Positions 1 through 64,000 of a stretch of 64,000 nt of DNA are shown piece after piece. Under the pieces are notes generated by a model. It did not search any database. It was not told the DNA's origin and was given only the letters and a program-made list of their open reading frames with translations. The DNA is taken from positions 62,001 through 126,000 of the forward strand of contig JASBVM010000023.1 of NCBI GenBank assembly GCA_029961055.1, given 5' to 3'. Every line of letters begins with the position of its first letter. Position 1 is the stretch's first letter. A program made the translations under genes and the position numbers. The stretch comes from Bacillota bacterium (GTDB taxonomy: Bacteria; Bacillota; Sulfobacillia; JAIMAT01).

Positions 1-108
1 CCCTTCCCCGCGCGCCCCGCCTCGCGCACCCCGCAATCCCCTTCCTGGTGGCGAAAGATCGCCCGAGGCGGCAATTCCTCGCCCTGCCGGCCAGGGCTAC
101 GTTGGCCT

Positions 109-117
109 GGGAGGAGG
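109..117 (+). promoter_or_regulatory. Ribosome binding site that decides the korD start
   Basis: GGGAGGAGG lies 8 bases before a TTG at 126. The frame is open back to the window edge and an in-frame GTG exists at 48, but that GTG has no Shine-Dalgarno sequence before it. This site is why the shorter 76-residue ferredoxin is preferred. Confidence 0.6.
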
Positions 118-125
118 CGAGGCGG

Positions 126-356
126 TTGCATCGCGTGCTTTTCGACTCGGAGCGCTGCAAGGGCTGCGGGCTCTGCGTCGACGCCTGCCCGGAGGCGGCC
201 TTGGCCCAGCGGGAGGAGAGCAACCGCATGGGCTATCGTCCGGCCTACCTGGCGAGACCCGAGAAGTGCGTCAGCTGCGGGCTCTGCGGCGTCATCTGCC
301 CGGACCTGGTGATCCGCGTCTACCGCCCGGCGGAAGCGACGGTGCCCGCGCGCTGA
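126..356 (+). CDS. korD: 2-oxoacid:ferredoxin oxidoreductase, delta (2x[4Fe-4S] ferredoxin) subunit
   Basis: Small ferredoxin subunit that passes electrons from the TPP enzyme to soluble ferredoxin. Two classical CxxCxxCxxxC clusters are visible, at residues 11-21 and 48-58. The TTG start gives 76 residues, close to the usual length of KorD/OorD subunits. A start at GTG 48 would add 26 arginine-rich residues, and the frame stays open to the window edge, so a longer form cannot be excluded. It is first in a run of four same-strand genes in the order D-A-B-C, as in the oorDABC operons of epsilonproteobacteria. The family is clear; the exact 2-oxoacid used is not. Confidence 0.85.
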   Translation: MHRVLFDSERCKGCGLCVDACPEAALAQREESNRMGYRPAYLARPEKCVSCGLCGVICPDLVIRVYRPAEATVPAR

Positions 357-392
357 GCCCGGTGCAGGGGGCCCCAGGGGGGAGGAAAGACC

Positions 393-1487
393 GTGGGCGA
401 ACGCGAGTTGACGAAGGGGAACGAGGCGATGGCGGAGGCGGCCATCCGCGCCGGCTGCCGCTACTTCTTCGGTTACCCCATCACGCCGCAGAGCGAGCTC
501 CTGGAGTACATGGCCAAGCACCTGGAGGAGCACGGAGGGGTCTTCCTTCAGGCCGAGAGCGAGGTCTCGGCCATCAACATGGTCTACGGCGCGGCCGGGG
601 CGGGCGCGCGGGTCATGACCGCCACCTCCAGCCCCGGCTTCTCGCTGATGCAGGAGGGGCTCTCCTACCTGGCCGGCGCCGAGCTGCCGGCGGTCGTGGT
701 CGACGTGGTCCGGGGCGGCCCGGGACTGGGCGGCCTCCAGCCGGCCCAGTCCGACTACTTCCAGGCGACGAAGGGCGGCGGCCACGGCGACTACCGGCTG
801 ATCGTCCTCGCACCCTCCAGCCCGCAGGAGGCGGCCGACCTGGTCTACGAAGCCTTCGACCTGGCCGACCGCTACCGGAACGTGGTCCTGATCCTGGCCG
901 ACAGCATCCTGGCCCAGGCGATGGAGCCGGTGGAGCTGCCGCCGGCCCGGAGCCTGGAGAGCCTCCCCCCCAAGCCCTGGGCGACGGTGGGGAGGGGGGC
1001 GGGGCGGCGCGAGCCCAACGTGGTCCACTCGCTCTACCTGGCGCCCGAGGACCTCTGGGCGCACAACCAGAGGCTCCAGGCCAAGTACCGGCGGATCGAG
1101 GCGGAGGAGACGCGCTGGGAGGAGCGGGAGGCGGAGGACGCCGACTGGCTGGTGGTCGCCTACGGCAGCATGGCCCGCATCGCCCTGGCGGCCATCCGGC
1201 AGCTGCGGCGCCAGGGCCTCCGGGTCGGTCTCTTCCGGCCGATCACCCTCTGGCCCTTCCCCTCGCGGGCGCTGGCCCGCCGGGCCGCCTCCGTGCGCGG
1301 CATCCTCGCCATGGAGATGAGCGCCGGCCAGATGGTGGAGGACGTCCGCCTGGCCGTGGAGGGCGCGGTCCCCGTCCGCTTCTTCGGCAAGACCGGCGGC
1401 GTCGTCCCCGAGGTGGAGGAGGCGACGGAGGCGGTCCGCCGGATGGCGGCCGAAGCGGCGCCGCATCCGGTGCGCCCCGGCCGCTGA
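393..1487 (+). CDS. korA: 2-oxoacid:ferredoxin oxidoreductase, alpha subunit (KorA/VorB type)
   Basis: Pyrimidine-binding half of a TPP-dependent 2-oxoacid:ferredoxin oxidoreductase, which oxidatively decarboxylates a 2-oxoacid to acyl-CoA and reduced ferredoxin in the cytoplasm. The GYPITPQSE motif at residues 27-35 and the [16 protein letters not shown] and [11 protein letters not shown] segments mark the substrate and thiamine domain; a transketolase C-terminal-like domain covers roughly residues 240-345. The length of 364 residues is that of free-standing KorA/VorB, not of KorA fused to a gamma domain. The GTG start follows GGAGG by 7 bases. KorA (2-oxoglutarate) and VorB (branched-chain 2-oxoacids) are hard to separate by eye; the D-A-B-C order slightly favours the 2-oxoglutarate type. 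Confidence 0.88.
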
Positions 1488-1515
1488 GCGGGGCCGGAAG
1501 GGAGGAGGCATCCCC

Positions 1516-2277
1516 ATGAGCATCACCCTGCGCCCGGTCTTCGAGCCGACGCGGGCCCTGCGACCCGATGCGGTCACCCACTACTGCCCCGGCTGCACCC
1601 ATGGCGTGGCCCACCGGCTGGTGGGCGAGGTGCTGGAGGAGCTGGGTCTCCTGGAGCGGACCGTGGGCGTCGCCTCCGTAGGCTGCTCGGTCCTGGCCTA
1701 CAAGTACTTCCTGGTGGACATGCAGGAGGCGGCGCACGGCCGCGCGCCGGCGGTGGCGACGGCGATCAAGCGGGTGCTCCCGGACCGGGTGGTCTTCGCC
1801 TACCAGGGCGACGGCGACCTGGCCGCCATCGGCACGGCCGAGATCGTCCACGCGGCGGCACGCGGCGAGAACATCACCGTCCTCTTCATCAACAACGCCA
1901 ACTACGGCATGACCAGCGGCCAGATGGCGCCCACCACCCTGGTGGGCCAGCGGACGACCACCACCCCCCTGGGCCGCGACCCGGTCAAGGCCGGCCACCC
2001 CATCCGCGTGGCGGAGCTGCTGAACGCGCTGGACGGGCCGGCCTACATCGCCCGCGGCTCCCTTCACGACACGGCCCACATCCTCCAGGCCAAGCGCTAC
2101 ATCCGCAAGGCCTTCCAGGCGCAGCTGGAGCGGCGGGGCTTCAGCCTTGTGGAACTGCTTTCCAGCTGCCCGACCAACTGGGGGCTCGAACCGGTGGAGG
2201 CGCTCCACTTCATCCGCGACCGGATGGTCCCGCACTACCCGCTGGGCGAGTTCCGCAAGCCGGAGGGGGTGCGCTGA
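1516..2277 (+). CDS. korB: 2-oxoacid:ferredoxin oxidoreductase, beta (TPP-binding) subunit
   Basis: Carries the thiamine diphosphate pyrophosphate-binding site. CPGC at residues 24-27 is the usual start of the family, GDGDLAAIG begins near residue 98, and the paired asparagines of [13 protein letters not shown] complete the Mg-TPP motif. The TSGQ sequence is typical of ferredoxin-linked beta subunits. At 253 residues it is slightly short but complete. ATG follows a strong GGGAGGAGG. It sits between alpha and gamma with gaps of 28 bases and 1 base, so co-translation is likely. Confidence 0.9.
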
Positions 2278-2278
2278 G

Positions 2279-2824
2279 ATGGAGCAGACGCTGGTCGTCG
2301 CGGGCTTCGGCGGACAGGGGGTGCTCAGCCTGGGGATGATCATCGCCCGCGCCGGCATGAGCGAGGGCTACGAGGTCTCCTGGCTGCCTTCCTACGGCCC
2401 TGAGCAGCGGGGCGGAACCGCCAACTGCCACGTGATCCTCTCGGACGAGCCGGTGGCCTGCCCGCTGGTGGGCCACCCGCAGACGTTGATCGCCTTCAAC
2501 CTGCCCTCGCTCCTCAAGTTCGCCGGCCGGGTCCAGCCGGGCGGCGAGATCCTGGCGGAGGCCGGCCTGGAGCCGGCGGTGGAGCGGCAGGACGTCCGTC
2601 TCCTCGCCGTCCCCGCGCTGGAGGAAGCCCACCGGCTGGGCGAGCCCCGCGTCGCCAACATGGTGATGCTGGGCGCCTGGCTGGAGCTCCACCCGATCCT
2701 GAGCCAGGCGGCCGTCGAGGACGCCCTCCCGCGGGTGATCTCCAAGCGCCACCACGACCTTCTGCCTCTCGACCTGGGGGCGATCCGGGCCGGGCGACGC
2801 CTGGCCGCGATGGCCAGGGCCTGA
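2279..2824 (+). CDS. korC: 2-oxoacid:ferredoxin oxidoreductase, gamma subunit
   Basis: Rossmann-like gamma domain of the oxidoreductase, here a separate 181-residue protein. GFGGQGVLSLG near residues 9-19 and the PSYGPEQRGG segment with TANCHVILSD are hallmark motifs. The ATG starts one base after the korB stop, so translation is probably coupled. A strong hairpin terminator follows, which makes this the last gene of the operon. Together with korD, korA and korB it makes a complete four-subunit enzyme. Confidence 0.88.
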   Translation: MEQTLVVAGFGGQGVLSLGMIIARAGMSEGYEVSWLPSYGPEQRGGTANCHVILSDEPVACPLVGHPQTLIAFNLPSLLKFAGRVQPGGEILAEAGLEPAVERQDVRLLAVPALEEAHRLGEPRVANMVMLGAWLELHPILSQAAVEDALPRVISKRHHDLLPLDLGAIRAGRRLAAMARA

Positions 2825-2854
2825 GCCCGGGGCCGGGGAGGAAGCGCCGTACAA

Positions 2855-2890
2855 CGGGCTCCCGGAGATCGCCCCGGGAGCCCGCTGTTC
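2855..2890 (+). terminator. Rho-independent terminator of korDABC
   Basis: A perfect 11-bp stem (2855-2865 with 2874-2884, arm CGGGCTCCCGG) and an 8-base loop are followed by a pyrimidine-rich CTGTTCTTC. It lies 30 bases after the korC stop. Confidence 0.75.
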
Positions 2891-2987
2891 TTCGGCTCTT
2901 CCGCCCGTTCGGTCCGATGGGCGCCGGGCGCCGGCCGGCCGGTCGCAACTCCGGCCGCGCGGGCGGGAAGACTGGGGGACGGGGTGG

Positions 2988-3458
2988 GTGAGGGTGGCGG
3001 TGGGCATCGGCCCAGGCGGCGAAGAGCCGCTCCGCCTCGAGCTGCTGGACGACCGGAGCGGCTGGCTGGAGTGGCAGGGCGCGCGGCTGGAGTGCCGGCT
3101 GGAGGACGGCGAGGTGCGGGTCCGGCTCCCCTTCCAGGTGGACCGCCCGCTCCTCGCCCGGCTCCTCTCGGAGCGCGGCTTCGCGGTGGAGCCGGATCCG
3201 CAGGGACGGAGCGACAGCCAGGCGTGGGGACTCCAGTTCGACGTGGAGGGCTACTACCCGTACCGCGTGGCGCCGGCCCCGGACCACCCGGCTGCGACCT
3301 GGTTCAGCTTCCCACCGCCCGACTACCGCGAGGGCGGCCGCCTCCTGGCGAGCACGGAGGTGCCTGGCGGCGGCTACGAGCCGATCCTCGGCCCCGGCAC
3401 GGCTGCCGAGGTGAAGCGCTGGCTGCCCGTGCTGCTGGAGGCGCGTCATCCGTATTGA
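2988..3458 (+). CDS. Hypothetical protein, 156 residues
   Basis: I do not recognise a family. The protein is soluble, acidic and has no signal peptide or membrane segment. It holds alternating short beta-like stretches (residues 1-60), an aromatic middle with GYYPYRV and TWFSFPPPDYR, and a short helical end. The start used is GTG; a second GTG lies 6 bases further on. It stands alone after the kor terminator and before a gene on the other strand. Codon use is like its neighbours, which supports a real gene; no function can be proposed. Confidence 0.6.
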   Translation: MRVAVGIGPGGEEPLRLELLDDRSGWLEWQGARLECRLEDGEVRVRLPFQVDRPLLARLLSERGFAVEPDPQGRSDSQAWGLQFDVEGYYPYRVAPAPDHPAATWFSFPPPDYREGGRLLASTEVPGGGYEPILGPGTAAEVKRWLPVLLEARHPY

Positions 3459-3585
3459 GGCCATGGACGCCGGGGGATTGCGGTGGTGGCGGTCGGAGAG
3501 CTGTCGCACCGCCGGGAGGAGGCTCCGAGGGACCGGGGACGGCCCGCCGGGTATGCCCGTCCACACTTCCCATAAGGTGCATTAT

Positions 3586-3615
3586 GTAAACAAAGGAAGG
3601 AGGGGACTCCCCTCC
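3586..3615 (-). terminator. Terminator of the pseudouridine synthase-thioesterase operon
   Basis: A 7-bp GGAGGGG/CCCCTCC stem with a 3-base loop (3599-3615) is followed on the minus strand by TTCCTTTGTTTAC. It begins 7 bases after the thioesterase stop. An AT-rich CATAA-N6-TTATG inverted repeat lies next to it at 3571-3586. Confidence 0.6.
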
Positions 3616-3621
3616 CACGGC

Positions 3622-4167
3622 TCACGACCTGCGGTTCTGCGCGCGCGCGGCCTGCCGCGCCAGGCGCTCGCGATGGCGCGCCTCGCCGGCGGCGAAGCGC
3701 TCCCGGTCCTCCTCGGTCGCCAGCTCCAGCGGCGGGACCGGGGCCGGCCGCCGGTTCTCGTCCAGGGCCACGTAGGTCAGATACGCGGTCGTGGTCAGGA
3801 GCCGCTTGTCCGCCAGCAGATCCTCGGACCAGACGGTCACCTCGACCTCCATGGAGGTGCGGCCGACCCAGTTGAGCCGCGCCTCCAGCACCACGGCCTG
3901 GCCGACAGGAAGAGGCTGGTGGAAGACCACCTCGTCCATGGCCACGGTGACCACGGGCCGGTGCGCGTGGCGCATGGCGCAGATCCCGCCCACCTCGTCC
4001 ATGAGGTAGAGGAGCCGGCCGCCGTGCATGACGCCCAGCGCGTTGGCGTCCGACGGCTCCACCATCAGCACCAGCTCGGAAGCGGAAGCCTCGGGCGGGC
4101 GCGGTTCGCCCGGGTCCGGCGCCATGGCGCCGGGGTCGTCGTCGCGGTCAGACTGCGCGGAGTCCAT
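3622..4167 (-). CDS. Acyl-CoA thioesterase, hotdog fold (YciA/BACH type)
   Basis: Hydrolyses acyl-CoA to free acid and CoA in the cytoplasm. A single hotdog domain spans about residues 28-145. ANALGVMHGGRLLYLMDEVG holds the central helix and the conserved histidine-glycine-glycine and aspartate of this group, and VTVAMDEVVFHQPLPVGQ is also typical. The last 35 residues are charged and probably helical. ATG follows AAGGAGG. The start overlaps the end of the upstream pseudouridine synthase by 20 bases, so the two are co-transcribed although their functions seem unrelated. The substrate chain length cannot be read from the sequence. Confidence 0.85.
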   Translation of the reverse strand: MDSAQSDRDDDPGAMAPDPGEPRPPEASASELVLMVEPSDANALGVMHGGRLLYLMDEVGGICAMRHAHRPVVTVAMDEVVFHQPLPVGQAVVLEARLNWVGRTSMEVEVTVWSEDLLADKRLLTTTAYLTYVALDENRRPAPVPPLELATEEDRERFAAGEARHRERLARQAARAQNRRS

Positions 4168-5089
4168 GGAGAAGCCTCCTTCCTGAGGGTCCCGCCGCCT
4201 CCAGCCAGGGCTTCCAGGCGGCGGGCGGGGGCAGCCGGAAGCGGAGCGGGCGGCCGTCGAGCGGATGGCGGAAGGCGAGCTGCCAGGCGTGGAGCGCGAT
4301 GGCGCTCCCCTCGCCCGGCCAGCCGCGTTCCGCCCCGTAGAGCGCGTCGCCCAGGATGGGGCAGCCCGCCCAGGCGAGGTGGGCGCGGATCTGGTGGATC
4401 CGCCCCGTCTCGGGGCGGACCAGGAGGAGCGCCCACCCCTCCCCTGTTTGCATTATACGAAAACGCGTCCGGGCCCACCGCCCGCCGGCTCCCGCCAGGC
4501 GGCGCGCCGAGCCCGGCTGCCGGCTGAGCGGCGCCTCGACCAGGCGCGGAAGGGGCCGGCTCCCCGCCGGCGGCCACTGGGCGAGGGCCAGGTAGAAGCG
4601 GCTGAGACCGCAGCCGCCCGGCCCGGTCAGGCGGTCGTGGGCCAGCTGGCTGCGGGCGAAGAGGACGAGACCGCTGGTCACCCGGTCGATGCGGTGGACG
4701 GGGTGGATCCCCCTCCCCTCCCCCGCCCCCGCTCTCGCCAGGTGGGCGGCCACAGCGTTGGCCAGCGTGCCCGCGCGGACGCCGTGGGTGGGGTGCACCA
4801 CCTGCCCGGCCGGCTTTTGCACCAGCAGGAGCGCCGCATCCTCCCAGACCACCCGGAGGGGCAGCGCCTCCGGTTCCACCCGGCTCTCCTCGCGCGGAGG
4901 AAGCAGGCGGAGCCGGTCGCCCGCGCCCACCCGGTCGGGAGCGCGCAGCCGCTCCCATCGCCCTTCCTCGTCGCGGCGAAGGCGCAGGATCGCGCCGTCG
5001 CGCTTGAAGTGGCGGAAGAGGCGGAGCGAGAGGCCCAATCCGCTCCGCCAGAAGGTCTGGAGCGTGACCCCGTCCCATTCGGCTCCCAC
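4148..5089 (-). CDS. RluA-family RNA pseudouridine synthase
   Basis: Converts uridine to pseudouridine in rRNA or tRNA. The catalytic motif HRIDRVTSG at residues 132-140 contains the essential aspartate (135), and HPTHGVRAGTLANAV just before it is a family signature. The GRIHQIRAHL motif sits in the C-terminal third. The first 65 residues look like the degenerate S4-like RNA-binding part of RluD-type enzymes. The start is a GTG with a weak ribosome site, so the N-terminus is uncertain. Which RNA position is modified cannot be told. Confidence 0.88.
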   Translation of the reverse strand: MGAEWDGVTLQTFWRSGLGLSLRLFRHFKRDGAILRLRRDEEGRWERLRAPDRVGAGDRLRLLPPREESRVEPEALPLRVVWEDAALLLVQKPAGQVVHPTHGVRAGTLANAVAAHLARAGAGEGRGIHPVHRIDRVTSGLVLFARSQLAHDRLTGPGGCGLSRFYLALAQWPPAGSRPLPRLVEAPLSRQPGSARRLAGAGGRWARTRFRIMQTGEGWALLLVRPETGRIHQIRAHLAWAGCPILGDALYGAERGWPGEGSAIALHAWQLAFRHPLDGRPLRFRLPPPAAWKPWLEAAGPSGRRLLHGLRAV

Positions 5090-5201
5090 GGTTACCGCCA
5101 GCCCGCCACCGGGGATGCTCTCCAGCGGGTAGAGCCGACAGGGTCTCGGTCGAGTCAGCGCAGCCTCATCTCACGGGTATCGTAAGGAGGCGGGACGGGC
5201 G

Positions 5202-6470
5202 GTGCAAACGCGGGCGGGAGAGGCAGCCGGCAGGGGTGATCGGGTGGGCCGCCTGGACGTCCGTTCGGAGATCGGGCGGCTGGAACTGGTGATGGTCCAC
5301 CGGCCGGGCCGGGAGATCGAGAACCTGACGCCCGAGCGGCTCCATGCGCTCCTTTTCGAGGACATCCCCTACCTTCCCGCCATGCGGCGGGAGCACGACG
5401 CCTTCGTCCGCGTGCTCCGGCGGCACGGCGTCCGGGTGCTGTACGTGGAGGAGCTCCTCGCCGAGGTGCTGGCGGAGGCGGAGGTGCGCCGGCCCTTCAT
5501 CCGGGCGTTCCTCCGGGAGAGCGGCTACCCCCTGGACGACCCCTGGCAGGAGGAGGCGCGGCTGCTGGCGGACCATCTGGGCGAGCTGCCGGCGGCCGAG
5601 CTGGTGGAGGCGCTGGTGGGCGGCGTGCGGCGGAGCGAGCTTCCCGCCCTCTCGCGGCGGCGGCTGGTCGACCTCCTCGAGCCCTCCACCCCCTTCGTCC
5701 TCGAGCCGCTCCCCAACCTCTACTTCATGCGCGATCCGGCCGCCGTGGTGGGAGGCGGCGTGCTGGTCAGCCGGATGGCCAGCGAGGCGAGGCGCCGGGA
5801 GAGTCTCCTGCTGGAGGCGGTGGTCCGCCATCACCCGCTCTTCGCCCGGGGGGAGGTCCCCCGCTGGTACGAGCGGGACCTCCCCTACCCCGTCGAGGGT
5901 GGCGACATCCTGGTCCTCTCGCCCGAGACGGTGGCCATCGGCATGGGCGAGCGGACCGGCGCCAGGGCGGTGGAGACGGTGGCGGCCAGGCTCTTCGCCG
6001 CCGGGGTGGCGGGCAGGGTGCTGGCGGTGGAGCTTCCTCGCCACCGCGCCTTCATGCACCTGGACACGGTTCTGACCGTGGTCGCCCCGCGGCAGGTCGC
6101 TGTCCACCAAGTGGTGGTGGAGCGCGGCCTGCGCGTCTTCACGCTCCTCCCGGGCCGGGACGGCCGGCCGGAGGTGGCGCGGGTGGAGGGGCTCCGGAAG
6201 GCGCTGGAACGGGAGGTTGGCGGGGGGGTGGACCTGATCCCCACCGGCGGGAACGACCCCGTGGCCTCCGCCCGGGAGCAGTGGAACGACGGAGCGAACA
6301 CGCTGGCGCTGGAGCCGGGCCGGATCGTCGCCTACGAGCGGAACGAGATCTCGAACCGGGAGCTGGAGCGCCACGGCGTCCGGGTCGAGGTGATCCCCGG
6401 CGGCGAGCTCTCGCGGGGCCGGGGCGGGCCGCGCTGCATGACCATGCCCCTGCGCCGCGCCCCGCTCTGA
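5202..6470 (+). CDS. arcA: Arginine deiminase
   Basis: Hydrolyses L-arginine to citrulline and ammonia. The guanidine-modifying fold motifs are all there: LVMVHRPGREIENLTP near the start, YFMRDPAAVVGGG, VEGGDILVLS, a HLDTV histidine motif, and the nucleophilic cysteine (412) in GGPRCMTMPL at the C-terminus. The length of 422 residues is normal. AAGGAGG lies 11 bases before the GTG start. No ornithine transcarbamylase, carbamate kinase or arginine/ornithine antiporter is nearby, so either the rest of the pathway is elsewhere or arginine is used as a nitrogen source only. It diverges from the pseudouridine synthase. Confidence 0.92.
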   Translation: MQTRAGEAAGRGDRVGRLDVRSEIGRLELVMVHRPGREIENLTPERLHALLFEDIPYLPAMRREHDAFVRVLRRHGVRVLYVEELLAEVLAEAEVRRPFIRAFLRESGYPLDDPWQEEARLLADHLGELPAAELVEALVGGVRRSELPALSRRRLVDLLEPSTPFVLEPLPNLYFMRDPAAVVGGGVLVSRMASEARRRESLLLEAVVRHHPLFARGEVPRWYERDLPYPVEGGDILVLSPETVAIGMGERTGARAVETVAARLFAAGVAGRVLAVELPRHRAFMHLDTVLTVVAPRQVAVHQVVVERGLRVFTLLPGRDGRPEVARVEGLRKALEREVGGGVDLIPTGGNDPVASAREQWNDGANTLALEPGRIVAYERNEISNRELERHGVRVEVIPGGELSRGRGGPRCMTMPLRRAPL

Positions 6471-6545
6471 CGCCCGTGCCGGAACCCGCGCCGTGCGACG
6501 GATGCGGGGCTGGGGCGGCTCGCCTCCCCCGGCCTGCCCCGCCCG

Positions 6546-6564
6546 GCGGGGTCGTCGACCCCGC
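6546..6564. terminator. Hairpin between convergent genes
   Basis: A 7-bp GCGGGGT/ACCCCGC stem with a 5-base loop lies between the arcA stop and the stop of the leftward membrane-protein gene. It can serve both directions. No T-run is present, so its strength is uncertain. Confidence 0.4.
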
Positions 6565-7286
6565 TAGCCGCTCGCCTTTTGCGACGCCGTGCGGGGCGCC
6601 TGCCGCGCCGCCGATGCCAGGTTGATCACCACGAAGCCGACGTAGAGGACGACGAAGCCCAGGGCCATCAACGGCCAGAACCAGACCGGCTGGCCGAGGC
6701 GGGCCAGGGATCCGGCCGCGCCCAGGAGCACGGTCCCGGCGGCGATCAGCAGGTTCCCCTCCGCGAACGGGCCGCTGGCCTGCTTCCTGTGAAGCTCCCA
6801 GGCCGAGTAGAGGGCGAGCCCGGCCACCGCCACCAGGCCGAAGGTGTTGAGCAGGATGAGGTCGATCAGGGCGACGGGATTCTCCGTCAGGCGGAGCACC
6901 TCGGTCCCGGGGCCACCGTCCAGCCGCGCCACCGCGGCGGCGTCACCGGGGGTCAGGGCGAGCGCCACCGCCCCCACCAGCGAGAGAAGGAGGACCGCCA
7001 CCAGGAGCGGGCGCGCCCAGCGACCTCCGCGATCGTGGAGGTAGACGCTGCCCAGCCCCAGGTAGGCGGCCATCAGCATGGCGCCGAAGAGGTAGTAGAC
7101 GCGGAACCAGGCCAGGCTGCCCGTCTTCAGCGCCACCAGGTAGCCCAGGGCGCCCAGGAAGCCCATGGCCAGCGAGATGGTCCAGAGCAGCTGGTGGGGA
7201 CGCCGCCGTTCCAGGTACTGCCGGAGCGTGGCGGCGCCGAAGGCGGCGGAGACCACCGCCACCACCAGCGGGTAGATCAGGAGCAC
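6564..7286 (-). CDS. Seven-helix hypothetical membrane protein
   Basis: A 240-residue integral membrane protein with about seven hydrophobic helices: residues 1-20, 34-54, 62-82, 92-112, 136-160, 178-198 and 202-224. Basic residues after helix 1 and at the C-terminus suggest an outside N-terminus and a cytoplasmic tail. No metal ligands, transporter motifs or enzyme signature could be seen. It is monocistronic, between a convergent arcA and a lipoprotein gene. A three-copy 10-bp tandem repeat lies just upstream, where its promoter should be. Confidence 0.65.
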   Translation of the reverse strand: MLLIYPLVVAVVSAAFGAATLRQYLERRRPHQLLWTISLAMGFLGALGYLVALKTGSLAWFRVYYLFGAMLMAAYLGLGSVYLHDRGGRWARPLLVAVLLLSLVGAVALALTPGDAAAVARLDGGPGTEVLRLTENPVALIDLILLNTFGLVAVAGLALYSAWELHRKQASGPFAEGNLLIAAGTVLLGAAGSLARLGQPVWFWPLMALGFVVLYVGFVVINLASAARQAPRTASQKASG

Positions 7287-7330
7287 CTTCTCCGCCCCCT
7301 TCCGCCTTCCTGACCGGTATCGTAGCGCAA

Positions 7331-7360
7331 AGGGACGGAAAGGGACGGAAAGGGACGGAA
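7331..7360. repeat. Tandem repeat, 3 x 10 bp
   Basis: Three perfect copies of AGGGACGGAA in the gap between the membrane-protein start and the lipoprotein stop. The unit length is about one DNA helical turn, so the copies face the same side of the helix. Confidence 0.85.
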
Positions 7361-7371
7361 GGTTCGCGCAC

Positions 7372-7800
7372 TTACCGTCCGGCCGACTGCCTGCCCCCGC
7401 CTCCGCTCCCCTGCCTCGGCTCGACGATCAGGAGGCCTCGCATGGAGCGGCAGGGCTCCCCGCAGTCCAGGTCGTTCCGGATCGTGTAGGTGCCGGGACT
7501 CTCCGGGGTGAAGCGGATCTCGGAGTCCCCGCCCGCGGGCACCCGGGCCCGCAGCCCCAGACCCTCGACGCGGAAGCCGTAGGCGCGCTGGTCGTAGGCC
7601 TTGATCCGGATGCGGACGGGGGTGCCCGCGCGCACCCGGATCGTCCCGGGGTCGTAGTAGTAGGGATGGGCGGTCACCACGGTCCGCTGCTCCACGGGCA
7701 GCGAGGAGCACCCCCCCGCCGCGAGGAGCGCGGCGGGAAGAAGGGAGAGAAGCAGGGGCCTGAGAAGGGGCCGCGGAGCGTGCGGCTGCGAAGGCGGCAC
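7372..7800 (-). CDS. Cupredoxin-like lipoprotein
   Basis: Predicted lipoprotein anchored outside the membrane. An N-terminal hydrophobic stretch ends in a lipobox, LAAGGC, with the cysteine near residue 29. The following ~110 residues show a cupredoxin-like beta sandwich (VRAGTPVRIRIKA, FTPESPGTYTI). The end of the fold carries CGEPCRSM, a C-x3-C-x2-M arrangement that recalls the CuA loop of cytochrome oxidase subunit II but lacks its histidine. YGFRVEG has tyrosine where HGF is usual in copper-binding relatives. Copper binding is therefore doubtful. GTG follows GGGAGG by 8 bases. The next gene upstream is an aldehyde dehydrogenase, 53 bases away. Confidence 0.72.
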   Translation of the reverse strand: MPPSQPHAPRPLLRPLLLSLLPAALLAAGGCSSLPVEQRTVVTAHPYYYDPGTIRVRAGTPVRIRIKAYDQRAYGFRVEGLGLRARVPAGGDSEIRFTPESPGTYTIRNDLDCGEPCRSMRGLLIVEPRQGSGGGGRQSAGR

Positions 7801-7853
7801 GCGTTCCACCTCCCGCCCCAATCCCTTCCCCTGCTTCGCTCCCCTTATTCCGG

Positions 7854-9332
7854 TCAGCGGTCGATCTGCGCCCGCTGGAGCTTGCCGCTGTAGTCCACGT
7901 AGATGGCCTTCCACTCCGTGTAGACTTCCAGGGCGGCGCGGCCGGCCTCGCGGTGGCCGTTGCCGGTCCCGCGCGTGCCGCCGAAGGGCAGCTGGATCTC
8001 GGCGCCGATGGTGCCGGCGTTGACGTAGACGATGCCGGTGGTCAGGTCGCGCATGGCCCGGAAGGCCTTGTTGACGTCCCGGGTGAAGATGCTGGAAGAG
8101 AGCCCGTACTCCACGGAGTTGTTGACCTCGACGGCCTCCTCCAGCGAGTCCACCGGGATGACCGAGAGCACCGGGCCGAAGATCTCCTCCTGCGCGATGC
8201 GGAAGCGGGGCCCCACCTGGTCGAAGATGGTGGGCTCGTAGAAGAAGCCACGCGAGAGCTCCCCCTCGCGGACCGGGTGGCCGCCCGTGACCAGGACCGC
8301 CCCCTCTTCCTGGCCGATCTGGACGTAGCGGTCGGTCTTCTCCACGGCGCGCCGGTTGATGAGCGGGCCCACCTCCGTCTCGGGGTCGAGGCCGTCGCCC
8401 AGGCGGAGCCTGCGCGCGCCCTCCTTCAGCCGTTCGATGAGCGCGTCGTGGATGCCGCGCTGGACGATCACCCGCGAGCCGGCCGTGCAGCGCTGGCCCG
8501 TCGTCCCGTAGGCGCTCCACAGGATCCCCTGCACGGCCAGGTCCAGGTCGGCGTCGTCCAGGACGGTGATGGCGTTCTTGCCGCCCAGCTCCAGGTGGTA
8601 GCGCTTCATCCCCTCGGCGGCGGTCCGCGCCACGTGCCGGCCCACCGCGTTGGAGCCGGTGAAGGAGACCAGGTCGACGCCGGGGTGGCGGAGGAGCGCG
8701 TCGCCCACCGCCTCGCCGGAGCCGAAGACCACGTTGAGCACCCCCGGCGGGAGGCCGGCCTCCTCCAGGATCCGGGCCAGCAGGTAGCCGAGGAGCGGAG
8801 CGTCGCTGGCCGGCTTGAAGACCGCGGTGTTGCCGGCGACGAGGGCGGGCATCAGCTTCCAGGTGGCGATGGAGAAGGGGAAGTTCCAGGGGGTGATGGC
8901 GGCGACCACGCCGATGGGGTCGCGCTGGGCCATGGCGAACTTGTCGGGGCTCTCGGCCGGCACCACCTCGCCGGCGAGGCGGCGGCCCTCGCCGGCCATG
9001 TAGTAGGTCATGTCGATGCCTTCCTGGACCTCGCCGCGCGACTCGGTGAGGACCTTCCCCATGTCGCGGGTCATGGCGCGCGCCAGCTCTTCCTTCCGCT
9101 GCATCATCAGCTCGGCGGCCCGGAAGAGGATCTCGGCGCGGCGCGGGGCCGGGTAGAGTCGCCAGGAGCGGTAGGCCTCGCGGGCGGCCTCGACGGCCCG
9201 GTCCACGTCCTCGGGCGTCGAGGCCGGCACCTCGGCCACCACCTCGCCGTTGGCGGGGTTGATGCTGGCGAAGGTCTCGCCGCCCGTGGCGTCCACCCAC
9301 CGCCCTCCGATCAGGTTCTGCAAGCGCTCCAA
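7854..9332 (-). CDS. NAD(P)-dependent aldehyde dehydrogenase
   Basis: Oxidises an aldehyde to the acid with NAD(P). Family motifs in order: PWNFPFSIATWK, FTGSNAVGRHVA, LELGGKNA with the general-base glutamate, the nucleophilic cysteine (282) in GQRCTAGSR, and EEIFGPVLSV. The length of 492 residues is full. It resembles the group with succinate-semialdehyde, 2-oxoglutarate-semialdehyde and glyceraldehyde-3-phosphate (non-phosphorylating) dehydrogenases; the substrate cannot be fixed. The TTG start is supported by AAGGAGGG 7 bases before it. Confidence 0.88.
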   Translation of the reverse strand: MERLQNLIGGRWVDATGGETFASINPANGEVVAEVPASTPEDVDRAVEAAREAYRSWRLYPAPRRAEILFRAAELMMQRKEELARAMTRDMGKVLTESRGEVQEGIDMTYYMAGEGRRLAGEVVPAESPDKFAMAQRDPIGVVAAITPWNFPFSIATWKLMPALVAGNTAVFKPASDAPLLGYLLARILEEAGLPPGVLNVVFGSGEAVGDALLRHPGVDLVSFTGSNAVGRHVARTAAEGMKRYHLELGGKNAITVLDDADLDLAVQGILWSAYGTTGQRCTAGSRVIVQRGIHDALIERLKEGARRLRLGDGLDPETEVGPLINRRAVEKTDRYVQIGQEEGAVLVTGGHPVREGELSRGFFYEPTIFDQVGPRFRIAQEEIFGPVLSVIPVDSLEEAVEVNNSVEYGLSSSIFTRDVNKAFRAMRDLTTGIVYVNAGTIGAEIQLPFGGTRGTGNGHREAGRAALEVYTEWKAIYVDYSGKLQRAQIDR

Positions 9333-9406
9333 CGAAGATCCCTCCTTCGGTGGTCTCTGCCGACCCGAGGGAGGGGATTTCGCCGTTCGTCACGGTGCCG
9401 CCTTCT

Positions 9407-9787
9407 CTATATCGCCACGCCCAGCATCCCGCCCACCGCGCCCAGGCCGAGGGCCAGCCCGGCGTCGCGCAGGAGGCTGCCGCCCATGCCGGCGCTCCCC
9501 ACCGCCCAGTCGGCGACGAGGAGGAGAAGCACGTAGGCCAGGCCCACCGCGGCACCATGGAGCCAGCCCATCCGGTCGGCCGCCCTCCCCGCCGTCGCGC
9601 CCCCCGCCAGCGGTGCCAGGAAGCCTGCGAAGAAACCGATCCGGTCGAGCAGCGGGTCGCTCAGCCCGCTGGCGTGGGCGACCACGGTCAGCGCCAGCGC
9701 CAGCAGCCCCGCGGTCAGGAAGGCGACCGCCACCCCCTCCAGGATCGCCACCGGCGTGAGGGCGCTCTCGGAGTCGCTCGTCCGCAC
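9407..9787 (-). CDS. TIGR04086-family membrane protein
   Basis: A 126-residue protein with four membrane helices. The segment GRAADRMGWLHGAAVGLAYV, between helices 2 and 3, is the recognisable signature of the TIGR04086 family found across Bacillota, whose function is unknown. It starts with GTG after a GGAGGGGGAG stretch. It lies 74 bases upstream of the aldehyde dehydrogenase on the same strand and could be co-transcribed with it. The SASP gene lies behind it, with a large hairpin in between. Confidence 0.75.
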   Translation of the reverse strand: MRTSDSESALTPVAILEGVAVAFLTAGLLALALTVVAHASGLSDPLLDRIGFFAGFLAPLAGGATAGRAADRMGWLHGAAVGLAYVLLLLVADWAVGSAGMGGSLLRDAGLALGLGAVGGMLGVAI

Positions 9788-9831
9788 CCGATCTCCCCCT
9801 CCGCTCCTATGCGGAGGCCGGGCCGTCCCAT

Positions 9832-9870
9832 GACGAGAGGCCGGCTCGCCACCGGCGAACCGGCCTCGTC
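9832..9870 (-). terminator. Hairpin terminator of the SASP gene
   Basis: Two arms of 17-19 bases (9832-9850 and 9854-9870) pair almost perfectly around an ACC loop, with one mismatch and a two-base bulge. It starts 30 bases after the SASP stop. There is no T-run. Confidence 0.55.
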
Positions 9871-9899
9871 GGGCCGTGCGATCCCGGGTCGCCCTGCCC

Positions 9900-10115
9900 T
9901 TACCTCGACCGGCCGAGTCGCTCCTCCGCGAAGCGGATCATGCGCCGCACCATGCCGCCGCCGATCTTGCCCACTTCCTGGGTGGTCATCCGCTCCCACC
10001 CACGGCGGCGGATCTCGTCGCGAAGGCCCAGTTCGTCGGCGACCTCGTACTTCAGCCGGTCGAGCCCCTGCTCGGCTTGAGGGTTGTCGACGCGACGGCT
10101 GCCATGCCTCGCCAT
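9900..10115 (-). CDS. Small acid-soluble spore protein, alpha/beta type
   Basis: Coats and protects DNA in dormant spores and is degraded by GPR protease on germination. The 71 residues show both conserved parts of the family: LDRLKYEVADELGL near residues 19-32 and GKIGGGMVRRMIRFAEERLG at the end. The region between is shorter and more basic than in Bacillus proteins. ATG follows AGGGGAG. A candidate sigma-G promoter lies 41 bases upstream and a hairpin follows, so this is a single-gene unit. It is direct evidence that the organism makes endospores. Confidence 0.92.
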   Translation of the reverse strand: MARHGSRRVDNPQAEQGLDRLKYEVADELGLRDEIRRRGWERMTTQEVGKIGGGMVRRMIRFAEERLGRSR

Positions 10116-10155
10116 CTTCCACTCCCCTCGAGTCGGGGCGCGCCGCCGACAACCC

Positions 10156-10185
10156 TACGATGCGCCCTTCGCCGCGCTCGTATCG
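10156..10185 (-). promoter_or_regulatory. Candidate sigma-G (forespore) promoter for the SASP gene
   Basis: On the minus strand, CATCGTA at 10162-10156 fits the sigma-G -10 consensus CATnnTA exactly. CGATA at 10185-10181 matches the ATA core of the -35, with an 18-base spacer. It is placed correctly for the SASP and lies between the SASP gene and dinG. Confidence 0.5.
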
Positions 10186-10187
10186 CG

Positions 10188-13112
10188 TCAGATTCCGGCG
10201 GCGGAGCCGGCCGGAGGAGCCGCTGCCTCTCCCAGCCACGCCGCCACCTTCTCGATCACCGCGGCCGACGGGGCCACCAGCACCTCGGGCCCCGGCAGCG
10301 ATTCCAGGAAAATCTGTCCATAACTCTTGCGCGCGTCCACGAGGCGAGCATCGAGCACCACCACGGCGCCCCGGTCGCTGGCCCGCCGGATCAGCCGGCC
10401 GAAGCCCTGCTTGAAGCGGATGACCGCGTCCGGCACCGCCACGCTGAGGAAGCCGTTCCCCCCCGCGCGGCTGCACGCCTCGCTCCGCGCCGCCAGGATG
10501 GGCGAGGTGGGCGGCGCGAAGGGCAGCTTCACCATCACCACGCAGCTGAGCGCCTCGCCGGGGATGTCCACGCCCTCCCAGAAGCTGCTGGATCCGAAGA
10601 CGACGCTCCCCTGGTCGGCCCGGAGCGCCTCGGCCAGCCGGCTCCGGCTCCCGTCCAGCCCCTGGGCGAGAAGCTCGATCCCTTCCGCCTCCAGCCGCGG
10701 CTTGAGCTGGAAATAGACCGTGCGGAGCATGCGGTGCGAGGTGAAAAGGACCAGCGTCCGCCCCCCGGTCCGGCGGAGGAGCGCCTCCAGGAAGCGCGCC
10801 ACCGCGCGGGAGGCCTCCGGCTCCCGGCCCAGGTCGGGCATGTCGTTGGGGACGGCGAGGAGCGCCTGCTCGCGGTAGTGGAAGGGCGACTCCACCTGCA
10901 GCGTCTCCAGGCGATCGTCCTCTTCCAGACCGAGCGCGTCCAGGAGCGGAGCGAACTGCCCCGCCACCGTCAGCGTGGCCGAGGTGAGGACGGCACCCTC
11001 CAGGTTCTCCCAGACGTGCCGGCGGAGGAGCGGCCCCGCCTCGAAGGGCGCCGCGGCCAGCACCGGCGTCACCGTCTGCCGCCCGCCCCGCCGGCGGGTC
11101 GCGCCCTCCAGCCAGACCACCGTCGCCTCCGGGTCGGCGTTCAGGATCGTCTCCAGGGCGGCCAGCTCCCGTGCCGTCTCGCTCCTCGCGGCCTCCAGCT
11201 CCAGGCGCGTCTCGGGCCGCAGCTGACGGGAGGAAAGGGACCGCTGGGCCAGCTGCTGGGCCAGCCGGTCGAGCTCGGACGCCAGCCGGCGGAGGCGATC
11301 CCGCCAGGTGCCGGCCAGATCCGCCACCGCTCCTTCCTGCCAGAAGCGGCTCGGGAGCCGCTCGGCGCCGCCCTGGCCGCCCTCGCTTCCCCCGGTCAGG
11401 CGAGCGGCCAGCGCCTGCCAGACGAGCCGGCCCGCCTGGCGCGCCTCTTCCGCGGCCTGGCGGACGCGTTCCACCGCCTCGCCCGGGCCGGCGCCTGCCG
11501 CCGGTGCCGAGGCCAGCGCCGCGAGGGCGGCCAGGAGGCCGCGGCGGCGGGCCAGGAGCCGGTCCAGGTTCTCCTCCGCCTCGTCCGCGGAGAGACGGAC
11601 GCCGAAGTGGCGCGCCGCCTCCTCGGCCAGGTGGTGGGCCTCGTCGATCACCGCGTGCGCGAAAGGGGGCAGGACCTGCTCGCCCGCGGCGTAGTGGGAG
11701 AGCAGCAGCGAGTGGTTGACCACCAGGAGGTCGGCCCGTTCCGCCTCGCGCCGGGCGCGGAACCAGAAGCAGCGGTCCGCCCAGCGGCACTCCGGGCCCA
11801 GGCAGGCTTGGGCGTCCACCTCCAGGCGCGACCAGAGGCGCTGCTCCTCCTCGCCGTAGAGCGGGGCTTCGCTCCGGTCCCCCCGCCGGGTCTGGGCCAG
11901 CCAGCTGCTCAGGCGCGCCAGCGCCGGTCGCTCGCGCTCCTCCACCGCGGAGGGGTCGCTCGTCAGCCGTTCCCAGCGCAGGAGGCAGACGTACTGGCTG
12001 CGTCCCTTGACCAGCGCCGCCCGGAAGGGGACGGGCAGGTGCCGCGCCAGCCACGGGAGCTCCCTCTCCCAGAGCTGCTCCTGGAGGTTGACCGTATGGG
12101 TGGCCACCGCCACGCGCTGCCGCTGCCGGCGGGCGAAGAGGAGCGCCGGCACCAGGTAGGCGAGCGACTTGCCCGTCCCGGTGCCGGCCTCCACCACCAG
12201 GTGCAGCCGGCGATCCAGGGCGCGGGCCACCGCCGTGGCCATGGCCGCCTGTCCCGGGCGGGTCTCGAACCCCTCCAGCCGTCCCAGCAGGCCGCCGGCG
12301 CTGAAGAGCTCTTCCGCAGCCGGCGGCCGGGGAGGCCGTCCCGCCAGACTCCCTTCCCCGCCACCGGCCAGGACCAGGTCGCGCCCGGGGTCGACCGCCG
12401 TCCCGGCGAGCTCTTCGACCCCGCCTTCCGCCGGCTCGGGTGCCAGGATCACCCGGGGCCGGGAGGATCCGGCGCGGGCGGCTGCAGGAGCACCCCCTTC
12501 CGCAGCGGGCGCCACCACCTCCAGGAGCAGATCCACGACGGGCGAGTCGGTGGGGAGAAGCCAGGCCAGGAGCGTCTGGCGCAACTCGGCGGGGAGCTGC
12601 CCGAGCCGTTCCTGGAGGCGGGCGAAGAGGTGTGCCGTCGCCTCGGCGTCGGCCTCCGCGTCGTGCGCCCGCTCCAGCTCCAGGCCGTAGGCCCGCGCCA
12701 GCTGGCCCAGCTGGTGGCTGGCGCGGAGCGGGTCGACCAGGCGGGCCAGTTCCAGCGTGTCGTAGCAGCGGTTGGGCAGCGGGGAGAAGCCTTCCCGGTC
12801 CAGGGCGCGGTCCAGGAAGGCGAGGTCGAAGGAGGCGTTGTGCGCCACCAGCGGGTCCTCCCCGGCGAAGGCGACGAAGTCGCGCAGCACCTCGGCCGCC
12901 GGGGAGGCGGCGCGCAGCTCCTCCGGTCGGAGGCCGGTGAGGCGGAGCACCGCCAGGGGGAGGTCGCCGTCGAAGCGGATCAGGCGGCGGAAGCGCTGGC
13001 GGACGCCGCCTGCCTCCCAGCGGACGGCGCCGAGCTGGAGGATCCGGTCCCGGGCCGGGTCGAGCCCGCTGGTCTCGGTGTCAAAGGCGACGAAACGACG
13101 CGAGAGCGCCAC
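10188..13112 (-). CDS. dinG: DinG-type helicase fused to a DnaQ-like 3'-5' exonuclease
   Basis: Large DNA-repair protein of 974 residues. Residues 7-165 form a DEDDh exonuclease domain (FDTETSG, NASFDLAFL, HDAEADAEAT). The helicase part has Walker A EAGTGTGKS near 308-316, DEAHH near 487, and conserved superfamily 2 motifs up to SFWEGVDIPG and the C-terminal arginine motif region. Cysteines 376, 437, 442 and 448 have the C-x60-C-x4-C-x5-C pattern of the iron-sulphur domain of E. coli DinG and XPD. The 31-base overlap with the upstream membrane-protein gene suggests coupled translation. The start is a GTG with a weak ribosome site. Confidence 0.88.
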   Translation of the reverse strand: MALSRRFVAFDTETSGLDPARDRILQLGAVRWEAGGVRQRFRRLIRFDGDLPLAVLRLTGLRPEELRAASPAAEVLRDFVAFAGEDPLVAHNASFDLAFLDRALDREGFSPLPNRCYDTLELARLVDPLRASHQLGQLARAYGLELERAHDAEADAEATAHLFARLQERLGQLPAELRQTLLAWLLPTDSPVVDLLLEVVAPAAEGGAPAAARAGSSRPRVILAPEPAEGGVEELAGTAVDPGRDLVLAGGGEGSLAGRPPRPPAAEELFSAGGLLGRLEGFETRPGQAAMATAVARALDRRLHLVVEAGTGTGKSLAYLVPALLFARRQRQRVAVATHTVNLQEQLWERELPWLARHLPVPFRAALVKGRSQYVCLLRWERLTSDPSAVEERERPALARLSSWLAQTRRGDRSEAPLYGEEEQRLWSRLEVDAQACLGPECRWADRCFWFRARREAERADLLVVNHSLLLSHYAAGEQVLPPFAHAVIDEAHHLAEEAARHFGVRLSADEAEENLDRLLARRRGLLAALAALASAPAAGAGPGEAVERVRQAAEEARQAGRLVWQALAARLTGGSEGGQGGAERLPSRFWQEGAVADLAGTWRDRLRRLASELDRLAQQLAQRSLSSRQLRPETRLELEAARSETARELAALETILNADPEATVVWLEGATRRRGGRQTVTPVLAAAPFEAGPLLRRHVWENLEGAVLTSATLTVAGQFAPLLDALGLEEDDRLETLQVESPFHYREQALLAVPNDMPDLGREPEASRAVARFLEALLRRTGGRTLVLFTSHRMLRTVYFQLKPRLEAEGIELLAQGLDGSRSRLAEALRADQGSVVFGSSSFWEGVDIPGEALSCVVMVKLPFAPPTSPILAARSEACSRAGGNGFLSVAVPDAVIRFKQGFGRLIRRASDRGAVVVLDARLVDARKSYGQIFLESLPGPEVLVAPSAAVIEKVAAWLGEAAAPPAGSAAGI

Positions 13113-13557
13113 CCCCGGCCCATTGTACCTTCCCCGCCACCAGCGCCACCGCCGCCGCCACGGGCAGGCAGAACTGGAGGATGGAGAGGTGGGCGTAGGC
13201 CAGCGAGGCCCAGAAGCCGCGCCAGGGGAGGGGATGGGAGCTGATCACCGCCAGCACATATCCGAAGGAGACCAGGAGGCCGCCCAGGAACCCGCGCAGG
13301 GCGGCCGGGAGCGGCCGGGGCAGGAGGAGCCCCAGCTCGGCCAAGCCGAGCCCCAGCACCCCCAGGAGCAGGAAGAGCGGAAGCAGCGGCCCTTCCGTCC
13401 CGTTCAGGAGCGCCGGGAAGAGATAGAGCCAGTAGGCGGGCGCAAAGAGCTCCCGCCCCGCGCTGAGCGCCAGGAAGAGGACCAGCGCGGCCAGGCCGGC
13501 CAGCACTCCCCCGAGGAGCAGCGCGAACAGATGGCGCGCGGCCGACACGGCCTCCAC
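13081..13557 (-). CDS. Hypothetical four-helix membrane protein
   Basis: A 158-residue hydrophobic protein with about four membrane helices (residues 9-31, 42-75 as a long or broken segment, 84-106 and 122-146) and a short basic tail. No family is recognised. Its 3' end overlaps the start of dinG by 32 bases. The start is a GTG without a clear ribosome site; another in-frame start near it is possible. It may be the first gene of a two-gene unit with dinG. Confidence 0.55.
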   Translation of the reverse strand: MEAVSAARHLFALLLGGVLAGLAALVLFLALSAGRELFAPAYWLYLFPALLNGTEGPLLPLFLLLGVLGLGLAELGLLLPRPLPAALRGFLGGLLVSFGYVLAVISSHPLPWRGFWASLAYAHLSILQFCLPVAAAVALVAGKVQWAGGGALASFRRL

Positions 13558-13619
13558 CCGCTTTCACGTCCGGCTGCTCCGAGCCTATGGGGGCGGCGGC
13601 CGATCCATGCCTCGCCCGG

Positions 13620-14288
13620 TCAGAGGCCGAGGCCCAGGTGGGCGGTGTCGTTCCAGCGGAGGAGCCTGCTCCGTTCCGGCCGCTCCGGATCCACGTCCAG
13701 CACGCTGACCGAGGTGTTGTCCAGCACCAGCCGGTAGCGCTGGTGGAGGTTCCATCCCATCAGGTGGGAAGCGATCACCTTGATGGTGCCGCCGTGCGAG
13801 ACCAGGAGGAGCGCACCCCTCCGCCGTCCGCGCTCCCCTTCCTCGCGCGGGGGCTCCAGGTCGGCCAGCGCCCGCCGCAGCGCGCCCGCGGCACGGGTCT
13901 CCAGCTGGGCCAGGGTCTCGCCCCCGGTGGGCGCGTGGCGGGTGGCGTCCTCCACGTACAGCCGCCAGTCCTCGCCGTAGCGGGCCTCGATCTCCTCCCG
14001 CGTCAACCCTTCCCAGGCGCCGAAGGACATCTCGCGCAGGTCCGGGTCGACCCGGACCTCGAGCCGGTGCGGGCGGGCGATGGTCTCCGCCGTCTCCCGG
14101 GCGCGGGAGAGGTCGGAGGACCAGACGGCGGCCACGGCGAGGCCCGCCAAGCGCTCCGCCACCGCCACCGCCTGCCGGCGTCCCTCCTCGCTGAGCGGCA
14201 CGTCGGTGTGACCCTGGTAGCGCCCGCTCCGGTTGTAGACCGTCTCCCCGTGTCGCACCAGGATGAGGCGGCGCCGGGGCAAGGTCAC
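13620..14288 (-). CDS. Histidine phosphatase family protein (phosphoglycerate mutase-like)
   Basis: Phosphatase or mutase using a phosphohistidine intermediate. LVRHGETVYN near residues 9-18 holds the catalytic RHG; GRYQGHTDVPLSEEGRRQA, the EMSFGAWEG glutamate region and VSHGGTIK with the second histidine follow. The length of 222 residues fits the CobC/GpmB/broad-specificity phosphatase group. The GTG start, after GGGAGGAAGC, overlaps the mtaD stop by 4 bases, so the two are translationally coupled. That links it to the SAH/MTA salvage cluster, but its substrate there is unknown. Confidence 0.85.
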   Translation of the reverse strand: MTLPRRRLILVRHGETVYNRSGRYQGHTDVPLSEEGRRQAVAVAERLAGLAVAAVWSSDLSRARETAETIARPHRLEVRVDPDLREMSFGAWEGLTREEIEARYGEDWRLYVEDATRHAPTGGETLAQLETRAAGALRRALADLEPPREEGERGRRRGALLLVSHGGTIKVIASHLMGWNLHQRYRLVLDNTSVSVLDVDPERPERSRLLRWNDTAHLGLGL

Positions 14289-15634
14289 GCTTCCTCCCGC
14301 GTCAGGAAGGCGGCGCGCCGGCCCACCTCGTGGCGGAGGCGCTCCACGTCCACCGTCCGGACGTGGCCGTCCTCCACCACCCTCCGCCCCGCCACCCAGA
14401 CCGACTCCACCGCCGCCGGCTCGGCCGCGTAGACCAGGGCCGAGAAGGGGTCGAAGAGCGGTGCCAGCGCCGCCGTCCGCGCCGGATCCACCAGGACGGC
14501 GTCGCACGCCTTGCCGGGGGCCAGGCTGCCGATCTCCTCCGCCCAGCCCAGCGCCCGTGCGCTCTCCAGCGTCGCCATGGCGAACGCCTCCCGCGCGGGG
14601 AGCGCCGCGGCGTCGTCGAGGCGGACCTTCTGCAGGATGGAGGCAAGGCGCATCTCCTCGAACATCTCCAGGCGGTTGGTGCTGGCCGCCCCGTCGGTGC
14701 CCAGGCCGACGGTCACCCCCGCCCGCCGCATCTCGACCACCGGGGCGATGCCGCTGGCCAGCTTCAGGTTGGAGACGGGGTTGTGGGCGACGCCGACCCG
14801 GTGCTCGGCCAGGAGCTCGATGTCGCGGGGGCTCACCTTGACGCAGTGCGCCGCCAGACAGCCCACCTGGAAGAGGCCGGTCTCGGCGCAGACCTCCGCC
14901 GGGCTCTTCCCGTACGTCGCCTGGCTCCGGCGGTTCTCGTCGTCGTTCTCCGAGAGGTGGATGTGGACCCGGGCGCCCAGCGCCGCCGCCCGTTCCGCCA
15001 CCCGCCCCAGGAAGGCGCGCGTGGTGGTGTAGACGCCGTGCGGGCCCAGCATCACCCGGATGCGCCCGCCCGCCGCGCCGTGCCAGTCGCGGAAGAGCGC
15101 CTCCGCCTCGGCCAGCGCGCGCTCGCCGCTCCCGTCGCCCGGCTCCACCATGCCGCGGGCGAGGACGGCGCGGCCGCCCGCCTCCACCACCGCCCGCGCC
15201 GTCTCCTCCATGAAGAAGTACATGTCGGCGAAGGCGGTGACGCCCGCCTCCAGCATCTCCACCGCCGCCAGGAGCGCCCCCCAGTAGGTGTCCTCCGGCC
15301 GGAGCCGCGCCTCGACGGGGAAGATGCGCGTCTCGAGCCAGGGCATCAGGCTCAGGTCGTCGGCGTAGCCGCGCATCAGGGTCATGGCGGCATGGGAGTG
15401 GGCGTTCACCATCCCCGGCATCAGGAAGCGGCCCCGCGCCCCCACCCTCTCCCCCGCCGGGCGGAGCCGCCAGGCCGGCGCCTGCGACCGCGCCCCCACC
15501 CAGAGGATGCGCGCGGGATCGGCCAGGAGGAGGGCGTCCTCCACCACGCCCAGCTCCGGGTCCACCAGCGTGGCGCCCTCGATGGCCAGCGCCGCCTCCA
15601 GCGGGGGGCTCGCCGCCGCTCGCCGCTCGTCCAT
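14285..15634 (-). CDS. mtaD: 5'-methylthioadenosine/S-adenosylhomocysteine deaminase
   Basis: Zinc amidohydrolase that deaminates methylthioadenosine and SAH to the inosine forms. NAHSHAAMTLMRG near residues 74-86 carries the two metal-binding histidines. HIHLSENDDE, AAHCVKVS and GLGTDGAASTN bring the remaining metal and active-site residues. The length of 449 residues is standard. ATG begins 2 bases after the ahcY stop. Being placed with ahcY and mtnP, it acts on the products of methyl transfer and polyamine synthesis. Confidence 0.9.
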   Translation of the reverse strand: MDERRAAASPPLEAALAIEGATLVDPELGVVEDALLLADPARILWVGARSQAPAWRLRPAGERVGARGRFLMPGMVNAHSHAAMTLMRGYADDLSLMPWLETRIFPVEARLRPEDTYWGALLAAVEMLEAGVTAFADMYFFMEETARAVVEAGGRAVLARGMVEPGDGSGERALAEAEALFRDWHGAAGGRIRVMLGPHGVYTTTRAFLGRVAERAAALGARVHIHLSENDDENRRSQATYGKSPAEVCAETGLFQVGCLAAHCVKVSPRDIELLAEHRVGVAHNPVSNLKLASGIAPVVEMRRAGVTVGLGTDGAASTNRLEMFEEMRLASILQKVRLDDAAALPAREAFAMATLESARALGWAEEIGSLAPGKACDAVLVDPARTAALAPLFDPFSALVYAAEPAAVESVWVAGRRVVEDGHVRTVDVERLRHEVGRRAAFLTREEA

Positions 15635-15636
15635 CC

Positions 15637-16875
15637 CTAGACCCTCCAGCTCCGGCGATAGGCTTCCTGCTCCGGCGTAAGGCGGTCGATGCGGACGCCC
15701 AGCGCAGCCAGGCGCCGGCCGAGGACCCGCTCGTCCAGCTCCCGCGGGATGGGGACCAGCCGCGGCCCCAGCTCGTCGGCGTGGCGGGCCACGTAGCGGA
15801 TCGCCTCCACCTGGAGGCTGAAGGAGAGATCCATGATCTCCGCCGGGTGGCCGTCCCCCGCCGCCAGGTTGACCAGCCGGCCCTCCGCCAGCAGGTGGAG
15901 CCGGCGGCCGTCCGCCAGGACGTAGCTCTCCACGTGGGGTCGCGCTTCCTCCCGGCGGACGGCCAGGGCGGACAGGTCGGGCTTGGAGATCTCCACGTCG
16001 AAGTGGCCGGCGTTGGCCAGGACGGCGCCGTCGCGCATCCGCTCGAAGTGCTCGCGGCGGAGCACCTCGCGCATGCCGGTGACGGTGACGAAGAAGTCGC
16101 CCCGCTCCGCCGCCTCCAGCGCCGGCATCACCTCGAAGCCGTCCATCAGCGCCTCGTTGGCCGCCACCGGGTCGACCTCGCAGACGATCACCCGGGCACC
16201 CAGGCCGGCCGCCCGCGCGGCCACGCCCTTGCCGCACCAGCCGTAGCCCAGGACGACGGCGGTCTTCCCCGCCACGGTCAGGTTGGTGGTGCGCATGATG
16301 GCGTCCCAGGTCGACTGGCCGGTGCCGTAGCGGTTGTCGAAGAGGTGCTTGGCCAGGCCGTCGTTGGTGGCCATCACGGGGAAGGCCAGGAGCCCCTCGG
16401 CCTCCAGGGCGCGGAGCCGCTGGATGCCGGTGGTGGTCTCCTCCGCCCCGCCCCGGACGCCTCCCAGGAGGTCGCGCCGCTCGCTGTGCAGGAGGCCGAC
16501 CAGGTCGGCGCCGTCGTCGATGACCAGCTCGGGCCGCTGGGCGAGCGCCCGCTCCAGGAAGTCCCGGTACTCCTCCGGGGTGGCGCCGCGCCAGGCGAAG
16601 ACCTCCACCCCCGCCTCGGCCAGGGCGGCGGCCACGTCGTCCTGGGTGGAGAGCGGGTTGGAACCGGCCACGCTCACCCGCGCGCCCGCCTGGTGGAGCA
16701 CCTCGGCGAGGTGGGCGGTCTTCGCCTCCAGGTGGAGGCAGAGGCTGATCCGGCGGCCGCGCAGCTCGCCGCTCTCCTCCAGCTCCCGTGCCAGGCTCTC
16801 CAGGACGGGCATGTGCGCCGCCGCCCACGCGATCTTGCGCCGCCCGGACGGCGCCAGCGAGGGATTGCGGACCAT
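15637..16875 (-). CDS. ahcY: Adenosylhomocysteinase (or S-inosylhomocysteine hydrolase)
   Basis: Splits S-adenosylhomocysteine to homocysteine and the nucleoside with bound NAD. LHLEAKTAHLAEVL, NPLSTQDDVAAAL, the NDGLAKHLFDNRYGTGQS substrate site and GYGWCGKGVAARAAG (NAD binding, near residues 205-220) are all present. At 412 residues it is the shorter form lacking the insertion found in long enzymes, as in archaea and thermophiles. The start used, 2 bases after the mtnP stop, fits the gene packing; an in-frame upstream start would add 14 residues overlapping mtnP. Next to mtaD it might in fact act on S-inosylhomocysteine. Confidence 0.9.
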   Translation of the reverse strand: MVRNPSLAPSGRRKIAWAAAHMPVLESLARELEESGELRGRRISLCLHLEAKTAHLAEVLHQAGARVSVAGSNPLSTQDDVAAALAEAGVEVFAWRGATPEEYRDFLERALAQRPELVIDDGADLVGLLHSERRDLLGGVRGGAEETTTGIQRLRALEAEGLLAFPVMATNDGLAKHLFDNRYGTGQSTWDAIMRTTNLTVAGKTAVVLGYGWCGKGVAARAAGLGARVIVCEVDPVAANEALMDGFEVMPALEAAERGDFFVTVTGMREVLRREHFERMRDGAVLANAGHFDVEISKPDLSALAVRREEARPHVESYVLADGRRLHLLAEGRLVNLAAGDGHPAEIMDLSFSLQVEAIRYVARHADELGPRLVPIPRELDERVLGRRLAALGVRIDRLTPEQEAYRRSWRV

Positions 16876-16877
16876 GC

Positions 16878-17666
16878 TCAACGGCCGTACACCTCCGGAG
16901 TGACCGAGCAGCGGCAACGGCTCCGCCCGGTCGGGATGCGGCCCAGCGTGGCGCGGAGGAGCGCCCGCAGGCGCTCGCCGTTCCGCTCCATCACCTCGTT
17001 CACCTCGCGGTGGGTGAGCGGGCGGTCGCTGATGCCCGCCGCCAGGTTGGTCACCATGGCCACGGTGGCGTAGCAGAGGCCGAGCTCCCGCGCCAGCACC
17101 ACCTCGGGCACGCTGGTCATGCCCACCACGTCACCCCCCAGGAGCCGGAAGGCCCGGATCTCCGCCGGCGTCTCGTAGCGGGGACCCTCGGTGCAGACGT
17201 AGACGCCGCCGTTCCGGACGGGGATGCCGAGGCCCTGCGCCTCCTCCTCCAGGAGCCCCCGGAGCTCGGGGCAGTACGGCTCGCTCACGTCGACGTGGGC
17301 GACGCCCTCGCCCTCGCGGTCGAAGAAGGTCGAGGGCCGGCCGTGGGTGAAGTCGAGGAACTGGTCCACCAGAACGAACGTTCCCGGGCCGAGCTCCTCC
17401 CGGAGCGAACCCACCGCGGCCGTGGCGATCACCCGTTCGACGCCCAGCTGGTGGAGCGCCCAGATGTTCGCCCTGTACTGGACGCGGTGGGGCGGCACGC
17501 TGTGGTGGCGGCCGTGCCTTGCCAGGAAGGCGACCTCCTCGCCCCCCGGGAAGCGGCCGGCGGCCAGGTGGACCAGCCCGTACGGCGTCTCGACCGAGAG
17601 CTCGCGCGGCGCCTCCAGCACCGCCGGGTCGTAGACGCCGGTCCCGCCGATCAGCGCCAGGCGCAT
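16878..17666 (-). CDS. mtnP: S-methyl-5'-thioadenosine phosphorylase
   Basis: Phosphorolyses methylthioadenosine to adenine and methylthioribose-1-phosphate. The PNP/MTAP family-2 motifs are clear: IGGTGVYD at residues 6-13, ARHGRHHSVPPHRVQYRAN, TAAVGSLRE, VCTEGPRYETPAEIRAF and GMTSVPEVVLARELG. TSVPE with methionine before it is typical of MTAP rather than plain PNP. The length of 262 residues is normal. It starts 1 base after the ndk stop and precedes ahcY, in a tight operon. An unusual CRC near the C-terminus recalls the CxC of archaeal MTAPs. Confidence 0.9.
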   Translation of the reverse strand: MRLALIGGTGVYDPAVLEAPRELSVETPYGLVHLAAGRFPGGEEVAFLARHGRHHSVPPHRVQYRANIWALHQLGVERVIATAAVGSLREELGPGTFVLVDQFLDFTHGRPSTFFDREGEGVAHVDVSEPYCPELRGLLEEEAQGLGIPVRNGGVYVCTEGPRYETPAEIRAFRLLGGDVVGMTSVPEVVLARELGLCYATVAMVTNLAAGISDRPLTHREVNEVMERNGERLRALLRATLGRIPTGRSRCRCSVTPEVYGR

Positions 17667-17667
17667 C

Positions 17668-18129
17668 CTAGCCCTCCTCGTGGAGCCAGAGCTCGGAGCT
17701 CCGGCTCCACTCCACGATCTCCTCCGGCCGGAAGTGCAGGGCGATCTCGGCCGCCGCGCTCTCCGGCGAGTCGGAGCCGTGGACCAGGTTCATCTGGATG
17801 TCGAGGCCGAAGTCGCCGCGCAGCGTCCCCGGCGCCGCCTTGCGGCCGTCGGTGGCGCCCAGGAGGTTGCGGACCACCTCCACGGCCGAGGGGCCCTCCC
17901 AGACCATGGCGACCACCGGCCCGGCCGTGACGAACTCCACCAGCGGGCGGAAGAAGGGCTTGTCGCGGTGGACGGCGTAGTGCGCCTCGGCGGTGGAGCG
18001 GTCGAGGCGGACCAGTTTCATCGCCACCGGCTTCAGCCCCTTCCGCTCGAGTCTCCCGACCACCTCGCCCACCAGGCCCCGCTGCACGCCGTCGGGCTTG
18101 ACCATCACAAAGGTCCGTTCGATTGCCAC
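17668..18129 (-). CDS. ndk: Nucleoside diphosphate kinase
   Basis: Transfers phosphate between nucleoside di- and triphosphates through a phosphohistidine. [14 protein letters not shown] at the start and [12 protein letters not shown] with the active histidine near residue 119 are diagnostic. The length of 153 residues is standard. GTG is chosen because GGGAGG lies 7 bases before it; a longer form with seven more residues would lack one. It is 49 bases after the FAH-family gene and 1 base before mtnP. Confidence 0.93.
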
Positions 18130-18178
18130 CGGGAGACCTCCCTGTCGCACAGGTTTCGCTTCGCTTCCACGCTTCCCG

Positions 18179-18943
18179 CTATTCCACGGGATTGACCAGC
18201 TCGCCCACGCCCTCGATCTCGACGCTGACCACGTCGCCCGCCACGATGGGGCCGACGCCTGCCGGGGTGCCGGTGAGGATGACGTCCCCCGGCTCCAGCG
18301 TCATCACCTGGCTGATGAAGCGGACCAGGAAGGCCACGTCGAAGAGGAGGTCGGCCGTGTTCCCCTCCTGCCGGACCTGGCCGTTGACGCGGGTGCGGAG
18401 CGCCCGCCCGGAGGGGTCGATGCCGCGCACCACCTCGGGGCCCAGCGGGCAGAAGGTGTCGAAGGACTTGGCCCGGGTCCACTGGCCGTCCTTCCGCTGC
18501 AGGTCGCGGGCGGTCACGTCGTTGCCGCAGGTGTAGCCGAGGATGGCCGCCTCCGCCTCGCCGGGCGCGAGGTTCGAGGCCCTCCGGCCGATCACCACCG
18601 CCAGCTCCCCCTCGTAGTGGACCTCGGCGCTCATCGCCGGGCGGCGGATCCTCTCTCCCGGCCCGATCACCGCCGTGGCCGGCTTGAGGAAGAGGACCGG
18701 CTCGTCCGGCATCCGATCCTTCATCTCCTCGGCGTGCATCCGGTAGTTCAGGCCGACCGCCACCACCTTGCCCGGCAGGACCGGCGCCAGGAGGCGGACC
18801 TGCTCCGCCCGCACCCGCTCCCCCGTCGGCTCGCCCCAGACCGTCCACGGCGCGCCCCCGAGGAGCTCGATCTCCTCTCCCAGGCGTCGTCCGAAGCTGA
18901 TCCGCCCGTCCGGCAGCGCCACGCGCACCAGTCGCTCCACCAT
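18179..18943 (-). CDS. Fumarylacetoacetate hydrolase family protein
   Basis: Metal-dependent hydrolase, decarboxylase or isomerase acting on 2-oxo acids with a C-C bond to break. An N-terminal ~60-residue cap is followed by the FAH domain: [24 protein letters not shown] with metal-binding glutamates, [14 protein letters not shown], and the closing [17 protein letters not shown]. The length of 254 residues fits the YcgM/HpcE-like group (acylpyruvase, oxaloacetate decarboxylase or 2-hydroxyhepta-2,4-diene-1,7-dioate isomerase). No aromatic degradation genes are near, so a housekeeping role such as acylpyruvate or oxaloacetate removal is more likely. Confidence 0.85.
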
Positions 18944-18976
18944 GCTCGGCTCCCCCCGTTGAGTTGCGGCAGGCGG

Positions 18977-21373
18977 TCACGCCTCCGCGTGGACTTCCCC
19001 CGGCGCCTCCTCGCCCCCGTCGCGGTAGGCCGCGAGCACGATGGCGGGCGGCGAGACGTAGACCATGGCGGTGGCGGCCGCCACGATGCCCGAGTCGTTG
19101 AAGAGCAGCGCCGCCACGCTGCCCAGCGCCGCGCCGGCGAAACCGGCCACCAGCGCTGGATGGCGCTTCTCGAAGGCCTCCCCGAATCCTCCCGGGCGGA
19201 GCGCCGCCAGGAGATAGAGGAAGAGGGCGGCCAGGAAGAGCCAGCTCCAGTTGGTCAGCCGGATCAGCTTCCAGTTCATGCCCAGCTTGCGGAGCGCGAT
19301 GTCGAGCAGGTTGAGCAGGCCGCCGCCCCCCCGGGCCGCCTCGCCGAAGGCGCGCCCGATGTGCGAGGCATGGCCGGAGAGCAGGTCGACGCCCACCATC
19401 CCGGCCGTCGCGATCGCCAGGAAGAGCACCGCCAGCCCGGCCTCCCGCCAGCCCAGCCGGCGCCCGCCCAGCCGGACCGCTGCCACGAAGTAGCCCACCA
19501 GCGCCGCCAGGGCGATGCCGAAGTTGGCCGTCAGCTCCGGGTCCAGGAGGACCAGGGCGATGAAGGCGAAGGCGAGGACCGCCGCCAGGCGCCAGCCGCG
19601 GTGGTTGCCCAGCAGGTCGACGAGGCCGGTGATGCCCATCAGGCTGGCGCCGATCAGGACGCCGCCGTACTCGTTCCCCAGGCCGTAGAAGCGGGCCGCG
19701 TAGAGGGCGCTGTAGCCCAGGGGCGAGTTGGCGTCGGCCCAGGAGCCCAGGAGGAGGTCGCCCAGGACGAAGAGGACGGTGGCCAGGTCGATCCAGAAGA
19801 GCGGTGCCAGGAGCCGCCTCCCGCGCGGGGCCGGCAGCAGCAGGGCCAGGCCGCCGATGGCACCCAGCATGACCAGGAAGAGGAGCATGGACGGCGCCGG
19901 GGCCAGCTGCGGGAAGAAGGCGAGGAGCAGGAGCGCCAGGGGCGAGGCGCTGAAGACGACCAGCGCCGCCCGCACGGTGCTCCGGATCCGCCTCGCCGTG
20001 CGGGCCAGGCTGAGCCGGATGGCCACCAGCGCGGCCGCCGAGGCGAAGAAGAGGACGATGCCGCTGATCACGAAGAAGTAGAGGAGCGAGGGCCGGCGAG
20101 CGGCGTTGGTGAGGGCGGACTGGTAGACGCCGGCCACCGTCGCCAGCGGCTGGCGGGACGCCACCGTGCCCATGGCCCGGCCGGTGACCGCGGGCTCGTC
20201 CGCCGGCACCGCGACGCCCAGCGCCTCGAGCAGCGTGGGCGCCACGTCGGTGATCTCCACCACGCCCGGCTGCCGCGTGGTGGGGGAGGTGAGGAGCGTC
20301 CGGGGAGCGATCCCCTTCCCCCAGGCCAGGATGGGGACCAGGTAGGCGTCCTGCTGGGCGGCCTGCGGGCTCGGTGCCAGGCTCATCACCACCAGCAGGT
20401 CCCGCCGGGGGTCGAGCCGCCGCATCAGCCCGGCCACCAGCCGGTCCGCCTCCTCCAGCGCCCGCAGGCGCGCGTTCTTCAGGGCGGCGGGCGTCATCAT
20501 CGGCGCCTCCGCCTCCACCCGCGCCATGTCACCCGGGTCGACCACCACCAGGCCGGTGCGGCTCGGGAGGCGGTCGTAGGCGGCCAGAAGCCGGCCCGGA
20601 TCGGTCCGGACGCCCCCGGGGAAGGAAGGGTCGGAGACCAGGAGCCCCTCGTCGACCCGCCCAGCGTCCACCGTCCACCGCCTGTCCATCGCCACCAGGG
20701 CGGCGAAGCGGTCCGGCACGCCCGCGGCGTCGGAGTTGCCCAGGGCGGCCGTCAGCCGGCCGGCGCGGTGCAGCGTCTCCCCCAGGAAGCCGAACGGCGG
20801 CCTCACCTGCGGCACGCCGGCGGTCGAGGCCTCCTCGTTCAGCAGCGGGCCCATCCCCAGGACGAGGATGGCGGCACCGGCCGGCGGCCTCCGGCCGTAG
20901 CGCCAGAGGTAGGCATCCTCCGCCGGTGCGCCGGCGGAGAGCTGGCCGGGTGCCAGCCGCTCGTCCCGCTGGTAGGCGTCCCCCAGGCCGGAAGGGGTCG
21001 GCTGGATGCCGGAGCTCCCCAGCGCCAGCGCCGCCGCGGAGGGGGAGTTGCGCACCGGCACCAGCACGTTGACCAGCCCGACGGCGCCCTCCTGTTCCAT
21101 CCGCCGGAGCGCGGGAAGCCGGCTCCAGGCCATGTCCGGCCAGTCCACGTAGGGGAGCAGCACCAGGACGGCGCGTGCCCCCGGGTCCGCCGGGGGGGCG
21201 GCGACCGGGGAGCCGGCCGCCTCTGCCGGCCGGGGCAGGACCGGGACGAGCATGCCAGCCAGAAGAGGCACGAGGAGGAGGAGAAGGAAGCCGGTGGCCG
21301 GATCGGACCACCGCCTCGCCGAGCGCTGCCGCGTCTCACTCCCACTCCCTTCGCATCCGGGATCGGGGCGCAA
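18977..21373 (-). CDS. Large membrane protein with an alkaline-phosphatase-like outer domain
   Basis: A hydrophobic anchor near residues 25-45 is followed by ~400 extracellular residues and about ten membrane helices. The outer part looks like a degenerate alkaline-phosphatase-superfamily fold (VLLPYVDWPDMAWSRLPAL, VEITDVAPTLLEALG), but I do not see the metal-ligand set. The membrane part carries RFYGLGNEYGG and LFNDSG, conserved in related Bacillota proteins of unknown function. The start is unclear: TTG at 21373 is used, GTG at 21475 is possible, and the next in-frame start lies within the first helix. A TACAAT -10-like box sits just before the TTG. A one-base shift would give a good GTG start in another frame. 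Confidence 0.6.
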   Translation of the reverse strand: MRPDPGCEGSGSETRQRSARRWSDPATGFLLLLLVPLLAGMLVPVLPRPAEAAGSPVAAPPADPGARAVLVLLPYVDWPDMAWSRLPALRRMEQEGAVGLVNVLVPVRNSPSAAALALGSSGIQPTPSGLGDAYQRDERLAPGQLSAGAPAEDAYLWRYGRRPPAGAAILVLGMGPLLNEEASTAGVPQVRPPFGFLGETLHRAGRLTAALGNSDAAGVPDRFAALVAMDRRWTVDAGRVDEGLLVSDPSFPGGVRTDPGRLLAAYDRLPSRTGLVVVDPGDMARVEAEAPMMTPAALKNARLRALEEADRLVAGLMRRLDPRRDLLVVMSLAPSPQAAQQDAYLVPILAWGKGIAPRTLLTSPTTRQPGVVEITDVAPTLLEALGVAVPADEPAVTGRAMGTVASRQPLATVAGVYQSALTNAARRPSLLYFFVISGIVLFFASAAALVAIRLSLARTARRIRSTVRAALVVFSASPLALLLLAFFPQLAPAPSMLLFLVMLGAIGGLALLLPAPRGRRLLAPLFWIDLATVLFVLGDLLLGSWADANSPLGYSALYAARFYGLGNEYGGVLIGASLMGITGLVDLLGNHRGWRLAAVLAFAFIALVLLDPELTANFGIALAALVGYFVAAVRLGGRRLGWREAGLAVLFLAIATAGMVGVDLLSGHASHIGRAFGEAARGGGGLLNLLDIALRKLGMNWKLIRLTNWSWLFLAALFLYLLAALRPGGFGEAFEKRHPALVAGFAGAALGSVAALLFNDSGIVAAATAMVYVSPPAIVLAAYRDGGEEAPGEVHAEA

Positions 21374-21413
21374 CGGACCGATTGTAGCATGGAGTTCCAG
21401 CCGGGCGTCCGGG

Positions 21414-21440
21414 TCAAGGCGGACATCCAGCGTCCGATGG
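21414..21440 (+). promoter_or_regulatory. Candidate sigma-D (flagellar) promoter for motAB
   Basis: TCAA-N15-TCCGATGG resembles the motility consensus TAAA-N15-GCCGATAA, with exact spacing and the CCGAT core kept. It ends 22 bases before the motA start, so the transcript would have a very short leader. The match is partial. Confidence 0.3.
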
Positions 21441-21462
21441 GAAGCTCGGAGGGGTGGCTTGG

Positions 21463-22266
21463 TTGGATCTTGCACTTCCGCTCGGACTTCTCATCGCCGT
21501 AGGCGCCATCCTCGGATCGCAGCTCATGGAAGGCGCCCACCTGGCCGCGCTCCTCAACCCTTCGGCCCTGCTCCTGGTGTTGGGCGGCACCATCGGTGCC
21601 ACCGTGGTCAGCTCGCGCCGCGAGGATCTGGCGGCCATACCCCGGAGCCTCTCCCTCGCCATCCACGCCGAGCCAGGCGACCGCCGCGGCCTTCTCGAGC
21701 AGCTGGTGGCGCTGGCGCAGAAGGCTCGCCGCGAGGGGCTGCTCGCCATCGAGGACGATCTGGCGGGGGCGGGGGATCCCTTCCTGGCGCGGGGCCTCCA
21801 GATGGTGGTGGACGGGAGCGAGCCGGAACTGGTGCGGGAGATGCTGGAGGCGGAGGCCGAGGCGGAGCTGAGCCGCTGGGAGAGGGCGGCGGCCGTCTGG
21901 GAGGCGGCCGGCGGCTACTCCCCCACCATGGGGATCATCGGCACCGTGCTGGGGCTGGTCCACGTGCTGGGCAACCTCTCCGACACCTCGCGCATCGGGC
22001 CGTCCATCGCCGTCGCCTTCATGGCCACCTTCTACGGCATCTTCCTGGCCAACGTCTTCTGGCTGCCCCTGGGTTCGCGCATCCACGCGCGGGCCCGGAG
22101 CCAGTCGGAGTGGCGCCGGGTGATCCTGGAGGGCGTCCTCTCCGTAGCCAACGGGGAGAGCCCCAACGTCGTCCGCGAGAAGCTGGCCACCCTGAGCGGG
22201 ATCCCGCTGGAGCAGGGCGGCGAGCATCCGGCGGCGGCGACCCAGGCGCGTGAGCAGCATGCGTAG
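21463..22266 (+). CDS. motA: Flagellar stator protein MotA
   Basis: Proton-channel subunit of the flagellar stator, with four membrane helices. LLLVLGGTIGATVVSS follows helix 1. The long cytoplasmic loop covers about residues 55-145, and PTMGIIGTVLGLVHVLGNLSD with the conserved proline and glycines enters helix 3. The TTG start is chosen because GGAGGG lies 9 bases before it and because MotA proteins normally begin MDL; a GTG 9 bases earlier would touch the ribosome site. It overlaps motB by 17 bases. No other flagellar or chemotaxis gene is in the window. Confidence 0.9.
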   Translation: MDLALPLGLLIAVGAILGSQLMEGAHLAALLNPSALLLVLGGTIGATVVSSRREDLAAIPRSLSLAIHAEPGDRRGLLEQLVALAQKARREGLLAIEDDLAGAGDPFLARGLQMVVDGSEPELVREMLEAEAEAELSRWERAAAVWEAAGGYSPTMGIIGTVLGLVHVLGNLSDTSRIGPSIAVAFMATFYGIFLANVFWLPLGSRIHARARSQSEWRRVILEGVLSVANGESPNVVREKLATLSGIPLEQGGEHPAAATQAREQHA

Positions 22267-23056
22267 ACGGCAGGCGCCGGCGCAGCAGAAGTCCGAAGCC
22301 GCCGGCATGATGCGCTGGCTCCTCACCTACGCCGACATGATCACCCTGCTCCTGGCCTTCTTCATCGTGCTCTACTCCATGTCCCAGCTCGACCAGGCCA
22401 AGTACCAGCAGCTGGCCCAGACGCTCCGCTCCCTCCTGAACGGGGGCGGCAGCTCCGCCATCGTGGTGCCGGGCGCCACCACCCAGGGCCAGGACATCCT
22501 CCGCCCGGTCCCCCACCGCGGCGAGACCCAGGAAGGCGGCGACCTCCGCGCCATCGGCGAGCGGGTGGCGGCCGCGCTGCGCCAGCGGGGCCTGGGCGAC
22601 CGGGTGCAGGTGGTGCTGACCGGCCACGAGCTTGAGATCAGCCTGGGCGAGTCGGTCTTCTTCGACACCGGCAGCGCCGACCTGAAGCCTGCCGCCCTGC
22701 CCGTCCTGGACTCCATCGGGGCGGCGCTCCGCCCGCTGCCCAACCCCGTCGAGGTCCACGGCTTCGCCGACAGCCGCCCGATCAACACCGGCCTCTTTCC
22801 CAGCAACTGGGAGCTCTCCGCCTACCGCGCGACCACCGTCATCCGTTACCTCCAGTCGCAGGGGATCGACCCCCGCCGGCTGAGCGGCGTCGCCTACGGC
22901 GAGTACCACCCGCTGGTACCCGACTCGGATCCGGCCCACATGGCGCTCAACCGTCGTGTCGACATCGTCGTCCTCCGCCAGACCGCCACCGACACGCCTC
23001 CCCAGCGCATCTGGCCGCCGGAGAAGACGCCCGCGGCGGGCGGCGAAGGTCCATGA
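22250..23056 (+). CDS. motB: Flagellar stator protein MotB
   Basis: Anchors the stator to peptidoglycan and carries the proton-binding aspartate. WLLTYADMITLLLAFFIVLY near residues 23-42 is the single membrane helix with that aspartate (29). The C-terminal OmpA-like domain (residues ~130-245) contains FFDTGSADLKPAALPVL, VHGFADSRP and NRRVDIVV. The length of 268 residues is normal. The start is either GTG 22250 or ATG 22259; neither has a clear ribosome site because translation is probably coupled to motA. Confidence 0.9.
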   Translation: MSSMRRRQAPAQQKSEAAGMMRWLLTYADMITLLLAFFIVLYSMSQLDQAKYQQLAQTLRSLLNGGGSSAIVVPGATTQGQDILRPVPHRGETQEGGDLRAIGERVAAALRQRGLGDRVQVVLTGHELEISLGESVFFDTGSADLKPAALPVLDSIGAALRPLPNPVEVHGFADSRPINTGLFPSNWELSAYRATTVIRYLQSQGIDPRRLSGVAYGEYHPLVPDSDPAHMALNRRVDIVVLRQTATDTPPQRIWPPEKTPAAGGEGP

Positions 23057-23081
23057 CGGCCCGGAGAACGGGGAGCAGATC

Positions 23082-23513
23082 TCAGACGGAGAACCAGAGC
23101 GCCACCACCAGGGCGACCAGGACCAGCAGGTTGAGGCCCATGCTCAGGCCGTGGAGCGCGCCGAAGGCGGGCGTGCCGGCCGCCGCGTGGACGCGGGGCT
23201 CCACCACCCACCAGGCGACGAGGACGACCAGGAGCGCCGCCGCCAGGGCGACCGCGGCCGTTCCGGGCGAGCTGGCCGGGCTCTGGCCGACAGCGGGCCA
23301 GCGCGGGGCGACGAAGAGGACGGCCAGCGCGATCACGGCGGTCAGCGCGCTGTGCAGGTAGTAGGTGGGAAAGATGGCGCCGACCACCCTTCCCCCGCCC
23401 TCGGTCCCGAGGACCCGGAAGATGGCGGGTGCCGCGGTGAAGCTGAAGAAGAGCAGGGAACCCAGCCAGACACCGATGGAGCCGAAATAGAGAAAGGCCG
23501 CCAGCGTGCGCAC
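23082..23513 (-). CDS. DUF4149-family membrane protein
   Basis: A 143-residue protein with four membrane helices. FFSFTAAPAIFRVLG and GRVVGAIFPTYYLHSA in the first half are the recognisable DUF4149 signature (TMEM205-like fold); the function in bacteria is unknown. GTG at 23513 is chosen because GAGGAGG lies just upstream; a longer reading would add 20 hydrophilic residues before the first helix. It is 44 bases after trpS on the same strand. Confidence 0.78.
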   Translation of the reverse strand: MRTLAAFLYFGSIGVWLGSLLFFSFTAAPAIFRVLGTEGGGRVVGAIFPTYYLHSALTAVIALAVLFVAPRWPAVGQSPASSPGTAAVALAAALLVVLVAWWVVEPRVHAAAGTPAFGALHGLSMGLNLLVLVALVVALWFSV

Positions 23514-23557
23514 CCGCCACTCCTCCTCCCGGAAGCCTTCGCGTTCTCCTCCCCGCC

Positions 23558-24556
23558 TCAGCCCCGGCCCCATCCTACGCCGACCGCCTCCTTGACACGA
23601 CGGACGGTCGTCTCCGCGATGGCGGCAGCGCGCTCGGCGCCCTGGCGGAGCACCTGCTCGAGGTAGCCCGGCTCCGCCTCCATCTCGGCCAGCCGCCGCT
23701 GGATCGGCGCCATCCCCGCCACCACCGCCTCGGCCAGGTCGGCCTTGAAGCGGGCGTAGCCGGCGTCGCGGTACTCCTCCTCGAGATCCTTCACCGGGCG
23801 GCCGGTGACGCCCGAGAAGATGGTGAGCAGGTTGGAGATGGCAGGCTTCCTCTCCGGGTCGTACGCCACCTCGCGGCCCGAGTCGGTGACCGCGCGGGCG
23901 ATCTTCTTCCGGACGACGTCGGGGCTGTCGGTGAAGCTGATGTAGCTGGCGGGCGTCTCCGAGCTCTTGGACATCTTGGTCTCGGGGTCGTCCAGCGACA
24001 TGACGCGCGCCCCCTGGGGCGGGATGAGCGGCTCGGGCACGCGGAAGAGCGGGCCGAAGCGGCGGTTGATCCGCTGGGCCAGGTCCCGGGTGAGCTCCAC
24101 GTGTTGCTTCTGGTCCTCCCCCACCGGCACCACGTCGGCCTGGTAGAGGAGGATGTCCGCCGCCATCAGCACCGGGTAGGCGAAGAGGCCGGCGGAGACC
24201 GACTCCTGCCCCGTCTTGCGGGACTTGTCCTTGAACTGCGTCATCCGGTTCAGCTCGCCGAAGGTGGTGAAGCAGTTGAGGATCCAGCCCAGCTCCGTGT
24301 GCGCGGGGACATCCGACTGCACGAAGAGCGTGGAGCGCGAGGGGTCCAGCCCGACCGCCAGGTAGAAGGCGGCCACCTCGCGGATCTGGGCGCGGAGTTC
24401 GACGGGATCCTGTGGAACCGTGAGGGCGTGGAGGTCGACGACGCAGTAGATGCCCTCGTAGCTGTCCTGCAGTTGGACGAACTGGCGGAAGGCGCCCAGG
24501 TAGTTGCCGATGTGGATGTTTCCCGACGGCTGGACGCCCGAGAAAGATCGCTTCAC
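23558..24556 (-). CDS. trpS: Tryptophanyl-tRNA synthetase
   Basis: Charges tRNA-Trp. Class I signatures are HIGN at residues 15-18, in SGNIHIGNYLGA, and KMSKS near residue 196. The substrate pocket segments GIYCVVDLHAL, PVLMAADILLYQ and VGEDQKQHVELTRD are as in bacterial TrpRS. The length of 332 residues is standard. It lies 66 bases downstream of leuS on the same strand. Confidence 0.95.
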   Translation of the reverse strand: MKRSFSGVQPSGNIHIGNYLGAFRQFVQLQDSYEGIYCVVDLHALTVPQDPVELRAQIREVAAFYLAVGLDPSRSTLFVQSDVPAHTELGWILNCFTTFGELNRMTQFKDKSRKTGQESVSAGLFAYPVLMAADILLYQADVVPVGEDQKQHVELTRDLAQRINRRFGPLFRVPEPLIPPQGARVMSLDDPETKMSKSSETPASYISFTDSPDVVRKKIARAVTDSGREVAYDPERKPAISNLLTIFSGVTGRPVKDLEEEYRDAGYARFKADLAEAVVAGMAPIQRRLAEMEAEPGYLEQVLRQGAERAAAIAETTVRRVKEAVGVGWGRG

Positions 24557-24622
24557 GCTCCTGCCCCCCTGCGGTGGGACGCGGGCGGTCGCGACGAGGC
24601 GGCGCGAAGCCGCCTCCGTCGC

Positions 24623-27097
24623 TCAGCCCACGACCACGTTGACCAGCTTATCGGGCACGGTGATCAGACGACGCACCGGCTTCCCGGCGACGTAAGGCCG
24701 GTCGCGGACCGACTCCAGGGCGCGGCGGCCCAGCTCTTCCTCGGAGAGGCCGCGAGGCACCGAGATCCGGTCGCGGACGCGACCGTTGACCTGGATGACC
24801 ACGACGACCTCCTCGTCGGCGAGCGCGGCCGGGTCGACCTCGGGCCAGCTCTCCAGGTGGATGGAGCGCTGGTGTCCCAGCCGGTGCCAGAGCTCCTCGC
24901 TCAGGAAGGGCGCCATCGGCGCCAGGCAGAGCAGGAGCCTCTCCACCGCCTGGCGGTAGACGGGGCTCTGCGCCAGCCCCTGCTGCGCCGCGCGCATCAG
25001 CAGGTTGGTCAGCTCCATCAGCGCGGCGACCGCGGTGTTGAAGTCGAAGCGCTCCAGGTCGCCGGTCACCTTCTGGACGGTCCGGTGCGTCGCCCGGTAG
25101 AGATCCCGCTCCCGGAGCGGCTCGCCCGCCTCCTCCGCCTCGGAGAGCCCCAGCTCGCCCAGCTCCTCGCCCAGTGCCGCCAGCGAGACACGCCAGACAC
25201 GGTTGAGGAAGCGGTGGACGCCGCCGATCCCCTTCGAGCTCCAGGGCCCGCCTTGCTCCCAGGGCGCCATGAACATCAGGTAGACGCGGACCACGTCGGT
25301 CCCGTAGCGCCCCACGAGCTCGTCCGGCGCGACCACGTTGCCCCGCGACTTGGACATCTTCTGGCTGTCCTCGCCCAGCACCACGCCCTGGTTCTTCAGG
25401 CGCAGGAAGGGCTCGTCGAAGTCGACCAGGCCCAGGTCGCGCAGCACCTTGGTGAAGAAGCGGGCGTACAGCAGGTGCATCACCGCGTGCTCGGCGCCGC
25501 CGGTGTACTGGTCGACCGGCAGCCAGTAGGCCGCTTCCTCGGGGTCCCAGGGGCGGTCCTGCTCGTGCGGGCTCAGGTAGCGGAACCAGTACCAGCTCGA
25601 GTCGACGAAGGTGTCCATGGTGTCGGTCTCGCGCTGGGCCGGGCCGCCGCAGCGCGGGCAGGCGGTGTGCAGGAAGGCCTCGTCGCGCTTGAGCGGCGAC
25701 TCGCCCGTGGGCAGGAACTCCGCCTCCTCGGGGAGCAGCACCGGCAGCCGGTCGTCCGGGACGGGCACCGTCCCGCAGCGGTCGCAGTAGACGACGGGGA
25801 TGGGCGTCCCCCAGTACCTCTGCCGGCTGATCAGCCAGTCGCGCATGCGGTAATGGACGGTCCGCCGCCCGATCCCCCGCGCCTCCACCGCGTCGGCCAG
25901 GCGCTGCCAGCCCTCGTCGTTGGGGAGCCCCGTGAACTCGCCCGAGTCGACCATGCGGCCCGGTCCCGTATACGCCTCCTCCAGCGGCCGGCCGTCCCAC
26001 CCCGGCGGGGCGATCACCACCGGGACGCGCAGGCCGTAGCGGCGGGCGAAATCGAAGTCGCGCTCGTCGTGCGCGGGCACGCCCATGATGGCGCCGGTGC
26101 CGTAGGAGAGGAGGACGTAGTCGGCGATCCAGATCGGGACGGGCTCGCCCGTGAACGGGTGGACGGCGTAGGCGCCGGTGAAGGCACCGTCGCGCACGTG
26201 CTCGGTGGAGAGCCGCTCGATCTCGCTCTCGCGCGAGCTCTTGTAGCGGTAACGCTCCACTTCCTCGCGGCGGTCGGGGGTGACGATCTCGTCGACCAGC
26301 GGGTGCTCGGGTGCCAGCACGCAGAAGGAGGCCCCGAAGAGGGTGTCGATGCGGGTGGTGAAGGTCCGGAAGCGGAGGTCGGGCCGCCCGGCCACCTGCC
26401 ACTCGAACTCGACGCCCTCGGAGCGGCCGATCCAGTTCCGCTGCATGGTGACGATGGGTTCCGGCCAGTCGATCTTGGAGAAGTCGAGGAGCTCGTCGGC
26501 GTAGGCGGTGATGCGGAAGAACCACTGCTCGAGATCGCGCCGGATCACCGGCGTGCCGCAGCGCTCGCAGCGGCGATCCTCCCCCACCACCTGCTCGCGG
26601 GCGAGCGTGGTGTTGCAGCTGGGGCACCAGTCGACCGGCGCCATCTTCCGGTAGGCCAAGCCGCGCTCCAGCATGCGCAGGAAGAACCACTGGTTCCACC
26701 GGTAGTACTCGGGTTCGCAGGTGACCACCTCGCGGCTCCAGTCGAACATGGCGCCCATGGAGCGCAGCTGGCCGCGCATCCGCTCGATGTTCCGGTAGGT
26801 CCAGATGCGCGGGTGGACGCCCCGCTTGATGGCGGCGTTCTCGGCCGGGAGGCCGAAGGCGTCGAAGCCCATGGGGAAGAGGACGTTGTAGCCCCGCATG
26901 CGCAGGAAGCGCGCGCGGGCATCCGAGGGCGTCATGGCGTACCAGTGCCCGATGTGCAGGTCGCCGCTGGGATAAGGAAGCATGGTCAGCGCATAGAACT
27001 TGGGCCGCCCGGGATCGATCCGGCTCCGGTAGATCCCTTCTTCCTCCCAGCGCCGCGACCACTTCTCCTCGATACCCCGGAAATCGTAGTCGGGCAC
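24623..27097 (-). CDS. leuS: Leucyl-tRNA synthetase
   Basis: Charges tRNA-Leu and edits mischarged tRNA. YPSGDLHIGHW carries the HIGH motif near residues 43-50; a zinc-binding CPSC...CERC module follows near 160-180, the CP1 editing domain spans about 220-400, KMSKS is in DSQKMSKSRGN, and an anticodon-binding domain closes the 824 residues. GTG 27097, 5 bases after a GGGGGGA-like site, is the conserved start; the 62 further residues readable upstream are leader sequence. Promoter and leader hairpin are described separately. Confidence 0.95.
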   Translation of the reverse strand: MPDYDFRGIEEKWSRRWEEEGIYRSRIDPGRPKFYALTMLPYPSGDLHIGHWYAMTPSDARARFLRMRGYNVLFPMGFDAFGLPAENAAIKRGVHPRIWTYRNIERMRGQLRSMGAMFDWSREVVTCEPEYYRWNQWFFLRMLERGLAYRKMAPVDWCPSCNTTLAREQVVGEDRRCERCGTPVIRRDLEQWFFRITAYADELLDFSKIDWPEPIVTMQRNWIGRSEGVEFEWQVAGRPDLRFRTFTTRIDTLFGASFCVLAPEHPLVDEIVTPDRREEVERYRYKSSRESEIERLSTEHVRDGAFTGAYAVHPFTGEPVPIWIADYVLLSYGTGAIMGVPAHDERDFDFARRYGLRVPVVIAPPGWDGRPLEEAYTGPGRMVDSGEFTGLPNDEGWQRLADAVEARGIGRRTVHYRMRDWLISRQRYWGTPIPVVYCDRCGTVPVPDDRLPVLLPEEAEFLPTGESPLKRDEAFLHTACPRCGGPAQRETDTMDTFVDSSWYWFRYLSPHEQDRPWDPEEAAYWLPVDQYTGGAEHAVMHLLYARFFTKVLRDLGLVDFDEPFLRLKNQGVVLGEDSQKMSKSRGNVVAPDELVGRYGTDVVRVYLMFMAPWEQGGPWSSKGIGGVHRFLNRVWRVSLAALGEELGELGLSEAEEAGEPLRERDLYRATHRTVQKVTGDLERFDFNTAVAALMELTNLLMRAAQQGLAQSPVYRQAVERLLLCLAPMAPFLSEELWHRLGHQRSIHLESWPEVDPAALADEEVVVVIQVNGRVRDRISVPRGLSEEELGRRALESVRDRPYVAGKPVRRLITVPDKLVNVVVG

Positions 27098-27129
27098 GCT
27101 CGTCCCCCCGTCTCCGATCTTCGAAAGGT

Positions 27130-27160
27130 GAAGCCCGTCTCCCACCCCGGGACGGGCTTC
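27130..27160 (-). promoter_or_regulatory. Hairpin in the leuS leader
   Basis: A perfect 10-bp stem (27130-27139 with 27151-27160) around an 11-base loop lies inside the ~90-base leader between the leuS promoter and start. The loop contains GGGGTGGGA, which partly recalls a T-box core, but the rest of a T-box leader does not fit in so short a space. It may be an attenuator or an mRNA stability element. Confidence 0.45.
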
Positions 27161-27192
27161 GGCCGCGCCGCAGTCGGCATGATTTGGCTCGA

Positions 27193-27222
27193 ATTCTAGC
27201 GATTCCGGCGCCGCGCTGTCAA
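27193..27222 (-). promoter_or_regulatory. Sigma-A promoter of leuS
   Basis: Perfect TTGACA (27222-27217) and TAGAAT (27198-27193) with an 18-base spacer, read on the minus strand. Transcription should begin near 27186, leaving a leader of about 90 bases. Confidence 0.75.
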
Positions 27223-27241
27223 TTCGCCGCCAGCCTGCCGC

Positions 27242-27247
27242 TAGAAT
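27242..27247 (+). promoter_or_regulatory. Candidate -10 element for the DUF2905 gene
   Basis: TAGAAT on the plus strand, 67 bases before the next rightward start, back-to-back with the leuS promoter. No good -35 is visible, so this is weak support. Confidence 0.3.
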
Positions 27248-27314
27248 AGGCGCTGGAGACGGCGCCGGCCGGCGCGGCGGCACGCGCCGGGAGCCGCTCC
27301 GGGAGGGGAGAGAG

Positions 27315-27530
27315 ATGGAGATCGGGCGCTGGCTGATGCTCTTCGGCGCCCTGCTGCTGGCGGTGGGCGCGCTCTTCTACCTGGGCGGCCGCTGGCTGCA
27401 TCTGGGGCGGCTGCCCGGGGACTTCGTCTGGCAGCACGGCTCCTTCACGCTCTATGCCCCGCTGGCCTCCTCGCTCCTGCTCAGCCTGGTGCTCACCCTG
27501 CTGCTCAACCTCTTCCTGGGCCGGCGCTAG
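27315..27530 (+). CDS. DUF2905-family small membrane protein
   Basis: A 71-residue protein with two membrane helices (residues 4-24 and 45-67). The link GRLPGDFVW and the second-helix start FTLYAPLASSLLLSLVLTLLL are the DUF2905 signature. ATG follows GGGAGGGGAGAG. The function is unknown. It diverges from leuS and converges with the AhpD-like gene. Confidence 0.85.
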   Translation: MEIGRWLMLFGALLLAVGALFYLGGRWLHLGRLPGDFVWQHGSFTLYAPLASSLLLSLVLTLLLNLFLGRR

Positions 27531-27549
27531 GGCCCGCGGCGGCGGCCGG

Positions 27550-28026
27550 TCAGGAGGGCGCGGCGCCGCCCTGCGGCGGGCGCCAGGTGCCGGCCGGCGT
27601 CCGGAAGGCGACGTTGAGCCGGTTCCAGCCGTTGATGGCCACCACCGCCAGCGTCAGGTCGACCAGCTCCCGCTCGCTGAAGTGGCGCCGCGCCTCCTGG
27701 TAGACCTCGTCGGGGACGTGGCCGTCCTCCAGGCGCGTCACCGCCTCGGTCCAGGCCAGCGCCGCCCGTTCGCGCGGCGTGTAGAAAGGCGCCTCGCGCC
27801 AGGCGGCCAGCGCGTAGAGACGCTGCTCGCCCTCCCCCGCCAGGCGCGCCTCCTGCGTGTGCATGTCCAGGCAGAAGGCACAGCCGTTGATCTGCGAGGC
27901 ACGTACCTCCACCAGGCGGACCAGCGAGGGCTCCAGAAGCCCGCTGCGACGGACGTAGGCGTTGAGGCCGCGCAGCGCCTCGGCCGCCTCCGGCGCCAGG
28001 CTGCGGTAGTCGATCCGCGGTTCCAC
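27550..28026 (-). CDS. Carboxymuconolactone decarboxylase/AhpD-like protein
   Basis: Member of the AhpD-like fold with a redox-active pair. INGCAFCLDMHTQEAR near residues 46-61 holds the CxxC and the histidine of the alkylhydroperoxidase core motif, so a peroxidase or thiol-disulphide role is likely. The length of 158 residues is typical. The second of two close GTG codons is used because GGGAGG lies 8 bases before it. It is a single-gene unit. Confidence 0.85.
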   Translation of the reverse strand: MEPRIDYRSLAPEAAEALRGLNAYVRRSGLLEPSLVRLVEVRASQINGCAFCLDMHTQEARLAGEGEQRLYALAAWREAPFYTPRERAALAWTEAVTRLEDGHVPDEVYQEARRHFSERELVDLTLAVVAINGWNRLNVAFRTPAGTWRPPQGGAAPS

Positions 28027-28163
28027 GTACTCCACCTCCCTGCTTGCCGGCGCCCGGCGGGCGCCCAGCGGCCATCCTAGCGCTCCCGCGCCGGCGTGCC
28101 GTGACGGCGGTCACGGGGCGCTCCGTCTAAGGGCGGCCGCGGCCGGAGAGGCTACTTCCCGCC

Positions 28164-29057
28164 ATGGCCTTCCGACTCCGCCGGCTGAGCGAGCGTCCGA
28201 TCCTGGAACCCGACCCGGCCCATCGCTGGGAGGCGGCGGCGGTCTTCAACCCCGGAGCCGTCGTCAGGAAGGGGCGCGTCGTCCTCCTGTACCGGGGGAG
28301 CGACCGCCCGTTCCGGGCCGAGGGGGAGCCGTACGTCTCCGCCATCGGGTACGCGGAGAGCACGGACGGGCTTCACTTCGCGCGCCGCCCGAGACCGGTG
28401 ATGGTGGGCGACGGCGGCCAGGCACGCCGGGGCGTGCAGGACCCGCGGGTGGTGCCCATGGACGACCGCTACTACATGGTCTACACGGCCTTCGGCGGCC
28501 GCGGGCCCGGGGATTACCGGATCGCGCTGGCTGCCTCCCGTGACCTGGTCCACTGGGGCGGCCGGCGGGTTCTGCTGGAGGAGCCCAACAAAGACGGGGC
28601 GCTTCTCCCCGACCGCCCGGACGGCCGCTACTACCTCTTCCACCGGCGCCCGCCGGACATCTGGCTCGCGGTCTCCGGCGACCTGCACCGCTGGGAGGAT
28701 CACCGCGTCATCCTGCGCCCCCGCCCGGGGAGCTGGGAGTCGAGCCGCATCGGCATCGGGCCGCAGCCGCTTCGGACCGACCAGGGGTGGCTCCTCATCT
28801 ACCACGGCGTCGACGAGCGGAACACCTACCGCCTGGGAGCGGCACTCCTCGATCCCCGGGACCCGTTTCGCGTGCTGGACCGTCTGCCCGACCCGATCCT
28901 GGAGCCGGAGCTCGACTGGGAGCGCGAGGGGCTCGTCCCCGACGTGGTCTTCAGCTGCGGCGCGGTCGACCTGGGGGACCGCTTCCTGGTCTACTACGGC
29001 GCCGCGGACACGCGCATCGGCGTCGCCGAGCTGAGGAAGTCCGAGGCCCGTTTCTGA
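28164..29057 (+). CDS. Glycoside hydrolase family 130 phosphorylase
   Basis: Five-bladed beta-propeller phosphorylase of the GH130 type, which splits beta-mannosides with phosphate. FNPGAVVRKGRVVLLYRG opens blade 1; GVQDPRVV holds the catalytic aspartate (93); NKDGALLPD, SSRIGIGPQPLRTDQGWL and CGAVDLGDRFLVYYGAADT follow in order. At 297 residues it is the short form without N-terminal helices, more like beta-1,2-mannooligosaccharide or mannosyl-N-acetylglucosamine phosphorylases than mannosylglucose phosphorylase. No sugar transporter or other glycan gene is adjacent. Confidence 0.85.
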   Translation: MAFRLRRLSERPILEPDPAHRWEAAAVFNPGAVVRKGRVVLLYRGSDRPFRAEGEPYVSAIGYAESTDGLHFARRPRPVMVGDGGQARRGVQDPRVVPMDDRYYMVYTAFGGRGPGDYRIALAASRDLVHWGGRRVLLEEPNKDGALLPDRPDGRYYLFHRRPPDIWLAVSGDLHRWEDHRVILRPRPGSWESSRIGIGPQPLRTDQGWLLIYHGVDERNTYRLGAALLDPRDPFRVLDRLPDPILEPELDWEREGLVPDVVFSCGAVDLGDRFLVYYGAADTRIGVAELRKSEARF

Positions 29058-29108
29058 ACCGCCGGAAGGCCGGGCGCGGGGCGGTCCCCCCCCCTCCCCC
29101 CGGACCCG

Positions 29109-30428
29109 CTAGCCGCCGGCCGCCGGGGCCTCGGGTGCCCCCTGGGAGCCTCCCGTACGCAGGCGGAGGTGGCTCTGGTTGAGCTGCCGCGTGGCCGGGA
29201 GCTTCCGCAGGATCGGATCGCCCACCCAGTAGAGCGCCAGGAGGAGGCCGGTGACGGCGGTACCCGCCACGACCAGGGACGGGCCTTCCACCTGGCCCAG
29301 CACCCCGCCGACGAAGGAGCCGACCGGCATGGCCAGCGACACCAGGCTGGTGATGGCAGCCGCCACGCGCCCCATCATCGAGGCGGGCACGATCCGCTGC
29401 AGCCCGCCCATGACCAGCGCATTGACCACCCCGGTCGGGACCCAGCCGACGCCGAAGGCGAAGACCAGCAGGGGCGCTGAGAACGTGAAGGCCGCCGTCA
29501 ACCAGGCGAGCCCTCCGAGGAAGGTGACGAGGCTGACGGCGGTGGCCAGGGGCCAGCCCTCCAGCCGCGGGGCCAGGAGCGCGCCGAGGATGACCCCCGC
29601 GGCCATGGCCGAGAGGAGCGCCCCGTAGACGCCGGCTCCTCCGTGGGTGGCGGCGTGTTGCGGCAGGACCGACCACATGGCGGCCACGGCGAAGTTGGAG
29701 AGGACGAAGATCAGCGTCATCCGCCCCACCACGGAGCCGAGGACGAGGCGGAGCCCCTCTCTCAGGTCGTCGAAGTACCTGCGCAGGAGGGAGCCCCCTT
29801 CGCCCGGCCCCGGCACCGGGCCCGGACCCTCCCCCGCCTCCCCCGCCGCGGGCTGCGCCGGCGGGACCCTCAGGCGGGAGAAGATCAGGGCGGCCAGGGC
29901 GAAGCTGAGCGCGTCCACCGCGTAGAGCGAGGGGGCGCCGATCGCCACCACGAGCAGGCCGGCCAGCGCGCGGAAGAGCACGTTGGTGCCCTGGTAGGCG
30001 AAGGTGAAGGCCGAGTTGGCCTTCACCAGGTGTTCCCGGTCCAGGATGCGGGGCATGCTCGCCTGCTCGGCCGGCTCCCCGAACTGCCCGACCAGGGCGA
30101 GGAGCGGGATCAGGGCCAGCACGGCCCAGACGGGGGGACGGCCCGCGAGGGCGAGGAGCGGGATGGTCAGCACCAGGAGACCCTGCAGCCCCTGGGTGAC
30201 CACCAGGGTGCGGCGGATGGGCCAGCGGTCGACGATCGGCCCCGTGAACATCTGGAGCAGGTAGGGCAGGAAGCTCAGGGTACCCGCCAGCCCCGTGTAG
30301 AAGGTGCTGTGGGTGAGCTCCTGGACCAACCACATGGAGGCCACGGCGTAGAACGAGTCGCCGGCCGTGGTGACCACGCGCCCGGCGAGGAGCCGGGCGA
30401 ATTCGCGCTGTTGAAGGAGCTCCCGCAT
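29109..30428 (-). CDS. MFS transporter, EntS/MFS_3-like exporter
   Basis: A 439-residue protein with twelve membrane helices. The early ALLAGRVVTTAGDSFYAVA and the loop DRWPIRRTLVVTQG after helix 2 are like drug and siderophore exporters of the MFS_3/EntS group. The long central loop (residues ~195-225) is rich in glycine and proline. It has its own good promoter upstream. The substrate is unknown. The short gap to the convergent GH130 gene contains a run of C8-T-C6. Confidence 0.82.
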   Translation of the reverse strand: MRELLQQREFARLLAGRVVTTAGDSFYAVASMWLVQELTHSTFYTGLAGTLSFLPYLLQMFTGPIVDRWPIRRTLVVTQGLQGLLVLTIPLLALAGRPPVWAVLALIPLLALVGQFGEPAEQASMPRILDREHLVKANSAFTFAYQGTNVLFRALAGLLVVAIGAPSLYAVDALSFALAALIFSRLRVPPAQPAAGEAGEGPGPVPGPGEGGSLLRRYFDDLREGLRLVLGSVVGRMTLIFVLSNFAVAAMWSVLPQHAATHGGAGVYGALLSAMAAGVILGALLAPRLEGWPLATAVSLVTFLGGLAWLTAAFTFSAPLLVFAFGVGWVPTGVVNALVMGGLQRIVPASMMGRVAAAITSLVSLAMPVGSFVGGVLGQVEGPSLVVAGTAVTGLLLALYWVGDPILRKLPATRQLNQSHLRLRTGGSQGAPEAPAAGG

Positions 30429-30493
30429 CGGAGTCGAAGCCGCCCCCTCGGAAACGCCGATTGCCGTGCGAAATGGGCCGGGTCGATGCGCCC

Positions 30494-30522
30494 ATTCTCC
30501 GACCCGGCGGGAGTCCTGTCAA
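30494..30522 (-). promoter_or_regulatory. Sigma-A promoter of the MFS exporter
   Basis: TTGACA (30522-30517) and GAGAAT (30499-30494) with a 17-base spacer on the minus strand, 66 bases before the start codon. Confidence 0.65.
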
Positions 30523-30545
30523 CCGTTCAGACGAATGATATCAAG

Positions 30546-31130
30546 TTACGGCTTCCCGGGCTGCATCGTCGGCGGCACCCACTTGGAGAAGTCGGCCAGA
30601 TGGCTCCAGAAGGCCAGGTAGCCGGTCAGCAGGAAGACCAGCGCGGCGATTCCCAAGAGGACGGCCGCGCTCAGCGCCCAGGCGCGCTGCTGCCGCCACT
30701 GGATGGCGGGCAGGGTGAGCATGCCGCCGAGGCCCGCCGCCAGGTAGCCGATTCCGGCGAGGAGTGGCTGCTGGGTCAGGCCCAGGTTGAGGATCCGGAG
30801 ACCGATGACCACCGCCATGATCCCGCCCCAGAAGCCATAGAGCGCCGGGATCAGCGGCTCCCAGCGCATGGCCAGGGTGATCGCCGCTGCCAGGAAGGCG
30901 GCGGACAGGAAGAGCGCCGGCTCGCCGAAGGCGATGTTGTAGCTTCCGGGGAGCGGCCAGTTGATCAGCATGGGGACGGAAGTGGCCAGACCCACCAGAC
31001 CGGCGGCGAAGAAGCCGGCCGCCCACGGTTCGCGCTCGTCCGGCCCCGGGTTCTTGTAGAGATAGTGGGCCAGGATGACAAACCCCGCCGACATGCCCAC
31101 CAGCATGACCCCGGCATAGTCGATGAACAC
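30546..31130 (-). CDS. DUF981-family membrane protein
   Basis: A 194-residue protein with about six to seven membrane helices. MSAGFVILAHYLYKNP, WAAGFFAAGLVGLATS, WPLPGSYNIAFGEP and YGFWGGIMAVVIGLRILNLGLT are features of DUF981 proteins, known mostly from archaea and some Bacillota, without assigned function. ATG follows GGAGGG by 5 bases. It is 117 bases upstream of the MFS exporter gene, which has its own promoter. Confidence 0.72.
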   Translation of the reverse strand: MFIDYAGVMLVGMSAGFVILAHYLYKNPGPDEREPWAAGFFAAGLVGLATSVPMLINWPLPGSYNIAFGEPALFLSAAFLAAAITLAMRWEPLIPALYGFWGGIMAVVIGLRILNLGLTQQPLLAGIGYLAAGLGGMLTLPAIQWRQQRAWALSAAVLLGIAALVFLLTGYLAFWSHLADFSKWVPPTMQPGKP

Positions 31131-31331
31131 CCTCCGATTCCTCCTCTCGGGTCGCCCGTGACCGGTGCGGTCAAGACGCTTCTACCATGGTATCCCAATG
31201 TCCGCCAGCACGGGCCGCGCTCGTCGCGGGGCGCCGACGCGAGGGGGCGGAGTCCGGCGAGCGGTTATCCTAGAGGCGAACGCGGTCGCCGGCTTGACCG
31301 GCCCGACCGGCGAGCACGGGGAGGCGCCGCC

Positions 31332-31742
31332 GTGTCCACCCGGATCCTCTGGCTTCTTGTCGCGACGATGCTCGGCAACGTGGTCACCTGGGCGGAACAG
31401 ATCGCCCGCGAGACCGCCAGCGCTTCCGAGCGGCGACTTGCGCACCGCATCGCGGAGAGCGCCCGGGCCATGCAGGCCGATGCGCTGCTGCCGGTCCAGG
31501 ACGAGGTGGCGGCCGCCGGCGAGCCGGCGGCCGGCGAGCCCCGCGTCCTCCGTGGTGCGGCCGCCTACGATCCCCCGGGGCCTGCCCCCGCGGAGGAGGA
31601 AGCGGAGCCCGACGAGGAGGCGGATTCCCGTGAGCAGGTTCCGCCGCGAAACCCCTGGAAGACCGTGGCGCTGGTCACCCTGGGGCTCCTGGCCCTCACC
31701 TACCTGGGCTTCTGGATCGGAGCCGGCCTGGTCCACGGTTGA
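31332..31742 (+). CDS. Small hypothetical protein with membrane segments at both ends
   Basis: A 136-residue protein: a hydrophobic start (residues 4-22), a hydrophilic middle rich in alanine, glutamate and proline (residues 25-105), and a C-terminal membrane helix (residues 109-133). It could be a loop anchored at both ends or a signal peptide plus tail anchor. GTG is preceded by GGGAGG at 7 bases, which is the main support. No family is recognised. It converges with the formate dehydrogenase operon. Confidence 0.5.
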   Translation: MSTRILWLLVATMLGNVVTWAEQIARETASASERRLAHRIAESARAMQADALLPVQDEVAAAGEPAAGEPRVLRGAAAYDPPGPAPAEEEAEPDEEADSREQVPPRNPWKTVALVTLGLLALTYLGFWIGAGLVHG

Positions 31743-31786
31743 GCCTGGCCGGCGGCTCAGGCAGCGGCCTTTCTCCGGAAGGCGCG

Positions 31787-31814
31787 CGGGAGGCCGGCCG
31801 GCACCGGCCTCCCG
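31787..31814. terminator. Bidirectional terminator
   Basis: A perfect 11-bp stem (CGGGAGGCCGG arm, 31787-31797 with 31804-31814) with a 6-base loop, between the small-protein stop and the end of the formate dehydrogenase operon. CCTTTTCC follows on the plus strand. Confidence 0.65.
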
Positions 31815-31855
31815 TCACCGCCTTTTCCCGGCGGCGATGCGCCCGGGCCACGGGG

Positions 31856-32539
31856 TCAGCGGTGGCCCGCAGGTCCCCCTCGCTTCCGACCTGGCCGGTC
31901 GCCTGCCGCGCGCGGCCCGATCCCCATCTCCTCCAGCCAGAGCGGGTGCTCCTCGGCGGCGTAGGCGAGGCTGACCGAGCCCGTCTTCATCGCCTCCAGC
32001 GAGCGGCGCGTATACGGGTGGAGCACCGACAGGTAGAAGTGAACGACGAACATGCCGCCCGCCGCGATGAGGCCCACGTCATGCCCGATCACCATCCAGC
32101 GGAAGAGCTCGGGCGAGACCGCGCCGCGGCCGAACCACATCACCAGACCGGTGACGGTGAAGAGGACGAAGGCACCCATCTGGATCCAGAGGTTCAGCTT
32201 CTGGCCGGCGTTGTACCGTCCCTGCGGCGGCAGGTGCCCGCGCGCGGTGGTGTAGAAGGCGGGGCCGGCGACCATCCAGCGGCGGTCCGTCGGAGGCCAG
32301 TGGAACATCTGGTGGAGGTCGGTCAGGAACTCCTTCCTGGCGAAGAGCGGGTAGCTCAGCCCGGCGGCGATCAGCACCAGCGCCGCGATGCGGTGGACGA
32401 GGCGGGTGGCCGGGCCGTTCCAGGGCGCCAGGGCGGGCACGAAGAAGGTGAGCCCCGTGCCCAGGAGGACCAGGAAGGCGCCGGCGTACGTCCAGTGAAA
32501 GGCGCGCTGGAAGGCGCTAAACCTGGGAATCCGGTCCAT
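31856..32539 (-). CDS. fdnI: Formate dehydrogenase cytochrome b subunit (gamma)
   Basis: Membrane subunit that takes electrons from the iron-sulphur subunit and reduces quinone. Four membrane helices are visible, with heme-ligand histidines in FQRAFHWTYAG near residue 15, LVHRIAALVLI near 48, WMVIGHDVGLIAAG and VVHFYLSVLHPYTR. The length of 227 residues matches FdnI/FdoI. The ATG, 9 bases after GGGAGGGG, overlaps the end of the beta-subunit gene by 23 bases. It is the last gene of the fdn operon. Confidence 0.88.
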   Translation of the reverse strand: MDRIPRFSAFQRAFHWTYAGAFLVLLGTGLTFFVPALAPWNGPATRLVHRIAALVLIAAGLSYPLFARKEFLTDLHQMFHWPPTDRRWMVAGPAFYTTARGHLPPQGRYNAGQKLNLWIQMGAFVLFTVTGLVMWFGRGAVSPELFRWMVIGHDVGLIAAGGMFVVHFYLSVLHPYTRRSLEAMKTGSVSLAYAAEEHPLWLEEMGIGPRAAGDRPGRKRGGPAGHR

Positions 32540-33377
32540 GCCGCCCGTCCCCTCCCTTTTCACGCTGTCCAGCCTTCTCGGTCGCTTCTCTCTGGCCGAA
32601 GGAGCGGCTGGCGACGACGAGGTGGGCCAGCGCGCCGACCACGCCCGCGCCCAGGATGACGCGCCCCGCGGGCTGCAGGATCCCCTTCCAGAACGACTGG
32701 GTCGGCGAGACCTGCGGGTCGGCGGGCAGGCCGTAGACCTCGGGCTTCTCCGTCAGGACGAACATGTAGTGCAGGCCGCCCAGCTCCTTCTCGCCGTAGA
32801 GGTTGGCCTGGGCATGCCCTCCCTTCCGGAGTTCGTCCACCCGCTGTCGGCCGTAGCCGACCAGCTCCTCCCGCGGGCCGAAACGGATGGCGTCGGTGGG
32901 GCAGGCGTGGACGCAGGCGGGTTCGAGCCCGTTGGAGATGCGGTCGAAGCAGAAGGTGCACTTGCCGGCCACCTTGGCGGTATCGAAGCTCTGGCGGTCG
33001 ACGTGGACGGCGCCGAAGGGGCAGGCTTCCTCGCAGTAGCCGCAGCCGATGCAGCGGTCGGTCTCCAGCCGGATGGCGCCGCTCGGGTCGTGACGCAGCG
33101 CCTCCACCGGGCAGGCGAGGACGCAGGCCGCCTCGGTGCAGTGCATGCAGCTCATCTTGTTGAAGTGCCAGCGGACCTGGCCGTCCGCCTTCACCTGCTC
33201 GGTGAAGCGGACGACGGTCCAGGTGTGGGCGGTCAGGTCAGGATGACTCTGGTAGCTGCCTTGGAAGCTCGTCTTCTCCGCGGGGAGCTGGTTCCACTCC
33301 TTGCAGGCCACCTCGCAGGCCTTGCAGCCGATGCACTGCGAGACATCGGTCAACATCGCCACTTCCTGCGCCGCCAC
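32517..33377 (-). CDS. fdnH: Formate dehydrogenase iron-sulphur subunit (beta)
   Basis: Electron-transfer subunit with four [4Fe-4S] clusters. Cysteine groups appear in order: CIGCKACEVAC at residues 15-25, CMHCTEAACVLAC near 77-89, CIGCGYCEEAC near 108-118 and CTFCFDRISNGLEPACVHAC near 138-157. A single membrane helix near residues 238-256 anchors it, as in FdnH. The length of 286 residues is normal. It lies 3 bases after fdhE and overlaps fdnI. Confidence 0.9.
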   Translation of the reverse strand: MAAQEVAMLTDVSQCIGCKACEVACKEWNQLPAEKTSFQGSYQSHPDLTAHTWTVVRFTEQVKADGQVRWHFNKMSCMHCTEAACVLACPVEALRHDPSGAIRLETDRCIGCGYCEEACPFGAVHVDRQSFDTAKVAGKCTFCFDRISNGLEPACVHACPTDAIRFGPREELVGYGRQRVDELRKGGHAQANLYGEKELGGLHYMFVLTEKPEVYGLPADPQVSPTQSFWKGILQPAGRVILGAGVVGALAHLVVASRSFGQREATEKAGQREKGGDGRHGPDSQV

Positions 33378-33380
33378 CGG

Positions 33381-34112
33381 CTAGATCCCTCCTTTCGACG
33401 GCTCGGCCTGCGGCAGATCGCTGCCGCCGGCGGGCTCCCAGGGGAGGAGGCCCACCCCCTGGCGGTGGAAGCCCTCGCGTTCGGCCAGGGCGTCGAGGTG
33501 AAGCGTCATCAGGTCCTCGAGCACGCCGTCCACCGGTTGGTCGCCCGCCACCAGGCGGACCTTGGTGTAGGTCCGGCAACGGTGGCAGACGTCCAGACGG
33601 TACCCCTCGACCCCCTCCACCTCGAGGACGCCCAGCGAATCCGGCTCCTCGTGGCCGCAGGCGGCGCAGCGGAAGCGCGGGTACGGCCACTCCGCGCCGC
33701 ACCTGGCGCAGAGGAGGGAGCGGTCCCGGTGCCACTTCCTCTCGCGCAGCACCGCCCAGGCCGCCAACCCGCCGCAGACCGGGCAGCGCGCTTCGTGCCA
33801 CAGCTCGCGGATCAGGTCCCGGTGGGCAAGGGCCGTCCCGCGCAGCTCCGGCAGCCAGCTGGCCCAGGCCAGCGTGTAGCGCCAGCCGGGCCCCTCCGCC
33901 CAGCCCGGTTCGAGTTGGAGAGGAAGCCGCTCGGACGCCCGCTGGACGAGGTGCGCCCGGCGGAGGGAGGTGGCGGGGTCCGCCTCCGCCTCCAGCAGCT
34001 CGATCAGCGGGCGACCCCGGCCCAGCTGCTCGCGGACGAGCCCGGGGTCGAGCGCCCCCGGCGCCGCCTCCTCCCCTTCCGTCACCCAGTCGTAGAGCGC
34101 TCGCAGTTCCAT
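33381..34112 (-). CDS. fdhE: Formate dehydrogenase accessory protein FdhE-like
   Basis: Accessory protein needed for maturation of formate dehydrogenase. The C-terminal half has four CxxC pairs: CPVCGG, CARCG, CAACGH and CHRCRTY, the rubredoxin-like metal site of FdhE; VCHRCRTYTKV is especially typical. The length of 243 residues is shorter than E. coli FdhE (about 309), mainly at the N-terminus. ATG 34112 starts 4 bases after the fdnG stop, with GAGAGGG before it. It sits between the alpha and beta subunit genes rather than after the operon. Confidence 0.82.
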   Translation of the reverse strand: MELRALYDWVTEGEEAAPGALDPGLVREQLGRGRPLIELLEAEADPATSLRRAHLVQRASERLPLQLEPGWAEGPGWRYTLAWASWLPELRGTALAHRDLIRELWHEARCPVCGGLAAWAVLRERKWHRDRSLLCARCGAEWPYPRFRCAACGHEEPDSLGVLEVEGVEGYRLDVCHRCRTYTKVRLVAGDQPVDGVLEDLMTLHLDALAEREGFHRQGVGLLPWEPAGGSDLPQAEPSKGGI

Positions 34113-34116
34113 CGCC

Positions 34117-37100
34117 TCATGCCCTCTCCACACGGCAGAGGCAGGCCTTGGTCTCCTGGATGGAGGCGTTGGGGTCGAGGGCATCGATGGTCACCTCGTT
34201 GGCCGAGGGGCCTTGGTCGAGCCCCGCATACCCCCAGTGCGGCGGCATCCAGATCACCTGCACCGTCCGGCCGTTCACCCGGAGCGGCCGGATCCTGGCC
34301 GTCGGGAGCGCCTTCATGACCACCTGGCCGCGGGCCGTCTCGACCCGCACCCGGTCGCCGGGGCGGACGCCCAGCTCCCGGGCCAGCTCCAGGCTCATCT
34401 CCACGAAGGGTTCGGGCATGATCTCGTTCAGCCACGGGATGTTCCGGGTGATGCCCCCGGAGAGCCAGTGCTCGGTCAGCTGGCCGGTGGTCAGCACCAC
34501 CGGGTAGCGGTCCGGCCTCCCTACCGGCTGCCCGCTGCGGAGCCGCGGGTAGAGGACCGCGGGGTTGACCGAGACCCCCGGGTGAAGCGCGTTGGCGACC
34601 GGGCTCTCCACCGGTTCGTAGAACTCGGGGAAGGGCCCGTCCGCCAGGACGGTGGAGACGTCCCTGGGCGGATCACCCGCCTTGGCTCCCGGATCGGCGT
34701 AAGGCGGGGCCATCAACCGCGCCACGCCCTCGGCGTTCATGCGGAACGCCTTGCGCCCGCCGGGCGAGCCGGGTGCGTCGGTGGCCGCGGTCACGTCGGG
34801 GACGTCGTTCCCGGCCCACTTTCCGGCCGCGGCGTCCCACCAGACCAGGGGCAGCTCCGGCCGGCGGGGGCTCCCGTCGGGGTGGGTGGAGGCGCGGTTG
34901 TAGAGGACGCGCATGTTCCCAGGCCAGCTCCAGGCCCAGTGCGGGTAGTAGTGGAGACCGCCGGGGTCGTAGCTCCGGTCGCGCCGTTTGGTCAGGTTCT
35001 CCCCGCCGGCGTAGAGGCCGGCGTACATCCAGTTGCCGCTGGAGGTGGAGCCGTCGGCCTGGAGGTCGGCGATCCCCTTCACCAGCCTCCCGTCGACGTG
35101 GTATCCGTTGACCTCGCGCAGCACCTGGTCGTAGATCGAGCCCGGGTCGTACCTCCAGTCGGCCTTGAGGATGGGCTCGTCCTTGGGATCGGTGCTGCCG
35201 GCGTAGAGGTCGCGGATGCGCCGGAAGACGGCGTCGATGATCTCCGCGTCGGTCTTCGCCTCGCCCACCGGCCGGACGGCCTGGTAGCGCCACTGGACCC
35301 AGCGGCTCGAGTTGGTCACCGTCCCCTCCTTCTCCAGGAAGGAGGCGGCGGGGAGCAGGATGACCTCGGTCGCGATCTTCGCCGGGTCGGCGCCGGGCCG
35401 CTTCCAGAAAGAGGCGGTCTCGGTCTCGAAGAGGTCGGTGACCACCAGCGTCTCGATCTTCTCCAGCGCCTGACGGGTCAGCTTCACGTTGGCGTTGGAG
35501 ACGGCCGGGTTCTGCCCCATGATCCAGAGGAACTTCAGCTCGCCCTTGAGGGCCGCCTCGAACATGTGGTAGCTCGAGTAGGCCTTCTGCCCCTTGGGCA
35601 GCCAGCCGTAGCCGAAGTCGTTCCCCGGGGTGGCGTTGGGACCGAACCACGCCTTGAGCAGGTTGACCAGGAACTTGCCCCGGAAGGAGCTGTTGTGCTC
35701 GAACCAGGCCTTCAGGTCCTTGTCGGCCGGCGCCGGCGGCTTCAGGTAGCCGGGCAGGTAGTTGTAGGCGACCGCCATGTCGGTGGCGCCCTGGACGTTG
35801 GTCTCGCCGCGCAGCGCGTTCACCCCGCCGCCCGGCACGCCGATGTTCCCCAGGAGCAGCTGGAGAATCGCGTAGGAGCGGATGTTCTGGACGCCCGTCG
35901 TATGCTGGGTGATGCCCAGCGCGTAGAGGATCGTGCCGGGCCGGTGCGTGGCGAACGTCCGCGCGATCTCCTCGATCTTGGCGGCCGGGATGCCGGTGAT
36001 CCGCTCCGCCGTGGCCGGGTCGTAGCGGTCGAAATGCTCCTTCAGCTTGGAGAAGACGGTCCCCTCCGCCTCCAGGCTCTCCGCGACCAGCGGCTTCCCG
36101 TCAGGGCCCAGACGGTAGGCCCACTTCTTGGGGTCGTACTTGTGCGTCTCGGCGTCGTAGCCGGCGAAGAGGCCGCCCTCGAAGCCGTACTCCGGGTTGA
36201 CGAGGAAGCGCGCGTTGGTGAAGTTGGCGACGTACTCCTCGTCGTAGAGCCGGTTCTCCAGGACGTAGCGGATGATGGCACCGATGAAGGCGATGTCCGT
36301 CCCGGGCCGGATCTGCGCGTGCAGGTCGGCGATGGTCGACGTGCGCGTGTAGCGCGGGTCGACGTGGATGACCACCGCGCCGTTGGCCTTGGCCTTCATG
36401 ATGTGGTGCATGGAGAGCGGATGGTTCTCGGCCGCGTTCGAGCCCTCGATCAGGATGACCCGGGCGTGCTCGAGATCCGGCCAGTTGTTGGTCATCGCTC
36501 CCCTGCCGAACGAGGCTCCCAGACCGGGAACCGTGGGGGAGTGTCACAGGCGCGCCTGGTGGTCGATGTAGACGGCCCCCAGGATCCGCGCCATCTTCAC
36601 CCACAGGTACGCTTCCTCGTTGGTCACCAGGGCGGTGCCGAAGAAGCCCATGGCCTCGTTCCGATGGACCGTGTAGACCTGCCCGTCCAGCGTCTCCTGG
36701 GCGATCCAGTACCGGTCGCGGACGTCCTGGATCTTCCGGGCGATCCGGTCGAAGGCCTCCTCCCAGGAGATCGGCTCCCAGCGGTCGGAGCCGGGGGCCC
36801 GCCGGAGCGGCCGGGTGAGTCGCCGGGGCGAGTTGGGGATGACGGAGAGCGAGGAGCCCTTGCTGCAGAGGCCGCCGTCGTTGTTGGGATGCTCGGGATC
36901 GCCCTCGATGTGGACCAGCTTCCCGTCGCGGACGTAGGCGATCAGCCCGCAGCCCACCGAGCAGTAGGTGCAGGTGCTCCAGACCTCCCGCGCCCCGACG
37001 GTGCGAAGACCGGCTGCCGCCGCCCGCACCGGACGCGGGTCGAAGCCGAGCCGAGCCAGCGCCAGGCCGACCCCGGTGGCTGCGGTACCTTTGAGGAACT

Positions 37101-37119
37101 GCCTGCGCGTAACCTCCAA
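34117..37119 (-). CDS. fdnG: Formate dehydrogenase major subunit, selenocysteine-containing
   Basis: Catalytic subunit that oxidises formate at a molybdenum or tungsten bis-MGD site, outside the membrane. TTG starts a Tat signal (TRRQFLKG, then a hydrophobic stretch ending near AAAA), with AAAGGAG 10 bases before. STCTYCSVGCG and GGLCSKG bind the N-terminal [4Fe-4S]. At codon 192 an in-frame TGA falls exactly where E. coli FdnG has selenocysteine (196): [27 protein letters not shown]. The hairpin after it fits a SECIS element. Read through, the protein has 1000 residues and runs to the molybdopterin dinucleotide-binding domain. Calling it two genes or a pseudogene would be wrong. Confidence 0.93.
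36498..36546 (-). promoter_or_regulatory. Bacterial SECIS element after the UGA codon of fdnG
   Basis: The UGA occupies 36546-36544. Downstream, a 7-bp upper stem (36532-36526 with 36520-36514) closes a GGTCT loop, the SelB-binding apical loop type. A lower CTCCCC/GGGGAG stem closes the base. Codon by codon it aligns with the E. coli fdhF element: CAC after UGA, then CGGTT, then GGTCTG at the same distance. Confidence 0.85.
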
Positions 37120-37129
37120 GCTGCGATCG

Positions 37130-37136
37130 CTCCTTT
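37130..37136 (-). promoter_or_regulatory. Ribosome binding site that decides the fdnG start
   Basis: AAAGGAG on the minus strand lies 10 bases before TTG 37119, which puts the twin-arginine motif at residues 5-6. An in-frame GTG just upstream overlaps this site. Confidence 0.5.
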
Positions 37137-37147
37137 CCACTTTCGTG

Positions 37148-37173
37148 CCCTGCGCCGTCGCCGGCGCGCAGGG
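37148..37173 (-). promoter_or_regulatory. Leader hairpin of the fdn operon
   Basis: CCCTGCGCC (37148-37156) pairs with GGCGCGCAGGG (37163-37173) with one bulged base and a 6-base loop. It stands 11 bases before the ribosome site of fdnG and could affect initiation. It does not match a riboswitch I know. Confidence 0.35.
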
Positions 37174-37257
37174 GACTGCAGTCGCTCCTTGCGCTTCCCC
37201 CACCGCGGGCTGATGCGGCGGCTCCCCCCCCTCCCACCACCGCCGCCGGAGTCCAAC

Positions 37258-37330
37258 AGAAAGTTGTGCTTTATAAAACGCGCATAAGAAATGCGACGGC
37301 GGATCGTGTTGAATCTTAATTGGCAGATGG
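37258..37330 (-). promoter_or_regulatory. Probable fdn operon promoter region
   Basis: The 317-base gap between fdnG and the RND gene contains this single AT-rich island in otherwise GC-rich DNA. On the minus strand it has a TATAAA -10-like box (37275-37270), but no convincing -35. A CGCAT-N5-ATGCG inverted repeat (37281-37295) lies next to it and could be an activator site. The rest of the gap holds the leader hairpin and a 26-bp duplication. Confidence 0.4.
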
Positions 37331-37378
37331 AGCTCCGGATCCTTCTGCACCAAAAGGGAAGGACGGACCGGGCGGCCG

Positions 37379-37430
37379 ATCCGCGACGGTGCCTGCCGCG
37401 GCCCATCCGCGACGGTGCCTGCCGCGGCCG
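37379..37430. repeat. Tandem duplication, 2 x 26 bp
   Basis: Two adjacent 26-base copies (37379-37404 and 37405-37430) identical at 25 positions, each beginning ATCCGCGACGG and ending CCGCGGCC. It lies just behind the RND gene stop. No terminator function is obvious. Confidence 0.85.
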
Positions 37431-37436
37431 GCCGCC

Positions 37437-40400
37437 TCAGGCGCCCGCGCCCCGGCCGCCGCCGGGCGCCTGGCTCCGGGCCTCGTGGAGCGCCGATTCC
37501 AGCGCCCGTACCACCTCGGGGTCGGCCAGGAGCTGGCGGAGCCGCGCCAGGCTCTCCGGGGAGAGGCCGTCGCCGATCGGCGGCCGCTGCCGGGCGGCGC
37601 GCTGCTCCTTCCTGTAGGCGGGGTCGAGGAGCGAGTAGACCGTCGGTACCACCAGGAGCGTCAGGAGCGTGGCCGTGAAGAGGCCGCCGATGACGACCAC
37701 GCCCAGCGGCTGGAGGAGCTTGATGCCCGTGCCGCCGAGGCCGAAGGCGACGGGTACCATGCCGAGCGCCGCGGCCAACGCCGTCATCAGGACGGGGCGG
37801 GCGCGGACGGCGGCACCCAGGACGATGGCTTCGCGGACGCCGCGGCCGGCCTCGCGCAGCTGCTTGATCAGATCGATCATCACGATGCCGTTCCGCACGA
37901 CGATGCCCACCAGGAGGATCAACCCCAGGAAGGCGGTGACGCTGAAGTGGATCCCCGTCGTCCAGAGCGCGCCCAGGACGCCCGCCGCCGCCAGCGGCAG
38001 GGAGAGCAGGATGACGAAGGGGTGGAGATAGGACTCGAACTCCCCCGCCATGATGAGGAAGACCAGGATCACCGCCAGGACCAGGACGGTCGAGAGGCCC
38101 GAGAAGGACTCGAGCATCAGGTTGGCCACGCCGGTGTACTGGACGTTGACGTCGGCGGGCAGGTGGAGGTCGGCGAGAGCCCGGTCGATGTCCGCGATCA
38201 TGCCGCCCATGTCGCGGTTCTGGAAGAGCAGGGTGACGGTGGCGGCGGGATGCTGGTCGATGCGGACGATCGAGACCGGCCCCCGGCCTTCCTCCACCGT
38301 GGCGATGTCGCCCAGGCGGACGGACTGCGGCGCCTGTGCCGCCGCCGGAGCCGGACCGGCCGACGCCATGCCCGCCGAGGCGGAGGCGGGCGCCGCGACG
38401 GGAATGCGCAGGTCGGCGATGCGGTTGGGCGAGTTCCGATCCTCGGGACGCAGCTGGACCCAGATGTCGTAGACCTGGTCCCCCTGCTGGAGCTGGGTCG
38501 CCTTCTCGCCCCTCAGCGCGGGGTCCAGGATCATGCCGACCTGCGCCGGCGTCAGGCCGTACGCGGCCGCCTTGGCCCGGTCGACGCGGATGAGGATGTC
38601 GGGCGTCGACTGGCTCAGGCTATCGGAGACGCGAAGCGCGCCGTCCAGGCGGGCCAGGCGGTCGCGGATGCGGGGCACCCAGCGGTCGACCAGGGCGGGG
38701 TCGGGAGCGCTCACCTGGACCTGGATGGCGCTGGCCTGGGCGCCCAACAGCTGGACCATGGGCGAGACCAGATTGAAGGTGGCCGTCGCCGGCGGTGCGA
38801 CCCGGTCGACGGGGGCGCGCAGGCGGTCGATCACCGTCTGCGGGCGGACGCCGTCGCGGACGGTGACCGTCAGCATGGCCAGCTGGCTTCCTCCCGTCGT
38901 CTCGCCGAGGATGGCCAGCCCCTGGCTGCCGCCGATCTGGGAGACGACCTGGCGCACATCGCCGTCGCGGCGGACGAGCGCCTCCACCTCGCGCATCTTG
39001 GCGTCCACGGCTTGGAGCGAGCTGGAGGCGGGCATCTCGAGCACCAGCTGGAACTGGTCCTGCGCGGTCGTGGGGAGGAACTCGCTTCCCAGGTGCGGGA
39101 GGGCGAGGAGGCTGAGCGCGAGGAGGGCGGCGGCCCCGGCGAGGACGGCCCAGCGCCGGTCCAGCGCCCACTCCAGGAGCGCGCGGTAGCCGTCGGTCAG
39201 GCGGTTCCGGGGCAGGAGACCCTCGCCCTCCCGGCCGCCGCCGGGCCGGAGGAGGTGGGCGGCCACCATGGGCACGACACCCAACGAGACGGCCAGCGAG
39301 ACCAGCACCGAGCCGGCCACGGTGATCGCCAGCTGGCGGAAGATCACGCCGGCGATGCCCGAGATGAAGACGATGGGCAGGAAGACCGCCACGATGGCCA
39401 GGGTGGAGGCGACCACCGCCACCGCCACTTCCTGCGTCCCCTCCACCGCCGCCTGGCGGGGCGACTTGCCCCGCTCCAGGTGGCGCTCGATGGCCTCCAG
39501 GACGACGATGGCGTCGTCGACGATCAGCCCGACGGCGAGGGAGAGCCCGCCCAGCGTCAGGAGGTTGAGCGTCATCCCCTGCAGGTAGAGGACGAGGAAG
39601 GTGGTGATCACGGAGACCGGGATGGAGATGGCGGCGATCAGCGCCGTCCGCGCCCGGCGCAGGAAGAGCGCGATGACCAGCACCGCCAGCACCGCGCCGA
39701 TGACCAGGTCGCGGATCAGATCCTGGATCGAGCTGCGCACGATCTCGGCCGAGTCCAGCACCTTGGTGAACCGGAGGTGATTCTGGGCGGCCAGGCGGTC
39801 GAGCTCCTTCTGGACCGCGTCGGCGGTGGCCACGGTGTTGGCGTCCGACTGCTTGAAGACCATCAGCGCCACCGTGGGCTCCCCGTCCTGATAGGCGTAG
39901 GAGGTCGGCTCCGCCGCCGCCATGCGGACATCGGCCACATCCTGGAGCCGGACCGGTGCAACCACGGGGCGCCCGCCCGGCCCGACGCCGGCCGGCCGTT
40001 GACCGACCACCAGCTGCTTGAGCGGATCGAGGTCGGGCAGGGTGTCGGCCAGCCGGACGTTCCAGCTCCGGTCCCGCTGGGTGACGCTGCCCAGCGGGTA
40101 GTTGAGGTTCGAAGCCCGGATCGCCTGCTGAACCTGCAGCGGGCTGATGCCATAACGCGCCAGGTCGGCCTCGCGCAGCTCGACCTGCGCCTGGAGCGGC
40201 CGATCCCCGGCCAGCTCGACGCTGGCGACGCCGTCGACCCCTTGCAGCTGAGGGATGACGTGGTCCTGGATCAGCGCCGTGGTCTTCTCCAGACTGGCGC
40301 CGTCCTCGGAGCGGACGACATACTCCAGGACCGGCATGGCCGCCGGGTCGAACTTGGCGATCACCGGCCGGCGGGCGTCGCTGGGCAGGTCGGCCTGGTC

Positions 40401-40739
40401 GATCCGCGTGCGCAGCTCCTCGATGTCGCGGTTGACGTCGCTTCCCCAGTTGAACTGGAGCACCATGAGGGAGACGCTCTCCTGCGAGACGACCTGCATC
40501 TGGCTGAGTGCCGGGGTGGTGGCCGCCGCCTTCTGGAGCGGATCCGAGACCAGGCTGCGGACCTCCGTGGCGGAAGCGCCGGGCAGGATCGTGGTGACGG
40601 TCACCAGGGGCGGGTTGAGATCGGGTATCAGCTCGTTGGGCAGACGCACCACGGAGAACGCGCCCAACACCACTGCGACCGCCACCAGCACGGTGATGAA
40701 GACGGGACGGCGAATCACCTGACGGAGGAACGACGACAC
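37437..40739 (-). CDS. RND efflux transporter, HAE1/SwrC type
   Basis: Proton-driven exporter of 1100 residues with the RND layout: helix 1 (residues 10-30), a large outer loop, helices 2-6, a second outer loop and helices 8-12. GLIVDDAIVVLEAIERH near residue 406 carries the paired aspartates of the proton relay in helix 4. The two halves look homologous (IRRPVFITVLVAVAVVLG; LDRRWAVLAGAAALLAL). GTG is preceded by GAGGAGG at 9 bases. Neither a periplasmic adaptor nor an outer-membrane channel gene is next to it, as with B. subtilis SwrC. A divergent regulator gene probably controls it. Confidence 0.88.
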   Translation of the reverse strand: MSSFLRQVIRRPVFITVLVAVAVVLGAFSVVRLPNELIPDLNPPLVTVTTILPGASATEVRSLVSDPLQKAAATTPALSQMQVVSQESVSLMVLQFNWGSDVNRDIEELRTRIDQADLPSDARRPVIAKFDPAAMPVLEYVVRSEDGASLEKTTALIQDHVIPQLQGVDGVASVELAGDRPLQAQVELREADLARYGISPLQVQQAIRASNLNYPLGSVTQRDRSWNVRLADTLPDLDPLKQLVVGQRPAGVGPGGRPVVAPVRLQDVADVRMAAAEPTSYAYQDGEPTVALMVFKQSDANTVATADAVQKELDRLAAQNHLRFTKVLDSAEIVRSSIQDLIRDLVIGAVLAVLVIALFLRRARTALIAAISIPVSVITTFLVLYLQGMTLNLLTLGGLSLAVGLIVDDAIVVLEAIERHLERGKSPRQAAVEGTQEVAVAVVASTLAIVAVFLPIVFISGIAGVIFRQLAITVAGSVLVSLAVSLGVVPMVAAHLLRPGGGREGEGLLPRNRLTDGYRALLEWALDRRWAVLAGAAALLALSLLALPHLGSEFLPTTAQDQFQLVLEMPASSSLQAVDAKMREVEALVRRDGDVRQVVSQIGGSQGLAILGETTGGSQLAMLTVTVRDGVRPQTVIDRLRAPVDRVAPPATATFNLVSPMVQLLGAQASAIQVQVSAPDPALVDRWVPRIRDRLARLDGALRVSDSLSQSTPDILIRVDRAKAAAYGLTPAQVGMILDPALRGEKATQLQQGDQVYDIWVQLRPEDRNSPNRIADLRIPVAAPASASAGMASAGPAPAAAQAPQSVRLGDIATVEEGRGPVSIVRIDQHPAATVTLLFQNRDMGGMIADIDRALADLHLPADVNVQYTGVANLMLESFSGLSTVLVLAVILVFLIMAGEFESYLHPFVILLSLPLAAAGVLGALWTTGIHFSVTAFLGLILLVGIVVRNGIVMIDLIKQLREAGRGVREAIVLGAAVRARPVLMTALAAALGMVPVAFGLGGTGIKLLQPLGVVVIGGLFTATLLTLLVVPTVYSLLDPAYRKEQRAARQRPPIGDGLSPESLARLRQLLADPEVVRALESALHEARSQAPGGGRGAGA

Positions 40740-40803
40740 CCGGCAGGGCCTCCTCTCTCTCCGCGACAGGGGAAGCTTCCCTGTGCAAAGCGGACGGGAG
40801 TAG

Positions 40804-40832
40804 TCTACACTGCTTTTTGGGGTTTTTGTAAA
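40804..40832 (-). promoter_or_regulatory. Probable promoter of the RND transporter
   Basis: TTTACA (40832-40827) and TGTAGA (40809-40804) with a 17-base spacer on the minus strand. The -10 overlaps a GTAG-T-CTAC palindrome that could be an operator for the divergent regulator. Confidence 0.4.
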
Positions 40833-40848
40833 GCCGGGCGGATGGGGG

Positions 40849-41567
40849 ATGGACTCCATGCGGTTGACGTCGAGGCGACTCGAGCTGCTCCGTTCGGTGG
40901 CAGAACTGTATCTGGCGCGCCGGCTCCCGGTCCACTACGGGGCGCTGGCCGCGCGGCTGGGTGTCAGCAAGTGGACGGTCTATGAAACGTTAAAGCGGCT
41001 GGAAGAACTCGGGCTGGTCGAGCACGAGTACGCCCGCGAGGCGGGAAGGAGCGGGCGCCCGCCGGTTCTCTTCCGGCCCAGCGAGGCAGCCTGGCCGCTT
41101 CTCGGCCTGCCGCGCGACGCCTCCCGGGACGCCGGCCCGTCCGCTGCCCCGGCCCCCGCCGACCCGCGCGGCCGTTCGAGGAACTCTTCGCCCGCTGGGT
41201 GGACGCGCCCGATCCGCTCCGCCAGCTGCGGGAGCTTCTGGCGGGCATGGCTTCCTGCCGCGAGCCCCTGGAGGCGGGGGCGAGGACGCTGGCTGCCGCG
41301 CTCCTCCTCCTCCGCCTGGTCGGCCTCGACGTGGACGGGTTGATCGCGGCTTCGCGTCGTATCGTCGCCCCCCAGGCGCGCCTGGCCTTTGCCCTGGGTG
41401 CCGCCAGCGCGCTCCTGGAAGGTCCTGCCCAGCTCCTGCGGGAAGGCGTCCGCCGTCCCATGGAGGATGCGCTGGGAGGCCTGGTGGCCCGGCTGGGCAG
41501 GTTGGCGCCCGGGGAGGCCGACCGGCTCTCCCGCCTTCTGGACGTGGTCCGGCCGTCCGTTCCGTAG
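40849..41567 (+). pseudogene. Winged-helix regulator with an apparent frameshift
   Basis: One gene split over two frames. Frame A (from 40849) encodes a winged helix-turn-helix: LYLARRLPVHYGALAARLGVS, KWTVYETLKRLEELGLVEHEY, RPPVLFRPS. After the alanine-proline linker it turns into arginine-serine-rich nonsense and stops at 41343. Frame B picks up at about 41163-41175 with a sensible domain (RPFEELFARWVDAPDPLRQL to the stop at 41567). The switch needs a -1 step near the C-rich run at 41147-41160. Joined, the protein has about 240 residues. It diverges from the RND transporter gene and is probably its regulator. A sequencing error, a real mutation or -1 frameshifting could explain it. Confidence 0.6.
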
Positions 41568-41728
41568 GCGGCCGGGAGCCGGCCCTGCGGGCGTGCGGGC
41601 CACGGAGCACCCGGGTGGCTTTCGGGGGTCGTTCGATCCGTCTTGCCGCCGCGCCGCCGCCGGGCGCGGCCGGTTCGCGGGTGAAGCAGACAAGGGCAGA
41701 CAACGCGAGCGGAAGCGGTGGTCGCACG

Positions 41729-42700
41729 ATGCATCGGACGGAGATCGGCCTCGCCCTGGGCGGCGGGGCGGCACGCGGACTCGCCCACATCGGGGTCCTG
41801 CGGGAGCTGGAGCGGGCGGGAGTGGCGGTGACGCACGTGGCGGGCTGCAGCTTCGGGGCGGTGGTCGGTGCCGCGTACGTCGCTGGAACCCTGCCCGAAC
41901 TGGAGCGACGAGCCCGCAGCCTCAGCCGGGGCGAACTCGTCCGCCTGGCGGACTTCACTCTTTCGGGAGGCGTGGTGGGCGGGGAACTCCTTCTCGATCG
42001 ACTCCGGGAGCTGACCCGTGACCTTCGCTTCGAAGAGCTGCCGGTACCGTTCGCGGTGCTGGCGACCGATCTGGCGACCGGCGAGCCGGTCGTCCTCCGC
42101 ACCGGCTCCGTGGCCGAAGCGGTGCGGGCCAGCATGTCGGTTCCGGGGCTCTTCGCCCCCATCGTGCTGGATGGCCGGACCGTCGTCGACGGCGGTCTGG
42201 CAGAGCTCGTGCCGGTCAGCGCCCTGCGGGAGCTGCAGCCGCCGCGCGTCGTCGCCGTGGACGTCTCCAGCCCCTATGACGTCTGGACCCGGGCTGCGAC
42301 CCGGGCACGCCTCTCCGTCGGCAGCGCACGGAGGCGTTGGCACCGGCTGAGCGAAGCGGCGCTGGAGCTGGGGCCCGGCCGGGTGCTCGCCGGCCTCGGC
42401 GTCCGCGACCGGTCGGACGAGCAGAACTGGGGGCTGGTCCGAACAGTCTTCGCCGCCTTCGACATCACGGAGGACCGCCTCCGGCGGACGCCGCCCGACG
42501 CCTCGGCCGACGTGGTCATCCGGCCCGACGTCCATCGCTTCCACGGGCATCAGTTCGATCGTGCGCCGGAGATCATCGCGGCCGGGCAGCGCGCTGTGCG
42601 GCAGGCGCTGCCCCTGATCGCAGGGCAGGTTGCGGGATCCGGCCCGCTCCCGTCCTCCCAGGTGACCTCCATACTGCCCGGGGCGGCGAAGGGGGCGTAG
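41729..42700 (+). CDS. Patatin-like phospholipase (RssA/YlbK type)
   Basis: Serine lipase-like acyl hydrolase with a Ser-Asp dyad. GGGAARG at residues 11-17 is the oxyanion loop, the nucleophile is serine 41 in GCSFG, and the dyad aspartate is residue 154 in VDGGLAE. ATDLATGEPVVLRTGSVAEAVRASMSVPG is typical of the bacterial RssA group. The length of 323 residues is normal; a basic ~100-residue tail follows the core. No signal peptide is seen, so it acts inside or at the inner membrane face. It starts a run of three tightly packed genes. Confidence 0.85.
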   Translation: MHRTEIGLALGGGAARGLAHIGVLRELERAGVAVTHVAGCSFGAVVGAAYVAGTLPELERRARSLSRGELVRLADFTLSGGVVGGELLLDRLRELTRDLRFEELPVPFAVLATDLATGEPVVLRTGSVAEAVRASMSVPGLFAPIVLDGRTVVDGGLAELVPVSALRELQPPRVVAVDVSSPYDVWTRAATRARLSVGSARRRWHRLSEAALELGPGRVLAGLGVRDRSDEQNWGLVRTVFAAFDITEDRLRRTPPDASADVVIRPDVHRFHGHQFDRAPEIIAAGQRAVRQALPLIAGQVAGSGPLPSSQVTSILPGAAKGA

Positions 42701-42705
42701 GCGAG

Positions 42706-43908
42706 GTGAGGATTGCGCTCTTCAGCGATTCGATCCGGGAGGATCTGGGTGGCCTCACCCGCGCCACGATCCTGCTCCACGACCGTCTCACCCAGGCCGG
42801 GCACGCCGTCCGCGTCTTCACCCTTCCGCAGACAGGCGGACCGCTCCACCCGGGCGACGTCCACCGGGTTCGCGCCATCCCGCTCCGCGCCGTGCCCGGC
42901 ATGCCGCCGGACTCCTACCTCGCCTGGGACTACGGGGAGGTCCGGCGCGAACTGGCCGCCTGGGGCCCGGATATCGTCCATGTACAGACGCTGCTTCCGG
43001 TGAGCTGGCTCGGCCTGATCGCGGCCAGGTCACTGGGCATCCCGGTGGTGGCCACCTACCATGCCAACATCCGGGCGGCTGCGATCGCGCTGCCCGCGGG
43101 GAAGGGGCTTGCGGCCGTCGCGCCCCCGCTCGCGCGCGCCTTCTTCAACCGCTGTGACGTCGTGATCGCGCCGAGCCGCTATGCCGCCGGCGAGCTGCGG
43201 CGGCTGGGTGTGAGGCGGCCCGTCGCGGTCATCTCGAACGGGATCGACCTGGATCGGTTCGCGGTCGAGCGGCCGGCGGGCGCTGCGAAAGCCGGGGAAG
43301 GCGGGGGGAGCGGTGCCGCCGAGGGTTCCGTCACCGTCCTTTTCGCCGGGCGGCTCAGTCCCGAGAAAGGGGTCCGGAGCGCGGCGGAGGCGCTCGACCT
43401 GGCCCTGCGCGAGGAGCCGCGCCTCCTCGCCCGCTTCGCCGGCGACGGGCCGCTGGCCGATGCGCTGCGGCAGAGGCTCGCTCCCCATCTCGCGGCCGGG
43501 CGAGTCAGCCTGCTGGGGCGCCGGCCCTGGGAGGCGATGGCGGCCGAATACGCAAGGGCCGACCTTCTCCTGCTCCCTTCTCCGGCCGAGACCCAGGGGC
43601 TGGCGGCCCTGGAGGCGATGGCCGCCGGCCTGCCGGTGGTGGCCGCCCGCGCAGGCGCCCTGCCCGAGTGGGTGCGCGACGGTGAGAGCGGGCTCACCGT
43701 CGAGGCCGGTGACGTCCCGGCGTTGGCCCGGGCCGTACTCCGCCTGGCCCGGGATCCGGAGCTGCGGCGCCGCCTGGGGTCCGGGGCGAGGGCCGTCGCC
43801 GAGGAACATGAAGCCGGACGGGTCCTGGCCCAGCTCCTCGCGCTCTACACCGGGCTTCTCGACACCGCTCCGCGCCGCCGCGAGGCCGGCCAGCGTGGGG
43901 CTGCCTGA
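42706..43908 (+). CDS. GT4-family glycosyltransferase
   Basis: Retaining GT-B glycosyltransferase of 400 residues. N-terminal acceptor domain: VRIALFSDSIREDLGGLTRA, DIVHVQTLLPVSWLGL and VVATYHAN. C-terminal donor domain: VISNGIDLDRF, FAGRLSPEKGVRS, and the E-x7-E motif within PAETQGLAALEAMAAGLPV near residue 300. It resembles lipid glycosyltransferases such as those acting on diacylglycerol or phosphatidylinositol, but donor and acceptor cannot be fixed. GTG begins 5 bases after the patatin stop, and its 3' end overlaps the next gene by 14 bases. Confidence 0.85.
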   Translation: MRIALFSDSIREDLGGLTRATILLHDRLTQAGHAVRVFTLPQTGGPLHPGDVHRVRAIPLRAVPGMPPDSYLAWDYGEVRRELAAWGPDIVHVQTLLPVSWLGLIAARSLGIPVVATYHANIRAAAIALPAGKGLAAVAPPLARAFFNRCDVVIAPSRYAAGELRRLGVRRPVAVISNGIDLDRFAVERPAGAAKAGEGGGSGAAEGSVTVLFAGRLSPEKGVRSAAEALDLALREEPRLLARFAGDGPLADALRQRLAPHLAAGRVSLLGRRPWEAMAAEYARADLLLLPSPAETQGLAALEAMAAGLPVVAARAGALPEWVRDGESGLTVEAGDVPALARAVLRLARDPELRRRLGSGARAVAEEHEAGRVLAQLLALYTGLLDTAPRRREAGQRGAA

Positions 43909-44506
43909 CGGGGGCGCCGGCCTCTCCCCCGGCCTGGCGGCGTGGGCGGGCCTGGCGGTCGGCTTCGCCCTCATGGCAGCGGGGATCCCGCTCTCCTCTC
44001 TCGCCCTCTTCGGGCTGCTCGCGGGTCTGGCGTCCGAGAGCCATGTCCCGTGGTGGTGGGCGGGGGGCCTGGCCGGGGTGGCCACGGCTCTCGGCCACGC
44101 GGCGAGCTACGTGCTCTTCGCACGCCTGGGTCCGCCGTTCCTGGAAGCGGTGGCGAGGGGGATTCCCGGCCTGGCCCTACTGGTGAGCCGCCTGGAGCCC
44201 ATCCTGGCCCGGAGGCAGCCACGGCTGTCTCTCCTTCTCCTGCGCTGGATCGGGCTCGGCTACACACAGCTCTTCTGGATCCTCGCCGCCACGGGGACGG
44301 GCCGCCCGGCCCTCCTCGCCCTCCTGCTTCTGGACGACCTCGCCTGGGCGCTGGCCTGGGCGTACGGAACGATCGCGCTCCTGATCGCCGCACCGGAGAT
44401 CGGCCGCTGGCTCTCCACGGGTGCCCTGGTCCTCCTGGTCCTCTCGCTGGCCGCGGGCTCGTGGCGCCTCGTCCGGCTCCGTCGCGGCGGTGCCGGACCG
44501 GGGTAG
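43895..44506 (+). CDS. DedA/VTT-like membrane protein (tentative)
   Basis: A 203-residue protein with about five hydrophobic segments (residues 13-33, 39-70, 85-105, 112-140 and 155-185). The arrangement of a short amphipathic re-entrant part, EAVARGIPGLALLVSRLEP before a helix, and an aspartate pair in LLLLDDLAWALAWAYG recalls DedA/VTT lipid scramblases, but the classic F-x3-R-x3-P motif is not clean. GTG overlaps the glycosyltransferase end by 14 bases. With the patatin and GT4 genes it suggests a membrane-lipid job. Confidence 0.55.
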   Translation: MGLPDGGAGLSPGLAAWAGLAVGFALMAAGIPLSSLALFGLLAGLASESHVPWWWAGGLAGVATALGHAASYVLFARLGPPFLEAVARGIPGLALLVSRLEPILARRQPRLSLLLLRWIGLGYTQLFWILAATGTGRPALLALLLLDDLAWALAWAYGTIALLIAAPEIGRWLSTGALVLLVLSLAAGSWRLVRLRRGGAGPG

Positions 44507-44532
44507 CGCCTGGGCGCCGGCTCGGCCGGGAC

Positions 44533-45426
44533 TCAGCCGATCTCCCGCCCCCGGAAGAGCGCCCACCCGGCCGCCAGCGCCATGGCCACGTAGCCCAGGG
44601 CCCAGAGCGTCAGAGCGGAGCTGGGCGCCGTCGCCCCGCCCGCCAGGGGGCCGGCCGCCATCCCTGCCAGGGGGCTGGCGCCCGTCATCAGGTTGGCGGC
44701 CCGGGCGTAGAGGCCGCTGGCCGGAAAGACGAGCATCAAGACGGTCGAGAGGTTTTCCAGCGTCCGGCCTCCACTGCCCGCAAGCGCGGCGACGAAGCCC
44801 AGGAAGACGCCCACCAGCGAGAGCCCGTACAGGAGGACGGTGGTCACCACCGTGGCCAGGGGCGCCAGCCGCGTGCCCAGCATGAGCGCCACGGACAGCA
44901 CCACCCAGCCCTCCAGGAGGACCAGCCCCGTGGCCCCGGCCCAAGCCATGGGAGCCACGCCGGCGATCCAGCGCGTCAGCCCCATCACGCCCAGGAGGAG
45001 CCCGCCCAGCAGTACGCTCAGGACCAGACCCGTCCCCAGCGCCTTGCCGAAGAACCACTGGGCCCGCGAGACGGGCCGCGCCAGCGTGGCCAGGGCCACC
45101 TGGGCCTCGAGCTCGCCTGCGGTGGCGCCCGCGCCCAGCACGGCGGCCAGGGCCACGCCCACCAGCGAGGCGAGCCAGAGCGCCAGCGGCGCGGATTCCT
45201 GCACCAGGAGCTCGCGCGCCAGCGTTCCGGCGGGACCGCTCGGGGAGGTGGCGCCCAGGGGGAGCGGCGCCGCGGCCAGCCGTGCCAGCGCGGCGTGGAG
45301 ACCCCAGCCGTAGAGGCCCAGCAGGAGGAGCCCGACGGCGACACCGATGCCGGCGATCCGGTTGCGGGTCGCCTCGCGCACCCCGTACCGGGCCATCTCC
45401 AGGGTGGGATGAGGGCGCCGGGTCAC
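44533..45426 (-). CDS. ABC transporter permease (ABC-2/NosY type)
   Basis: A 297-residue membrane protein with six helices and a large outer loop after helix 1 (residues ~45-85). TAGELEAQVALATLARPVSRAQWFFGKAL is the conserved cytoplasmic loop that contacts the ATPase in NosY-like permeases. GTG overlaps the stop of the ATPase gene (shared GTGA), so the two subunits are made together. The substrate is unknown. Confidence 0.85.
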   Translation of the reverse strand: MTRRPHPTLEMARYGVREATRNRIAGIGVAVGLLLLGLYGWGLHAALARLAAAPLPLGATSPSGPAGTLARELLVQESAPLALWLASLVGVALAAVLGAGATAGELEAQVALATLARPVSRAQWFFGKALGTGLVLSVLLGGLLLGVMGLTRWIAGVAPMAWAGATGLVLLEGWVVLSVALMLGTRLAPLATVVTTVLLYGLSLVGVFLGFVAALAGSGGRTLENLSTVLMLVFPASGLYARAANLMTGASPLAGMAAGPLAGGATAPSSALTLWALGYVAMALAAGWALFRGREIG

Positions 45427-46355
45427 CGCGACGCTTCCTCCAGCGCCTGGACGAAGAACTCCTCCAGCGTCTCGCCGCGCGGCTCGAGGCGGTAGAGGCG
45501 GGCGCCCGCCTCCGCCACGGCTCCGGCCAGTGCGGGCAGCGCCTCGCGGTCGGGCACGGCCAGCTCCAGACGGTGGCCTTCCTGGGCCAGGAGGCTGCCG
45601 ATGCGCCCCAGCTCCTCGAGGAGCGGCGGCTCCAGCGGCTCCGCCTCCAGCACGACGCGGAGACGGCGCTGGAGGAGCTCCTCCAGCGCGCCCTGGCGGA
45701 GGATGCGCCCGCGGTGGATGACGGCCACGTGATCCGAGACCCGCTCCACCTCGCCCAGCAGGTGCGAGTTGAGAAAGACCGTGGCACCCCGCCGGCGCTC
45801 TTCGAGGATGAGGTCCCGCACCAGGAGACGCCCGAGCGGGTCGAGCGCCGAGGTCGGCTCGTCCCAGACCAGGAGCCGGGGTTCGCCCAGCAGCGAGGCG
45901 GCGATCCCCAGCCGCTGCTGCATCCCCTTGGAGAAGGTGCGGATCCGGCGGTGGGCCGCCTCCTCCAGGCCGACCCGGTGGAGCGCCTGGGCCGCCTCCG
46001 AGCGGACGCGCGCCGGCGGCAGCCCCAGGAGCCGCCCGTGATGCTCCAGCAGCTCCCGCCCGCTCATCCAGCCCGGGTAGCCGAACTTCTCCGGCAGGAA
46101 GCCGACGCCTTCCCGCGCCTCCGGCCGGTCGACGGGCCGGCCGAAGAGGCGGGCCTCGCCCTCGTCGGGCGCCAGAAGCCCCAGCAGCATCCGCACCACG
46201 GTGCTCTTCCCCGCCCCGTTCGGCCCCAGGAAACCGAAGACCACCCCGCGGGGAACCCTCAGGTCCAGACGGTCCACCGCCACCTGCGACCCGAAGCGGC
46301 GCGTCAGCCCCCTCGCCTCCACGGCCGGCGGGGAAGCGGGCTCCACCGGCCTCAC
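45423..46355 (-). CDS. ABC transporter ATP-binding protein
   Basis: A 310-residue ATPase. Walker A GPNGAGKST near residues 44-52, the Q-loop region GFLPEKFGYPGWMSG, the signature FSKGMQQRLG in place of LSGGQ, Walker B LLVWDEPTSALDP and the H-loop NSHLL are all present. The C-terminal ~80 residues form the extra domain typical of bacitracin, Nod and gliding-type exporters. GTG overlaps the stop of the upstream secreted-protein gene (GTGA) and its own stop overlaps the permease start, so three genes are coupled. Confidence 0.9.
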   Translation of the reverse strand: MRPVEPASPPAVEARGLTRRFGSQVAVDRLDLRVPRGVVFGFLGPNGAGKSTVVRMLLGLLAPDEGEARLFGRPVDRPEAREGVGFLPEKFGYPGWMSGRELLEHHGRLLGLPPARVRSEAAQALHRVGLEEAAHRRIRTFSKGMQQRLGIAASLLGEPRLLVWDEPTSALDPLGRLLVRDLILEERRRGATVFLNSHLLGEVERVSDHVAVIHRGRILRQGALEELLQRRLRVVLEAEPLEPPLLEELGRIGSLLAQEGHRLELAVPDREALPALAGAVAEAGARLYRLEPRGETLEEFFVQALEEASR

Positions 46356-47203
46356 TGCGGCCGTACGGTCGCCGCCAGGGTCAAAAGCTCGTCGCGACCG
46401 ATGCCCTGTCCCCGGAGGGCGAGCACCGAGCCGTCGGGTTCGAGCCAGAGCAGCACCGCCTGTCCCGTGTCGGGCTCCGACAGGTAGAGCGCATCGCTCG
46501 CACCCGGCACGCGGACGGGCTGGCTCAAGGTCCCCTCGGGCACCGGAACCGGCAGGGTGTTCCGCCAGTCGCCCAGCGACTGGAGCTGCCGCCGGAGGTT
46601 TTCGGGCAGGCCGGGCATCCGGAGGACCAGCTGCTGCAGGAAGGCCGGGTCCAACCCCGCGGGCGCCTCGATCCGCGGCTGCGCGCCCTGGAAGAGCGTC
46701 AGGCTGCGGTCTCCGGGCCCCTGCCAGACGGAGATCACCACCGGCGGCACGTCGGCCCGGAAGGTGGCGCCGTCCAGCGCGGCCGGCAGGCGCGCCTCGC
46801 CCCAGCCGGCCTGCCGGAGGTAGCTCTCCAGCTTGGCCCGATCCAGCGTCAGGCTGGCGCGGATCGCCCCGGTCACCTGCCAGTCGCCGGACGTTCTCCA
46901 GCCGGCGGCCGTCAGGCGATCCAGGGGCGTCTCACCCAGGAGCGCCTGTGCCTGCCCGGGCGAGGCCGCCCGCTCGGCCTGCCCTCCGGTGACGTGGAAG
47001 CTTCCGAAAGCATCGGGGCTACCCGGCTCGGGCAGCGAGCGGAACGCCTGCGGGTCCAGGGTGATGGGCTGCAGGCGCTTGGCGTGGAAGAGGTCCAGGA
47101 AGGACTGGGCTGCGGTCTGCACGGGCTGCACCGTGGCCACCGCGGCCACCACGACCAGCGTCACGAGCAGCGGCCATCCCCTGCGGAACCAGACGCTGCG
47201 CAA
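46352..47203 (-). CDS. Membrane-anchored hypothetical protein, DUF4367-like
   Basis: A 283-residue protein with one N-terminal membrane helix (residues 11-29) and an outer domain. The repeated pattern of a helix plus beta strands, ending in AVLLWLEPDGSVLALRGQGIGRDELLTLAATV, is like the DUF4367/DUF4179 domains of extracytoplasmic anti-sigma and sporulation-related proteins. TTG at 47203 follows GGAGGTG by 6 bases; the earlier GTG at 47227 lacks such a site. Coupled to the ABC ATPase, it may be a substrate-sensing or substrate-holding partner. Confidence 0.6.
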   Translation of the reverse strand: MRSVWFRRGWPLLVTLVVVAAVATVQPVQTAAQSFLDLFHAKRLQPITLDPQAFRSLPEPGSPDAFGSFHVTGGQAERAASPGQAQALLGETPLDRLTAAGWRTSGDWQVTGAIRASLTLDRAKLESYLRQAGWGEARLPAALDGATFRADVPPVVISVWQGPGDRSLTLFQGAQPRIEAPAGLDPAFLQQLVLRMPGLPENLRRQLQSLGDWRNTLPVPVPEGTLSQPVRVPGASDALYLSEPDTGQAVLLWLEPDGSVLALRGQGIGRDELLTLAATVRPQ

Positions 47204-47312
47204 AGCACTCACCTCCGCCGTGCCCACTGTATCATGGGCCCCGGCGGCGCACGAAAGGCGCTGCGCGTCGCAGGCTTCGGCCGGGTCGCCCGAGCCGGCC
47301 GCCTGCGGCGCC

Positions 47313-47341
47313 TTGCCTCGGGCGGCCGGGAGGCTTAGAAT
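47313..47341 (+). promoter_or_regulatory. Sigma-A promoter of tRNA-Pro
   Basis: TTGCCT (47313-47318), a 17-base spacer and TAGAAT (47336-47341). Transcription would start about 50 bases before the tRNA. Confidence 0.65.
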
Positions 47342-47398
47342 CCAGAGGTGCGACCGGGCGGCGGCTCGAGACCGCCCGCGTTCCCGCGAGAATCCAGT

Positions 47399-47475
47399 CG
47401 GGCCGTGGCGCAGCTTGGTAGCGCGCTTGAATGGGGTTCAAGAGGTCGCCGGTTCAAATCCGGCCGGCCCGACCA
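47399..47475 (+). tRNA. tRNA-Pro (anticodon GGG)
   Basis: A complete 77-base cloverleaf. CGGGCCG (47399-47405) pairs with CGGCCCG (47465-47471). The D-arm contains CAGCTTGGTAG, the anticodon stem CTTGA/TCAAG encloses ATGGGGT with GGG at the anticodon, and the T-arm has GGTTCAAATCC. The 3' ACCA is encoded. It reads proline codons CCC and CCU. Confidence 0.95.
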
Positions 47476-47488
47476 GCCTGAGAGAGAA

Positions 47489-47516
47489 GGTCCCGCAGGA
47501 GGTGCGGGGCCTTTTT
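47489..47516 (+). terminator. Rho-independent terminator after tRNA-Pro
   Basis: A 9-bp stem (47489-47497 with 47503-47511), a 5-base loop and a run of five T, 13 bases after the tRNA. Confidence 0.85.
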
Positions 47517-47518
47517 CG

Positions 47519-47547
47519 TTGTCCCTCATCGATGGCCGATCTAGAAT
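47519..47547 (+). promoter_or_regulatory. Sigma-A promoter of the DHA2 exporter
   Basis: TTGTCC (47519-47524), a 17-base spacer and TAGAAT (47542-47547), starting two bases after the tRNA terminator T-run. The leader to the next start codon is about 120 bases long and GC-rich, with a CCGC/GCGG hairpin around the GCCATGGC palindrome. Confidence 0.6.
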
Positions 47548-47674
47548 AATAGACCGTCAAATCGTTCGCTGTGGTAACCATTGGCAGTTTGGCCGCGATC
47601 GCCATGGCGGCAGCGGACCACGATTCACCACCCCTCAACTCAGGCGGTGAACCCACGGGAGGAAGCCCAAGCGC

Positions 47675-49213
47675 ATGGCACGCACCGCGTCGGATCCCCT
47701 GAGCCGGTCGCCGGACCGGCCTTCCTCGAAGCCAGGCCAGACGGCAGATGTGGCAGGAAGCAGCTACAAATGGTGGGCGCTCTCCTCCACCACGCTGGGC
47801 GCCTTCCTCTCCGTCCTCAACGGCACCACCCTGATCGTCGCCCTGCCGGACATCATGCGCCTCCTCCACGCCAGCTTCGCCGAGGTGGTCTGGATCCTGA
47901 TGGCCTACCAGCTGGTCATCACCATCCTGGTTCCCTCGGTCGGCCGGGTGGCCGACATGGTGGGCAGGAAGCGCCTGTATGTAGGGGGCTTCGCTCTCTT
48001 CACGGTGGGCGCCTTGCTCGCCGGCTTCTCGCGTACGCCGCTGGAGCTGATCCTGCTGCGGGTCTTCCAGGCCGTCGGCGGCTCGCTGATGCTGGCCAAC
48101 AGCACCGCCATCGTGGCCGACGCCTTCCCCAAGCGGGAGCTGGGCCGGGCCCTGGGGATCAACTCCATGGTGATCGCGGTGGGCTCCATCGTCGGGCCGA
48201 TCCTGGGCGGCGCCCTGACGCGCTTCGGCTGGCAGTGGGTGATCTGGTTCAACGTTCCCCTCGGCATCGTGGGAACGGTCTGGGCCTGGGTGCAGCTGCG
48301 CGAGGTGGTCAGGCTGCCCGAGCACCAGCGCTTCGACCTCCGGGGGACCCTGGCCTTCACCCTGGGCCTTTTGCTGATGCTGGTGGTCCTGACCCTGGCG
48401 CCGGGCGGGCACTGGCTGGAGCCGGCCAACCTGGGGATGATGGCCGCGGCGGTGGCGCTGCTGGCGCTCTTCGTCCTCTGGGAGAGCCGGACAGCGCAGC
48501 CCATGCTGGACCTGAGCCTCTTTCGCAGCCGGCTGCTCTCGGCGGCCTACGCCAGCACGTGGCTGAACGGCATCGCCCGCGGGTCGATCACCTTCCTGCT
48601 GGTCTTCTACTTCCAGGGAGTGCGCGGCTACGACCCGGTGACGGCCGGCGTGCTGCTGGCGCCCTTCGCCATCGCCATGCTGGTCCTCTCGCCCATCAGC
48701 GGCTGGCTCTCCGACCGGTACGGCTCGCGCGAGCTGGCCTCGCTGGGGCTGGTCATCACCGGCGTGGGCCTCATGGGCCTGGCGCGGACGGGCGTCCGCA
48801 CGCCCATCGCCACCCTGGCGGCGTGGATGGCGGTGGCCGGGGCGGGCTCCGGGCTCTTCAACTCGCCCAACACCAACGCCATCATGGGCGCCGTGGCGCC
48901 GGAACGGCGCGGGATCGCGGGGGGAACCCGGACCATGGCCAACAACCTGGGCATGATGATGTCCATCGCCATCAGCCTCGACGTGATGTCCGGCACCATG
49001 AGCCCCCGGGCGCTGGCCGGCCTCTTCGCGGGCGCCAGCGGCCCGGCGGGGATCGCGGTGGCCGACTTCGTCCGCGGGGTGGACGGCGTCTTCCGGGTCT
49101 CCTTCCTGATCAGCATCGTGGGCGCCGTCCTCTCGCTCCTGCGCGGGCCGGCCCCGGGCAGGGGCGGCACGGGTCTCCCCCGGCCGGGGGCGGAGACCGG
49201 GGGCAGGCGCTGA
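47675..49213 (+). CDS. MFS transporter, DHA2 (EmrB/QacA) family
   Basis: A 512-residue exporter with 14 membrane helices. LNGTTLIVALPDIMRLLHAS starts helix 1 (motif D1 region); GRVADMVGRKRLYVGG is motif A after helix 2; AVGGSLMLANSTAIVADAFP and GSIVGPILGGALTRFGWQWVIWFNVPLG (motif C and the helix 5-6 region) are clear DHA2 signs. ATG follows GGGAGGA by 10 bases. Drug or metabolite export is likely; the substrate is unknown. It has its own promoter after the tRNA. Confidence 0.9.
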   Translation: MARTASDPLSRSPDRPSSKPGQTADVAGSSYKWWALSSTTLGAFLSVLNGTTLIVALPDIMRLLHASFAEVVWILMAYQLVITILVPSVGRVADMVGRKRLYVGGFALFTVGALLAGFSRTPLELILLRVFQAVGGSLMLANSTAIVADAFPKRELGRALGINSMVIAVGSIVGPILGGALTRFGWQWVIWFNVPLGIVGTVWAWVQLREVVRLPEHQRFDLRGTLAFTLGLLLMLVVLTLAPGGHWLEPANLGMMAAAVALLALFVLWESRTAQPMLDLSLFRSRLLSAAYASTWLNGIARGSITFLLVFYFQGVRGYDPVTAGVLLAPFAIAMLVLSPISGWLSDRYGSRELASLGLVITGVGLMGLARTGVRTPIATLAAWMAVAGAGSGLFNSPNTNAIMGAVAPERRGIAGGTRTMANNLGMMMSIAISLDVMSGTMSPRALAGLFAGASGPAGIAVADFVRGVDGVFRVSFLISIVGAVLSLLRGPAPGRGGTGLPRPGAETGGRR

Positions 49214-49236
49214 GCCGGTCGCCAAGGGGGCGAAGG

Positions 49237-50715
49237 TCAGAAGATGATGCAGATCAGCCCGCCGCTTCCCTCGTTGGTGATCCTCTCCAGCGTCTCGCGC
49301 AGCTTCCGCTGGGCGTTCTCGGGGATCCGGTCGAGCTTGGCCTGGACGCCTTCCTCCAGGAGCTCGTGGAGCGACTTGCCGAAGATCTCCGACTCCCAGA
49401 TCTTGGACGGGTCGTCGGCGAACTTCTCGTTCAGGTAGCTGACCAGCTCCTCGGACTGCTGCTCGGTCCCCAGGATGGGCGTGTACTCGGCGAAGACGTC
49501 GGCGCGGACCACGTGGTAGGCGGGCGCCTTGGCCCGGAGCCGGACGCCGAACTGGCTGCCGCGCTTGACCAGTTCGGGCTCCTCGAACTCCATGTCCTCC
49601 GAGGCGGGGGTGACGATGCCGTAGCCCACCTCCTGCGCCTCCCGCCAGCCGGCGGAGAGCTTGGAGAACTGGCGGCGGGCGTCGACCAGCTCGCGCATCA
49701 GGCGCATCAGCGCCGGCTTGTCGCTGATGCTGACGCCGGCGATCTCCTCCAGCACGCGGTAGAAGAGCGACTCGGGCGCCTCCAGGGCCACGGTGACGTT
49801 CCCCGTACCGGGCTCCATGCGGGCGATGCGCGCCTCGCTCACCTCTTCCATGGTGCTCAGCTCGGCCACCGCCTGGTCCACGTCGCGCAGCCGGAGGACC
49901 TTGGAGCGGGCCTCCTGGACCGCCTGGTCGAAGCGGAGGCGGAGCCAGTGGCTGCCCTCCAGCTCCTGCACCCAGGCGGGGAGCTGGATCTCCAGGTCGT
50001 GCACGGGGAACTCGTAGAGGAGCTCCTCCAGGATCCAGTCCAGCGCCTCGCGGTCGAGGTGGAGCGCGTCCACGGGGAGGACCGTGGCGCCGTACTCCTG
50101 CTCCATCCGGTTGGCCAGCTCCTCGGTGTCGGGATCGTCCGGGTGCGCGGAGTTGAGGATGACCAGGAAGGGCTTCCCGAGGTCCTTCAGCTCGCCGATG
50201 GTGCGGCGCTCCGCTTCCTCGTAGCCGGAGCGCGGGATGTCGGTGATGCTCCCGTCGGTGGTGACCACCAGGCCGATGGTGGAGTGCTCGGCGATGACGC
50301 GCCGCGTCCCCTCTTCGGCCGCCTGCTCGAAGGGGATCGGCTCGCCGAACCAGGGCGTGGAGACCAGGCGCGGCCCGTCCTCTTCCTCGTAGCCGATCGC
50401 CCCCTCCACGGGGTAGCCGACGCAGTCGATGAAGCGGACCCGGGCGCGCAGCAGCTCGCCGACGGCGATCTCCACCGCCTCGCCGGGGATGAACTTGGGT
50501 TCGGCGGTCATGATGGTCCGGCCGGCCCCGCTCTGCGGCATCTCGTCGGTGGTCCGCTGCCGCTCGTATTCGTCGGGGATGTTGGGCAGCACCAGCAGTT
50601 CCAGGAAGCGCTTGATCAGGGTGGACTTCCCGGTCCGCACGGGGCCGACCACGCCGACGTACAGATCTCCCCCGGTCCGTTGGGCGATATCCTGGAAGAT
50701 GTCGAACTCCTCCAC
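49237..50715 (-). CDS. spoIVA: Stage IV sporulation protein A, spore coat ATPase
   Basis: ATPase that polymerises on the forespore surface and forms the base of the coat. Residues 24-32 form the Walker A (GPVRTGKST); TTDEMPQSGAGRTIMTAEPKF and DCVGYPVEGAIGYEE follow as in Bacillus. The length of 492 residues equals that of B. subtilis SpoIVA, and the C-terminus ends in GGLICIIF, the conserved membrane-proximal tail. GTG follows GGGAGG. A candidate sigma-E promoter lies about 105 bases upstream. Its presence firmly places the organism among spore formers. Confidence 0.95.
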   Translation of the reverse strand: MEEFDIFQDIAQRTGGDLYVGVVGPVRTGKSTLIKRFLELLVLPNIPDEYERQRTTDEMPQSGAGRTIMTAEPKFIPGEAVEIAVGELLRARVRFIDCVGYPVEGAIGYEEEDGPRLVSTPWFGEPIPFEQAAEEGTRRVIAEHSTIGLVVTTDGSITDIPRSGYEEAERRTIGELKDLGKPFLVILNSAHPDDPDTEELANRMEQEYGATVLPVDALHLDREALDWILEELLYEFPVHDLEIQLPAWVQELEGSHWLRLRFDQAVQEARSKVLRLRDVDQAVAELSTMEEVSEARIARMEPGTGNVTVALEAPESLFYRVLEEIAGVSISDKPALMRLMRELVDARRQFSKLSAGWREAQEVGYGIVTPASEDMEFEEPELVKRGSQFGVRLRAKAPAYHVVRADVFAEYTPILGTEQQSEELVSYLNEKFADDPSKIWESEIFGKSLHELLEEGVQAKLDRIPENAQRKLRETLERITNEGSGGLICIIF

Positions 50716-50820
50716 GCGACCTCCCCCTCTTTCCTGGGACCAGGCACGCCGGGTGGCGATCCGCCGGAACCGGCGCCTCCGCGTCCGGGGGACGCGGCCC
50801 ACGCCCTCTCCGATGCTCCA

Positions 50821-50848
50821 CCTATATGCGCCCAAGCCGGGATCATGC
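50821..50848 (-). promoter_or_regulatory. Candidate sigma-E promoter of spoIVA
   Basis: On the minus strand, GCATGATC (50848-50841), a 12-base spacer and CATATAGG (50828-50821) partly match the mother-cell sigma-E consensus (about KHATAnnT and CATACAMT). The 204-base gap between spoIVA and der also has two 11-bp copies of CCGGGAYCATG here. Confidence 0.3.
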
Positions 50849-50919
50849 CGGGACCATGCCGGGCGGGGCGCGGGAAAAAGCGCGGGGGTGCAGGGGAACC
50901 GGGGGCGAGGCGGGCGGGG

Positions 50920-52374
50920 TCAGCGGGAGACGGCGGGCCCGCCGGGGCGCCGCCGGACGAGCCGCCTGGAGGCAGGGGCGCCGCGCTCGCTGCGGGGGCG
51001 CGCCCGCCATCGCCAGCGGACGGGCGTCCCCTCGAGATCGACCACCTCGCGCAACCGCCCTTCCAGGTAGCGCTCGTACGCTTTGTCGACGCCCTCGGGG
51101 GCGTTGGTGAAGCCGGTCAGGACCGGCGGCTCGCTGCCCGTCTGGGTCACGTAGTAGATGCGGACCGGCCTGCCCCGGTGCGCCGGCGGGTGGTGGAGCG
51201 CCACCGCGTCGCCGACGACCCGGTTGAGGAGGGAGGTCGCCAGGTGGGCGCGGTGGTGGTCGGCGGCCCGGGCGAAGAGCTGCGGGAGCCGCGCCAGGCG
51301 CTGGCCGGTCCGCGCCGAGACGGTGACCACGGGCGCGAAGGCGAGGAAGTGGAGCCTCTCCCGGACGGCCTCCACGAAGCGCTCGCTGGTACCGGTCTCC
51401 TTCTCGATCCGGTCCCACTTGTTGACCGCGATCACGCAGGCGCGCCCCCGCTCCTCGATCAGGTCGGCGATCTTCACGTCCTGATCGGTGACGCCCTGGG
51501 TGGCGTCCAGCACCAGGCAGGCCACGTCGGCCCGCTCCAGGGCGCGCAGCGTCCGCACCGTGCTGTAGAACTCCACCGCTTCGTGCACCCGGGTGCGGCG
51601 GCGCAGGCCGGCCGTGTCGACGAAGACGAAGAAGCGGTCGCCCGCCTGCCAGGGGACGTCGACGGCGTCGCGGGTGGTGCCGGCCTCGGGCGTCACCAGC
51701 AGGCGGGGGCTTCCCAGGATGCGGTTGATCAGCGAGGATTTGCCCACGTTGGGGCGGCCGACCACGGCGACGCGAACGGGCCGCTCCGGGGCTGCCTTCC
51801 CGGTCCCGGCCTCTCCGTCCGCCTCCCGCCCTCCGGCGGCCTCTTCCGCCTCTTCCAGCGGCACCGCCGGTCGTCCGGCCCGCTCCAGCTCCTCCAGCGC
51901 CCGGTCCAGCAGGTGGCCCACCCCGCGGCCGTGCTCGGCGGAGAGCGCCAGCGGCTCGCCCAGCCCCAGGCGGAAGAAGTCGAAGGCCGCCTCGTCCGGC
52001 TGGCCGGGGTCCAGCTTGTTGACGCCCAGGAGGAGCGGCTTGCCGCTCCTCCTGAGGAGGGCGGCCGCCTCCTCGTCCGCCGGGGTCACCCCTTCCCGCC
52101 CGTCGACCAGGAAGATGAGGAGATCCGCCTCCTCCACCGCCGCCAGCGCCATCCGGTGGACCGCCGCCATCATGCCCTCCGGTTCGGCCGCCGCCTCCAG
52201 GCCGCCGGTGTCCACCAGCGTGAACCGCCGGCCGCGCCACTCCGCCTCGCCGGCCACGCGGTCGCGGGTCACGCCGGGCCGGCCCTCGACGATGGCCTGC
52301 CGCCGCCGGAGGATCCGGTTGAAGAGCGTCGACTTGCCCACGTTGGGGCGGCCGACCAGAGCCACGATGGGCAT
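50920..52374 (-). CDS. der: Ribosome biogenesis GTPase Der
   Basis: Double GTPase required for 50S subunit assembly. Two G domains: GRPNVGKSTLFNR near residues 8-20 with DTGG and NKLD, and GRPNVGKSSLINR near 211-223 with DTAGL and NKWD. A KH-like domain with YYVTQTGSEPP and FTNAPEGV closes it. The length of 484 residues is longer than B. subtilis Der (436), due to an acidic linker (near residues 170-205) between the G domains and an arginine-rich tail. ATG follows GAGGTGAAG. It lies 48 bases after the capping-subunit gene. Confidence 0.95.
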   Translation of the reverse strand: MPIVALVGRPNVGKSTLFNRILRRRQAIVEGRPGVTRDRVAGEAEWRGRRFTLVDTGGLEAAAEPEGMMAAVHRMALAAVEEADLLIFLVDGREGVTPADEEAAALLRRSGKPLLLGVNKLDPGQPDEAAFDFFRLGLGEPLALSAEHGRGVGHLLDRALEELERAGRPAVPLEEAEEAAGGREADGEAGTGKAAPERPVRVAVVGRPNVGKSSLINRILGSPRLLVTPEAGTTRDAVDVPWQAGDRFFVFVDTAGLRRRTRVHEAVEFYSTVRTLRALERADVACLVLDATQGVTDQDVKIADLIEERGRACVIAVNKWDRIEKETGTSERFVEAVRERLHFLAFAPVVTVSARTGQRLARLPQLFARAADHHRAHLATSLLNRVVGDAVALHHPPAHRGRPVRIYYVTQTGSEPPVLTGFTNAPEGVDKAYERYLEGRLREVVDLEGTPVRWRWRARPRSERGAPASRRLVRRRPGGPAVSR

Positions 52375-52422
52375 CGCTTCACCTCGCCGTTCCCTGATTA
52401 TACCGGCCGCCGGGGCGTCCCC

Positions 52423-52641
52423 TCAGTGCTTGACGATGATGAGCGTGCCGTTGCCCAGGTCGTGGGCGAAGGCGTTGAGGATCCGCGTCAAAAGGAAGGC
52501 GATCTTCTGCTGCTCCTCGGCGTTCCGGGCGTAGAAGACCGGCGCCGCCCCGCCCTCCACCGCGTCGCGGCGGAGCGCCACGATGGCGAGGATCGCCTCC
52601 TGGACGCGGATCCCGCCATCCTCGCCGGCGGGGGCGGTCAT
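52423..52641 (-). CDS. Capping complex subunit for YIEGIA
   Basis: A 72-residue soluble protein. ILAIVALRRDAVEGGAAPVF in the first half and RILNAFAHDLGNGTLIIV at the end fit the small partner found directly after YIEGIA genes in spore-forming Bacillota. The ATG overlaps the YIEGIA stop (ATGA), so the two are translated together. The role is inferred from this pairing; no enzyme motif is visible. Confidence 0.72.
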   Translation of the reverse strand: MTAPAGEDGGIRVQEAILAIVALRRDAVEGGAAPVFYARNAEEQQKIAFLLTRILNAFAHDLGNGTLIIVKH

Positions 52642-53546
52642 CGCCGCTCACCTCCGGGAAGCTGTCGCCTGCGGCCACCCCGTGTCCGCTCCAGGACCGG
52701 GACGTTCCGGATGGCGCGGAGGATGCCGGGCACGTCGCGCCGCATGGGGGTCAGGTAGATGCCCAGGACGCCGCTCTCCAGGTTCTTCCTCGCCATGGGG
52801 ACGTACTCCGGCTCGGCCACCTCGAAGCGGTACCCGAAGAGGTGCGTGACGTCGTGCAGGATCGCCTGCCGCTGGCCGGGGTCGCTCAGGATCAGCTGGC
52901 CCGCGGGACCGCGGGGGACCACCTCCACCGCCACCGCCCAGCGGTCGATCTCCCCCCGCACCTGTTCCAGGCCGACGCTCAGCATGTAGATCCCCGCCAC
53001 GTGGAGGCCGCCCAGCTCGTCCCAGGTGATCCGGCTCTCCCGTACGTCGCAGTAGTCGCCCAGCCTGCGCCCCTGGCGGAGGAGGAGCGTACCGCCCAGC
53101 GCGAGCGCCCCCGCCACCACGCCCCATCCCTTCCCGGCGACCAGCGTCACCGTGGAGACCAGCGCCGAGACGCCGATCACCAGGAAGTAACGCGCCTCGA
53201 AGGTGCGCGCGATCCCCTCGATGTACGCCTCGCCGCGCGGGATCAGCTCCGTCGCGTCCACACCCTGGAGCGTCTTCCGCTCCATGTCCCGCACCTGGCG
53301 GAACTCGGTCGCCACCAGCAGCAGGAAGGTGACGGCGGTGAACTGCTTGTCGGCCAGCGCCGGGATGGCGACGGCGCCGACCAGCGCGGCGATCACGCCA
53401 AGGCCGAGGTGGACCGTGTACCCGGCCGGGTAGCTCGGGTAGGCGCGGTAGTCCACCTGCATCACCAGGAGCCGCGCGGCCACGCCGAAGATCCAGCCGA
53501 TCAGGATCGGCGGCAGATACGGACCGAGACTGCCCACGGACGTCAC
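52638..53546 (-). CDS. YIEGIA family membrane protein
   Basis: A 302-residue protein whose hexapeptide YIEGIA (near residue 109) gives the family its name. About five membrane helices lie in residues 10-160 (PPILIGWIFGVAARLLV; LGLGVIAALVGAVAIPALAD; FLVIGVSALVSTVTLVAG); the rest, from GRRLGDYCDVRESRITWDEL on, is cytoplasmic. GTG 53546 follows GGGAGG by 8 bases. Genes of this family accompany rpsA and der in spore formers; the function is not established. A terminator hairpin separates it from rpsA. Confidence 0.8.
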   Translation of the reverse strand: MTSVGSLGPYLPPILIGWIFGVAARLLVMQVDYRAYPSYPAGYTVHLGLGVIAALVGAVAIPALADKQFTAVTFLLLVATEFRQVRDMERKTLQGVDATELIPRGEAYIEGIARTFEARYFLVIGVSALVSTVTLVAGKGWGVVAGALALGGTLLLRQGRRLGDYCDVRESRITWDELGGLHVAGIYMLSVGLEQVRGEIDRWAVAVEVVPRGPAGQLILSDPGQRQAILHDVTHLFGYRFEVAEPEYVPMARKNLESGVLGIYLTPMRRDVPGILRAIRNVPVLERTRGGRRRQLPGGERR

Positions 53547-53580
53547 GGGGGTAGCCTCCCACCCCGGCCCGCGCGGGTAT

Positions 53581-53615
53581 GCGGAGGGGGACCGGCGCTG
53601 CCGGCCCCCCTCCGC
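53581..53615 (-). terminator. Hairpin terminator of rpsA
   Basis: Sixteen-base arms (53581-53596 and 53600-53615) pair with a single A-C mismatch around a 3-base loop. It is 65 bases after the rpsA stop and just before the YIEGIA gene. There is no T-run. Confidence 0.6.
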
Positions 53616-53680
53616 TCGTCCGGGTCCGCCCTGCCCTGCCGCCTGGCCGGCGGGCCGGAACCTGCGCCTGCGCGCTCCGC

Positions 53681-55099
53681 CTAGGCGGGCTCGCCCCGGC
53701 CCTGCCCGCCGTTCCTCCGCTCCTCGTTCTCCAGGTCGTGCTTGGTCCGCGTCAGCAGGTCGCCGAACATGTCGCCGATGGTGACCCCCTGGTTGCCGCT
53801 GCTGAAGTCGCCGTGCGCCTCGCCGCGGTGCCGGCCGCGCTCGCCCCGCTCCGGCCGCTCGCGCCGGCTGGGGGCCGGTCGCTCCGGGCGCTCCCACTCC
53901 TCCGGCTCCATCGCCTCGCGGATGCTCAGGCTGATCCGGCGCTCGTCGGGCTGCACCCGGAGCACCTTCACCTTCACCTGCTCGCCTTCCGCGACGACCT
54001 CGCGCGGGTCGTTGACGTGATGGTCGGCCAGCTGGGAGATGTGGACCAACCCCTCCACCCCGGGCTCCAGCTCCACGAAGGCGCCGAAGGAAGCGATGCG
54101 CACCACCGTCCCGTCGACGACGCTGCCGATGGGGTACTTCAGCTCCACGTTCGCCCACGGATCCGGCAGCAGCTCCTTCAGGCCCAGCGAGATCCGCTCG
54201 CGCTCCCGGTCGAGGCGGAGCACCTTGACGTCCACCTCGTCGCCCACGGAGAGGACGTCGGAGGCGTGCTTGACGCGGCCCCATCCCATCTCCGAGATGT
54301 GGAGCAGGCCGTCCACACCGCCCAGGTCGATGAAGGCGCCGAAGTCGGTCAGCCCCTTGACCACGCCGCGGACGACCTGGCCCTCCTCCAGCCTCGACCA
54401 GGTCTCCTCCCGCGCGCGCTGGTACTCCTCCTCCAGCACCACCTTGCGGGAGAGGATCACCCGGTTCTTGTTCCGGTCGAGCTCGATCACCTTGGCGCGG
54501 AGCGTCTGGCCGACATAGGGGGAGAGGTCGTTGACGTAGCCGCGCTCCACGTGGGAGGCGGGCATGAACGCCCGCACGCCCACGTCCAGCACCAGCCCGC
54601 CCTTCACCTGCTCGGTCACCTTGGCCTCGATCACCGTGCCGCTCTCGTACTCTTCCTGGAGCTTCTTCCAGGCCTGCCGGGCCCGGGCCCGCTTCTGCGA
54701 GAGGACCGGGTTGCTCTCGTCCACGTTGAGCACGTAGGCCAGGATCCTGTCGCCCTCGTGGAAGGTCTCCTGGAGGGAGGCGCCGCCGGGCAGCCAGATC
54801 TCATGGAGAGGAATGAAGCCGGAGGACTTGGCCTGAACATCGACCCAGAGCCCATCGTCGCTCACCCGTTCGATGACGGCCTCCCGCACCTCGCCCGGCC
54901 GGAGCGGCTTGCCCGCATACTCCAGCTCCGCCCGTTCCACCTCTTCCTGGGAGGGGGTGGACGCCTCCGCGGAGGCCTCGCCCGTCGCCTGCCTCTCCTC
55001 CTTCGCCGTCTCCGGCGCCGGGGTGTCGACGGCCGCGCTCACCTCGCGCGCTCCGTCGTCGACTTCCTGATGCTCGAACTCTTCTTCGTCCCAAGCCAT
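53681..55099 (-). CDS. rpsA: 30S ribosomal protein S1 homolog
   Basis: RNA-binding protein with four S1 domains: about residues 65-135, 152-218, 238-306 and 322-392. Domain 3 (GQVVRGVVKGLTDFGAFIDLGGVDGLLHISEMGW) and domain 4 (GTVVRIASFGAFVELEPGVEGLVHISQLA) are the best conserved. An acidic N-terminal stretch (residues 1-55) and a basic arginine-glutamate-rich C-terminal tail (from about 398) flank them. The length of 472 residues is between Bacillus YpfD and E. coli S1. It follows cmk by 66 bases, the usual order. Confidence 0.92.
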   Translation of the reverse strand: MAWDEEEFEHQEVDDGAREVSAAVDTPAPETAKEERQATGEASAEASTPSQEEVERAELEYAGKPLRPGEVREAVIERVSDDGLWVDVQAKSSGFIPLHEIWLPGGASLQETFHEGDRILAYVLNVDESNPVLSQKRARARQAWKKLQEEYESGTVIEAKVTEQVKGGLVLDVGVRAFMPASHVERGYVNDLSPYVGQTLRAKVIELDRNKNRVILSRKVVLEEEYQRAREETWSRLEEGQVVRGVVKGLTDFGAFIDLGGVDGLLHISEMGWGRVKHASDVLSVGDEVDVKVLRLDRERERISLGLKELLPDPWANVELKYPIGSVVDGTVVRIASFGAFVELEPGVEGLVHISQLADHHVNDPREVVAEGEQVKVKVLRVQPDERRISLSIREAMEPEEWERPERPAPSRRERPERGERGRHRGEAHGDFSSGNQGVTIGDMFGDLLTRTKHDLENEERRNGGQGRGEPA

Positions 55100-55165
55100 C
55101 CTCGCCAGAAACCTCCTCGGATCGCCGCCCGCAGCCGGCGCGCCGGCCGGCCTCTCGCGGGCGGA

Positions 55166-55897
55166 CTACCCTTGATCGTCCAAATCCCCGGGGGCCGCGT
55201 CGTCAGGGTTGGACCTCGCCGCGGCTGAACGAACGCGCCGTCGCGCGCCCAGTTGACGACAGCGGTCCAAAATCAGCTGAACCACGCCGCTCACCGTCAT
55301 TCCCGTCGTGTCAACCACCAGCGCGTCCGGCGCCGGGCGTAACGGCGCCACCTCCCGGCCGCTGTCCATGGCATCCCGCCTCCGGATCTCCTCCTCCACC
55401 TCCTCCACGTTCAAGCGGTAGCCTTCCCGCTCCAGTTGGCGCAGGCGTCGTCGCGCCCGCTCCTCGACCGAAGCGGTCAGGAAGACCTTGCAGTCGGCGT
55501 CGGGCACCACGTGGGTTCCCGTGTCGCGGCCGTCCAGGACCACGCCTCCCCGGGCGGCCAGCTTCCGCTGGAGCGCCACCAGCCGCTCGCGCACGGCGGG
55601 ATGGGCGGCCACGGTGGAGACGATCACCTCCACCTCCGGCGTCCGCAGCCGGTCGGTCACGTCGCGGCCGGCCAGAAGAAGGCGGGGTCGCCCGCCGCCC
55701 CGGAGGCGGACGTCGATCTGACGGGCCAGCCCGGAGACGGCGGCCGCGTCATCGGCCGAGACCCCGTTCTCCAGGGCGGCGACGGCCACGGCGCGGTACA
55801 TGGCACCGGTGTCAATGTACGTGTAGCCCAGCGCCGCGGCGACGGCTCGGGCGACGGTGCTCTTCCCCGCGCCGGCCGGACCGTCGATGGCGATCAC
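55166..55897 (-). CDS. cmk: Cytidylate kinase
   Basis: Phosphorylates CMP and dCMP. IAIDGPAGAGKSTVARAVA at the start holds the P-loop. YTYIDTGAMYRAVAVAAL, GRDVTDRLRTPEV, GGVVLDGRDTGTHVVPDAD and RRRLRQLEREG (the lid region) are as in bacterial Cmk. GRDTGT replaces the more usual GRDIGT. GTG 55897 gives the conserved beginning, 243 residues in all, but has no ribosome site; the readable 84 residues upstream cross a terminator and are unlikely to be translated. Confidence 0.9.
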   Translation of the reverse strand: MIAIDGPAGAGKSTVARAVAAALGYTYIDTGAMYRAVAVAALENGVSADDAAAVSGLARQIDVRLRGGGRPRLLLAGRDVTDRLRTPEVEVIVSTVAAHPAVRERLVALQRKLAARGGVVLDGRDTGTHVVPDADCKVFLTASVEERARRRLRQLEREGYRLNVEEVEEEIRRRDAMDSGREVAPLRPAPDALVVDTTGMTVSGVVQLILDRCRQLGARRRVRSAAARSNPDDAAPGDLDDQG

Positions 55898-55984
55898 CCG
55901 GCGCGGGCGGCGAGGAGCCGCGGACGAGGCCCCGGGCCGTCGGCCGCCGCTCCGCTCGAGACCCGCGGGCGCCGCAGGGGCAGG

Positions 55985-56016
55985 AAATGAAAAAGACCCC
56001 TCACGGCTCGAGGGGT
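55985..56016 (-). terminator. Rho-independent terminator upstream of cmk
   Basis: A 7-bp ACCCCTC/GAGGGGT stem with a 7-base loop (55996-56016) is followed on the minus strand by CTTTTTCATTT. It ends the upstream hypothetical gene or attenuates cmk, whose start is only about 90 bases away. Confidence 0.7.
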
Positions 56017-56145
56017 GCTTCGCCTCATCCTCCGCTTTTCCTCTCTCCCAGGTCGACACGCGCCAGCTCCACCTGCCATCACTGCGCCGCTCCGCCCCGC
56101 GGGCCGGTGGAGGCGCACCCCCGGCCGCGGTCCTCACGCAGTCTA

Positions 56146-56655
56146 TCACCGGGCCGGGTCCTCGACAACCGCCTTCAGAAGCCTCCGCTCGCCGGGCTCC
56201 AGGCGGATCACGGTCCCCGCCGCCGGACGCAGAAGGTCCGGCGACGTCCGCACCACCACCAGCCGGAGCGCCCTCGCGGCGCGCGGCGAGAGCCGGAGCT
56301 CGATGGACTCGCCGGCGCGAACCTCCGCCAGCAGGGTGGGTCGCTCGAAGGTGCCCAGGGACCGCCCTCCCACCCGCACGGAGAGCTCCTGCGCCTTCGG
56401 CGCATCCAGCAGGAGGAGCTCGGCCCAGGCGATCCGCCCCGCCCTTCCCCGTTCCGGAGGAAGCGGGGCCAGCGCCGGCTGGGCGGGTCCCGTCACCGCG
56501 GGCCAGACGCCCGCGTCCAGACCCTGGTTGAAGAGCGCCCAGAGGTTCCCCTCGGCGTCGTAGCGGATGCTCTGGATCGCCGCCGCCAGCGCCAGCGCCA
56601 CCAGGACCACGCGGAGGACGGCGCCCCGGCCGGGGCTGCCACGCGTCTGCCGCAT
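56146..56655 (-). CDS. Hypothetical protein with an N-terminal membrane anchor
   Basis: A 169-residue protein with a hydrophobic segment at residues 13-27 and an outer domain made mainly of beta strands (ELLLLDAPKAQELSVRVGG; TLLAEVRAGESIELRLSP; VIRLEPGERRLLKAVVE). This looks like a small immunoglobulin-like or carbohydrate-binding sandwich, but no family is recognised. It lies between fba and the cmk operon, ended by a good terminator. Confidence 0.55.
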   Translation of the reverse strand: MRQTRGSPGRGAVLRVVLVALALAAAIQSIRYDAEGNLWALFNQGLDAGVWPAVTGPAQPALAPLPPERGRAGRIAWAELLLLDAPKAQELSVRVGGRSLGTFERPTLLAEVRAGESIELRLSPRAARALRLVVVRTSPDLLRPAAGTVIRLEPGERRLLKAVVEDPAR

Positions 56656-56736
56656 CGCATCGCCCCTAGCACGGTATGCGCCGCCCCCCCGCCCGTAGCC
56701 CCCCGGCCGCGGTTCCGGCCGAGCCGGTGGCGCCGC

Positions 56737-57591
56737 TCAGGCGCGGCCCGCCGAACCGAAGAGGCGGATCTTCTCCTGGACCTTGGCCTGCATGGCCGCC
56801 CTGGCGGGGCCGAGGATCTTCCGCGGATCGATCTCGCCGGCGTGTTCCGGCAGCCAGCTCCGGAGCGTGGAGCTGAAGGACTGCCGGAGCTCGGTGTCGA
56901 TGTTGATCTTCCGGACCCCCAGGCGGACCGCCTCCCGGATCTGGTCGTCGGGGACCCCGGACGAGCCGTGGAGCACCAGCGGCACCTTCACCTGCCGGTC
57001 GATGGCGGCCAGGCGCTGGAAATCCAGATGGGGCGCCTGGCGGTAGACGCCGTGGGCCGTGCCCACCGCCACCGCCAGGGCGTCGACGCCGGTCTCTTCC
57101 ACGAAGGCGGCGGCCTGCGCGGGATCGGTGTAGAACGCCTCCTGCTCCGAGACGGAGACCAGGTCCTCGGTCCCCGAGATGGTGCCCAGCTCGCCCTCCA
57201 CCGAGACGCCGACCGCGTGGGCGATCTCCACGATCCGCCGCGTGCCGGCCACGTTCTCGGCGTAGGGGTGCTTGGAGCCGTCGTACATGAGGCTGGTGTA
57301 TCCCGCCCGCAGGCAGGAGATCTCCACCGCGAAGTCGGTGCCGTGGTCGAGGTGGAGCGCCACCGGCACCGAGGCTTCCTCCGCCGCCGTCCGGATCATG
57401 GCGGCCAGGAGGGAGAGCCCCGCGTACTGGAGCGCGCCCTGGCTGGTCTGCACGATCACCGGCGCCCTCTCGGCCTCGGCGGCCGCCAGGATCGCCTGGA
57501 GGATCTCGAGGTTGTTGCAGTTGAACGCGCCTACCGCGTAGCCGCCCGCATCCGCCGCCTGCAGAAGCTCACCGCTCGTCACCAGGGGCAC
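56737..57591 (-). CDS. fba: Fructose-bisphosphate aldolase, class II
   Basis: Zinc-dependent aldolase of glycolysis and gluconeogenesis. YAVGAFNCNNLE, ALHLDHGTDF with a zinc histidine and the catalytic aspartate, SLMYDGSKHPYAEN, VSVEGELGTISGTED, VGTAHGVY and LVLHGSSGVPDDQIREA with the last zinc histidine all occur in order. The length of 284 residues fits the Fba/GatY/tagatose-bisphosphate aldolase group, so a tagatose or related substrate is possible. GTG follows GGGAGGG by 6 bases. Confidence 0.9.
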   Translation of the reverse strand: MPLVTSGELLQAADAGGYAVGAFNCNNLEILQAILAAAEAERAPVIVQTSQGALQYAGLSLLAAMIRTAAEEASVPVALHLDHGTDFAVEISCLRAGYTSLMYDGSKHPYAENVAGTRRIVEIAHAVGVSVEGELGTISGTEDLVSVSEQEAFYTDPAQAAAFVEETGVDALAVAVGTAHGVYRQAPHLDFQRLAAIDRQVKVPLVLHGSSGVPDDQIREAVRLGVRKINIDTELRQSFSSTLRSWLPEHAGEIDPRKILGPARAAMQAKVQEKIRLFGSAGRA

Positions 57592-57645
57592 AACCGACCC
57601 TCCCTGCTCCTGTCCGCCCTCTTTCCCCGGGCGTCGGCCAAGCGC

Positions 57646-57954
57646 TCAGCCCATCCGGAACTGGACGCCGAAGCCGCCGCGGGGGTAGAGCCACTCGATG
57701 TTGCCGTAGGGGCAGCCGATCCGGCAGGCGCCGCACTCCAGGCAGCCCTCGAAGGCGACCAGGGTCATCTTCCGTTCGTCATCCCAGTCGTATACCGCCG
57801 CCGGGCAGAAGACCATGCACGGCTTCTCCTCGCAGCTGCGGCAGACCTCCTGGTCCTTGATGATCAGGTGCGAGTCGTTGTCCGCCCGGAACCGGGTCCG
57901 GTAGAGCTTGGCCTCGATGTCCGAGCGGGTCGCCACCAGCTCTTCCTTGGTCAT
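57646..57954 (-). CDS. fixX: Ferredoxin-like protein FixX
   Basis: Electron carrier of the EtfABCX complex, 102 residues. CRSCEEKPCMVFC (near residues 37-49) and CLECGACRIGC (near 70-80) follow the FixX pattern, and PYGNIEWLYPRGGFGVQFR is its typical end. ATG overlaps the FixC stop (ATGA) and follows GGAGGG. The first cluster ligands are incomplete compared with classical ferredoxins, as is normal for FixX, where usually one cluster is bound firmly. It is the last gene of the fix operon. Confidence 0.9.
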   Translation of the reverse strand: MTKEELVATRSDIEAKLYRTRFRADNDSHLIIKDQEVCRSCEEKPCMVFCPAAVYDWDDERKMTLVAFEGCLECGACRIGCPYGNIEWLYPRGGFGVQFRMG

Positions 57955-59246
57955 GCCAGAGCCCTCCATCCACGCACCAGGTCCATGCCGATCCGCCAGA
58001 GCGACCGCCGGCCGCGGATCTGGTCGAGAAGCCCGCGCACGTGCTCCGCCTTGGGCCGCAGGTCGACGGTGAAGAGCTGCCGCGCCACGCCGTTGGCCAG
58101 GCGGGGATAGAAGTCGAAGTACTGCCGGTTGTCCGCGAAGAAGGTGCCGACCCGGCTGAACTGCTTCAGGTCGCGGAAGACGAAGGAGTCCTCCAGGCGG
58201 TCCCGGTAACGGGAGAGCGTCCTCTCCGTGAAGTCGCCCTTCTCGAGCGCCTCCAGCATCGTCTCCCCGGCCAGCTTCCCCGAGACCATGGCCAGGTCGG
58301 TCCCCTCCATGGTGACCGCGTTGACCATGGCGGCCGAGTCGCCCGCCACCAGGACGCCGTTTCCGTAGAGCCTGGGCATGGCGCGGTAGCCGCCCTCCGG
58401 GATCAGGTGCGCGCTGTATTCGCGCATCTCTCCGCCCTTGAGGAGCGGAGCGACCGAGGGGTGCGCCTTGATCCGCTCCAGAAGGCGGTTGGGGTTCTCG
58501 CCCTGCTCCCGCAGGTGGGAGAGCAGGACGGCGGTGCCGATGGAGACCGTGTCGCTGTTGGTGTACAGGAAGGCGGAGCCCATCAGGCCGGCCGTCGCCT
58601 CCCCGCCCAGCATCTCGACCGCGGTCCCCTCCCCCTCGGTCAGGCCGAAGCGCTCCTCGATGGCGCCCTTGGGGAGCTGGATCACTTCCTTGACGCCCAG
58701 GACCACCTCGTCCGCGCGCCAGTCGCGGCCCAGGCCGGCCTTCTCCACCAGGAGCGCGTTGACACCCTGGGCGATCAGCACCAGCGGCGCCTCCACCTCG
58801 CCCTCCGGCCGGGAGGTGACGACGCCGCGGATGGTCCGCCCGTCGCGCAGCAGGTCGACCACCGTGGTCTGCGTGATCACCTGCGCCCCCGCCTTCTCCA
58901 CCTTGCCCGCGAACCAGGCGTCGAACTTGGCCCGCATCACCGACCAGGCGTTCGGCTTCTCCCGCCAGGCGGCGTCCTCGTAGGCGATCTTGAGCGCGGA
59001 TCGCTCGTCCAGGAACCAGTACTCGTGGTGACCGATGCGCCGCTCGAGCGGGGCCTCGGAGGCGAAGCCGGGGACCACCCAGTCGGTCGGCTCGTGGTAG
59101 ATGACGCCGCCGAACATGTTCTTGGCGCCGGCGTAGTCGCCGCGCTCGATCACCGCCACCTTCACCCCGGCCTGCGCCAGCACCAGGGCGGCCGAGAGGC
59201 CGGCGGGTCCGCCACCCACGATCACGGCGTCGAAACGAATCGCCAT
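57951..59246 (-). CDS. fixC: FixC, ETF:quinone oxidoreductase-like flavoprotein
   Basis: FAD protein of 431 residues that delivers electrons to quinone. [19 protein letters not shown] near residues 11-29 binds [17 protein letters not shown] follows; [24 protein letters not shown] is the second FAD motif, and the membrane-touching segment lies in the middle. ATG follows GGAGGG. Gaps and overlaps with the neighbours are 3 and 4 bases, so etfB-etfA-fixC-fixX is one operon. Confidence 0.92.
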
Positions 59247-59249
59247 CGA

Positions 59250-60293
59250 TTACCCTCCTACGGTCTCGAGTACCGCCCGGCGTCCGCGCTGCCGCACCGC
59301 CTGCGTGAGCGCAGGGACCACCTTGAAGAGGTCGCCCACGATGCCCACGTGCGCCACCTGGAAGATGGGGGCGTGGGGATCGGAGTTGATCGCCACGATG
59401 GTGCCGGACTGCATCATGCCGACGACGTGCTGGACCGCCCCCGAGATGCCCACCGCGACGTAGAGCTTGGGCCGCACGGTGATGCCGGTCTGCCCGACCT
59501 GGCGAGCCTTGGGAAGCCAGCCCGCGTCGCAGATGGGGCGCGAGCCCGCCACCTCGCCGCCCAGCGCCTCGGCCAGCTCCTCCACCAGGTAGAGGTTGGC
59601 CTTGGAGCCGATCCCGCGGCCGGCGGCGACGATCACGTCGGCCTCGTCCAGGATCCGGCTCTCGTTGCTCTCCTCCACCACCTTCAGCACCCGGGTGGGC
59701 GCGTCGGCCGCCACGTCGCCCACCTCCAGGCGGATCACCTCACCGTGCCGGCTGGGGTCGGGCTCCGGGCGCGGCATCACCTTCGGCCGAACGGTTGCCA
59801 TCTGCGGCCGCCAGTTCGCGCTGGTGATGGTCGCCAGCTGCTGCCCGCCGAAGGTGGGGCGGGTGGCCAGGAGCATCCGCTTCTGGACGTCCATCTCCAG
59901 CTGCGTGGTGTCGGCGGTCAACCCGCAGGCCAGGTCGGTGGCGACGGTGCTGGCCAGGTCCCTCCCCTGCGTGGTGGCGGGGAGGAGGAAGATCTCCGGC
60001 TTCCTCTCCAGGACCAGCTGGACCACCAGGCGCCCGTAGACCTCGGTGCGGAACTCGGCCAGCTCCGGGTGCTCGGCGACGAAGACCCTGTCGGCGCCGC
60101 AGGCGACCGCCTCGTCCGCATACCGCCCCACCCCGTCGCCGATCAGGACGGCCGCGACGTAGGTGTCGATGGCGTCGGCCAGGCGGCGCGCCGCCCCGAT
60201 CAGCTCCCAGGTGACGGGACTCACCTGGCCGCGCCGCTGCTCGGCGTAAACCCAGATGCCCCGCCACTCGTCGATGTTGACGTTCTTGGGCAT
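59250..60293 (-). CDS. etfA: Electron transfer flavoprotein alpha subunit (FixB)
   Basis: A 347-residue ETF alpha subunit. The N-terminal half ([24 protein letters not shown]) is the interface domain. The C-terminal FAD domain has [42 protein letters not shown] and the closing [20 protein letters not shown]. These are strongly conserved ETF signatures. It starts 4 bases after the etfB stop. In bifurcating complexes this subunit holds one of the FADs. Confidence 0.93.
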
Positions 60294-60297
60294 CGCC

Positions 60298-61137
60298 TCA
60301 CGCCTCCTTCGCGCCGACCGGCTCGAAGCCCGGGATGCGGTGCTCTGCGATCAGGAAGTCGACCAGGGAGGCGGCCGCCTCCGCCGGCTCGCCCTCGAAG
60401 AGCCGGCACGTGTCGGTGCGCGGCTCGGGCACGAAGCTCTTGGAGACGATGGTCGGCGACCCCTTGAGGCCGCACTGCTCCGGGTCGGCGCCGACGTCGT
60501 CCACCGACCAGGCGGTCACCTGCGCCTGCTGGGCGGCCAGGAGCGCGGGCAGCGAGGCGTAGCGGACCTGGTTCAGGTCGGCCGAGCAGGTGAGGACCGC
60601 CGGCAGGCGCGACTCCAGGGTGACGACGGCGCCCTCGATGTGCCGCTGGACCACGATCCGCTTCGCCTCGAAGTCGACCTCCTCGATGGCGGTGACGTAG
60701 CTGAGGAGCGGGACCCGGAGGCGGCGGGCCAGGCCGGGCCCCACCTGGCCGGTGTCGCCGTCCAGGGCGTAGCGCCCCGTCAGGACCACGTCGACGGGGC
60801 CGCGCTCCTTCTCGATCTTCTGGATGGCCGACCAGAGCGCGTAGGTGGTGGCGAAGGTGTCGGCGGCGGCGAAGCGGCGGTCGGTGAGGAGCACGCCCTC
60901 GTCGGCGCCCAGCGCCAGGCACTCGCGCAGCGCCGAGGCGGCGAAGTTCGGCCCCATGGTCAGCACCGTGACGCGGCCGCCGAAGCGGTCGCGGAACTCC
61001 AGCGCCGCTTCGAGGGCGTGGAGGTCCTCGGGGTTGACGATGTTGGGCACACCTCGCCGGTCGAGCGTCCCCGTCTTGGGGTCGATGCGGACCTCGGTCG
61101 TGTCGGGAACCTGCTTGATGCAGACCACGGCGTGCAT
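60298..61137 (-). CDS. etfB: Electron transfer flavoprotein beta subunit (FixA)
   Basis: A 279-residue ETF beta subunit. MHAVVCIKQVPDT at the start, IVNPEDLHALEAAL, VTVLTMGPNFAASALRECLALGADEGVLLTD and the GRYALDGDTGQVGP signature are clear. In bifurcating ETFs this subunit binds the NADH-oxidising FAD. ATG 61137 follows GAAGGGA by 5 bases. Upstream there is an AT-rich stretch with TTTAGA and CAGAAT that probably holds the operon promoter, but no consensus pair can be named. Confidence 0.93.
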   Translation of the reverse strand: MHAVVCIKQVPDTTEVRIDPKTGTLDRRGVPNIVNPEDLHALEAALEFRDRFGGRVTVLTMGPNFAASALRECLALGADEGVLLTDRRFAAADTFATTYALWSAIQKIEKERGPVDVVLTGRYALDGDTGQVGPGLARRLRVPLLSYVTAIEEVDFEAKRIVVQRHIEGAVVTLESRLPAVLTCSADLNQVRYASLPALLAAQQAQVTAWSVDDVGADPEQCGLKGSPTIVSKSFVPEPRTDTCRLFEGEPAEAAASLVDFLIAEHRIPGFEPVGAKEA

Positions 61138-61340
61138 GTGAATCCCTTCACTTTCTCGCTCGCAAGACGAGCAGAATTCTGATACTGTGCTCAGTCTAAA
61201 CCCGTTGAAGCGCGTCGTCATCTGGAGACCGGATGACAACATCCTCCGGACCGTAGCCCGGATGGGCGAATCACCTCGCTCCGCCCTAGCCTGGCCGAGC
61301 AGCGCGACCGGGTCGGGCCCGCTCGGGGCGGGTCGTCACG

Positions 61341-62390
61341 TCAGATGCGGCGCACCAGCCGCGGGTTGGGTGTGACGCCCGGGATGCGACCGCGCTTCGC
61401 CACCGGTTTGCCGTCCACCTCCTTGATGTCCATGGTCATGTCCAGGGGGGGTGCGCCGGCGATGAAGGCGCCGACCCCGAAGCCGTCGGCGCCGGCCTCG
61501 GCCAGGGCGCGGACGCGCTCCTCGGTCAGGCCGCCGGAGACGAAGATGCCCACGTGCCGGAAGCCCTCCTGGTCGAGGCGGGCGCGGAGCTCGCGGACCA
61601 GGTCGGGCGTCACGCTGCCCCGCTCCGCGGGGGTGTCCAGCCGCACCGCGTGCAGCCGCTCGCCCAGGGCGCGGGCGACGCGGAGCGCTTCCTCGGTCTC
61701 GTCGTGGAAGGTGTCGACCAGGATGGTGCGCGCTTCGCCGGCCGGCATCAGCAGGTCGTAGGCCTCGGCGACGCGGAGCGTGTCGCCGGCGATCAGGACG
61801 GCGGCGTGCGGGATGGTGCCCATCGGCTGCCGGCCCGCCAGGCGGGCGGCCAGGATGCAGCTGACGCCGTCGGCGCCGCCGACCAGAGCGGCCCGCTCCA
61901 TGACGGGCGCCACGGCGGGGTGGACGTGGCGGGCACCGAAGCAGATGACGGGCTTCGAGCCGGCCGCTTCCTTGATGCGGCGGGCGGCCGTCGCCCAGCC
62001 GCTGGAGGAGGCGAGGATGCCGAGAAGCGCGGTCTCGTAGATGCCGAAGGCGCTGTAAGGACCGCGGATGCGCATCACCACCTCCCTGGCGGCCACCTCC
62101 TCGCCCTCGGGCGCCGCCTCGACGCGGAGGCCGGGCACCTGGCGCAGGAGCTGGAGCGCCTCCTCCACGCCGGCCAGGACGCCGGCGCGGTTGGCGAAGA
62201 TCTCGGCGGCCACGGGGGTGTCGGCGCGGCCGAGCGATTCCAGGATCATCTGGGTCTTGACGAAATAGACGTCGGAGGTGGCGCCGGCCACGATCTCGGC
62301 GTGCTCGGCCGAGTAGAGCCTCGCCTCGCCCGGCGCCAGGCGTTCGACATCCCCCAGAGTGCGCAGCCTGGCTGGGTTAGCCTCGTTCAT
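61341..62390 (-). CDS. pncB: Nicotinate phosphoribosyltransferase
   Basis: Makes nicotinate mononucleotide from nicotinate for NAD salvage. The short archaeal and Bacillota form of 349 residues: EIVAGATSDVYFVKTQMIL near the start, ALLGILASSSGWATAARRI, CFGARHVHPAVAPVMERAALVGGADGVS with the active histidine region, and GIFVSGGLTEERVRALAEAGADGFGVGAFIAG as the phosphate-binding end. ATG follows GGAGGAG. It overlaps the RsuA-family gene by 14 bases. Confidence 0.88.
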   Translation of the reverse strand: MNEANPARLRTLGDVERLAPGEARLYSAEHAEIVAGATSDVYFVKTQMILESLGRADTPVAAEIFANRAGVLAGVEEALQLLRQVPGLRVEAAPEGEEVAAREVVMRIRGPYSAFGIYETALLGILASSSGWATAARRIKEAAGSKPVICFGARHVHPAVAPVMERAALVGGADGVSCILAARLAGRQPMGTIPHAAVLIAGDTLRVAEAYDLLMPAGEARTILVDTFHDETEEALRVARALGERLHAVRLDTPAERGSVTPDLVRELRARLDQEGFRHVGIFVSGGLTEERVRALAEAGADGFGVGAFIAGAPPLDMTMDIKEVDGKPVAKRGRIPGVTPNPRLVRRI

Positions 62391-63120
62391 GGATCTCCTC
62401 CTCTCGGCGCTCCGGGACGCCGAGCTCGTTCAGCTCGCGCGCTGTCAGGGGTCGCCACCGGCCGGGCGGCAGATCGCCAAGCCGGACCGGGCCCTCCGCG
62501 ACGCGGACCAGCCGGAGGACCGGGTGACCGACGGCGGCGAGCATCCGCCGGACCTCGCGCTTCCGTCCCTCCCCCACCTCGATCTCGATCAGCGAGCGGT
62601 CCGCTTCCTCGCGCAGGAGGCGGACGGCGAGGGCGCGGGCCGGGCCGTCGGAGAGACGGACGCCCCGGCGGAGGCGGGCGAGCGCCTCCGGGCCGGGTCG
62701 GCCGGCGACCTCGGCGTGGTAGCGCTTCCGGACGCCGAAGCGCGGGTGCATCATGCGGTGGGCCAACGCGCCGTCGTTGGTCAGGATCAGGAGCCCGCTC
62801 GAGTCGAGGTCGAGGCGGCCCACCGGGTAGAGCCGGGCGGGCAGACCGCGCAGGAGGTCACCGACGCACGGCCGCCCCTGCGGGTCGTACAGGGTGGTCA
62901 GGACGCCCTCGGGCTTGTGGAAGGCGTAGTAGTAGAGCCGGACCGGCCTGAGAGGCTGCCCGTCCACGCGGATCTCGTCCCGTGCGGGATCGACCTTCTG
63001 GCCGATGGCGGCGACGAGGCCGTTGACCGTCACCCTCCCGCCGGCGATCAGCCGTTCGGCCTTCCGCCGGGAGGTGACGGAGGCGCGCGAGAGCACCTTC
63101 TGCAAGCGCTCGTAGGCCAA
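62377..63120 (-). CDS. rluB: RsuA/RluB-family rRNA pseudouridine synthase
   Basis: A 247-residue enzyme with an N-terminal S4 RNA-binding domain (ERLQKVLSRASVTSRRKAERLIAGGRV, residues 4-30) and a catalytic domain with YPVGRLDLDSSGLLILTNDG (near residues 97-116), where the aspartate of GRLD is catalytic. EGRKREVRRMLAAVGHPVLRL is also conserved. The length fits RluB of Bacillota, which modifies 23S rRNA. The start is TTG, 3 bases after the ridA stop. Confidence 0.9.
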   Translation of the reverse strand: MAYERLQKVLSRASVTSRRKAERLIAGGRVTVNGLVAAIGQKVDPARDEIRVDGQPLRPVRLYYYAFHKPEGVLTTLYDPQGRPCVGDLLRGLPARLYPVGRLDLDSSGLLILTNDGALAHRMMHPRFGVRKRYHAEVAGRPGPEALARLRRGVRLSDGPARALAVRLLREEADRSLIEIEVGEGRKREVRRMLAAVGHPVLRLVRVAEGPVRLGDLPPGRWRPLTARELNELGVPERREEEIHERG

Positions 63121-63123
63121 GGT

Positions 63124-63585
63124 CTACCCGGTGACCTCCACCAGCAGCTCGATCTCCACCGCCGCGTCCAGGGGCAGGTCGCTCACCCCCACGGCCGTCC
63201 GCGCGTGCGCCCCCGCCTCCCCGAAGAGCCGGCCCAGCAGCTCGGAGGCGCCGTTGACCACCCGGGGCTGGTCGTGGAAGCCCGGGGCGCTGTTGACGTA
63301 CCCGGTGACGCGGACGACGCGGCGGACGGCCTCGGCGCCGCCCGCCGCCTGCGCGGCCGCGGCCAGGGCGTTGAGCGCCGCCACGCGGGCGGCCTCGTAA
63401 CCTTCCTCGACGGAGAGCTCAGCGCCTAGCTTGCCGCGGTAGCGGAGCTCGCCCTCCACCATGGGCAGCTGCCCGCTGGTCCAGACCCACGCCCCCGACC
63501 GGACGGCCGGGACGTAGGCGGCCACGGGCTTGGGGACCGGGGGAAGCTCGAGGCCCAGCTCCCTCAGCCTCTCGGTCCAGGCCAC
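63124..63585 (-). CDS. RidA family protein
   Basis: A 153-residue YjgF/YER057c/UK114 fold protein. VPKPVAAYVPAVRSGAWVWTSGQLP and the end HARTAVGVSDLPLDAAVEIELLVEV fit the group of longer RidA homologues that end in AVEIE. The arginine of HARTAVGV corresponds to the substrate-binding arginine of enamine/imine deaminases. The start is GTG. It heads a possible operon with the RsuA-family gene and pncB. Confidence 0.88.
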   Translation of the reverse strand: MAWTERLRELGLELPPVPKPVAAYVPAVRSGAWVWTSGQLPMVEGELRYRGKLGAELSVEEGYEAARVAALNALAAAAQAAGGAEAVRRVVRVTGYVNSAPGFHDQPRVVNGASELLGRLFGEAGAHARTAVGVSDLPLDAAVEIELLVEVTG

Positions 63586-63956
63586 GTCTCCACCTCGCTT
63601 TCAACACGCGCTCTGGAAGATCAGGGGCATTCTAGCATGCCGTGGTGGGCCGCGGCGGCGGGGGCCGGCGGTGTCAGGATGCGCCCCGGTTTTCACGATG
63701 CGGTGAGGCGGATCCCATGCCTCGCCGGGTAGCTTGCAGAGGTGCACGGAAAGCGTCGATCGGAGCCGATGCCATCGCGGATGATGCTGCGATGGCGGGC
63801 TTCGAGGCTCCGATTCGGGTCGGCGGAAAGCGATCCGCGCAACGCAGAGGCTTGACGGTCCGGCCCCGCCTTGAAGGTGCCGGCGGTATTCCGCGCGGCG
63901 GAAACAGCCCGTCCGCGCGCGGGCCCCGGACGCGGAGCGGGGGCGAGGCGGCCGGC
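63586..63956. other. Non-coding stretch of 371 bases
   Basis: No convincing gene is seen here on either strand; the one longer frame (63601-63978) is arginine-rich and unlike any family I know. It contains a large two-part hairpin (annotated separately), flanked by two direct copies of CGGAAAGCG (63748 and 63823) and two of GCAGAGG (63735 and 63843). Confidence 0.5.
63759..63814. ncRNA. Possible structured RNA: two-part hairpin
   Basis: An outer 9-bp stem (ATCGGAGCC, 63759-63767 with 63806-63814) encloses an inner 8-bp stem (GCCATCGC, 63771-63778 with 63789-63796) with a 10-base loop and an asymmetric 3 x 9 internal loop. All pairs are Watson-Crick. The strand is not known. No family is recognised. 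Confidence 0.35.
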
Positions 63957-64000
63957 TCAGGCCCCGCCGAAAAGCCACTTGACGGTCAGCGCCGCCGCCA
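63957..64000 (-). CDS. C-terminal end of a gene running off the window
   Basis: On the minus strand the last 14 codons before a TGA read as hydrophobic then basic-aromatic (ALTVKWLFGGA at the end), which looks like the end of a membrane protein. Too little is present to name it, and a chance frame is possible. Confidence 0.3.
   Translation of the reverse strand, partial: AAALTVKWLFGGA

Follow-up and report, generated by a model that had tools for sequence, protein, structure and literature searches.

A probable selenocysteine codon in the alpha subunit gene of a formate dehydrogenase-N-type enzyme from a little-known bacterial lineage

In a 64,000-nucleotide stretch of DNA from a Bacillota bacterium (hereafter the window), the gene for an fdnG/fdhA-type formate dehydrogenase alpha subunit (positions 34117..37119, minus strand) is crossed by an in-frame TGA. 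Does this codon break the gene, split it in two, or stand for an amino acid, and if so, which one? As set out below, UGA 192 of this FDH-N-type alpha subunit is almost certainly decoded as selenocysteine (Sec), in what would be a Tat-exported, membrane-linked enzyme. The same use of UGA is found in E. coli and in numerous other bacteria.

A formate dehydrogenase-N-type alpha subunit and its operon

The alpha reading frame runs on the minus strand from a TTG at 37119 to a terminal TGA at 34119-34117 and translates into 1000 residues, with the internal TGA at 36546-36544 as codon 192. The sequence-only reading had placed the TGA at this codon, directly after the peptide DHQARL, and had seen similarity to FdnG continue on both sides; the translation matches the position, the codon number and the peptides before and after it, and the similarity extends over the whole protein. 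Specifically, the read-through protein matches TIGR01553 (formate dehydrogenase-N alpha) in one stretch over residues 3-998, with 1028.3 bits against a cut-off of 814.2, and aligns end to end with Desulfovibrio vulgaris FdhA and E. coli FdnG (1kqf), the TGA falling on the Sec/Cys metal-ligand site. PF10518 and PF04879 also score above their cut-offs, and the protein carries a [4Fe-4S] motif (CTYCSVGC..CSKG, with CTYCSVGC at residue 50), C85 and the pair U192-H193. The TTG start is backed by a Shine-Dalgarno-like GGAAAGGAG (37130..37138, minus strand) 10 nt upstream, by conservation with a sister species of the same genus (G002) that sets in at that site, and by the Tat signal RRQFLK at residues 5-10. 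An antisense reading frame of 1024 codons (34213-37287, plus strand) overlies nearly the entire alpha gene; GC-rich codon usage most likely produced it as an artefact.

The genes are ordered alpha-FdhE-beta-gamma, compared with fdnGHI in E. coli, and all lie on the minus strand. The FdhE-like accessory protein (33381..34184) scores above the cut-off for PF24860 and below those of the NCBIfam FdhE models; its start at 34184 overlaps the alpha gene, and the true start may be further downstream. The beta subunit, a ferredoxin-like iron-sulfur protein resembling FdnH (32517..33377), matches TIGR01582 with E=1.6e-75, below the curated cut-off, and the FdnI-like cytochrome b gamma subunit (31856..32563) exceeds the cut-off for PF01292 and stays below that for TIGR01583. 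Because both partners fall under the curated FDH-N cut-offs, in this respect differing from the E. coli system, we use "FDH-N type" as a careful wording for the complex, whose product is predicted to be a Tat-exported enzyme of this type. A fdhD gene is found elsewhere in the genome, and among the seven molybdopterin-domain matches in the genome an internal TGA occurs only in the window gene.

A comparison with the E. coli FdnG system shows that the two share alpha subunit length, the Tat signal, the iron-sulfur motif, a Sec-His pair at the metal site, the place of the UGA, the distance to the SECIS hairpin, and homologous beta and gamma partners. The best full-length PDB match to the alpha subunit is the Sec-containing FdhA of D. 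vulgaris (9qm0, 8cm4 and others), with which it has the active-site segment HQAR-(Sec/Cys)-HSPTVP in common. D. vulgaris FdhA is a soluble periplasmic tungsten enzyme, whereas in the window the alpha subunit comes with a gene for a cytochrome b subunit.

A conserved SECIS hairpin follows the UGA

Downstream of the UGA lies a hairpin, GGUUCCC-GGUCU-GGGAGCC (36514..36532, minus strand), whose 7-bp stem encloses a 5-nt loop starting 18 nt past the UGA. Every UGA-containing homolog read from the class has a GGUCU loop 18 nt downstream; in E. coli, GGUCU stands at that spacing in fdhF, and AGUCU takes its place in fdnG. In the window all seven base pairs can form continuously, whereas both E. coli stems fold with an interruption. 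Among 16 distinct homologs, pairing holds in 86.6% of stem cells, compared with 69.7% for shuffles and 33-46% (maximum 46.4%) for slid controls, and stem covariation is 0.451 against 0.141 in shuffles, a value reached by none of 500, with both sides changed in four of the seven stem pairs; the pair counting left out near-duplicates, two homologs with a 6-nt loop (L049 and L082), E. coli fdhF (L076) and a Desulfobacterales homolog (L024), omissions that favour the SECIS structure somewhat. L024 is without a GGUCU hairpin at the 18-nt spacing.

Codon choice at the site is also distinctive. The loop glycine is encoded by GGT, a codon rare in the alpha gene (7 of 92 glycine codons), and GGT stands at this place in all 11 UGA-containing homologs tested, in most of which it is a minority codon. 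Synonymous recoding of the window peptide yields both loop and stem in only 0.8% of trials, and codons 192-218 carry no substitution between the window's genome (G000) and G002, though the two genes differ at about 28% of their codons overall. In folding energy, however, the SECIS region does not fall below shuffled sequence (z 0.37 and -0.49); since this measure failed to single out the element, we relied on covariation, codon choice and spacing.

Two sister species, G001 and G002, encode another UGA-containing formate dehydrogenase (L049 and L082, respectively), 50% identical to that of the window, in which the loop is one base longer (GGUCUU). No copy of this second type was seen in G000.

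The genome encodes a complete selenocysteine machinery

The sequence-only reading had made its case depend on sel genes elsewhere in the genome, and a family-by-family search of G000 (2.28 Mb, 96% complete) finds tRNA-Sec, selA, selB and selD all present. The tRNA-Sec on contig C17, with a UCA anticodon, scores 76.9 bits against a gathering score of 47 and is the single strong match in the genome. The selA gene (580 bits, cut-off 268) lies on the window's own contig, about 15 kb past the window end; selB (316 bits, cut-off 242), with SelB-wing_2 and wing_3 domains, is on C1, and selD (334 bits, cut-off 125) is on C51. The selD gene itself carries an in-frame TGA in ECAG-U-ASK (L018:1528), where SelD usually carries Sec, followed by a hairpin, CAGGUCC-GGC-GGACCUG, so that the genome would encode at least two selenoproteins. 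On C51, selD adjoins a Tpx-like peroxiredoxin reading frame. Taken together, the evidence indicates that the organism uses selenium. Together with the E. coli-type loop and spacing of the SECIS, the complete machinery lends support to the selenocysteine that had been proposed at this codon.

Could the UGA instead be read as tryptophan or cysteine, either because the code has changed generally or because a suppressor tRNA is at work? Two further genomes of the class have tRNA-Sec-like tRNAs with a Cys anticodon, which would speak for such a reading, yet the strong tRNA-Sec match of G000 has the UCA anticodon and is accompanied by selA, selB and selD, and a general code change would need no conserved hairpin. 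Moreover, the alpha gene's own terminal stop is a UGA; with TGA still serving as a stop here and the Sec machinery encoded in the genome, we reject a general code change and regard a tryptophan or cysteine reading of either kind as very improbable.

The UGA is conserved across the class

A close alpha homolog occurs in 19 of the 154 genomes of the class, 16 with UGA and three (G006, G026 and G047) with a cysteine codon at the site; homologs from Bacillaceae, Desulfobacterales and E. coli likewise have TGA at this position. A wider genome scan for relatives returned three useful homologs, the rest being distant molybdoenzymes. These data bear directly on whether the TGA arose through an error in sequencing or through recent nonsense mutation, leaving the alpha gene a pseudogene, a reading that has in its favour the presence of the stop codon and otherwise nothing. 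The independent presence of the TGA in 16 genomes rules out a sequencing error for practical purposes. The sister species G002 encodes a 90% identical alpha protein with TGA at the same place, and substitutions between G000 and G002 number 12/6/42 at codon positions 1/2/3 before the TGA and 49/44/161 after it, a third-position bias on both sides which argues that both halves are under coding constraint. Apart from codon 192 and the terminal TGA, there is no stop or frameshift in the 1000 codons. With the TGA conserved in independent assemblies, we reject an error or pseudogene, whose probability we consider minute. Equally negligible is a split into a short N-terminal protein and a second protein starting at ATG 36495: a standard-code ORF finder gives such pieces, but the break would separate the Fe4S4 domain, together with the beginning of the molybdopterin domain, from the remainder, and homologs of the class with cysteine (L052, L056) are single chains.

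Decoding of the UGA as selenocysteine also agrees with how the machinery is distributed, G020 and G047 being the exceptions. In the 16 class genomes with a UGA-containing gene, selA scores above its cut-off in all and tRNA-Sec is found at E<=1e-9 in 15, the one without a match at this threshold being G020, a draft of about 250 contigs. Among the genomes with cysteine at the site, neither selA nor tRNA-Sec is above threshold in G006 and G026, and G047 has kept both. This pattern, in which UGA goes with the machinery and cysteine, in two of three genomes, with its loss, is in line with the Sec-to-Cys conversions known for FdhA (PMC1794560). The cysteine homolog of G026 (L052, codon TGT) has kept the loop GGUCU with a 5-bp stem, a hint that cysteine replaced selenocysteine after the SECIS had evolved, the hairpin possibly being a relic; the GGUCU loop is absent from the cysteine homologs L056 and L058.

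A Symbiobacterium-type genome of the same class (G023), which we take to be S. thermophilum, has tRNA-Sec, selA and two UGA-containing FdhA homologs 47-48% identical to the window's alpha subunit, and more selenoprotein formate dehydrogenase copies than G000. The lineage of the window probably lies near Symbiobacterium. For S. thermophilum, 12 selenoproteins have been reported, including three FdhA and SelD (PMC1794560).

Proposed decoding and electron transfer

By analogy with the known families, SelA would make selenocysteine on tRNA-Sec using selenophosphate from SelD, and SelB with the charged Sec-tRNA-Sec would bind the hairpin after the UGA, such that selenocysteine is delivered instead of termination. 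Sec192 would then ligate the Mo or W of a bis-pyranopterin cofactor beside His193. The sulfuration factor would likely be FdhD, and electrons would pass from the alpha subunit via the beta subunit and the cytochrome b gamma subunit to the quinone pool. It is conceivable, if improbable, that SECIS recognition in this lineage differs slightly from that of E. coli, given the continuous stem and the larger loop of the G001 and G002 paralogs, and that selenocysteine and cysteine decoding are perhaps connected in members with Cys-anticodon tRNA-Sec-like tRNAs.

Given the whole Sec toolkit in the genome, the alpha gene is intact and nothing unusual for its type, and its annotation should be that of a single selenoprotein of 1000 residues. 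No bacterial selenoprotein is more widespread than FdhA (PMC13188914); the window gene therefore extends a familiar group and brings no new principle. On sequence grounds it is a textbook example of a selenoprotein, from a lineage about which little is known, and our analysis found no departure from the known mechanism.

Two genomes of the class, G143 and G003, each have a normal tRNA-Sec and, in addition, a second tRNA-Sec-like gene with a GCA (Cys) anticodon, located at L105:1497-1591 (minus strand; ARAGORN) in G143 and at about 1501-1597 of L104 (minus strand; read by eye) in G003. Both tRNAs resemble the selC* tRNA-Cys class described previously (PMC7609411).
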